Source of the DNA: a virus
Strand: one strand, 5' to 3'
Length of the DNA stretch: 27,592 nucleotides
Virus record (IMG/VR): IMGVR_UViG_3300010370_000187
Span: 1-27,592 of that record
In this document: one piece after another, positions 1 to 27,592 of the stretch
Layout: every line of letters starts with the position of its first letter
Position numbering within the stretch: position 1 is the first letter of the stretch
The notes under the pieces: generated by a model
What the model saw: only the letters and a program-made list of their open reading frames with translations
Database searches by the model: none
Told to the model about the DNA's origin: nothing
Program-made: the position numbers and the translations under genes

Positions 1-450
1 AGCGGTCGGGTGAGCAGTAGAGAACAGCGCAACACCGTCGCCACCGGGGTAGCTGGCGGAGAAGCCGTTGTTCAGCACCGCAGCGCCCTTGACCTGCTTG
101 GTGTGAGCCATGGAACGAGCCATTGCCTTGGTGTAGCGGCCAGCCAGGCGGTCGTAGAGGTTGTCCTCCACGGCTTCCTCGGTCAGCGCAAACGCCATGG
201 CAATCGTCTCATGGGTGTAGCGAGCCGTGAAGGACTCGATTGCGTTGTCGTACTGGACGCCAGCGCCTTCGGTCTTCACCGGTGCTGCACCAAAGCCGGT
301 CAGCATGACTTCCTCTTCAAACGCACGATCCGAAGTCTCGATGGAGAAAATCTCCTCGTGCTCGTTTTCGTAGCGCTTGTACTCCAGACCGAACAAAGCG
401 TTCAGGCCAGGCTCCAGTTCTTTTACAAGTTGTGAACGGGTAATTGCCAT
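1..450 (-). CDS. Major capsid protein (N-terminal part, runs off window)
   Basis: The minus frame from the ATG at 450 is open to base 1, giving 150 residues with no stop, so this is the N-terminal part of a longer gene. It begins MAITRSQLVKELEPGLNALF and continues with a charged, Glu-rich segment and the stretch ALTEEAVEDNLYDRL. I remember this pattern from major head proteins of uncultured short-tailed phages. It is the last gene visible in the late operon, after scaffold and decoration candidates, which is where a capsid gene is expected. A GGAG in the end of the upstream gene sits 7 bases before the ATG, and the gap between the two genes is 2 bases. The capsid role is inferred from similarity and order; an abundant virion protein of another type is the main alternative. 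Confidence 0.75.
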   Translation of the reverse strand, partial: MAITRSQLVKELEPGLNALFGLEYKRYENEHEEIFSIETSDRAFEEEVMLTGFGAAPVKTEGAGVQYDNAIESFTARYTHETIAMAFALTEEAVEDNLYDRLAGRYTKAMARSMAHTKQVKGAAVLNNGFSASYPGGDGVALFSTAHPTA

Positions 451-452
451 GA

Positions 453-1034
453 TTAAGCTCCGTCAGCCTGCACACCATTACTTCCGTACTGGTGCTGATT
501 AAGTTTCACAACCACCACTGCGTACTGGCCCAGATCGTTGCCGGCTTGTTCGCTCAAGCCAACAATCTTCATGGTCAGTGCTGCAGTCTTCGCGGGGGTG
601 CCCAAAGTGCCAGAAGACACACCAGTGGTATTGCTACCGGTGGTCGCGGCCGTGGGATCGGCGTTCTTGCCGATATCGGCCTGGGTGATCGTTCCAGCAG
701 CCTGAATCAGGAACAACTGGCTGGGATCGTCCAGCACTTCGCACACGATCAGGCCGATGTTGGGAGTGATATTACCGGGGTAATAGTTCTTCCAGGTCGG
801 CTTGTCAGCGCGGGTGGGGTCGTTGTACTGAACGCCGTTGAACACGCCCGTGGGAGCGACGTGCGTTGAGGCGTCGTACTTGATGATGTAGCCGTCATAG
901 ACGACAACCAAATCACCTTGATAGATTGCGGTTCCATAACCGGCTTCAATCTGATACCCGTACTGCTTTTGAGCACCGGTGGCAGAAAGATTGCCGACAG
1001 GACGCAGTCCAAAAGGCTTATTGACGTTTGCCAT
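453..1034 (-). CDS. Putative head decoration / minor structural protein
   Basis: 193 residues, starting MANVNKPFGLRPVGNLSATG. The protein is rich in Gly, Thr, Ala and Asn, with alternating beta-type stretches such as GDLVVVYDGYIIKY and QYAVVVVKL. It has no signal peptide or membrane segment. A Thr/Ala/Gly-rich low-complexity loop lies at about residues 128-148. The start is supported by GGAG 7 bases upstream. It lies directly upstream of the major capsid gene and downstream of the scaffold, a usual place for a capsid decoration or stabilising protein. The function is inferred from position and composition only; I recall similar hypothetical proteins in related uncultured phages. Confidence 0.6.
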   Translation of the reverse strand: MANVNKPFGLRPVGNLSATGAQKQYGYQIEAGYGTAIYQGDLVVVYDGYIIKYDASTHVAPTGVFNGVQYNDPTRADKPTWKNYYPGNITPNIGLIVCEVLDDPSQLFLIQAAGTITQADIGKNADPTAATTGSNTTGVSSGTLGTPAKTAALTMKIVGLSEQAGNDLGQYAVVVVKLNQHQYGSNGVQADGA

Positions 1035-1067
1035 TTGTGAACTCCGAAGTTTGGATGATTAGCCGAA

Positions 1068-1541
1068 TTACTCCGGCTTACGGAAGGAAGTGCGCGAACT
1101 CCGCTCGGGGGCCTGAATCCGCATTGACGAGTGCGCGTTCTCACGCAACAACTCGTTATCAACCGCTGTCAACTGATCCTGAGCCTTCTTGGCAAAATAA
1201 GCATTGCGCTCTTCGACAGTTTCGTTGGGAATGCGGGCCAACAAAAGTCCACCAACCGAGACCACGCCTGCATGCTTCCCATCTTCGATGGTAGGCAGCA
1301 TGCCTTGGTACTCTTCGGGCAATTCTTCAAGTCGGACTAGTTCATAGCCCTCGCGAAGACGCCCGTAGACGTTTTGTCGATCATCAAACCCATTGACCTC
1401 TGCACGAATCCAGCGATGCTGAAATCCATCGGGGGCAGGAGGGGCGTCAAGACGAGAAGGAGGGGTCCAGGGACGGCGACGCGTTTCTTTTTCGCGGCTA
1501 GCACGAGAGGCGCGGTCGATGGTAAGTTTGGTTTCGCTCAT
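1068..1541 (-). CDS. Conserved phage protein of the capsid module, unknown function
   Basis: 157 residues from the ATG at 1541. A GTG at 1550 would add three residues, but it sits inside the AAGGAG ribosome-binding site, whereas the ATG has AAGGAG 8 bases upstream, so the ATG is preferred. The N terminus is very basic (RASRASREKETRRRPWTPP). It is followed by a small folded region with GFQHRWIRAEVNGFDDRQN and VVSVGGLLLARIP, then a charged helical part and a basic tail. It sits between the scaffold candidate and the decoration candidate in the late operon. I recall similar short proteins beside capsid genes in marine and freshwater phages. A role in head assembly is inferred from position. Confidence 0.6.
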   Translation of the reverse strand: MSETKLTIDRASRASREKETRRRPWTPPSRLDAPPAPDGFQHRWIRAEVNGFDDRQNVYGRLREGYELVRLEELPEEYQGMLPTIEDGKHAGVVSVGGLLLARIPNETVEERNAYFAKKAQDQLTAVDNELLRENAHSSMRIQAPERSSRTSFRKPE

Positions 1542-1546
1542 GGTTT

Positions 1547-2479
1547 TCACTCCTTGACGTACTTGGCATATTCCTCAAGAGGAACGTTCAGTTTCTTTGC
1601 GATAGCAACTTGGCTCGGGGATAGCCGAACAGTACGGCGCGCACTATTAATTCCGGAACTCCGGCTTGCAGGGGCCACAGCAGGCGCGTGTCGCTGTGGT
1701 CTGGAAACTTGTTGCGGACTTTCATCCGAAAACCGCTTCGGAAACTCGTCCCGAAGACGGCGGTCCAGTTCAGTATAGTATTCGTCGCTGTTGGGGTCAA
1801 ATCCTTCGCTTTCCACCAAGGTTTGATGGATTCCCCAGGCAGCATAGGTCATGACCCGGTCATTGCCAAACCAAGTGTTCCTGGCAGCCCAGTCCTCAGC
1901 CTTGGGGCTGGGCGTTGGAGCCTGGCGAACCTGCTGCTGGGGCCGCTGAGCCGGTTGAGCGGCCATTTGCCGGGCCTGATTTTCCTGAGTCTGCAGCCAA
2001 CCCGACACCTGGCGCTGCTCCATGACCAGTTCAGACAACCGCTGGGTCGCCTCGGTCTCAGTATCAATGTCACCCTCTTCCCGGGCCTTGCGGATGATGG
2101 CTTTGAGCGTGGCCTGCTGGGTGTCCAGACGGGTTTTAGCCTCATTGAGCCGGCTGTAGTCCGTGTGAACCAGTTGCTGCTGCAAAATCTGGGTTTGCTG
2201 CTGCATTCCCCGGGCATATTCAAGCGCAGCCTGCTCCCGGCGCTCAGATTCGCGCATCCGGGCAGTCAGTTTTGCAATTCGCTTCTGGACAGTGTCGCTA
2301 ACGCTGTCCAATTCATCCCGTTCCGCCTGCTGGTTGCGGGTTCTGGCCTCAGAATCCTCAACGACCGCGGATTGCGACTCGTTAGGCGCCCCCAGGTCGT
2401 TTTCGACCGTCACATCTGCGGGTTTTTCGTCCGCACCGATGTCAAATTCAAGTTGAGTATCAGGAACAACGTTTGCCAT
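1547..2479 (-). CDS. Putative capsid assembly scaffolding protein
   Basis: 310 residues from the ATG at 2479. That ATG has GAGG 6 bases upstream; an in-frame GTG at 2491 lies before the ribosome-binding site and is not favoured. The N-terminal third is acidic. Residues of about 45-190 form a long Gln-, Glu- and Arg-rich helical region, strongly coiled-coil in character (for example QQQTQILQQQLVHTDYSRLN). The C terminus is basic with Arg/Ser motifs (RRTVRLSPSQVAIAKKL). An acidic start, coiled-coil middle and basic C terminus is the usual build of tailed-phage scaffolds, whose basic end binds capsid protein. It lies between a GroES-like gene and the capsid genes, matching an assembly module. 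No scaffold-specific sequence motif was identified. Confidence 0.65.
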   Translation of the reverse strand: MANVVPDTQLEFDIGADEKPADVTVENDLGAPNESQSAVVEDSEARTRNQQAERDELDSVSDTVQKRIAKLTARMRESERREQAALEYARGMQQQTQILQQQLVHTDYSRLNEAKTRLDTQQATLKAIIRKAREEGDIDTETEATQRLSELVMEQRQVSGWLQTQENQARQMAAQPAQRPQQQVRQAPTPSPKAEDWAARNTWFGNDRVMTYAAWGIHQTLVESEGFDPNSDEYYTELDRRLRDEFPKRFSDESPQQVSRPQRHAPAVAPASRSSGINSARRTVRLSPSQVAIAKKLNVPLEEYAKYVKE

Positions 2480-2487
2480 GGTTTGCC

Positions 2488-2940
2488 TCACAGGTGAAGA
2501 ATGTCTTCGGGGTCTTTAATACGCGCCAAAATCTCGTCATCGTTCAAGATTCTGATCTCGCCACCGTCAATGTTGATTCGAGCGCCTGCGTAACGGCCAA
2601 AAATGACCCAGTCGCCCTTTTTGCACCAGGCTCCGGCCGGAAACTTGGCCTCGTCCTTGTATGCAAGGTCCCCAACAGCCAGGACATACCCGCAAACAGT
2701 CGCAACCTGCTCCCGTTGACGAGTTTGCTCGGCAATGACAATGCCGCCCTTGGATTTCTCTGCCCCGCGATAAGGCAAAATAATCACGCGCCACCCAGTG
2801 GGCTGCGGAATACGGTCTAGAACCGATTCTTCCAGTTTTGCAACGTCCAGACTCCCGTCTGAACTGTATGCGTCGTCCAAAACTGGACCTTGGGCTTCTT
2901 TTTCTTCAGCCCATTTCTTTTCAAGAGCAGTCATTTCCAT
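2488..2940 (-). CDS. GroES-like (Cpn10) co-chaperonin
   Basis: 150 residues from the ATG at 2940, which has AAGGA 8 bases upstream. After a helical N-terminal extension of about 45 residues the protein follows the Cpn10 pattern: GWRVIILPYRGAEKSKGGIV, then a VCGYVLAVGD strand, then CKKGDWVIFGRYAGARINID, ending in IRILNDDEILARI. The segment SKGGIVIAEQ corresponds to the mobile loop, with a hydrophobic IVI tripeptide in the position that contacts GroEL. Host GroES is about 97 residues, so the N-terminal extension is unusual. Phage co-chaperonins such as T4 gp31 adapt GroEL to fold the major capsid protein. The position inside the capsid module fits that role, but the target is inferred. Confidence 0.8.
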   Translation of the reverse strand: MEMTALEKKWAEEKEAQGPVLDDAYSSDGSLDVAKLEESVLDRIPQPTGWRVIILPYRGAEKSKGGIVIAEQTRQREQVATVCGYVLAVGDLAYKDEAKFPAGAWCKKGDWVIFGRYAGARINIDGGEIRILNDDEILARIKDPEDILHL

Positions 2941-2956
2941 CAAATAAGTCCTTTGA

Positions 2957-3139
2957 CTAGTTTTCGGCTCTGCGTAGAAGCGACTGGATGGTCTCTTCTA
3001 CGAACTTGTAGCCCTCTAACCGGCCCATCAGGAACTTGTACTGCTCCATGTCGCGTACCCCACCAGTCAAAATCATGTCGTTCGTCTGTTGACGAAGCAT
3101 TTTGATCTCGTGTAGCAGCGTTTCAACAAACTCAAGCAT
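2957..3139 (-). CDS. Small coiled-coil protein of the late operon
   Basis: 60 residues, MLEFVETLLHEIKMLRQQ onward, almost entirely charged helix with a short GG turn. The ATG at 3139 has GGGGA 6 bases upstream; an in-frame ATG at 3151 adds MGIS but has no visible ribosome-binding site. It lies between the 44-residue basic gene and the GroES-like gene, all in one orientation. I do not recognise a named family. Small proteins in this place (between portal and scaffold) are common in related phages. A structural or assembly role is a guess from context. Confidence 0.6.
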   Translation of the reverse strand: MLEFVETLLHEIKMLRQQTNDMILTGGVRDMEQYKFLMGRLEGYKFVEETIQSLLRRAEN

Positions 3140-3205
3140 GGAAATCCCCATGAAGCAGACAGATTGGCCCCTGTCCGAAGGCTGCAGCGCATATTAGCAC
3201 CAATC

Positions 3206-3340
3206 TCAGGCAAGTTTTACCTTGTTGAAAGCGTCTTTTCGATAAACAAACGACACTTTTGGCTTTTCCGCGGGCTTTTTAACGGACTTGGGGCCCTCTT
3301 GCCGCGGTTTGGAAGGCAATTTGTTGGGTTTTTTGTACAT
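3206..3340 (-). CDS. 44-residue Lys/Pro-rich protein overlapping the portal 3' end
   Basis: The ATG at 3340 has an excellent AAGGAG 6 bases upstream and opens a 44-residue frame starting MYKKPNKLPSKPRQEG and ending in a TAA. The first 62 bases lie inside the 3' end of the portal gene in another frame; the rest is outside it. Composition is basic (about 13 Lys/Arg) with regularly spaced prolines, so it is likely extended rather than globular. The strong ribosome-binding site and the coding stretch beyond the portal stop argue for a real gene. It could bind nucleic acid or act in head assembly; the function is unknown. Confidence 0.65.
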   Translation of the reverse strand: MYKKPNKLPSKPRQEGPKSVKKPAEKPKVSFVYRKDAFNKVKLA

Positions 3341-5648
3341 CCTGGGCTCCTTTTTGGGCCAATTTGGCCTGTTCAATGGCCATGTCGTTTGATTCCCTCT
3401 GCTGATCAAAGGCCAAACGCTGCTGATCCATCTGCATCTTGGCTTGATCCCGCTGCGCGTCCTGCTGCAGTTCCTGTTTCTTGAGTTCCACAAGCGGATC
3501 AGGCCCAGGCGGCGGCCCTTCAAGCTCCGACTGCTGCTGCTTGACCTCTTGAAGGAACTGCGCAACCTTCAGCGCTACCATCGCCTCCCGTTGCAGCGGC
3601 GAAACCATCTGATCAGGGTCAGTGCCGTAGAGTCTGAACAATTCCGCTTCAGTGGTCTCCTCCGCCTTAAGACGGATGTGATCAAAAATGTGCTTCTGCA
3701 CAGTAATGGCCACCTGCGGATTGCCCGACACAATGGGCGACATCCCAAACAACAAATGCGCCAAGATGTGCGCGTCATGCTGCTGACCAGCAAACGCCTT
3801 GAGCGGCGAGCCATCCAAAGCCTGTGAATTCTCACTGGCCGGGTCCTTGGGCTTGTCCACATTCTGCGTGTTCAGAATTTGGTCAATGTCCCGCACACCA
3901 ATGGCCTCATACATGCGCCTGTAGGCCTCATACATGTTGTGCATCTGCGGCGAACTCTGCGCCAACTGCAGTTGCGTCTGCGCCATCGTGATGCGCTGGG
4001 CCACCGAGAAGATGTTGGGGTCCGACACCGGCAACACATCCACCCGGTCATCAAAGTCCCGCGCCTTGACATACCGGCTCTCGCCAGGCACATCGTACGG
4101 ATAGTGGTCCGGCAAGTACTCCGCAAAGCCCTCGGCCAACAACTTGAACTCAAGCCGCTGCGAATAATGCAGCCGCTTGTGAATGGCCGACATCACGCTG
4201 GAGCCCTTCTCCAACAACGCAATCGTCGTCCCCACCGCAGCGTTCTGGTTGCTGTCGCCCACCTGCATGTCCGTGATGCTCGACAAACGACGCCCGGTGT
4301 CCACACAGAACCCCAGCAACGTGAACAACGTCTGGCTCGGCTCCTTGTACGGCAACGGCAACATCGACGAATTGATCTCCGCCCCGCCCGTGTCAATGTC
4401 GCGCCACTCCCCCGGCTGCAGCGGCATGTCGTCATTCATGATCCGCGCGCCCTTGGCCTTGAAGCCAGCCGGCAAATTCGCCAACGTGCCCGCGTCAATC
4501 AACTGCTGCAACGCGGCCGACGCCGTCTTGCTCAAACCCCCCACCAAATGCAAGAACCCCAGGCCATACGCCCCAGGACCCTGCACCAGCAAGTAATGCA
4601 CATAGTGCTGCTTGCGACGATACAACTCGTCGCCCTCCTTCCAGTTGCGGCGAATGCCCACAACATGGCTGGTCACCTCATCAATCGTGACGATGTACGG
4701 CAGCTTGATGCCCGTAGGCTCACCATCCTCCATGTGCTCAAACCCAGGCAGGTCATAGTCCACCTGGAACTCCAACAGCACAACCTCCTCGTCATCCCCA
4801 CCCGTGGGCATAAACCCCAATACCCGGTCCTCTTCCTTGCGAATGATGTTCTGCGTCGTGTCCGCCACGGCCTGCGCCTGCGCAGTGTCCAAATACTGAC
4901 CGCGGACCACGGCCCGGCGATAAGCATTCACACTCATCGGCACACGATGCGTGATCCGAGAACACTCGCTCATCACACTTGAACCGTTGTACGGGATGTA
5001 CAGGTTCTCCGGCAGCACCAGGGCACTCGTCATGCGGCCCTTGTCCTGGCAGTAGTAGACCTTCTTGAACGCCGATCCGCCATAGCCCACAAAGAACAAC
5101 AACTGGTCAAAGTCGGGCGTGTACTCCTCCATCACCGTAGTGATCTGGTAATTCATGAAGTCCTGCACACGCTCGGCCTGCATCAACTTCTCACGCGTTT
5201 CCTTGCCCAAGACCTGCGTCCGAACTGGGCCCCCAGCAGGCATCAACTCCTTCAACGCCTGCGACTGGAATTGCACAATGGACTCGGTCAGCAAAGGATG
5301 CTGAACAGGACACGCGCCCTTGAACGGCTTGGTGCGCTCCTCAAACGAAAAGCCCAGCAACTTCATGCCCTTGCCATACTGGTCTTCCCACTGCTTGCGC
5401 GAAGACTTGTCCGCCTCAAACAGCGCCATAAGCTCCGCGGACATGCCCTGCAAGACCGACGGATCGACGACCTCAGCCAGGTTGCTGTCGAACGGGACGT
5501 CGTCATCCTCGCAATTGATCCCGACAACAACCTCACCCGTCTTGGCGTCAAACTCAATCTCGACCTTGGGCAGCGCCTCTTCGTCAACCTCAACTTCCAC
5601 GTCCCCCGCAGGAAGATCGTCCACGGTGACATTTTTTTCGATGGGCAT
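3279..5648 (-). CDS. Portal protein
   Basis: 789 residues, start ATG with AAGGA 6 bases upstream. The acidic N terminus (to about residue 60) is followed by a mixed alpha/beta body. It contains RKQWEDQYGKGMKLLGFSF, NLYIPYNGSSVMSECSRITH and the conserved-looking DTGRRLSSITDMQVGDSNQN. About 80 residues at the C terminus are a Gln/Lys/Asp-rich helix. Size and build match the large dodecameric portals of short-tailed phages, which sit at the capsid vertex and pass DNA. It lies two genes after TerL, the usual order for virion genes. I am confident of the portal call, and less so of the exact family (P22-like by size). Confidence 0.82.
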   Translation of the reverse strand: MPIEKNVTVDDLPAGDVEVEVDEEALPKVEIEFDAKTGEVVVGINCEDDDVPFDSNLAEVVDPSVLQGMSAELMALFEADKSSRKQWEDQYGKGMKLLGFSFEERTKPFKGACPVQHPLLTESIVQFQSQALKELMPAGGPVRTQVLGKETREKLMQAERVQDFMNYQITTVMEEYTPDFDQLLFFVGYGGSAFKKVYYCQDKGRMTSALVLPENLYIPYNGSSVMSECSRITHRVPMSVNAYRRAVVRGQYLDTAQAQAVADTTQNIIRKEEDRVLGFMPTGGDDEEVVLLEFQVDYDLPGFEHMEDGEPTGIKLPYIVTIDEVTSHVVGIRRNWKEGDELYRRKQHYVHYLLVQGPGAYGLGFLHLVGGLSKTASAALQQLIDAGTLANLPAGFKAKGARIMNDDMPLQPGEWRDIDTGGAEINSSMLPLPYKEPSQTLFTLLGFCVDTGRRLSSITDMQVGDSNQNAAVGTTIALLEKGSSVMSAIHKRLHYSQRLEFKLLAEGFAEYLPDHYPYDVPGESRYVKARDFDDRVDVLPVSDPNIFSVAQRITMAQTQLQLAQSSPQMHNMYEAYRRMYEAIGVRDIDQILNTQNVDKPKDPASENSQALDGSPLKAFAGQQHDAHILAHLLFGMSPIVSGNPQVAITVQKHIFDHIRLKAEETTEAELFRLYGTDPDQMVSPLQREAMVALKVAQFLQEVKQQQSELEGPPPGPDPLVELKKQELQQDAQRDQAKMQMDQQRLAFDQQRESNDMAIEQAKLAQKGAQDVQKTQQIAFQTAARGPQVR

Positions 5649-5657
5649 GTTGTTTCC

Positions 5658-8600
5658 TTAAATGTAGCGACGCTCAGTTTCCTGACGCTCGACAAAGCCA
5701 CCATGCTTAAACGGCACACCTTTGGTCAAAATCCGCTCAGCCGCCTCCGGCGACCAAGTCACGCCCCAGTGCATGTTCTGCTCCGAAGGCCCCTGCAGCG
5801 TAATTGAACGAATCTCAAACCCTGGCCCAAGGTCTTTGACGACCTGCTTGAGGTTGTTTGGCAAACTTTCGTACAACTGCGCTTGTTTGGATTCCTTGCC
5901 CGGGAATGTAGCCCCGTTCACCCCTCGTTGTACAGCCGCTTGAATTGCATTTTTAAGCAAAAGTTGCTGAACAACCGCTGGAGAATTTTCCATGTCGGCG
6001 AAAGCTTCTGGAAGTTGATAAAACGACATGTTGGGGGGAAATGTGCCAGAACGCCTGTTCTGAATTTCATTTATTCTTTTTCTTAGCGTTTGGCCCTCAG
6101 AACGAAGAGCATTATATTTTACTGAATCTTCCGGAGACAGGGCTAGTTGACCAGGGGCCAATCTTGCTGAAAAATTGTTAATTTCTTCCGTGTTGCTATT
6201 TAATTTGGCTTGGAGTTTATTTATGAGCTCCTGGTCCTTTTCCGAAGAACCTTTTCTTGGGCCATACCGCCGAATGTCTTGAAGCAGATCGCTTTGCAGC
6301 TCCGTAAAATGCATGATTTTGGCATTGCCCACATCTGGCAACGCCACTTCGTGATCTGAGAAACGACTAAATCCAATTTGATTTGGCAATTTACCAGTAA
6401 AATGTTGGCCCTGATATACAAATGGTTTTTCAACTTTAGTAAGGGCGTTATTCAAGTCTATTTTTAATAGTGATAAATCGGTTTCAACGTCTGTTTTAAT
6501 TGGACTAGTAATAGTATATGCGCCAGAATATCTATGTCTAAGAGTATCAAGCCGATTCCCGTCTGGTGAGTTGTACTGCTGGAGTCCTTTTAACTCGTCC
6601 AACATCCCTGGCGATAGGCTAAAATTAGTTAGCGCCTGAGATTGAGGGTGAATAGGGTCGTGACGATAATTAAGCAATTGTTGGACAAGCTGTGCTTCGT
6701 CTTGTTTATCGTAATCCCCACCAACAAATCTTTCAAGGTTTCTGCGGAACTGGCTTAGTTTTACTTGGGAATCCGCCGCCTTACCAACTTTTTCTGCAAG
6801 TTGTGGATCATTGAGTATGTCCTTTGTTTTGACAACAAGTTCTTTAATTGCTTCTTTGGGCATGCCAAAACCATAACCAAGAGTTGTAGCGCGCCACAAA
6901 TCAGTCTCAAACAACTTGAGTTTTTCCAATTTATCTGCATCAGCAGGGTTTACAGCAAAATTTAAACCCACCAGCCCCAATGGTTTATCGGGGTATGGAT
7001 TGTCCATGGTTTGATAATACTGACCTGGGCGCGGTTCAAAAATACGCGTCTTTAAATCTCTTGGAGAATAGACTTCCTGCAACCGGTCAAACAATTGTTG
7101 CGGCGTAATTTTGTCAGTCGCATTCAAATCAGCCAACGCTTCGTTGGTCCGACCAATGTCGTAATCTCTAAACCGCCCCCGCAGCGAATTTATAAATTGT
7201 TCCTTGGTCACCGGGCCGCGCAACTGCGCCACATGTTGATCCAAGCGCCCAACAAAAGGCGTTTCCGCGGTTGGCACATGACTTGGAATTGGCGGAGCAG
7301 GGGGCTTTGGCGTCCTTTCCCGACGTGCAACCGGCGGAGTCACAGCCGGAGTTTCCATCTGTGACAGCATCTGCGCCGCCTGGCTCGGCGCAGGTAACGC
7401 CAAAGGAGGGGCTTGCTCCAGACCGCGAGCAGAAGCAACGGCAGGAGCGGGAACAGAAGCAACGGCAGGAGCGGGAACAGGGGCAGGAGCGGGAACAGGG
7501 GCAGGAGCGCGCCTGGTCATTTCGGCAATCTTAGTAATTGGGGCCGTAACTCCGCGCGTCGCCGCCGCCGGGTTGATCAGGTTGGAAGCAAGGTCCCCGG
7601 CCCGGAAAAACGCACGCAGGGTCGGGTCCTCCGGCTCGTTGAACGCCAACCCCGCAGCACGGGCCTTGTCCTTCAAATAATCGCTGCCCCCCACAGGCTT
7701 CTCGACGTTGTAGCCAAACGGCCGCATCAACAACGTCGCCAAATCCACCGGCGCACCAACCAGATTGAACGGCAACATCGACAGCCCCTTGGCCGCCTCC
7801 GTCTGCGCCTCACCCGACTGCAAAGTCTCCGACACACGGCCCTGCTTGCGCCCCTTGCCAGAACTGGGATAGCGCCCAAACGCCGGCTTTTTCAGCTCCT
7901 CTTCCGACAATTCAGGCGGCAGTTCCGCCGTCCCCCCTCCCGAATACCCAACCGGCAGGTCGCCTCCACCATACCCAACCCCAATCATCCCCCCATCCGC
8001 CCGCTTAAGCGGCTTGCCCAACCGCCGACGCAACGCCTCAATGCTCTTGGCCCCCTCCTCTTCCTCCGGAAACGGCGAACGAACACTGACCGACAACATG
8101 TCCGGCGTCATCGTGGGAAATTCCTGGTCCAGCCACGACTTGGCCACACCCAACCGACGACCGTCCTCGTCCCGAGAACCCTCCCTGTCGTCCTCATCCC
8201 CTAAAAACGCCAGCGCCAACGCCGCTTGATACCCCGGACCAAGGCCCTCGGTCCGCGACGCCACAGCCGGCGCCTCCGAAGGAGCAGCCGCAGCAGGCGG
8301 CAAAGAAGCCGGATACGCCGCCGCAGGAGGCTGCGGCGGCTCAGGCGCAGCAGGAGTCTTCGCAACAGCCGTGTCCGCACCCAACCGCCGCTTGATCACC
8401 GAAATATACTTCTGCGTCTCCTGCGGCAACTGAGAAAAATCCGCCCCCCTGGAAACCCATCGGTCCACATTCCCAGGACCCCAGTTGTACGACGCCAGCG
8501 TCTTGTCCAAATCCCCACCATACTTGGACAACATCGCCCGCAACACGTCCCGACCTACCCGCGCCCTCTCGTCCGGAGAATCATCCTGCGCCGGCTTCAC

Positions 8601-8762
8601 CCCATACCCAGGACTGCGCATCGTGCTGTCCAAAACCTGCATCTCCCCACGCGCACCCTTGGGCGAAGACAACAAAGTCTTGCCATCACTGGCATAACGA
8701 CGACCACCACTCTCGGCCATCATCACAGCCTTAACAAGCTTGTCAAACGACTCCTGGTCCAT
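5658..8762 (-). CDS. Virion lytic transglycosylase fused to a large polyvalent-type C-terminal region
   Basis: 1034 residues. Residues 1-130 are a lytic transglycosylase (SLT/Slt70-like) domain. It has the catalytic Glu in MAESGGRRY, the GEMQVLDSTM motif, ASYNWGPGNVDRW, and a C-terminal ETQKYISVI. A low-complexity stretch follows, then a Pro/Ala linker at about residues 418-444. Residues of about 500-1034 include FTELQSDLLQDIRRYG and a later LLLKNAIQAAVQRGVNGATF; these resemble the ELQSD-type domains of large phage polyvalent proteins. The C terminus has VPFKHGGFVERQ. Such proteins are usually packaged in the virion and injected, with the SLT domain opening peptidoglycan. The DNA for about 5900-7250 is clearly AT-richer than the GC-rich N-terminal part, suggesting a graft. 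Confidence 0.75.
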   Translation of the reverse strand: MDQESFDKLVKAVMMAESGGRRYASDGKTLLSSPKGARGEMQVLDSTMRSPGYGVKPAQDDSPDERARVGRDVLRAMLSKYGGDLDKTLASYNWGPGNVDRWVSRGADFSQLPQETQKYISVIKRRLGADTAVAKTPAAPEPPQPPAAAYPASLPPAAAAPSEAPAVASRTEGLGPGYQAALALAFLGDEDDREGSRDEDGRRLGVAKSWLDQEFPTMTPDMLSVSVRSPFPEEEEGAKSIEALRRRLGKPLKRADGGMIGVGYGGGDLPVGYSGGGTAELPPELSEEELKKPAFGRYPSSGKGRKQGRVSETLQSGEAQTEAAKGLSMLPFNLVGAPVDLATLLMRPFGYNVEKPVGGSDYLKDKARAAGLAFNEPEDPTLRAFFRAGDLASNLINPAAATRGVTAPITKIAEMTRRAPAPVPAPAPVPAPAVASVPAPAVASARGLEQAPPLALPAPSQAAQMLSQMETPAVTPPVARRERTPKPPAPPIPSHVPTAETPFVGRLDQHVAQLRGPVTKEQFINSLRGRFRDYDIGRTNEALADLNATDKITPQQLFDRLQEVYSPRDLKTRIFEPRPGQYYQTMDNPYPDKPLGLVGLNFAVNPADADKLEKLKLFETDLWRATTLGYGFGMPKEAIKELVVKTKDILNDPQLAEKVGKAADSQVKLSQFRRNLERFVGGDYDKQDEAQLVQQLLNYRHDPIHPQSQALTNFSLSPGMLDELKGLQQYNSPDGNRLDTLRHRYSGAYTITSPIKTDVETDLSLLKIDLNNALTKVEKPFVYQGQHFTGKLPNQIGFSRFSDHEVALPDVGNAKIMHFTELQSDLLQDIRRYGPRKGSSEKDQELINKLQAKLNSNTEEINNFSARLAPGQLALSPEDSVKYNALRSEGQTLRKRINEIQNRRSGTFPPNMSFYQLPEAFADMENSPAVVQQLLLKNAIQAAVQRGVNGATFPGKESKQAQLYESLPNNLKQVVKDLGPGFEIRSITLQGPSEQNMHWGVTWSPEAAERILTKGVPFKHGGFVERQETERRYI
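7431..7509. repeat. Short tandem repeat coding for a Pro/Ala linker
   Basis: Two exact 24-base units (7431-7454 and 7455-7478) are followed by an 18-base shortened unit (7479-7496) and a partial unit. They are in frame with the transglycosylase gene and encode alternating Pro/Ala/Val, a flexible linker between the enzyme domain and the C-terminal region. Repeat copy number could vary by slippage without breaking the frame. Confidence 0.85.
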
Positions 8763-8806
8763 GGTCCGCGGTCCTCGAGAAATGACTAACCCATTCTACA
8801 GATTGC

Positions 8807-10270
8807 CTAGTAATACTCAACAGGCGCAACATCCGGCTCCGACGCGTCCTCCTCATCATCCGCCAAAGCAATAAAGTTGCCCTGCCTGAACCGCATCCAC
8901 GCCATCACCGCCGAGTCCACCTGGTCATCGTGCGCGCCCACCGGAAACGCCGCACACTCCTCCACCAACTCCTGCGCCCAATCAAAATTCTCGGGATACC
9001 AAATCATCCCCGACTCCAACATCGGCGCAACCGCATTGGCCCGACTAATCTTGTCCGTCCCAGTCCGCCGCCCACCCGGCGAATACATCGTCACAGGAAT
9101 CCCCATCTTGCGCAACTCCTGCTGCAACGGCGTCCCCGTCGCCTTGGCCTCAATCAACACACTATCGGGCTTCCAATAACGATACTCGTCCCGCGCAACG
9201 CGTTTGAGCTCAGGAAAATCCCACCGGCCACGCTTTACATTCAACAAAATCAAATTTGGACCAGAATCCGCATTCGGATAAAACACCCCCCAGGTGCTGA
9301 CAACCGAAAAATCAGCAGTTTCTTTCTTTGAATACGCGGTATCGTAAGTTTGAATGATGTATTCGCACAGCGGCGGATCATCATGCTGCCACCGGCGCCA
9401 CCACTCCCGCTTCAAAATCGCTCCATCATCATTCGTCGGAACCTGCTGCCATTGCGCATTCCACTTCTTCAGGCCAATCGACAGTTTGACCTTTTCCAAC
9501 TCGTCCTTAGACCAAAATCCAGGCCACAAAGGATTACCAGACGGCAAAATCGCAGGAAATTCCAACAATTCCCACTGGTCCGCCTTCAAATTTCCCTGCT
9601 GGCGCAGTAAGCGCCCACTCAAATCATCGGTTTTCCAGCGAGTATTGATGACAATAATCGCCCCATTGGGCTGCAAACGCTGCCGCGGACCCGACGTGTA
9701 CCACTCAAACGTGTTTTCCATCGCCGTCTCAGACAAAGCATCCTGCTCATCCAAGATGTCGTCCAAAATCACAATGTCACCACCGCGGCCAGTCATCGCG
9801 CCGCCCTTACCAATAAAAAAGGCCTCCCCTCCCTGGGCCGTGTTCCACCGGCCGGCAGCCTTGGAGTCCGCAGACAGGGCCATGTTGGGGAACAATTCCT
9901 TGTATTTGTCGTCCTCCACAAGGTTACGAATCATGCGGCCAAACCGCTGGGCAAGTTCAGCGGTGTGAGAACCAACAATCAACTTGCTCTGGGGCCTCTT
10001 GCCCATCAAATACGCCGGGAAAAGATAACTTCCCATCTGCGACTTGCCATGCCGGGGCGGCATAGCAATCATCAGGCGCTTGCATTCACCCGTCACAACC
10101 CGGTCAAGAGCCTTTGCGATTCGACGATGATGCTCACCGACCAACATCTCAGGCCAAACATACTGGCAAAAACTGAGAAAGTCCGACGTTGCGCGCTCCT
10201 GGGCCTCCAAGAGCTTAAGTCGGAGCTGTAACCGGAGCCGTTCGGCTTCTACATCGTTAGGATTTTGCAT
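8807..10270 (-). CDS. terL: Terminase large subunit (ATPase and nuclease)
   Basis: 487 residues. The ATPase domain has Walker A in MPPRHGKSQ, Walker B in GGDIVILDDILDEQDA, and a coupling segment NTRWKTDDLSGRL. The C-terminal RNase H-like nuclease has DTAYSKKETADFSV, VLIEAKATG and HDDQVDSAVMAW, supplying acidic metal-binding residues. It powers DNA packaging at the portal and cuts the concatemer. It is the first gene of the virion operon. No Shine-Dalgarno is visible before the ATG at 10270, which is odd for this genome. The small subunit is not next to it but about 5.5 kb away. Confidence 0.95.
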   Translation of the reverse strand: MQNPNDVEAERLRLQLRLKLLEAQERATSDFLSFCQYVWPEMLVGEHHRRIAKALDRVVTGECKRLMIAMPPRHGKSQMGSYLFPAYLMGKRPQSKLIVGSHTAELAQRFGRMIRNLVEDDKYKELFPNMALSADSKAAGRWNTAQGGEAFFIGKGGAMTGRGGDIVILDDILDEQDALSETAMENTFEWYTSGPRQRLQPNGAIIVINTRWKTDDLSGRLLRQQGNLKADQWELLEFPAILPSGNPLWPGFWSKDELEKVKLSIGLKKWNAQWQQVPTNDDGAILKREWWRRWQHDDPPLCEYIIQTYDTAYSKKETADFSVVSTWGVFYPNADSGPNLILLNVKRGRWDFPELKRVARDEYRYWKPDSVLIEAKATGTPLQQELRKMGIPVTMYSPGGRRTGTDKISRANAVAPMLESGMIWYPENFDWAQELVEECAAFPVGAHDDQVDSAVMAWMRFRQGNFIALADDEEDASEPDVAPVEYY

Positions 10271-10444
10271 GCGCAGCAGACCAAAAGGTTCTGAATTTTG
10301 CGAATATACCCCCAGGCATGCAATTTACAAAACAAGGGGGTGGGTTCTTGGCCCCCGGGGGGTCAAGTTTTCAAGGAGTTTTCCTTGGGCTAAAACTGGG
10401 CTACGGGCGGTTGCCGGCTCTGACGGTGTGTTTATGGCCCCCCC

Positions 10445-10513
10445 GGGGCTCCCTCTCCCCTCGGCCTCCGGCCGAGGAGGGAGCCCCGAGTCATAGGGAC
10501 GCCCTATGACTCG
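10445..10513. repeat. Two adjoining strong hairpins
   Basis: The first hairpin has an outer stem at 10445-10454/10478-10487 and an inner stem at 10459-10466/10470-10477, all perfect, with a 4-base bulge on one side. The second has a 12-bp perfect stem 10487-10498/10502-10513. They share one base and could stack. There is no T-tract on either strand, so they are not ordinary intrinsic terminators. Confidence 0.75.
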
Positions 10514-10561
10514 AGCAGAGGGATAGGCAAGGGGGCTATGCCAGCAGGAGGATGCGATAGG

Positions 10562-10591
10562 CAAAAGAAAAGCCCCGCGGGGTGCGGGGCT
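10562..10591 (-). terminator. Intrinsic terminator after the small-gene array
   Basis: Read on the minus strand, an 8-bp perfect GC-rich stem (AGCCCCGC with GCGGGGCT, loop ACCCC) is followed by TTTCTTTT. It lies about 40 bases past the stop of the gene at 10632, so it would end the array transcript before the late operon. A second 8-bp hairpin without T-tract precedes it (10600-10620). Confidence 0.75.
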
Positions 10592-10631
10592 CTGGGTGGC
10601 TGGGCGGCGCTACCGCCCAGTTGCTCGGTGG

Positions 10632-10898
10632 TCAGGTGCTTGCCTTCTGCTCCTGCTTTGCCTTGTAAGCCTCGTAACTGGCTTCGCTCTTGGCATGGGC
10701 GTCTGGTGTCAGCTCGAGGTCCTCGATCTGGACCTCGGGATTCTTGCTCAGGTCATACATGGACTTGTGCGTCTCATAGTTGTGGTATCCCTCGATTGTC
10801 TGCAATGTGGCAAGGAACCCCACCAATGCCTGGACATCCTTGATTGACATGGTGTCTGGAAGTGCAAACCTGATGTTGTTGACATGAAGCGTCTTCAT
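10632..10898 (-). CDS. Small early protein, unknown function
   Basis: 88 residues from the ATG at 10898. An in-frame GTG at 10901 is less likely, because the ATG keeps the AAGGA spacing of 7 bases seen in the neighbouring genes. The start MKTLHVNNIRFALPDTMSIK is beta-like, followed by VQALVGFLATLQTIEGYHNY, and the C-terminal half is charged and helical, ending KAKQEQKAST. It has no cysteines, signal or membrane segment. It has its own promoter and stem-loop leader and is followed by a terminator, so it looks like a single-gene unit. Family not recognised. Confidence 0.7.
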   Translation of the reverse strand: MKTLHVNNIRFALPDTMSIKDVQALVGFLATLQTIEGYHNYETHKSMYDLSKNPEVQIEDLELTPDAHAKSEASYEAYKAKQEQKAST

Positions 10899-10901
10899 CA
10901 C

Positions 10902-10979
10902 TCTATCCTTTCTTGGGTTGTCGCTGTAGCGGGTGCTACAGCGGGTTTGATTTTAGTCCACGCTGACTGTGAAAGTCAA
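10902..10979 (-). promoter_or_regulatory. Early-array promoter and stem-loop leader 1
   Basis: On the minus strand: -35 TTGACT (10979-10974), an 18-base spacer, and -10 TAAAAT (10955-10950). Next come a 9-bp perfect stem-loop (10922-10943, loop gggt) and the AGAAAGGATAG leader before the ATG at 10898. The -35 box lies inside the 3' coding end of the upstream gene at 10953. Confidence 0.7.
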
Positions 10980-11234
10980 ATCATTTCTCACAGTCTCCCT
11001 GACCAGGTCCCTCAAGTGGTCCGAGTTATCGAGGGTCTCCCTAACCGCGTCCTCGAGGTCGAGGTTGTTCTCCACCCAATCCTCGATCCTTGAGTCGAGG
11101 AGTGAGTCCATCCAGTTCTCCACCCGGGCATCAATTGCCTCGCGGCTGAGTTTTTCAAAAACCTTGTCAGCGACATCCTTGACCAGTTTGTCATAGAGGC
11201 CTCCGACAATCGTGAGGAATTCTGCTTGGTCCAT
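10953..11234 (-). CDS. Small acidic helical early protein, unknown function
   Basis: 93 residues, MDQAEFLTIVGGLYDKL onward. It is strongly acidic and helical, with two similar stretches (ARVENWMDSLLDSRIEDWVE) that suggest a short internal duplication or amphipathic repeat. The C terminus LTFTVSVD is beta-like. The ribosome-binding leader AGAAAGGAATAGAGA differs from its neighbours by one inserted base. Its 3' end contains the promoter of the next gene. Acidic helical early proteins of phages are often inhibitors of host enzymes or DNA mimics; that is only a possibility here. Confidence 0.7.
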   Translation of the reverse strand: MDQAEFLTIVGGLYDKLVKDVADKVFEKLSREAIDARVENWMDSLLDSRIEDWVENNLDLEDAVRETLDNSDHLRDLVRETVRNDLTFTVSVD

Positions 11235-11337
11235 TCTCTATTCCTTTCTGCGCCGCACCATGCGACATTAGTAATGTCCCACAATTGTCCAGGCGGCGCA
11301 ATTGAATTGTTGCTATCAGGGGCTTGCCCCTGATAGC
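11235..11337 (-). promoter_or_regulatory. Early-array promoter and leader 2
   Basis: On the minus strand: TTGCGC (11301-11296), a 17-base spacer containing ACAATTGT, and GACATT (11278-11273). A short dyad GACATT/AATGTC and the AGAAAGGAATAG leader follow before the ATG at 11234. Upstream of the promoter lies an 11-bp perfect hairpin (11312-11337, loop cttg). The box match is weaker than in leader 1, but spacing and placement repeat. Confidence 0.55.
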
Positions 11338-11366
11338 AGGGGCTCATGCCAGCCGCCCGGTCTGGC

Positions 11367-11621
11367 TTAGATGCTTAGCCTGACGAACCGAGTTCCGTCG
11401 GTTGTCCTGAAAAGGGAAAGCGTGCCCGGAACGGGCACGACGGGATAGACAACGGCGGCAATGACGCCGTCTTGGTCCCGGTAGATGTTCAGGTCATACT
11501 GCCCGTTCCACTCGATCCACTCATCCGGATCGAGAAGCTCTTCTGTCATCCCGGCGATGATGCGCCGGGCGAGGTCCTGCAATTGAACTAGCACGGGCTC
11601 GGGTATGGTGAATTGACTCAT
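11367..11621 (-). CDS. Small early protein, unknown function
   Basis: 84 residues starting MSQFTIPEPVLVQLQDLARR. A short helical N-terminal part is followed by a likely beta sheet (WNGQYDLNIYRDQDGVIAAV, then LSLFRTTDGTRFVRL). Its AGGATAGAGCC leader lies within the last codons of the upstream gene, and the two genes overlap by 4 bases, so they are translated as a pair. No catalytic motif seen and family not recognised. Confidence 0.68.
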   Translation of the reverse strand: MSQFTIPEPVLVQLQDLARRIIAGMTEELLDPDEWIEWNGQYDLNIYRDQDGVIAAVVYPVVPVPGTLSLFRTTDGTRFVRLSI

Positions 11622-11770
11622 GGCTCTATCCTGATGAAAAGCGTTCCACGCCCCTCATACGGGTAATCCGTTGCACGGGACCGGGCATCGTCCCGGTCCC
11701 GTGCCCAGATGGGGCACCTCAAGAAAGCCCCGCTGATCTCGCATCTGTAGACCGCATAGTAAATTCTCAT
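11618..11770 (-). CDS. 50-residue early protein, unknown function
   Basis: 50 residues from the ATG at 11770, which carries the full AGAAAGGATAGAGCC leader. A longer open frame runs upstream but has no such site and would cross the promoter. The sequence starts MRIYYAVYRCEISGAFLRCP, has two cysteines, and ends in GRGTLFIRIEP. It overlaps the downstream gene by 4 bases. Not recognised. Confidence 0.65.
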   Translation of the reverse strand: MRIYYAVYRCEISGAFLRCPIWARDRDDARSRATDYPYEGRGTLFIRIEP

Positions 11771-11848
11771 GGCTCTATCCTTTCTGCGCCGCATCGTGCG
11801 ACAGGGATACTGTCCCACAATTGTCCAGGCGGCGCAATTGGATTTTTT
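11771..11848 (-). promoter_or_regulatory. Early-array promoter and leader 3
   Basis: On the minus strand: an A6 tract (11848-11843), TTGCGC (11837-11832), a 17-base spacer with ACAATTGT, GACAGT (11814-11809), then a GACAG/CTGTC dyad and AGAAAGGATAGAGCC before the ATG at 11770. A stretch of 27 bases over the -35 and spacer is identical to leader 2. Confidence 0.6.
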
Positions 11849-11855
11849 CGATCGG

Positions 11856-11886
11856 GGCATGAGCCCCGATAGTCGGGGCTCATGCC
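11856..11886. repeat. 14-bp perfect inverted repeat after the Api92-like gene
   Basis: The arms at 11856-11869 and 11873-11886 pair perfectly around tag. The right arm with its flank (11863-11889) recurs at 12580-12606, with a diverged copy near 11328-11354. No T-tract follows on the minus strand, so termination is uncertain. Confidence 0.75.
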
Positions 11887-11892
11887 AGCGGG

Positions 11893-12483
11893 TCAGCCGC
11901 CCAGTCCGCACGGATACATCTCGGTGGGGATCGGGTCCCGGATAAGGGTGTTGAGGGAGGCGAATGTCCGCTCTACAACCTCGTAGTCGTCGAGCCCATG
12001 GCTCTCGTCATCGTCCCGGTTACCCCACTCGATCTTGATCGCCAGTTCCTCGCCATTGCGCCAGAAGCCAGCAAAGTCGCAGCCCTGTTCTGCGAAAGTG
12101 GCAAGGACATCGAACCCTAACTCCCGCAGGCGGGAGTAGATGCCCATGGGGGGTGACCAGGCGGTCTGGAATTCGGTGGTCAGGGTATCGCCCTCCCGTT
12201 CGACACCCAGATTTTCGGAGCGCCATTTCGTGCCCCAGTTGTTGAGCGACCAGTCATACCAGTCAGCCGCTCCGAAGAGCTCGATAAACTTGGCGGCTAC
12301 CTCTGGGTCCTGCTCGGGAGCGTTCCGCTCCCGAAGAGCCTCGGGCATCGGGTGGATGACCTCAAAAGCGTGATTGGGTCCGTGCTCCCCTTCAGCAAAC
12401 CCCGCCTCGAGGCGGGGCAGCAGCGCTCTGGCGGCATCCGTCGTTGCAATAATCCGGAGCCGGTTTTCGCACCAGTTTGGCAT
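11893..12483 (-). CDS. YubB/Api92-like protein (ferredoxin-like domain)
   Basis: 196 residues beginning MPNWCENRLRI, the signature start of the family, then a FEVIHPMPEAL segment, DWYDWSLNNWGTKWRSENLG and FQTAWSPPMGIYSRL. These match what I know of the Api92/YubB family found on phages and plasmids. The N-terminal MPNWC, the Asn-Trp-Gly-Thr-Lys-Trp core and the Thr-Ala-Trp-Ser-Pro-Pro motif are all present, so it looks intact. The biochemical function of the family is unknown. It has its own promoter and hairpin leader and is transcribed alone. Confidence 0.8.
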   Translation of the reverse strand: MPNWCENRLRIIATTDAARALLPRLEAGFAEGEHGPNHAFEVIHPMPEALRERNAPEQDPEVAAKFIELFGAADWYDWSLNNWGTKWRSENLGVEREGDTLTTEFQTAWSPPMGIYSRLRELGFDVLATFAEQGCDFAGFWRNGEELAIKIEWGNRDDDESHGLDDYEVVERTFASLNTLIRDPIPTEMYPCGLGG

Positions 12484-12565
12484 GATCTATCCTTTCTTGG
12501 GTTACGGCACAGCGCCGTGGCATAAATGTGCCACGGCGCTGTGGGCGGGGTCAAGAGAATTTTTT
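12484..12565 (-). promoter_or_regulatory. Early-array promoter and leader 4
   Basis: On the minus strand: an A6 tract (12565-12560), TTGACC (12554-12549), an 18-base spacer, and CACATT (12530-12525). A long perfect 15-bp hairpin (12508-12543, 6-base loop) has one arm inside the spacer and its loop over the -10. The AGAAAGGATAGATC leader follows. Because the dyad covers the promoter, it could be an operator as well as an RNA hairpin. Confidence 0.65.
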
Positions 12566-12570
12566 CTATT

Positions 12571-12597
12571 GAAAAATAAGCCCCGATAGTCGGGGCT
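12571..12597 (-). terminator. Intrinsic terminator of the DDIPF-protein unit
   Basis: On the minus strand AGCCCCGA pairs with TCGGGGCT around CTA, followed by TATTTTTC. It lies just past the stop at 12609 and before the promoter of the next gene. Confidence 0.8.
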
Positions 12598-12608
12598 CAT
12601 GCCAGCAC

Positions 12609-12845
12609 CTAAAAGGGGATGTCATCCTCCCAGTCCGGGCTGCGCTCGAAACTGCGAAGTTCAGCCTGCTCGAGTTCCTCGATAACTGTGTTGAGCAGGA
12701 CCAATGCAGCGGTGTAGACCGCAATGCCGGCTGAGCCGCCGGCAGCGGACGCCATGGTGCCCACATACTCGAGGGCTTCGGGGACCGAAGCCCTCGAGGC
12801 GAACATGGGCTGCCGATATCGGCTGATGGGGGTCAAGTCGCTCAT
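12609..12845 (-). CDS. Small early protein with an SSB-like C-terminal tip (DDIPF)
   Basis: 78 residues. The last residues are DWEDDIPF, the same tip as bacterial SSB (E. coli SSB ends DDDIPF). The rest is not an OB fold: it starts MSDLTPISRYRQPMFASR, has an Ala/Gly-rich helix (TMASAAGGSAGIAVYTAALV) and an acidic helix before the tip. It overlaps the upstream gene by 4 bases (ATGA), so the two are coupled, and a terminator follows. The SSB tip is known to recruit host repair and replication proteins such as RecQ, ExoI and PriA. A decoy or recruiter function is my inference. Confidence 0.7.
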   Translation of the reverse strand: MSDLTPISRYRQPMFASRASVPEALEYVGTMASAAGGSAGIAVYTAALVLLNTVIEELEQAELRSFERSPDWEDDIPF

Positions 12846-13024
12846 GCTGCCCCCTGCCGGTCCAATGGGTCAATGACATTGAGGTCCAGAAACTTCGGGC
12901 TCCACTGGTCCACCGGCAGCGCCGGGTTCAACGCGTAGCGCTCATCCCCCAACCACACAAGCACCTCGGCGTCCAAATTTATGCCAGGGGCGGAAAGCAA
13001 AGTAATCAATTCCTGCACTCTCAT
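12842..13024 (-). CDS. 60-residue conserved phage protein, unknown function
   Basis: Starts MRVQELITLLSAPGINLDAE and continues with VLVWLGDERYALNPALPVDQ, similar to many small phage proteins with an ELI-L-L start and a beta strand after a conserved Asp-Ala-Glu-Val. The leader is AGAAAGGAGAGAGCG. First gene of a two-gene unit with the DDIPF protein. Function unknown. Confidence 0.7.
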   Translation of the reverse strand: MRVQELITLLSAPGINLDAEVLVWLGDERYALNPALPVDQWSPKFLDLNVIDPLDRQGAA

Positions 13025-13104
13025 CGCTCTCTCCTTTCTGATGTCGCACCATGCGACACCGCTACTGTCGCACGGACCGGGGTCCGTGGCAAGTGAAATT
13101 TTTT
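13025..13104 (-). promoter_or_regulatory. Early-array promoter and leader 5
   Basis: On the minus strand: an A6 tract (13104-13099, overlapping the previous stop codon), TTGCCA (13092-13087), a 17-base spacer, and GACAGT (13069-13064). The spacer is filled by the palindrome CACGGACC-GG-GGTCCGTG (13071-13088). A 7-bp dyad TGCGACA/TGTCGCA (13052-13072) follows, then the AGAAAGGAGAG leader. Confidence 0.65.
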
Positions 13105-13306
13105 AATTGACCCGGCGCTCCCGATAGCGGGTGACAGCGTCCAAGTGGGGCTCCGCGTGGGAGCCCCACCCGAACAAGCGCACCCCATCCGGGTGATACA
13201 CCCGGGTGCGGGTATACATCTCCCGGGCTTGGCGCTCGCTCAGCGAGCGCCACTCGATCCGTTGTCCGGAGTCCGTCTCCAGCCAAAAGCGATAGCGGCG
13301 CTCCAT
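13103..13306 (-). CDS. 67-residue basic early protein, unknown function
   Basis: MERRYRFWLETDSGQRIEWR onward; Arg-rich, ending RYRERRVN, with a central SLSERQAREMYTRTRVYHP helix. The start has GAGGGGG from the last codons of the DUF932 gene, whose stop is 2 bases upstream, so it is probably co-translated with it. No family recognised. Confidence 0.68.
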   Translation of the reverse strand: MERRYRFWLETDSGQRIEWRSLSERQAREMYTRTRVYHPDGVRLFGWGSHAEPHLDAVTRYRERRVN

Positions 13307-13308
13307 GG

Positions 13309-14271
13309 TTACACCCCCTCGGCCAGCAGGTCAACAGCGCGCTGTTTCATCGCGGCGCCCGTGCCGAACCATGCGCTCTCGAGCCGCGTGTTATCGCTGC
13401 GGCCGCGCTCATGGTCCACCAACTGGGTCACAGCGTTGAGCATGGCCCAACGGGTCCCGGCCACGCCCGGGATGTCCGCGCCAATGGCCGCGCCATTGAA
13501 CAGCTGCAGCACCCGCTTGTAAGCCTTGGTGTCCTGAATCTCGAGCCGGCCGCTGTGGTAGGGCTCGAGCAGCGCCCGAACAAATTCGTCCGCCTGGCCC
13601 TCGCTCATGGGCGCCGCGGCCAGGGACCGGGACTGGACCAAGAAGCGCTCCCAAGAATTCGCCACAATGCCCAATTGCAGCCGCACCTCGTCCGCATCGA
13701 ATCGCTCGCTGTGCAACACGCGCACCGCGCCGCTGCCCTCGCCCAGCGCCCGAACAATAGTGTTATTGCACACCACGCGGACATCCGTCAGTTTCGCCAC
13801 CGTGGCCATGGTCCCGTCATAACTAGTCCCGAACAGAAGATACGGCCGAACGGTGTCCCCGTTCACAATTTCCGCGCCTTCCGAAACCCGGGCCAGGGCC
13901 CACACCCGGCGGCCATCGCTCAGCGCGCCAGCCGTCTCGAGCTCGAACCCGCCCAGCTCCCCCAGCCGGCGGAAAAAATCCATCACTTCCGCCGGCTGCA
14001 CCACGCGGTAACCGTCCGAAACCACGGCCAGCGGTGCACCGGTGTCGGACCGGTGCAGGACCTTGCGCAGCGGCCAGCGCTGCAGTTCCGTGCTCGCGGG
14101 GCTCTGATACAGCACCGGGGACTCCAGCACCGTATACCCCAGCCGGGCGGCCGCGGTCCATTGTTCAATTGACGCACCGGGCTGCAATTGCGCACCCAGC
14201 CCGTGCCAGGGAGCGCGCCCGACATAAGCCATCGCAGCCGCGCCCGTAGTCGTGTCAATCATGTGTGCCAT
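13309..14271 (-). CDS. DUF932 phage/plasmid-like protein
   Basis: 320 residues. The N terminus (AYVGRAPWHGLGAQL) is the usual start of the DUF932 family, which is found on phages and plasmids. It is followed by GAPLAVVSDGYRVVQPAEVM and GTSYDGTMATVAKLTDVRVV with CNNTIVRAL. These are the family's hallmark blocks, and the length is close to typical, so the gene looks complete. Its molecular role is not established. The leader AGAGAGGATAGAGAT is a slight variant of the array consensus, and the promoter has long palindromes upstream. It heads a two-gene unit with the small basic gene at 13103. GC content is high compared with the late genes. Confidence 0.85.
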   Translation of the reverse strand: MAHMIDTTTGAAAMAYVGRAPWHGLGAQLQPGASIEQWTAAARLGYTVLESPVLYQSPASTELQRWPLRKVLHRSDTGAPLAVVSDGYRVVQPAEVMDFFRRLGELGGFELETAGALSDGRRVWALARVSEGAEIVNGDTVRPYLLFGTSYDGTMATVAKLTDVRVVCNNTIVRALGEGSGAVRVLHSERFDADEVRLQLGIVANSWERFLVQSRSLAAAPMSEGQADEFVRALLEPYHSGRLEIQDTKAYKRVLQLFNGAAIGADIPGVAGTRWAMLNAVTQLVDHERGRSDNTRLESAWFGTGAAMKQRAVDLLAEGV

Positions 14272-14363
14272 ATCTCTATCCTCTCTCAGTTACGCCCGGC
14301 CACCGCGGCCCGGCATGGTTCGAATTCTCCACGGTCCGCGGACCGTGGTCCATTTGATTTTTT
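14272..14363 (-). promoter_or_regulatory. Early-array promoter and leader 6
   Basis: On the minus strand: an A6 tract (14363-14358), TGGACC (14352-14347), a 17-base spacer, GAGAAT (14329-14324), then the leader before the ATG at 14271. The spacer is almost entirely a perfect 20-base palindrome. Confidence 0.6.
14329..14348. repeat. Perfect 20-base palindrome in the promoter spacer
   Basis: CCACGGTCCGCGGACCGTGG equals its own reverse complement. It covers the space between the -35 and -10 boxes, a classic operator position, though no regulator is identified. Confidence 0.85.
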
Positions 14364-14365
14364 CA

Positions 14366-14385
14366 ATGGGCCCCGCGGGGCCCAT
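14366..14385. repeat. Second perfect 20-base palindrome
   Basis: ATGGGCCCCGCGGGGCCCAT equals its own reverse complement. It lies just upstream of the A-tract of the same promoter and could be an operator or the base of a terminator-like hairpin without a T-tract. Confidence 0.85.
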
Positions 14386-14520
14386 AGCCCCCCAGGATTC
14401 AAGCACCGCGGCCCAGGGACCGGGGGCCTGGTTTCCCGTGGCTGTTCTAACCGGGGACACCTATGCAAAAACCGCATAAGGGCCCACGGACCACACTAAT
14501 GCGGACCCTTGGGGTTAACA

Positions 14521-14586
14521 CTAGCCCGGGTCGATCTTATCCATGAGCCACCACATGGCCAGAAAAAACACTATTACGAGCAGCAT
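14521..14586 (-). CDS. 21-residue membrane micropeptide candidate
   Basis: An ATG at 14586 overlaps the stop of the upstream gene (TAATG), with GGGAG 8 bases before it. It encodes 21 residues: 12 strongly hydrophobic ones (MLLVIVFFLAMW) followed by a short charged tail. The hydrophobic run plus tail suits a single membrane helix. It is too short for gene finders, and its existence rests on coupling and hydrophobicity alone. Confidence 0.4.
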   Translation of the reverse strand: MLLVIVFFLAMWWLMDKIDPG

Positions 14587-15281
14587 TAAGACAGCTCCCG
14601 GCCGATATCCCCAGCGACATGATGGCGCAACATCGAGCCGTAGGGCAGGGACCGCGCAAAATTCCGAAGCGCTGCAGCATCATCAGAAAGCCCCTTCGTG
14701 CGGGTCCCGTGCCACTGTATAGCCGTGGGCCCACTGGCGGCGTAGCATCCGCCTTTCCCGGTCCCTACCTTTTTCGCGCCGGTCCCGTGGGCGACAAACA
14801 CCACCACAAAATCCCGGTTTCCCTGAGCGCACAAGGGGCGGCCATTGCCGCAGCGCTGGCAAGTGAAATCCTCGGACAGCTCCGCGGGGCAGCGTACAAA
14901 CTTGATACCGTGCACGGTTTTGGGCCATTGCTCGGCCGTATCTTTCGGGACCGCCAGCACCGCCGGCCGGCCGGACTCCACGGCCAGCACCGCATCGGCC
15001 ACGGTGTCACAGCTCGCATTGATTACGGTTTTTCCGGGAGCCGGCAGGGGCAGCGCCGCGGCCGCAAAGTGCGAATAAGTCCAAGCCTGGCCACCAGGGG
15101 GCACAGCATCGACCAGCGCCGCTAGATATTCAGCGTCAACCGTGGCCGCGCCGGTTTCGCTCTTCGGGTGCAGGCCGCATGTCCTAGGGCATGTCCCGTA
15201 GGTCTCATGGGTGCCGCTGCGGTAGGTCACAGCGATGGGGCCGGTTTTACTGTTACTGGAAACAGGAACGGTTTTAAGCAT
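14586..15281 (-). CDS. Cys-rich GP88-like phage protein with apparently rearranged blocks
   Basis: 231 residues. The N terminus KTGPIAVTYRSGTHETYGTC has the TCPRTC motif. A middle part contains AWTYSHF and NASCDTVADAVLAV. Then come a Cys cluster (CQRCGNGRPLC) and VVVFVAHGTGAKKVG. The C-terminal part has GGCYAASGP and LRHHVAGDIG. I recall a phage/plasmid family (GP88/DUF7227-like) with blocks in the order TCP-C, GCYA, R-H-GD, then W-YTH and the Cys cluster. Here the GCYA and RHHVAGD blocks are at the end instead. The cysteines suggest metal or Fe-S binding. The family call is from memory; function unknown. The leader is AGAAAGGATAGAG. Confidence 0.7.
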   Translation of the reverse strand: MLKTVPVSSNSKTGPIAVTYRSGTHETYGTCPRTCGLHPKSETGAATVDAEYLAALVDAVPPGGQAWTYSHFAAAALPLPAPGKTVINASCDTVADAVLAVESGRPAVLAVPKDTAEQWPKTVHGIKFVRCPAELSEDFTCQRCGNGRPLCAQGNRDFVVVFVAHGTGAKKVGTGKGGCYAASGPTAIQWHGTRTKGLSDDAAALRNFARSLPYGSMLRHHVAGDIGRELS

Positions 15282-15362
15282 GCTCTATCCTTTCTGAGTG
15301 CCGCACCATGCGACAGGGCCCACTATGCCCCACGGTGCCCTAGGCCGTCAATTTGTTTTTTT
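15282..15362 (-). promoter_or_regulatory. Early-array promoter and leader 7
   Basis: On the minus strand: an A7 tract (15362-15356), TTGACG (15351-15346), an 18-base spacer, CATAGT (15327-15322, 4/6 to TATAAT), then AGAAAGGATAGAG before the ATG at 15281. The A-tract encodes the last Lys codons of the upstream nuclease gene, and TGA of the -35 box is that gene's stop codon. Confidence 0.7.
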
Positions 15363-15785
15363 CAATGGGTCGAAGCCAGCCGATAGCAGCTCCACGACGG
15401 CGGTCCAGTCCACAGCACGGTCCGGCCAGGACATGATGGGCGCCACACGGAGCCCCGCCTGGGCAAGCTCGAAGGCCTGCAGGCCGGAATACAGCGCCAC
15501 CGATGGCGGCCGTTTTGTGTTCCCTTCGTCTCGGGTAAGCACGAAGCAGCGCCGGCCAGCCCTCCCGTGCCGCGTCAAGAAGGCCACTTGGTGGGGGCTT
15601 AAATTCACCGCGAGGCCCTTCGTGATGGCCTTGAGCTCGAGCATCACAAAATGATCCGCGAGGCCCACCAGCATGTCAGGCATGCCCAGGGTCACCCGGT
15701 TTTCTATCCTTTCAACAGCGCAGCCCTGGGATTTCAGCCCCTCCCTGACCCGCTGGGAAAACCTACTCTCAGGCGTCGATGGCAT
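15348..15785 (-). CDS. Putative PD-(D/E)XK nuclease (VRR-NUC-like)
   Basis: 145 residues from the ATG at 15785, which has GGGGAG 9 bases upstream. A longer open frame starting at 15869 lies wholly inside the terminase gene and lacks such a site. The core reads RIENRVTLGMPDMLVGLADH then FVMLELKAI, that is a Gly-x-Pro-Asp followed by Glu-x-Lys. This is the catalytic pattern of PD-(D/E)XK and VRR-NUC nucleases. HQVAFLTRHGRAGRRCFVL follows as in that group. It overlaps the small terminase by 17 bases. It may resolve or trim replicating DNA before packaging; the substrate is inferred. Confidence 0.7.
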   Translation of the reverse strand: MPSTPESRFSQRVREGLKSQGCAVERIENRVTLGMPDMLVGLADHFVMLELKAITKGLAVNLSPHQVAFLTRHGRAGRRCFVLTRDEGNTKRPPSVALYSGLQAFELAQAGLRVAPIMSWPDRAVDWTAVVELLSAGFDPLKKTN

Positions 15786-16437
15786 CGTCAGAATCTCCCC
15801 GCTCGAAGATATCAGGCGGAGGGTCTGCCACTCCAGGGTCAAAAGGTGGGTCGCGGTCTCGCTCGGCACTTTCGATCACCTCCCCCGTGCTTGCATCGAT
15901 GATGGCCGCCGGTGGGGGCCCACCGTAAAGCTTCTTCAGCTCGTCCAACTTGCGCTGCACTTCTTCTTTCGACATCGAGTCAATGGTCCCATGCCGAATT
16001 TCCTTCCGGTCCACATAGATGGTGCCCAGGGCCTGGCCGCGGCGATACTCCGCCTGGACAGCAGCAGCAAAGGCCCCTGCCTCGAGGGCCTTGTCTCGGA
16101 TGATCTGCAGGTCCCGCATGTGACGCTCGAAGCTCGTGTTGTACTTCGAGGCCAGTTCCGCGCGGTATGCTTGGATGGCCGAAACAACCTCGGGATACTC
16201 GTCCGGGTTGGTCAGTTTCCAGGCCATGACTGACGCAGACTTGGGGTTGTAGCCCGCCCGTATGGCAGCATCCTTCAACGTCACCCGACCGTCCCCCGCC
16301 ACATACTCTTGAACAAATTTCCATTGCTTGGGGTTCAAGGACTTGTACTGCTTCAGCGGCTTTACAGGACTGGCAAGCCTCTTGACGGCCTTGTTTGGAA
16401 TGACCGGTGGCACGTTCCAAACGTCTTTTTTGGTCAC
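15769..16437 (-). CDS. terS: Terminase small subunit
   Basis: 222 residues with a GTG start at 16437. GGAGG lies 5 bases upstream, and the GTGA overlaps the stop of the previous gene. The N-terminal helix-turn-helix region (NPKQWKFVQEYVAGDGRVTL, then DAAIRAGYNPKSASVMAWKL) is the DNA-recognition domain of small terminases. The middle is helical (RHMRDLQIIRDKALEAGAFA) with a conserved-looking RRGQALGTIYVDRKEI. The C terminus is acidic and Pro-rich. It recognises the packaging site and hands DNA to TerL. It is separated from terL by the whole early-gene array, which is unusual. Confidence 0.8.
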   Translation of the reverse strand: MTKKDVWNVPPVIPNKAVKRLASPVKPLKQYKSLNPKQWKFVQEYVAGDGRVTLKDAAIRAGYNPKSASVMAWKLTNPDEYPEVVSAIQAYRAELASKYNTSFERHMRDLQIIRDKALEAGAFAAAVQAEYRRGQALGTIYVDRKEIRHGTIDSMSKEEVQRKLDELKKLYGGPPPAAIIDASTGEVIESAERDRDPPFDPGVADPPPDIFERGDSDDAIDA

Positions 16438-16673
16438 TTGACCCTCCAGAGGCGGAAACCGTCCTTGTCCTTCAGGGGGTTAGTCCTGCGCAGCGTGAAC
16501 ACCCACGGGGGGTCCTGGAGCTTGGCGAAACGCCAGGCGCATGTCCTGGCGCTAGCGGCCAGGCGCTCCTGGTCTTTGGCAAAGAAGATGCTGTCGCCGG
16601 GCTCCATGTCCCGCAGCGGGTACTTGGTGATGTACTCCTCGGGAATGGGCACTCCCGCGTCGATTTCGATCAT
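16434..16673 (-). CDS. Small conserved phage protein (DUF7303-like?)
   Basis: 79 residues from the ATG at 16673, with GGAG 8 bases upstream. The frame extends upstream to 16826 but without a site, through Pro/Gly-rich sequence. It reads IPIPEEYITKYPLRDMEPGD, SIFFAKDQERLAASARTCAW and GFRLWRV at the end. This pattern, a Tyr-Pro-Leu-x-x-Met-x-x-Gly-Asp-Ser block and a terminal Arg-x-Trp-Arg-Val, is common in small phage proteins that I remember as DUF7303-like. It may bind DNA, since the middle is basic. It is coupled to terS by a 4-base overlap. Confidence 0.65.
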   Translation of the reverse strand: MIEIDAGVPIPEEYITKYPLRDMEPGDSIFFAKDQERLAASARTCAWRFAKLQDPPWVFTLRRTNPLKDKDGFRLWRVK

Positions 16674-16876
16674 GTGGCGCACTCCATGCGTGATAGAACT
16701 GCAGCAAGTGTAGCACGTTTTGCCTGGGTGCAACAGGCCATACCGGGCTCCCGGGGGGCCCAGGTGGAAACCCTTAGGCCTGGGCCTATAGACTTTTTTC
16801 AGGTCATCAAAGAAAAAAAATTTCAAAAATTTTACCGCGCGCGACTCCCAGAAAACTTCCTACACCTCTGACTCCA

Positions 16877-16942
16877 TGTAATGTCCTGTAATGCTCCAAC
16901 ACGTTGATTTCATTGACTTATTACGCCATTACGTCTATTACG
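16877..16942. repeat. Short iteron-like repeats (TGTAATG and ATTACG)
   Basis: Two copies of TGTAATG (16877-16883, 16887-16893) lie 10 bases apart. Three copies of ATTACG follow (16920-16925, 16928-16933, 16937-16942). The core GTAAT is the complement of ATTAC, so five sites with the same core exist in two orientations. Spacing of 8 to 10 bases would place them on about the same face of the helix. Confidence 0.6.
16913..16941 (+). promoter_or_regulatory. Plus-strand promoter candidate P1
   Basis: TTGACT (16913-16918), 17-base spacer, TATTAC (16936-16941). It overlaps the ATTACG repeats, which could be the operator. It points toward the rightward small-gene operon. Confidence 0.6.
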
Positions 16943-17067
16943 CCGTTTCCCACAAAAAAATCTCCAAAAACACACATGCCCTAAAAAGTTCTATACAAAC
17001 CCAAAAATTCGTTCCCCTGCCCCGCGGGCCGCGGGTAAACACCTATGTTTCCGCAACAGTCGTTCAC

Positions 17068-17096
17068 TTGACGTGCAATCCGGCTTACCACACAAT
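17068..17096 (+). promoter_or_regulatory. Plus-strand promoter candidate P2 with conserved leader
   Basis: TTGACG (17068-17073), 17-base spacer, CACAAT (17091-17096). The transcript would start near 17103 and carry AGAAAGGATAGG before the ATG at 17124, the same ribosome-binding leader as the minus-strand array. Confidence 0.6.
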
Positions 17097-17123
17097 TGCA
17101 GACTCACAACAGAAAGGATAGGC

Positions 17124-17381
17124 ATGCAAGACAAGGACAACCTGACCCTCGATCCGCGGACCATGGAGGCCTATGCGGCCATCAATGAGGCTGCGGACAG
17201 TTTGCTGCTGCATTGTCGGGGGCACATTCCGAAGCCGTATGTGGCGATTTTTGGCATGTTGATGGCGGCGAGTCGCATTTCGGCTGCGGCCAATCTTGAC
17301 CCGAAGTTGTTGCATGCGGCGCTGGAGGCGATGTATGACGATTCGTTGGTTGCGGAGAGGGAGGTGCGTGGTGAACACTAG
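17124..17381 (+). CDS. First rightward early protein, unknown function
   Basis: 85 residues from the ATG at 17124 with the array-type leader AGAAAGGATAGG. An upstream in-frame start at 17073 lies over the promoter and is not used. It is helical, with YAAINEAADSLLLHCRGHIP and SRISAAANLDPKLLHAALEA. No membrane segment or signal. It overlaps the next gene by 11 bases. Family not recognised. Confidence 0.72.
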   Translation: MQDKDNLTLDPRTMEAYAAINEAADSLLLHCRGHIPKPYVAIFGMLMAASRISAAANLDPKLLHAALEAMYDDSLVAEREVRGEH

Positions 17382-17682
17382 TATGCGGCGCAGGGAGTGT
17401 GAGTTGGGGTTTGTGTATGACACGGACTTATGTGGTCAGCCGCTGGAGTGTGGGCTGGACTATGAGCCGCCGGAGGTTGGGGACCGAGAGACGCCCAGTT
17501 ATCCCGCGGTGTATCGGTTGTCGTCTGTTTGTGTGTCTGGGGTCAACATCATGGGGTTGATTTCGGACCAGTTGATTCGGGAGATTGAGGAGGCGGCGTG
17601 TGAGTACTACGAGCGTGGGAAGGGCTGGGAGGAGGACGAGTTCTGGGGCTCGAGTTCGGGGGCGGACGGTTTCTATGTGTGA
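17371..17682 (+). CDS. Small early protein, unknown function
   Basis: 103 residues with a GTG start at 17371, preceded by GGAGG 6 bases away. An ATG at 17383 is the alternative. It carries four Cys (CELGFVYDTDLCGQPLEC and others) in the N-terminal half and an acidic C terminus (ACEYYERGKGWEEDEFW). The clustered cysteines may bind a metal, but the pattern is not a known finger. It overlaps both neighbours. Confidence 0.65.
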   Translation: MNTSMRRRECELGFVYDTDLCGQPLECGLDYEPPEVGDRETPSYPAVYRLSSVCVSGVNIMGLISDQLIREIEEAACEYYERGKGWEEDEFWGSSSGADGFYV

Positions 17683-17788
17683 AGTGTCGGAGGGGCATCC
17701 GCCGGTGTGGCCGTTTCCGACTTACAAAGGGCAGCCGTATCGGCCGCCCAAGTTTGATCCGTTGAAGTTTCCGCCGGCGCTTTTTTGA
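17675..17788 (+). CDS. 37-residue Pro/Phe-rich peptide
   Basis: The ATG at 17675 overlaps the upstream stop by 8 bases. The product is short, with PPVWPFPTYKGQPYRPPKFD and a Pro/Phe tail, so it is likely extended. An in-frame GTG at 17684 is also possible. The stop is close upstream of the next gene. Kept because the frame is continuous with the operon chain; the ribosome-binding site is weak. Confidence 0.5.
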   Translation: MCEVSEGHPPVWPFPTYKGQPYRPPKFDPLKFPPALF

Positions 17789-17796
17789 GGGGGTTG

Positions 17797-17997
17797 ATGA
17801 TGAAGGTTCCTTGTTACAAGACGAAGACTGGCATTCGGATTGGGTCTGCGTATGTGCCGCCGGTTCGGCAGCTCACCAGTGAGGAGGCGCGTGTTCAGGC
17901 GGCGCTGCTGGGGGTGCCTGGTGGTGGTTTGTCTGTCAAGGTGATTGCGGTGTTGACTGCGGTGGCCTATCTTGGACTGATTTGGGTCACAACATGA
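17797..17997 (+). CDS. Small membrane-anchored protein, unknown function
   Basis: 66 residues starting MMKVPCYKTKTG. GAGG lies 6 bases before the first ATG; the second ATG, at 17800, is the alternative start. The C terminus has one likely membrane helix (VKVIAVLTAVAYLGLIWV), after a soluble part with LTSEEARVQAALLGVP. Stop and next start overlap as ATGA. It could sit in the inner membrane. Confidence 0.62.
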   Translation: MMKVPCYKTKTGIRIGSAYVPPVRQLTSEEARVQAALLGVPGGGLSVKVIAVLTAVAYLGLIWVTT

Positions 17998-18113
17998 ACA
18001 GATACGAAGAAGATGACATCGACGCTCTGGCGTGGCTGATCGCCGTGTCCGCAACGCTCGGGACTTTGTTCCTGGGTGTTATTTGCTGCTTCATTTGGGC
18101 GGGGTGGCTATGA
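17994..18113 (+). CDS. 39-residue membrane protein
   Basis: The ATG overlaps the previous stop (ATGA). It encodes an acidic N terminus (MNRYEEDDIDALAWL) followed by a strongly hydrophobic helix (IAVSATLGTLFLGVICCFIW). The stop overlaps the next start, again as ATGA. The chain of overlaps and the typical single-helix build support a real gene, although it is very short. Confidence 0.6.
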   Translation: MNRYEEDDIDALAWLIAVSATLGTLFLGVICCFIWAGWL

Positions 18114-18295
18114 GCGACGTCCAAAAGTGGGTGGTCATGGCATTCATAGGGATGATCTTCGGCGCGACCCTGATGGTGTGGGCGACATCCATCCGCACTC
18201 AGGGCGGGATTTGGGTTCCCTGCGAGATCGCAGAGATCAGTCCAGACATCCCATCGGACGCGCGCAATGAGTGCCGCAGGAGGAGGAAGACATGA
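18110..18295 (+). CDS. 61-residue membrane protein
   Basis: Starts MSDVQKWVVMAFIGMIFGAT, a membrane helix at about residues 6-25. The tail has IWVPCEIAEISPDIPSDAR and ends in CRRRRKT. I recall similar small phage proteins with a Cys-Glu-Ile/Val-Ala-Glu-Ile-Ser-Pro-Asp motif. ATGA overlaps on both sides. The function may relate to the envelope, but this is not established. Confidence 0.62.
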   Translation: MSDVQKWVVMAFIGMIFGATLMVWATSIRTQGGIWVPCEIAEISPDIPSDARNECRRRRKT

Positions 18296-18420
18296 GCCGC
18301 GCCGTGATGCAGCAGTCGCTTGAGGCGTTGGAGCAATTCAGTGAGATCAGCGACTTCACCCCTGCCTCGGCTGTTCATGCCATCACCGCCCTGCGCGACC
18401 GACTGGAGGGCAAGATATGA
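18292..18420 (+). CDS. 42-residue helical protein, conserved phage type
   Basis: The ATG at 18292 has a strong GGAGGAGGAAGAC leader. The sequence MSRAVMQQSLEALEQFSEIS then AITALRDRLEGKI resembles a common phage pattern, two amphipathic helices with an ALEAL start and AI-ALR end. Overlaps both neighbours by 4 bases. Function unknown. Confidence 0.62.
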   Translation: MSRAVMQQSLEALEQFSEISDFTPASAVHAITALRDRLEGKI

Positions 18421-18542
18421 ACTGCGAGATTTCTTCGGGGTTCCTGTTTGGAACCATCATCAGCATCATCAACGGCAGCGCCATCGGCGGCGTCATCTGG
18501 GGCTTCATTGAAGCATGGTGGAAGGACAGGCATGGATCGTGA
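18417..18542 (+). CDS. 41-residue membrane peptide
   Basis: Starts MNCEISSGFLFGTIISIING and continues with AIGGVIWGFIEAWW. It is mostly hydrophobic with a short charged tail, likely one or two membrane helices. The ATG overlaps the previous stop and its 3' end overlaps the next gene by 11 bases. Confidence 0.55.
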   Translation: MNCEISSGFLFGTIISIINGSAIGGVIWGFIEAWWKDRHGS

Positions 18543-18765
18543 CACCATCATCCGACTGGCGCGGGAGGCGGGGTTTGCCGACGGTATGGTAAGCATCGTG
18601 GGGATTGAAGGTTTTGCCAACTTCGCCGCCCTTGTCGCCGCTGCCGAGCGTGAGGCGTGTGCGAAGGTGTGTGATGGCATCAGCGCAAATTATGTGGATG
18701 CAGACGAACATGGGGAGCGAGTGGCAAGCGAGTGGTGTGCCGAAACCATCAGGAGCAGGAAATGA
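18532..18765 (+). CDS. 77-residue conserved phage protein
   Basis: MDRDTIIRLAREAGFADGMV onward, with FAALVAAAEREACAKVCDG and a C-terminal SEWCAETIRSRK. I know this as a widespread phage pattern of unknown function: a basic helical start, then an FAALV-AAEREACAKVC core. The start is an ATG inside the 3' end of the previous gene. Confidence 0.7.
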   Translation: MDRDTIIRLAREAGFADGMVSIVGIEGFANFAALVAAAEREACAKVCDGISANYVDADEHGERVASEWCAETIRSRK

Positions 18766-18986
18766 TCTCTACTCAACAAGCCCGGATGCTGATGATGTTT
18801 GAGAAAGGTTGGGGCTTTCGTCTGTTCAATGACAGGCCGGGGTCATGGTGTACCTATTGGTCACTTGTCAGGCGCAAACTGATCTGCGACAGGAAGACTG
18901 TCACCCACGCCGGGAAGCCGGTCTGCATCCCCAAACTCAGCAAGATGGGGCAGAGGGAGTTGGAAAAGTATAGGGGGAAAGCATGA
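18762..18986 (+). CDS. 74-residue protein, unknown function
   Basis: From the ATG at 18762 (ATGA overlap with the previous stop): MISTQQARMLMMFEKGWGFR, then FNDRPGSWCTYWSLVRRKL, then a basic tail. No signal or membrane helix. The small aromatic-rich core may be a beta-type fold. Not recognised. The gene ends with an overlap into the next gene. Confidence 0.65.
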   Translation: MISTQQARMLMMFEKGWGFRLFNDRPGSWCTYWSLVRRKLICDRKTVTHAGKPVCIPKLSKMGQRELEKYRGKA

Positions 18987-19609
18987 GTTACGTCGTCGCC
19001 TCCCTGCCGCCCCTCAAGTGCTTCGTGAGGAAGGAATTCCTCTACAACCACGAGAAGGGGCACGGGGAGTTGGAGCCTGCCATCTGGGTCAGCATCAAGG
19101 CCCTGCGGGGGCAGGTGTTCCGAATCGAGTCCCTGCTGCCGGCATACGGGGCGCTGTACGACAAACTGCCGATCCACGCCTATGTCTGGAAGGCAGACCA
19201 CGGCGACCTGCCCATCGACACCCTCCAGTTGTGGGACTGCATGGGCTACCGCTTCACGGTGGTGGAAAAGATCGGACTGCGCAACCTCGGCGTGAAGTTC
19301 CTCGGCAAGGACAAGGAGTGGCACTTCGGCCGCTACCTGTTCACGGTGGACTTCTGCGCCGACGGCATGGACTTGGACACCGGATTCACAGAGCAAGCCG
19401 AGGAACACAAGTCCTTCAACTTCATCCGCCTGGACAACGGCCAGTTCGCCACGCAGCCCAACAACCGCTGCCTGTGGTATGACCAAAGCCTGGTCCCCGC
19501 AGAAACGAAGTTCCCCGACTTCCAAGCCGCCAGACAGTTTTGGTCCGTCGATGGCACCCCAAAGTGGGCCGCTGGCGACGATTGGTTTTACACCGTCAAA
19601 GAAAGATGA
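18983..19609 (+). CDS. 208-residue conserved phage protein, unknown function
   Basis: Starts MSYVVASLPPLKCFVRKEFL, the longest gene of the rightward block. It has a mixed alpha/beta pattern with no clear catalytic motif: YVWKADHGDLPIDTLQLWDC, FTVVEKIGLRNLGVKFLG and FNFIRLDNGQFATQPNNRCL. Several Trp and Tyr suggest a compact globular domain. It is in the ATGA chain with the previous gene and is followed by the exported Rap1a/Tai-like gene. I do not recognise the family; it looks cytoplasmic. Confidence 0.7.
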   Translation: MSYVVASLPPLKCFVRKEFLYNHEKGHGELEPAIWVSIKALRGQVFRIESLLPAYGALYDKLPIHAYVWKADHGDLPIDTLQLWDCMGYRFTVVEKIGLRNLGVKFLGKDKEWHFGRYLFTVDFCADGMDLDTGFTEQAEEHKSFNFIRLDNGQFATQPNNRCLWYDQSLVPAETKFPDFQAARQFWSVDGTPKWAAGDDWFYTVKER

Positions 19610-19613
19610 GGAA

Positions 19614-19928
19614 ATGAAAAAGCTTTTACTTGCACTGGCCGTGGCCTGCAGCCCGGCACACGCGGATTTCATCAACGGCAACGTGCTGCTCAACGACATC
19701 AACGGTGACACCTGGTCGGCCAAGGGTTTTGCAAACGGCTACATCTCCGGCGTGGCCAACGCCCTGGACGATGTCCTGTTCTGCCTGCCCAATGGCGTGA
19801 CCGTCGGCCAGCTTGTCGATGTCACTTCCCGCTATCTCAGAAACAACCCCGCACAACGGCACAAGGGGGCCTCTCTTCTAATCGTCAACGCCCTGGTGCA
19901 GGCCTGGCCCTGCAAAAGGAACAACTGA
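19614..19928 (+). CDS. Rap1a/Tai-like exported protein
   Basis: 104 residues from the ATG at 19614; a longer upstream frame is not coding. Residues 1-17 (MKKLLLALAVACSPAHA) are a signal peptide with a clear cleavage site after AHA. The mature part has FINGNVLLNDINGD, GYISGVANALDDVLFCLPNG, VTVGQLVDVTSRYLRN and ALVQAWPC. These match the Rap1a/Tai family, known as immunity proteins of type VI effectors in Enterobacteria. The two cysteines (of FCLP and WPC) could form the disulfide. It would act in the periplasm. In a phage it may protect the infected cell or alter its envelope; that is inference. Confidence 0.8.
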   Translation: MKKLLLALAVACSPAHADFINGNVLLNDINGDTWSAKGFANGYISGVANALDDVLFCLPNGVTVGQLVDVTSRYLRNNPAQRHKGASLLIVNALVQAWPCKRNN

Positions 19929-20143
19929 TGGAGAATGCGTTTGACGCCTGGTGGTCCACGCTAACCGATCAGGAGCAAAAGGTCATCGGCGTCAATAACG
20001 CCAGGTTCGTTTGGAATGAGGCCGCCCGGGCCTTTTCTAAAGAGTGCAAGAGTCAGGCGGAGTTTGCCCTGCGGGCGAACAATCCTGAATGTTCTTGGCG
20101 CATCAGCGTCATGGCTGAAAAAATTCTGCGAGGAGTCAAATGA
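19928..20143 (+). CDS. 71-residue phage protein, unknown function
   Basis: MENAFDAWWSTLTDQEQKVI onward, ending with MAEKILRGVK. The short FDAWW start is a common feature of small phage proteins. The start overlaps the previous stop by one base (TGATG). It is likely helical and soluble. No family is certain. Confidence 0.65.
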   Translation: MENAFDAWWSTLTDQEQKVIGVNNARFVWNEAARAFSKECKSQAEFALRANNPECSWRISVMAEKILRGVK

Positions 20144-20397
20144 GGATATTGCTGCCAACCCCTGAACACGTTGAGTTGCTGGAGCTGGCCCACGGTTTTA
20201 TTCGAGGGCAAAAAATCTTGACCACCGACGGTCCACAGGCCATTGACGGTGATGCGTTGGCCAAGCGCATCACTGATTACCTAAATTTCAGGGTCAATGC
20301 TCACGGCCACGATTGCTGGTCCTGGGGCCCCACGCACTACATGTGCGCCTACAGGGAAATAAAACTGTTGCAAAAAGACGCGTCCAATGTGGAATAA
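20140..20397 (+). CDS. 85-residue phage protein, unknown function
   Basis: MRILLPTPEHVELLELAHGF onward, then GDALAKRITDYLNFRVNAHG and a HDCWSWGPTHYMC segment. The His, Cys and Trp in the middle could bind metal, but the spacing is not a known motif. ATGA overlap with the previous gene and an 11-base overlap with the next. Confidence 0.65.
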   Translation: MRILLPTPEHVELLELAHGFIRGQKILTTDGPQAIDGDALAKRITDYLNFRVNAHGHDCWSWGPTHYMCAYREIKLLQKDASNVE

Positions 20398-20656
20398 ACT
20401 GAAATGCGCCGTTTGCGGCGGGGACAGTAGAATCATTGAAACGAGAAAGTTGTTGAACGGCGAGAAACGACGTAGGCATTTGTGTGCCAACGGGCATAGG
20501 TTCTCGACGCACGGTTCGGGGGAAGACTTGAGGATAACCCCGTTGAAGAATCCGGCAAGGGAGACCTTGTCGGTAAGACCGGGCCGCGGTCCACGAGAAG
20601 TGGTCGTGCCCGCCCATTTCGCGCTAAACAGCGCGCTGTTTTTTAAGGAGAGTTGA
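20387..20656 (+). CDS. Zinc-ribbon protein (NrdR-N-terminal-like)
   Basis: 89 residues. The N terminus (LKCAVCGGDSRIIETR) followed by RRRHLCANGHRFST matches the zinc-ribbon of NrdR-type regulators in phage form. There is a CxxC pair, then a third Cys followed by a His in CANGH, in place of the fourth Cys. The ATP-cone of NrdR is absent, so this is only the DNA-binding half. It may act as a small regulator. The tail (PLKNPARETLSVRPGRGPRE) is basic. A hairpin with a T-tract lies inside its last codons. Confidence 0.72.
   Translation: MWNKLKCAVCGGDSRIIETRKLLNGEKRRRHLCANGHRFSTHGSGEDLRITPLKNPARETLSVRPGRGPREVVVPAHFALNSALFFKES
20620..20644 (+). terminator. Terminator-like hairpin inside the 3' end of the zinc-ribbon gene
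   Basis: CGCGCT and AGCGCG pair around AAAC, followed by CTG and a T6 tract. It lies within the coding end, just before the AAGGAG of the next gene, so it may act as an attenuator between the two genes. Confidence 0.45.
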
Positions 20657-20657
20657 A

Positions 20658-21008
20658 GTGAAGACCATGTCGGAAAAGACCAAGCGATATTTGCAGGCGC
20701 TGCAGGATCACCCAGAGGCGACTGTGAACAGTTTGGCCCAGAAGCACAAGATTGCTGTGGGTTACGCGTACAAGTTAGCCAAGAAGGTGCGCGGAGCCCC
20801 GGTCTCTGCGGTTGTCAACGAAATTCAGGTTGGCGGGGAGCACTACAAGAAGAATGCGGTGCAGCCGTGGGACTACATCGTCAGCAATGAGTTGGGCTAT
20901 TTGGAGGGCAACATTGTCAAATATGTGACCCGCTGGAAGAGCAAGGGTGGCAGGCAGGACCTTGAGAAGGCCCGCCACTATTTGGACAAGCTGCTCGAAG
21001 TGGCTTGA
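20658..21008 (+). CDS. HTH-DUF3310 fusion protein
   Basis: 116 residues with a GTG start at 20658, which has AAGGAG 7 bases upstream; the ATG at 20667 would be too far from it. Residues 1-45 carry a helix-turn-helix-like segment (NSLAQKHKIAVGYAYKLAKK). Residues 55-115 form a DUF3310 domain: QVGGEHYKKNAVQPWDYI, then GNIVKYVTRWKSKGGRQDLE. DUF3310 is common in phages, with a proposed link to nucleotide metabolism; the function is open. The N-terminal helix-turn-helix is less usual. It ends the rightward operon, tail to tail with polA with no gap. Confidence 0.8.
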   Translation: MKTMSEKTKRYLQALQDHPEATVNSLAQKHKIAVGYAYKLAKKVRGAPVSAVVNEIQVGGEHYKKNAVQPWDYIVSNELGYLEGNIVKYVTRWKSKGGRQDLEKARHYLDKLLEVA

Positions 21009-22874
21009 TTATTTGGCCTCGCCCCAGTTCGGTCCGACTTCCACGTCGCACCGGCTGGGGACCTCGAGGCGAACGCATTCGGCCATGATTTTGGCCGCTT
21101 CCTGGGCCTCTTCCCGGGATTTGACGCTGATGACCACTTCATCGTGGACCTGCAGCAAGAGTTTGAAGCCTGCTTTGTGCAGCGCCACCATCCCCGCCTT
21201 GGTTTGATCGGCAGCGGACCCTTGGATGAGGCGGTTTAGCCCCTTGTAGGTGCCGGCGCGCTTGATCCGTTGGCCGTATTCCATGATGGCCTGTTCGCGG
21301 GGCAGTGCTTTGTTGACGCCCCATTCGACGGGTTCCCACAGGGGGAAGCGGCATTTTCTTCCCAGCAGGGTGCGGATCGAGCCGCCCGAGGCGGGGTGGT
21401 CGATTCTTTTCATCACGGCGTTGACGGTCCCCTTCAGGAAGGGGACTTTGATGTGGAAGCGGTTGATCAGTTCGCTGGCCTCTTCGACGTCCAAATCCAA
21501 CTGGGTGGCCAGTTTGTTTTTGCCCATGCCATACATGAGGCCCAGGCCAATGGTCTTGGCGGCTTTGCGTTTGATGCCGGCCATGTCGGCCACCATCTGG
21601 TGGAAATCGGTGTTGGGGTCCTGACGGTAGGCCTCGACCATTTTTTCTGCGCCTGGCAGCTCCAGGAGGTTGGCGTAGTGGACCAGGAGCCGCGGTTCTT
21701 GGGAGGAGAAATCGTTGCTGGCCCAGAGGTCGCCTTCTTCGGGCAGGAAGAGGCCGCGGACCATGGGCCCGATGATTTCGTGCCTGGCGGGGACCTGCTG
21801 CAGGTTAGGGCTGGCGGCGGACAGCCGGCCGGTGACCGTACCGCCGTCGTCGGAGCGCAGTTGGTTGAAATGGCAATGGATGCGCCCGGTCTTGGCGCTG
21901 AAATTCAGGTATGGCTCCAGAAAGGTGCTGTGCGTCTTGTTGGTTTCCCGGGCCTCGACGATGAGTTTGGCGATGGGGTGCTGGCAGGAGTCCAGAAACC
22001 CCTTGGTGAAACTGGGCAGGCCGTTCTCGGTCTTGGTGTAGGGTATGGACAGTTTGTCGAAGGCTGCGGCGATGCTCTTGGCGGCCCAGATGTCCACGCC
22101 GAAACCCACAGTATTGCGCAGGGTGTCCAGGAGCTGATTTTCTTGCTTGCGCAGCTGGCTAATCAGTTCCTCGCACCGCGGCCGGTTGAACCTGACGCCC
22201 CGGCGGGTCATCTCGATCAGCACCGGCAGGACGTTTGTTTCGAGCTCGAAGATGGATTCGACTTCTTCCCTGCGGAGCAAAATCTTGAATTGCTGCCACA
22301 GTTTCAACGTCAGCGCGGCGTCCTGCTCGGCGTACTCTCCGACGTACATGGCCGGGAGTTTCCAGAGTTCTTTTTTGGGGTGGACGCCGAAATCGGCTGC
22401 GGCCTGCTTGAGGCCCTGCTCGGACTTGACTTCCTTGAGGTAGTCGAAGCCAAGGGCGTTGAGGCTGTAGGAGAACCGGTTTTCATCAAGAAGCGGTGCA
22501 GCGAGCATCGTGTCGTAGATGCGGCCGTTGATGGTGAATCCAGCGGCGCCCAACCAGCCGGCGTCGTAGGCGGCGTTGTGCATGATTTTGTCCGCGGGCG
22601 TGGCCAGTACGTCTTTAATCCACCGTTCCACAAGGCCACGATCAAGATTGCCGCCGCCCCCATGAGCGACTGGGAAATACCCAGCCCAGCCGTCCACAGC
22701 GACAGCGTAACCAACGATAAAGCCATCGTTGCGAGGCCAACCGGGACCCATAGACTCCATGTTGGGATCGCATGTTTCAAGGTCAATTGCAATCTCCTTG
22801 GCAGCTGAGAGGTTGGGGAACACTTCCGGCGCAACCCATTCGACGTTGGCCGGGAAAAGGGATTTGATGTTCAA
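21009..22874 (-). CDS. polA: DNA polymerase I family (PolA) with 3'-5' exonuclease
   Basis: 621 residues. The exonuclease domain has IAIDLETCDP (Exo I), HNAAYDAGWL (Exo II) and YAEQDAALTL (Exo III). The polymerase domain has motif A NDFSSQEPRLLVHYA, motif B RKAAKTIGLGLMYGMG and motif C LLLQVHDEVV. There is no 5' nuclease domain, as is usual for phage PolA. In motif B the position equal to E. coli F762 is Leu. The start is TTG at 22874, with AAGGA 7 bases upstream; the next ATG (codon 40) would remove Exo I. It overlaps the helicase stop by 4 bases and is the likely replicative polymerase. Confidence 0.92.
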   Translation of the reverse strand: MNIKSLFPANVEWVAPEVFPNLSAAKEIAIDLETCDPNMESMGPGWPRNDGFIVGYAVAVDGWAGYFPVAHGGGGNLDRGLVERWIKDVLATPADKIMHNAAYDAGWLGAAGFTINGRIYDTMLAAPLLDENRFSYSLNALGFDYLKEVKSEQGLKQAAADFGVHPKKELWKLPAMYVGEYAEQDAALTLKLWQQFKILLRREEVESIFELETNVLPVLIEMTRRGVRFNRPRCEELISQLRKQENQLLDTLRNTVGFGVDIWAAKSIAAAFDKLSIPYTKTENGLPSFTKGFLDSCQHPIAKLIVEARETNKTHSTFLEPYLNFSAKTGRIHCHFNQLRSDDGGTVTGRLSAASPNLQQVPARHEIIGPMVRGLFLPEEGDLWASNDFSSQEPRLLVHYANLLELPGAEKMVEAYRQDPNTDFHQMVADMAGIKRKAAKTIGLGLMYGMGKNKLATQLDLDVEEASELINRFHIKVPFLKGTVNAVMKRIDHPASGGSIRTLLGRKCRFPLWEPVEWGVNKALPREQAIMEYGQRIKRAGTYKGLNRLIQGSAADQTKAGMVALHKAGFKLLLQVHDEVVISVKSREEAQEAAKIMAECVRLEVPSRCDVEVGPNWGEAK

Positions 22875-24373
22875 AGCCGGAATCCTTTTTCTTGATGCTT
22901 TGGAAGAATCAGGTGCAGCGTCTTTTTAGCCCGTGTGACACCCACGTAGAACAGCCGGTGGATGTTGTCGGCGTTGGCCGCATACTCCAGCGCGAATTTA
23001 GGACTCAGGTCCATCATCAGCATGACGTTGTCCGCCTCGCCCCCTTTGGCGCCATGGATGGTTGAGAGCCTGATCCTGGGGGACTCGGACAGTTTGGTTC
23101 CCCGCCGCAGCAGGGCGATGAGGTATTCCCGTTTGTCGTCCGGAATCCTGGTCAGGGCCGCATGCCAGACCACGTCTGTTTGCAGTCCAAAGTGCTTCTG
23201 CAGCGTTTCCAGGCTGTAACTCTGGGTTGCCTCGCCAGTCTTGAATGTCTTGAAGCCCCGGGCCACGGCGCTTGTGTCGAGATACTTGTAAACGTTTTTG
23301 ACGGCCTCGCCGTAGATGGTCAGGCCCTTGCGGAGCTTTTCCCAGTCCGCCACGGCGTGGGCGATGTTGGCGGACAGGGACGGGATGCCGTTTCTTTCAA
23401 ACAGCATGCCCAGGCTTTTCAGCCATTCGTGGACGGGGTTGAGCATGTAGTTGGTTGAGGCCATGAGCAGCCATTGGCCTTCGACCACGGGCACGTCCTC
23501 GAAACGGTAGTACGTCTTGACCTCCCCGTCGAAGTCTCGAGGGCGCCAGACTTTTTCTTGCCGCTCGTGGATTCTGGTGACGATGTTGTTGGCCAGTCGG
23601 TGGACGTTTGCCGGCACCCGGTAGGACTGCTCGAGGACGGTGATGCGCCCGCGGAAGGACAAGAAACTCTTGACATCGGCGCCAGCCCAAGTGAATACTG
23701 CCTGATCGTCGTCCCCGGCGAGGAAGACTCTTTTCGCCCGATTTGCCAGGGCTTCGACTAAATTCCACTGAAGTCGGCTCAGGTCCTGGGCCTCGTCCAC
23801 GATCAGGACTTCAAGTTCAGGGAGCCGATCCGATTCCAAGACGGCCAGCTCCAGCAGGTCGGTGAAATCCAGCAGGTAGTGGGAGTTTTTGTAGTGCCGG
23901 TATGTCCGCTCTACAAACTCAAAATGGTGCCACTCAATGTCCAGGCCGCTGCGGTTGTAGTGTTCCCGCAGGTCAACCCCGCGGATTCTGGCCAGGTTGA
24001 TTTCGTTGAGGATGGGGTTGTCGGCCTTGACAAAGGACTCCTCTTCGTCGCTGGACAGGTTGAGTTCGATGCCTGCCTGCTGGGCAAATTCTTTGTAATT
24101 CTCTGCCTGCATGATGTCCTCGGTCCTTGTGCCGAGGATGTGGAAGGCCAGGGAATGCAGCGTACGGAAGTAGGGAAAGTCTGTACGCGGGTTGAGCCTT
24201 GGGAACTTGGCCACGGCGCGGTCCCGGGCTTCGTTGGCGGCTTTTCTGGTGAATGAAAAGTAGCCAATTTCCAGGGGCGAGACGCCGCCGGCCAATTCCT
24301 GTTCGACGACGTTGAGCAAGTAGGTTGTCTTGCCGGCGCCTGGCGGACCGAAGATTTTGTTGACTTCAGTCAT
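22871..24373 (-). CDS. UvrD/Rep-family superfamily 1 helicase
   Basis: 500 residues from the ATG at 24373; a longer frame upstream lies over the previous gene. Motifs in order are GPPGAGKTTYL (Walker A), FSFTRKAANEARDRA (Ia), LIVDEAQDLS (II), FLAGDDDQAVFTWAGAD (III), LEQSYRVP (IV), RIRLSTIHGAKGGEADNV (V) and LFYVGVTRAKKTLHLI (VI). All key residues are present. It is smaller than UvrD or Rep (about 700), with short 1B and 2B insertions. It likely unwinds DNA ahead of or behind PolA; no DnaB-type helicase is seen in the window. It overlaps the small upstream gene by 8 bases. Confidence 0.9.
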   Translation of the reverse strand: MTEVNKIFGPPGAGKTTYLLNVVEQELAGGVSPLEIGYFSFTRKAANEARDRAVAKFPRLNPRTDFPYFRTLHSLAFHILGTRTEDIMQAENYKEFAQQAGIELNLSSDEEESFVKADNPILNEINLARIRGVDLREHYNRSGLDIEWHHFEFVERTYRHYKNSHYLLDFTDLLELAVLESDRLPELEVLIVDEAQDLSRLQWNLVEALANRAKRVFLAGDDDQAVFTWAGADVKSFLSFRGRITVLEQSYRVPANVHRLANNIVTRIHERQEKVWRPRDFDGEVKTYYRFEDVPVVEGQWLLMASTNYMLNPVHEWLKSLGMLFERNGIPSLSANIAHAVADWEKLRKGLTIYGEAVKNVYKYLDTSAVARGFKTFKTGEATQSYSLETLQKHFGLQTDVVWHAALTRIPDDKREYLIALLRRGTKLSESPRIRLSTIHGAKGGEADNVMLMMDLSPKFALEYAANADNIHRLFYVGVTRAKKTLHLILPKHQEKGFRL

Positions 24374-24608
24374 CGAAGTCCCAGAAGTCCTGCGTCCACA
24401 CGATGACGGGGGTGTCAATCCCCACGTAGGCGCCTTCAATGTTGAATTCGATGAATTCTCGAGCCTCTTCGCTGTTCATGCCGTCCCGCATGAGGTTTTC
24501 GCGGATGACTTCAGCGTCGTAGACCAGTACTTCTACGCGGCCGTGCTCCCGGTTCCAGATGAGGCCTGGGCCCAAAATTGCGTTGTCGTGTCCATCAATT
24601 TTCAACAT
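24366..24608 (-). CDS. Small conserved phage protein of the replication block
   Basis: 80 residues from the ATG at 24608 (TGATG overlap with the primase stop), with GGGAG 9 bases upstream. It reads MLKIDGHDNAILGPGLIWNR, then EEAREFIEFNIEGAYVGIDT. I know this pattern from many phages, always near replication genes. It ends in an acidic, Trp-containing tail (WTQDFWDFDD). Function unknown. Confidence 0.72.
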   Translation of the reverse strand: MLKIDGHDNAILGPGLIWNREHGRVEVLVYDAEVIRENLMRDGMNSEEAREFIEFNIEGAYVGIDTPVIVWTQDFWDFDD

Positions 24609-26137
24609 CAGAACGGACTCCCTTCTCTGCTGGTCTGGGTTGTAAATGGCGCATCTTGTTTGGCAAATATTGGGATTCGCCAACACCGGATGGTGCGCCC
24701 CTTGAGAAACAGGCTGATGGGCTCACCGCCCAGGTCTCGAAGCCTTTGCGCCATCTTAGGGGCAGACATGCCCTTGAAGTTGTTTCTCGTCAAGTGGGCC
24801 TCGAGGTCTTTCATCCTGAAGTAGGTCTTTGCCTCTTCATCATCGGTCCACGGGCGACCCATGATGATTTCATCCCGATCCATGGCCTGCTGCATGTGGG
24901 TCGTGAATTCTTCGAGCAGGTCCATGAAGCGTCCAGTCACGCTGGTGTCCTCGCTGGCTTCGCTGATCTGCTCGGTTTCCACCATCTCCTTCAACAGGGC
25001 GTTTAGAAGGTGTTCCCAGTCCTGTTTCCGTAGCGTTGGGGGAAGAACGTTAAGTTTTTCCACGCAGGCTTTTTGAAAGGCAGCCTGCATAAACAGACTG
25101 TCGGTGTCAAGTTCCAAGCGACGGCCGTTAACGTCAAGAAACCACAGCGGCGGCTCGCTGGCATATTTGGACAGGGAAGCGATTTGTGGAGCGTCTGGGC
25201 CTGCAGAACCAATTCCAAACTTGCGGGTACGGCACAGCCCGCTGTTGCAGAACGAATTGAGCGGCGCATCTTTGCACTTGTAGTTGTAGTCTTTTTTCCC
25301 AACCTGCTTGATCACGAGTTGGACTTCATTGTTTGGCAGCGGCGGGCTCACATACTTGATGTTGTGCTCCACCAGCCTGTCTTCCCACGCCGCGGGGAAC
25401 GCGCGCTTTAAGAAAATTCCTACGTTGAACAGGGTGTTGTTCCTACCGCCTTCCGGAATCCCTTGCGAACATAGCGCCTGCAGACATGGCGGCCCGTCTT
25501 TGATGGGAGAGTCAGGTGCCTTCGGCGGATCAGGAAAAGCCGAAATCGACTCTTGAACATTGGCCTGCCAAAGCTCATAAAACTCCTCCAGAGTTGCGGC
25601 GCTGCCGTCAGGCTTGATGGCGTAGCGCGTTCCACGATCCCCGCCGAAATAGGGCAGGTTCAAGAAGTTGCCGGTGTCTCCCCGGTCCACGAGGATTTCG
25701 GCCTGCTTGGGGAATATTTCCCGGCCTGCTTCGCCCAGGAGGGCCGCGGAGTTCTTGAGGTACTGCTGGAATTCTCGAGCGGGCTGTGGTTCTTTCGTGA
25801 ACAGAAAGACGTGGGCGCCGCCGGACTTGCTGCGGCACACCACGAGCGGGAGTTTGAGTTGGGCTATTTTTTCAACCAGCCCCTTATGGTCAAGAGGATA
25901 CTGATCGATGTCAATGCAGCCCCAAATGCAACTGTTGTCAGCGCGAATAGGGATGATGCCAAGGGAAGGCTCGACGCCATCAAGATGCTTCTCCCACAGG
26001 TCATCTGTTGGGGGCTTCCTAACCACGGTGGCCTGACCGGCCTGCTTTCCATCTCCACGTTCTGCCTTGATTTTGTATGTGCCGTATGCGATGTCCAGGC
26101 CATTGAAGATGGCCTTGAACTTGGTGATGTCGGTCAT
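24608..26137 (-). CDS. Archaeo-eukaryotic-type primase (AEP) with C-terminal PriCT-like part
   Basis: 509 residues, start ATG with GAGGG 5 bases upstream. The AEP catalytic core is visible: WGCIDIDQYP (the D-x-D metal pair), CRSKSGGAHVFLF (Ser-x-His type motif) and FLNLPYFGGDRGTRYA. The second half has GGRNNTLFNVGIFLKR and a Cys cluster around YKCKDAPLNSFCNSGLC, resembling PriCT and zinc-binding regions of phage and plasmid primases. It should make primers for PolA. No DnaG-like zinc-binding or TOPRIM motifs are present. The last 80 residues have a helical HTH-like run (MSAPKMAQRLRDL). Confidence 0.8.
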   Translation of the reverse strand: MTDITKFKAIFNGLDIAYGTYKIKAERGDGKQAGQATVVRKPPTDDLWEKHLDGVEPSLGIIPIRADNSCIWGCIDIDQYPLDHKGLVEKIAQLKLPLVVCRSKSGGAHVFLFTKEPQPAREFQQYLKNSAALLGEAGREIFPKQAEILVDRGDTGNFLNLPYFGGDRGTRYAIKPDGSAATLEEFYELWQANVQESISAFPDPPKAPDSPIKDGPPCLQALCSQGIPEGGRNNTLFNVGIFLKRAFPAAWEDRLVEHNIKYVSPPLPNNEVQLVIKQVGKKDYNYKCKDAPLNSFCNSGLCRTRKFGIGSAGPDAPQIASLSKYASEPPLWFLDVNGRRLELDTDSLFMQAAFQKACVEKLNVLPPTLRKQDWEHLLNALLKEMVETEQISEASEDTSVTGRFMDLLEEFTTHMQQAMDRDEIIMGRPWTDDEEAKTYFRMKDLEAHLTRNNFKGMSAPKMAQRLRDLGGEPISLFLKGRTIRCWRIPIFAKQDAPFTTQTSREGSPF

Positions 26138-26151
26138 GCTTACCCTCTATG

Positions 26152-26178
26152 AAAAAGGGGTGGGGGTTGCCCCACCCC
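26152..26178 (-). terminator. Intrinsic terminator between the SSB-like gene and the primase gene
   Basis: On the minus strand GGGGTGGGG pairs with CCCCACCCC around CAAC, followed by TTTTTC. It lies 6 bases past the SSB stop and 15 bases before the primase start. It may reduce primase transcription relative to SSB. Confidence 0.8.
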
Positions 26179-26183
26179 CGTCA

Positions 26184-26948
26184 TCAGAACGGAACGTCGA
26201 TAGAAGAGCCCTGTTCAGTCTCGTGCTTGACCTTCACTTGCCCGCTGTTGATTTGCTCAGCGAACGCCTTGGCGGCCATGTAGGTGTTGCGGTCGGTAAC
26301 TGGACCAATCTTCTCGATTTCCCAGCCATACCACTTCCCCTTGTCGTTGGACTCGGCCTGCGAGGTGAGGCGATAGAGGTGGCTATACATCGGCGGCGTA
26401 TACGGGCCGTTGGCTCCCATGAGTTTGGTGGACATCATCATGCTGTTCCACTTGCGGCTTTTCTTGAGCTGCGTGGACTTCATGGTGATGAGCGCCGGCT
26501 CAGGAATGCCGTTGTCCCCAAGGATCATCACGTAGTGGTTGGCCGTGTTCTCGATGTAGTTGCCGTTGTCCAGGTAATCCTTGTTGTCCTGCGGCTCCCG
26601 GTGGGTGCGGCTCAGGATGTCGCTGGTTGCCGGGTAAATGGCCACGGGGGCCCCTGCACCGCTGCCACGGGGCTGCCATTCAATGTATTGGCGGACATAG
26701 GCGCCCGGGATGACCGTCAGCCCTTTCTTGCCGTCATACAACTGGTTGGTGACCGAATTGATGACCATGCCAGGCATGGCGCCCTCGATCTCGCCCACCT
26801 CCGGGCTCGTGTTGGTCAGAAGGCGCAGGAAGGGAAGAGCGAAGTCCTCCTGGCCCATGCCCTCAAACCCGCTGCGGGCGTCTTGCTCGAAGTCGCCTGC
26901 CAGGACGATTGCGGTTTCTTGCTTTTGTGCAATTTCATTCTTTGCCAT
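26184..26948 (-). CDS. ssDNA-binding-like protein with SSB-type tip
   Basis: 254 residues. The N-terminal part is acidic and Gln-rich. The core has LPFLRLLTNTSPEVGEIEGA, MPGMVINSVTNQLYDGKKGL and SRKWNSMMMSTKL; I recall this arrangement as the phage ssDNA-binding protein family found beside replication genes. The last residues are SSIDVPF, a close match to the SSB tip that recruits partner proteins. It is the second gene of the replication block. The call rests on recall of the family, tip and position. Confidence 0.72.
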   Translation of the reverse strand: MAKNEIAQKQETAIVLAGDFEQDARSGFEGMGQEDFALPFLRLLTNTSPEVGEIEGAMPGMVINSVTNQLYDGKKGLTVIPGAYVRQYIEWQPRGSGAGAPVAIYPATSDILSRTHREPQDNKDYLDNGNYIENTANHYVMILGDNGIPEPALITMKSTQLKKSRKWNSMMMSTKLMGANGPYTPPMYSHLYRLTSQAESNDKGKWYGWEIEKIGPVTDRNTYMAAKAFAEQINSGQVKVKHETEQGSSIDVPF

Positions 26949-26965
26949 GATTCAAGTTCCTTGGT

Positions 26966-27523
26966 TTATGCTGATTTGATGGTCGCCCTTTGGCCGATAT
27001 ACGCGCCAAAGAGGTCTTGGGGGAACGCTTCGCCGCGCTCCACCCGCTCGCGAACCCAGGCCTTGAGGGTCTGGGATTCGATCTTCTGCTCTTGATCAAC
27101 CGGATAGTTTTTCTCGCGCAGTAGATTCAATAGCTCAGCGCACAGGCCGTCTTCGTTCCGGCCGAAGCGCACTGAGACCGTGTTCTTGATGATGTCGTCA
27201 AAGCCGTGCTGGCGCAGCCACTCAAAAGCCTGCGCCCGGTTGTCGGCCTTGATGCTTGCGCTGTAGAAGGGCTTGACATCAATCTGGCTTCCGTCAGCCA
27301 TCGTGAATTTCTTCATGCCCAGTTCTTCAAGTTTGGCGGGGATGGCCTCCTCGAGCAGTTTGCGCTGCTGTTCCTTGCGCTCGCTGATCACACGGTCCAA
27401 GTCCTCAATTTCCTTTTCGAGTTCTTTGGCCCGCTTGGCTAAGGCTCCAACGGACGACAGGTCGTCGTCCTTGACGGTCAGGGCGTTGGCATCCTGCTCA
27501 AACAGGGTGTTCAGGTCATTCAT
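26966..27523 (-). CDS. Conserved phage protein of the replication block, unknown function
   Basis: 185 residues with AAGGAG 6 bases before the ATG. Residues 30-70 are a coiled coil (AKRAKELEKEIEDLDRVISE). The core GMKKFTMADGSQIDVKPFYS and AFEWLRQHGFDDIIKNTVSV is a common phage pattern, ending QTLKAWVRERVERG and DLFGAYIGQRATIK. It is found next to SSB-type genes in many phages. No enzyme motif is visible; it may be a DNA-binding accessory factor or a nuclease inhibitor. Confidence 0.72.
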   Translation of the reverse strand: MNDLNTLFEQDANALTVKDDDLSSVGALAKRAKELEKEIEDLDRVISERKEQQRKLLEEAIPAKLEELGMKKFTMADGSQIDVKPFYSASIKADNRAQAFEWLRQHGFDDIIKNTVSVRFGRNEDGLCAELLNLLREKNYPVDQEQKIESQTLKAWVRERVERGEAFPQDLFGAYIGQRATIKSA

Positions 27524-27592
27524 CCAGCTCTCCTTTCTCGGTGGTGTCGATCAAAATCGGGATGTACAAGCGCTCGCGGCGGTCCCACTTCA
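27516..27592 (-). CDS. C-terminal end of an upstream gene (partial)
   Basis: The minus frame open at the right edge ends at TGA (27518-27516). It codes for 24 visible residues starting KWDRRERLYIPILID and ending KGELDE. It overlaps the next start by 8 bases and its end contains that gene's ribosome-binding site, a typical arrangement in this block. Too short to name. Confidence 0.55.
   Translation of the reverse strand, partial: KWDRRERLYIPILIDTTEKGELDE

Follow-up and report, generated by a model that had tools for sequence, protein, structure and literature searches.

Candidate expression cassettes with structured leaders between the terminase genes of a phage contig from IMG/VR

Genes and leaders between terS and terL

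The window, that is, the whole stretch of DNA analysed here, is a 27,592-base virus contig from IMG/VR carrying terminase, portal, DNA polymerase and helicase genes. A megablast search of cultured phages with the window gave no match. The genes of the small and large terminase subunits, terS and terL, border an array of genes on the same strand (Table 1). Seven leaders in this array share one plan, and all of them lie on the minus strand at the gene starts named by the sequence-only reading. The TTGACC-like -35 boxes are as listed there for all seven, the A6-A7 tract assigned to five leaders is present in leaders 3-7 only, and the promoters of leaders 1 and 7 indeed lie within the coding end of the neighbouring gene. 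Leader 2 is a 112-nt duplicate of leader 3. The motif AGAAAGGATAGAG has 6 matches at one mismatch or less, compared with 0.02 expected in shuffled sequences; it is exact in leaders 1, 3 and 7, contains one mismatch in leaders 4, 5 and 6, and carries a one-base insertion in leader 2. An eighth leader, divergent and on the plus strand, had been overlooked.

Two further statements of that reading, that nearly every gene has its own control cassette and that these genes are early, are not supported. The second genes of the two-gene units, starting at 11621, 12845 and 13306, have no leaders of their own, and the ATG of gene 11621 is preceded by AGGATAGAGCC alone. The cassettes are located inside the packaging block, a location that gives no reason for calling their genes early. 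A clear minus-strand terminator was found at 12600-12576. Other candidates in the window are doubtful. The upstream stems frequently have A rather than T after them.

Table 1. Features of the cassette array and its borders. Promoter boxes, +1 positions and hairpins are predicted.
Feature	Coordinates	Strand	Details
terL (terminase large subunit)	8807..10270	-	downstream border of the array
Cassette gene 1	10632..10898	-	88 aa, ATG 10898; no family match
Leader 1 (ATG 10898)	10901..10979	-	-35 TTGACT 10979-10974; -10 TAAAAT 10955-10950; +1 10943; hairpin 10943-10922 (9 bp); SD AGAAAGGA 10913-10906
Cassette gene 2	10953..11234	-	93 aa; weak, sub-threshold Pfam match only
Leader 2 (ATG 11234)	11242..11301	-	-35 TTGCGC 11301-11296; -10 GACATT 11278-11273; +1 11266; hairpin 11266-11252; SD 11249-11242; three arms
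Two-gene unit	11367..11770	-	11770-11618 (50 aa) overlaps 11621-11367 (84 aa)
Leader 3 (ATG 11770)	11773..11850	-	A6 tract; -35 TTGCGC 11837-11832; -10 GACAGT 11814-11809; +1 11802; hairpin 11802-11788; SD 11785-11778
Cassette gene	11893..12483	-	196 aa; weak Api92-like/DUF1281_C match, phrog_20518
Leader 4 (ATG 12483)	12485..12566	-	A6 tract; -35 TTGACC 12554-12549; -10 CACATT 12530-12525; palindrome 12543-12508; +1 12518; hairpin 12518-12504; SD 12497-12490
Two-gene unit	12609..13024	-	13024-12842 (60 aa) and 12845-12609 (78 aa)
Leader 5 (ATG 13024)	13027..13106	-	A6 tract; -35 TTGCCA 13092-13087; spacer palindrome 13088-13071; -10 GACAGT 13069-13064; +1 13057; hairpin 13057-13043; SD 13039-13032
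Two-gene unit	13103..14271	-	DUF932 protein 14271-13309 (320 aa) and 13306-13103 (67 aa)
Leader 6 (ATG 14271, DUF932 gene)	14274..14365	-	A6 tract; -35 TGGACC 14352-14347; 20-bp spacer palindrome 14348-14329; -10 GAGAAT 14329-14324; +1 14317; hairpin 14316-14292; SD AGAGAGGA 14286-14279
DUF7227 protein	14586..15281	-	231 aa
Leader 7 (ATG 15281, DUF7227 gene)	15283..15362	-	A7 tract; -35 TTGACG 15351-15346; -10 CATAGT 15327-15322; +1 15315; hairpin 15315-15299; SD 15295-15288
terS (terminase small subunit)	15769..16437	-	upstream border of the array
Eighth leader, divergent, without 5' hairpin	17068..17123	+	-35 TTGACG 17068-17073; -10 CACAAT 17091-17096; SD AGAAAGGATAGG 17111-17118; ATG 17124

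Candidate promoters and ribosome-binding sites

The spacers between the -35 and -10 boxes of leaders 1-7 are 18, 17, 17, 18, 17, 17 and 18 bases long, as proposed. The -10-like boxes are present too, but six of the seven are weak: only TAAAAT of leader 1 is near the consensus. The consensus sigma-70 scan yielded four promoters in the region, which is no better than chance (2.1 +/- 1.7 in shuffles), and among the seven leaders it is passed by leaders 1 and 7 only. With this count, the scan of the window alone was rejected as support for the promoters. In the relatives, the -35/-10 pairs occupy a fixed place, and canonical TATAAT boxes are seen.

The box AGAAAGGA is a Shine-Dalgarno (SD) sequence complementary to the 16S rRNA tails of Burkholderiales. 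It is the complement of UCCUUUCU; five genomes from the family to which Azohydromonas belongs, chosen outside the Azohydromonas and Accumulibacter drafts themselves, have 16S genes ending in CCTCCTTTCT, and the Acinetobacter 16S reads CCTCCTTAAC. Azohydromonas carries relatives of the DUF932 protein. We infer that the host of the window phage is burkholderialean. At several gene starts of a relative, the metagenome-assembled phage DSL-LC04, whose record gives Gammaproteobacteria as the host, a TATAAT-like box is followed by a hairpin, and the SD of this phage is different (ACATAC-GGAGAAA). Thus the ribosome site seems to be matched to the host while the plan of the leader stays constant. The paper describing DSL-LC04 mentions neither promoters nor repeats. 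The shared leader is absent from Rhodoferax phage P26218.

Hairpins at the predicted 5' end

The transcription start was set by rule at 7 nt after the -10 box. In all seven leaders of the window, the RNA predicted in this way folds into a hairpin from +1 or +2 onwards; it has 5-9 pairs, and a linker and a free SD come after it. The sequence-only reading had missed this hairpin as an element apart from the palindromes. The hairpin of leader 2 forms when the untranslated region is folded alone; the fold including the first codons prefers another structure. Multiplying the shuffle probabilities of the single leaders gives 7e-5 for a fixed +1 and 1.5e-3 if three starts are allowed; leaders 2, 3, 5 and 7 are not independent. 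The window taken by itself makes a moderate case for predicted hairpins at +1.

A set of 250 leaders, all less than 75% similar to one another, was assembled from relatives in IMG/VR; 137 distinct ones have a clear -10 box, and 129 of these could be folded. Stems upstream of the SD cluster at about -16 to -24, -44 to -56 and -76 to -92 in the 250 leaders. Of the 137 leaders with a clear -10 box, 58% have an RNA-confined stem with a score of 6 or more, compared with 5% of shuffles. The first base of these stems lies 4-7 nt past the -10 box in 60 of 79 cases, with a peak at 6-7. Among the 129 folded relatives, a helix of at least five pairs starts at +1 to +4 in 96 (9% in shuffles) and at +1 or +2 in 94, and the SD is about 82% unpaired in the predicted transcripts. 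Of the first helices within the untranslated region, 94 of 99 start at +1 or +2, whereas shuffled helices are spread over +1 to +10. Transcription presumably starts at the base of the hairpin.

The 5' helix occurs in 76% of related leaders, 31% of leaders in control phage contigs and 17% of other SDs of the same contigs. The control contigs came from a search with the SD-like motif of DSL-LC04, which mostly yields one match per contig; lambda and P26218 provided two cases and one case, respectively, too few for controls. Given the 31% of control promoters with a helix at +1, the element may be a wider phage habit. Nor is the 5' hairpin universal: the divergent leader lacks one, and the leaders of DUF7227 genes have it in 21% of cases, barely above the 8% in shuffles.

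Stems downstream of a clear -10 box contain 15 G.U and 2 A.C among the non-Watson-Crick pairs (two-sided binomial probability about 0.002, computed by hand). RNA tolerates G.U and not A.C, and therefore these stems are maintained as sense RNA. The plain wobble count over all 250 leaders is weaker (32 G.U, 15 A.C), and stems scoring at least 8 have no bias. In eight orthologs of the DUF932 gene, 97.5% of the cells of the stem alignment are paired, two-sided changes occur in 11 cells compared with 3.5 in shuffles, both sides have changed in 4 of 10 pairs, and covariation is above that of all 500 shuffles. The same can be seen by eye in close relatives, with arms GCTGTAGC-GCTACAGC in the window and GCTGCAGC-GCTGCAGC in the related locus L130. 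These compensatory and G.U changes support the earlier suggestion of selection on structure, and the proposed folding check came out in its favour, the stems being kept in the DUF932 orthologs. It appears that selection holds the pairing of the 5' hairpin, not its letters.

Palindromes in the promoters

Each of the seven leaders has its own 5' hairpin in addition to any palindrome in the promoter, and the two seem to be different elements. The sequence-only reading had merged them. The long spacer palindromes that it placed in leaders 4, 5 and 6 are found in leaders 5 and 6; in leader 4 the palindrome straddles the -10 box (arms 12508-12522 and 12529-12543). The palindromes between the -35 and -10 boxes lie outside the RNA transcribed from their own promoter. 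They are present in 28% of leaders and 5% of shuffles (18% and 0.2%, respectively, at 8 bp or more), and their few mismatches include 2 G.U and 3 A.C. Probably, they are a separate feature acting at the DNA level.

One possibility is that the dyads are operators for a repressor, of phage or prophage origin, that would shut off all cassettes at once. The excess of palindromes and the lack of G.U bias are what should be expected of DNA-level dyads, several phages have the pair AGCGGACA/TGTCCGCT, and one contains CACGGG/CCCGTG three times. However, the palindromes mostly differ within a genome (7-mers are common to 15% of pairs from one genome and to 10% of pairs from different genomes), so that one repressor is unlikely to read all of them, and operators leave the +1 hairpins with their G.U bias unaccounted for. 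We consider this explanation rather unlikely.

Probable exchange of genes in related phages

The proposed search of related genomes was productive: the pattern AGAAAGGATAGAGNNATG matches at least 120 stretches of IMG/VR contigs, with up to six exact copies in one, and the DUF932 protein has 340 relatives in IMG/VR. Loci holding terS, DUF932 and terL contain 282 leaders. Of these, 252 are located in the terS-terL interval on the same strand, and the other 30 correspond to the divergent leader, which is upstream of terS; past terL there are none. The 548 leader-gene pairs fall into 95 gene families, 51 of them seen once. Most families are small, and for the ones checked in the window annotation is scarce or absent.

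Leaders of 70 nt that are nearly identical (85% to 100%) precede different families in 73 family pairs, some of which are gene losses rather than replacements, and the E-value cut may split families of very short proteins. For example, the leader of the MDQA gene in locus L138 precedes a gene of the 10901 type in loci L139 and L143. In L130 gene 13024 is missing and leader 5 is joined to gene 12845; in L132 the block corresponding to 12580-11353 of the window is missing, and the joint lies in a repeat. Identical leaders before unrelated genes support the earlier suggestion that genes are gained and lost as whole cassettes. The comparison supports an exchange of genes behind a common start unit.

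Comparison with known systems

We found no description of these leaders in the literature. The start-associated sequences (SAS) of cluster K mycobacteriophages, previously named as a parallel, are similar in several respects. They too are formed by a short asymmetric motif, repeated many times directly upstream of start codons within an accessory region; about half of the copies are preceded by inverted repeats, and the motif contains an SD and unpaired conserved bases. The inverted repeats (ESAS) have a common consensus within a genome, and their pairing in RNA is not supported (PMC3203893). Here, in contrast, the arms differ within a genome and covary, so that the RNA pairing behaviour is opposite; moreover, -35/-10 promoters and a +1 hairpin are absent from the description of SAS. 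The 13-bp sequence GGGATAGGAGCCC at two mismatches or less before start codons has no match in the window, and instead of a 17-bp inverted-repeat consensus the leaders of one genome mostly have different arms. Since both tests fail, the leaders are not members of the SAS/ESAS family, although they work like a set of start-associated sequences.

Lambdoid morons are genes with their own promoter and terminator. The cassettes resemble them as autonomous small genes inserted among late genes, with gains and losses from one relative to another, and the presence or absence of genes between conserved neighbours, as in L130 and L132, is of the same kind. However, here there is a whole array with one reusable leader plan for 95 gene families, and the recurrent modules are the 5' hairpin and the host-matched SD, whereas the terminators are inconsistent and the promoters predicted. 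At the gene junctions of phages, boundary or linker sequences are short common stretches where unrelated genes are exchanged. Such a sequence is present here as well, but this joint would be an entire start unit for expression.

Finally, ompA, papA and engineered bla mRNAs are stabilised by a 5'-terminal stem-loop (PMC3997798 and references there). Like the leaders, they have a stem at the extreme 5' end, preceded by no or few unpaired nucleotides and followed by a single-stranded ribosome site. A stem that begins no more than about 4 nt from the 5' end is predicted in the 96 of 129 relatives mentioned above and in 7 of 7 leaders of the window, with +1 set by rule. The difference is that the phage element is repeated and diversified, and known from prediction.

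Proposed role of the leaders

It is fairly likely that terS and terL enclose a moron-like array of expression cassettes that can be exchanged, each of them combining a promoter of host type with a hairpin at the RNA 5' end and an SD matched to the host. The leader would be an autonomous start unit of three modules. The first would be a sigma-70-type host promoter, often with an A-tract resembling an UP element. The second would be an RNA hairpin formed from the transcription start, with a single-stranded AACCC-type linker and SD behind it; neither RppH nor 5'-end-dependent RNase E would then find a free 5' end on the mRNA. The third would be the extended SD AGAAAGGA fitting the CCUCCUUUCU tail of Burkholderiales 16S rRNA. 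The leader may double as a joint, with genes swapped, lost and gained by recombination near the start codon, presumably homologous.

The hairpin would thus protect short monocistronic or two-gene messages. Secondary structure at the 5' end is known to impede RppH as well as 5'-dependent RNase E; on the other hand, many E. coli mRNAs decay independently of the 5' end, which counts against protection (both PMC3997798). Perhaps the hairpin does prolong the life of the mRNA; for this step alone we see the chances as even.

Alternatively, the hairpins could be insulators only, freeing the ribosome site from pairing with upstream RNA, with the 5' end irrelevant. The unpaired SD and the hairpin ending a few nucleotides before it fit this view. 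However, insulation allows a stem anywhere before the SD and does not need one at +1 or +2, where nearly all first helices start in contrast to the shuffled ones. Such a stem is what the RppH/RNase E mechanism requires, and therefore protection is favoured and insulation alone is unlikely. It is still less likely that the inverted repeats are made and repaired by template switching of a phage polymerase without selection: many dyads are perfect and free in sequence, but they occupy fixed places relative to the -10 box and the SD, and G.U is tolerated far above A.C in transcribed stems only. The least probable explanation, by a wide margin below insulation, is antitermination by RNA that modifies the polymerase at the start, like the put RNA of phage HK022, which is sequence-conserved and larger; the hairpins do sit at the predicted 5' ends of phage transcripts, but their arms and loops show free variation, and a number of the units are short.

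Returning to the cassette reading, we tentatively suggest, as a possibility with the odds somewhat against it, a phage-specific system in which the recombination joint is the complete start unit (promoter, +1 hairpin and host-matched SD) for unrelated accessory genes between terS and terL. Two structural rules would be kept while the letters drift: the RNA hairpin at +1 and, in a subset, the DNA palindrome between the -35 and -10 boxes. The drift itself is possibly favoured, as it prevents recombination between cassettes of one genome.

If the proposed explanation is true, a large group of uncultured lake phages expresses swappable accessory genes via 5' ends conserved in structure. The leader could then be used to search for new genes of host takeover or counter-defence, and it would exemplify a ribosome site tracking the host 16S tail. 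The same leaders would form a natural set of cases for testing mRNA decay that depends on the 5' end in infected cells.

Leaders 2 and 3 of the minus-strand cassette genes between terS and terL form a 112-nt duplication (positions 11242-11353 and 11778-11889, 82% identity). Both copies contain three arms of the type TGCGACA/TGTCGCA/TGCGRC, and the same arm type is present in leader 5. In the duplicated leaders, the middle arm can pair either with the left arm, in DNA or in read-through RNA, or with the right arm, in the leader's own RNA.

Directly 3' of the stop codon of the preceding gene, many leaders have an upstream stem CTATCGGGGC..GCCCCGATAG (e.g. positions 7460-7500 of the related contig L130). 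It is followed by an A-tract instead of a T-tract, and thus is not an ordinary terminator.

The divergent eighth leader is kept among relatives. The ferredoxin family phrog_3704 belongs to the category "moron, auxiliary metabolic gene and host takeover".

Other features of the window
Feature	Position	Strand	Comment
Eighth leader, divergent	17068-17123	+	TTGACG/CACAAT boxes; Shine-Dalgarno box as in leaders 1-7; no 5' hairpin
208-aa protein	18983-19609	+	Matches phrog_3704, ferredoxin (E 4e-75)
AGAAAGGAGAG copy	27526-27538	-	Ahead of ORF starting at 27523, close to contig end

Contig L129 is identical to window positions 16900-12664, and is probably the same phage from a different sample.

In control contigs from other phages (L217-L336, e.g. 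L218), 31% of leaders with a promoter and a Shine-Dalgarno box have a 5'-terminal helix, compared to 7% of shuffled sequences. Thus the hairpin at the predicted transcription start may be a wider phage habit.
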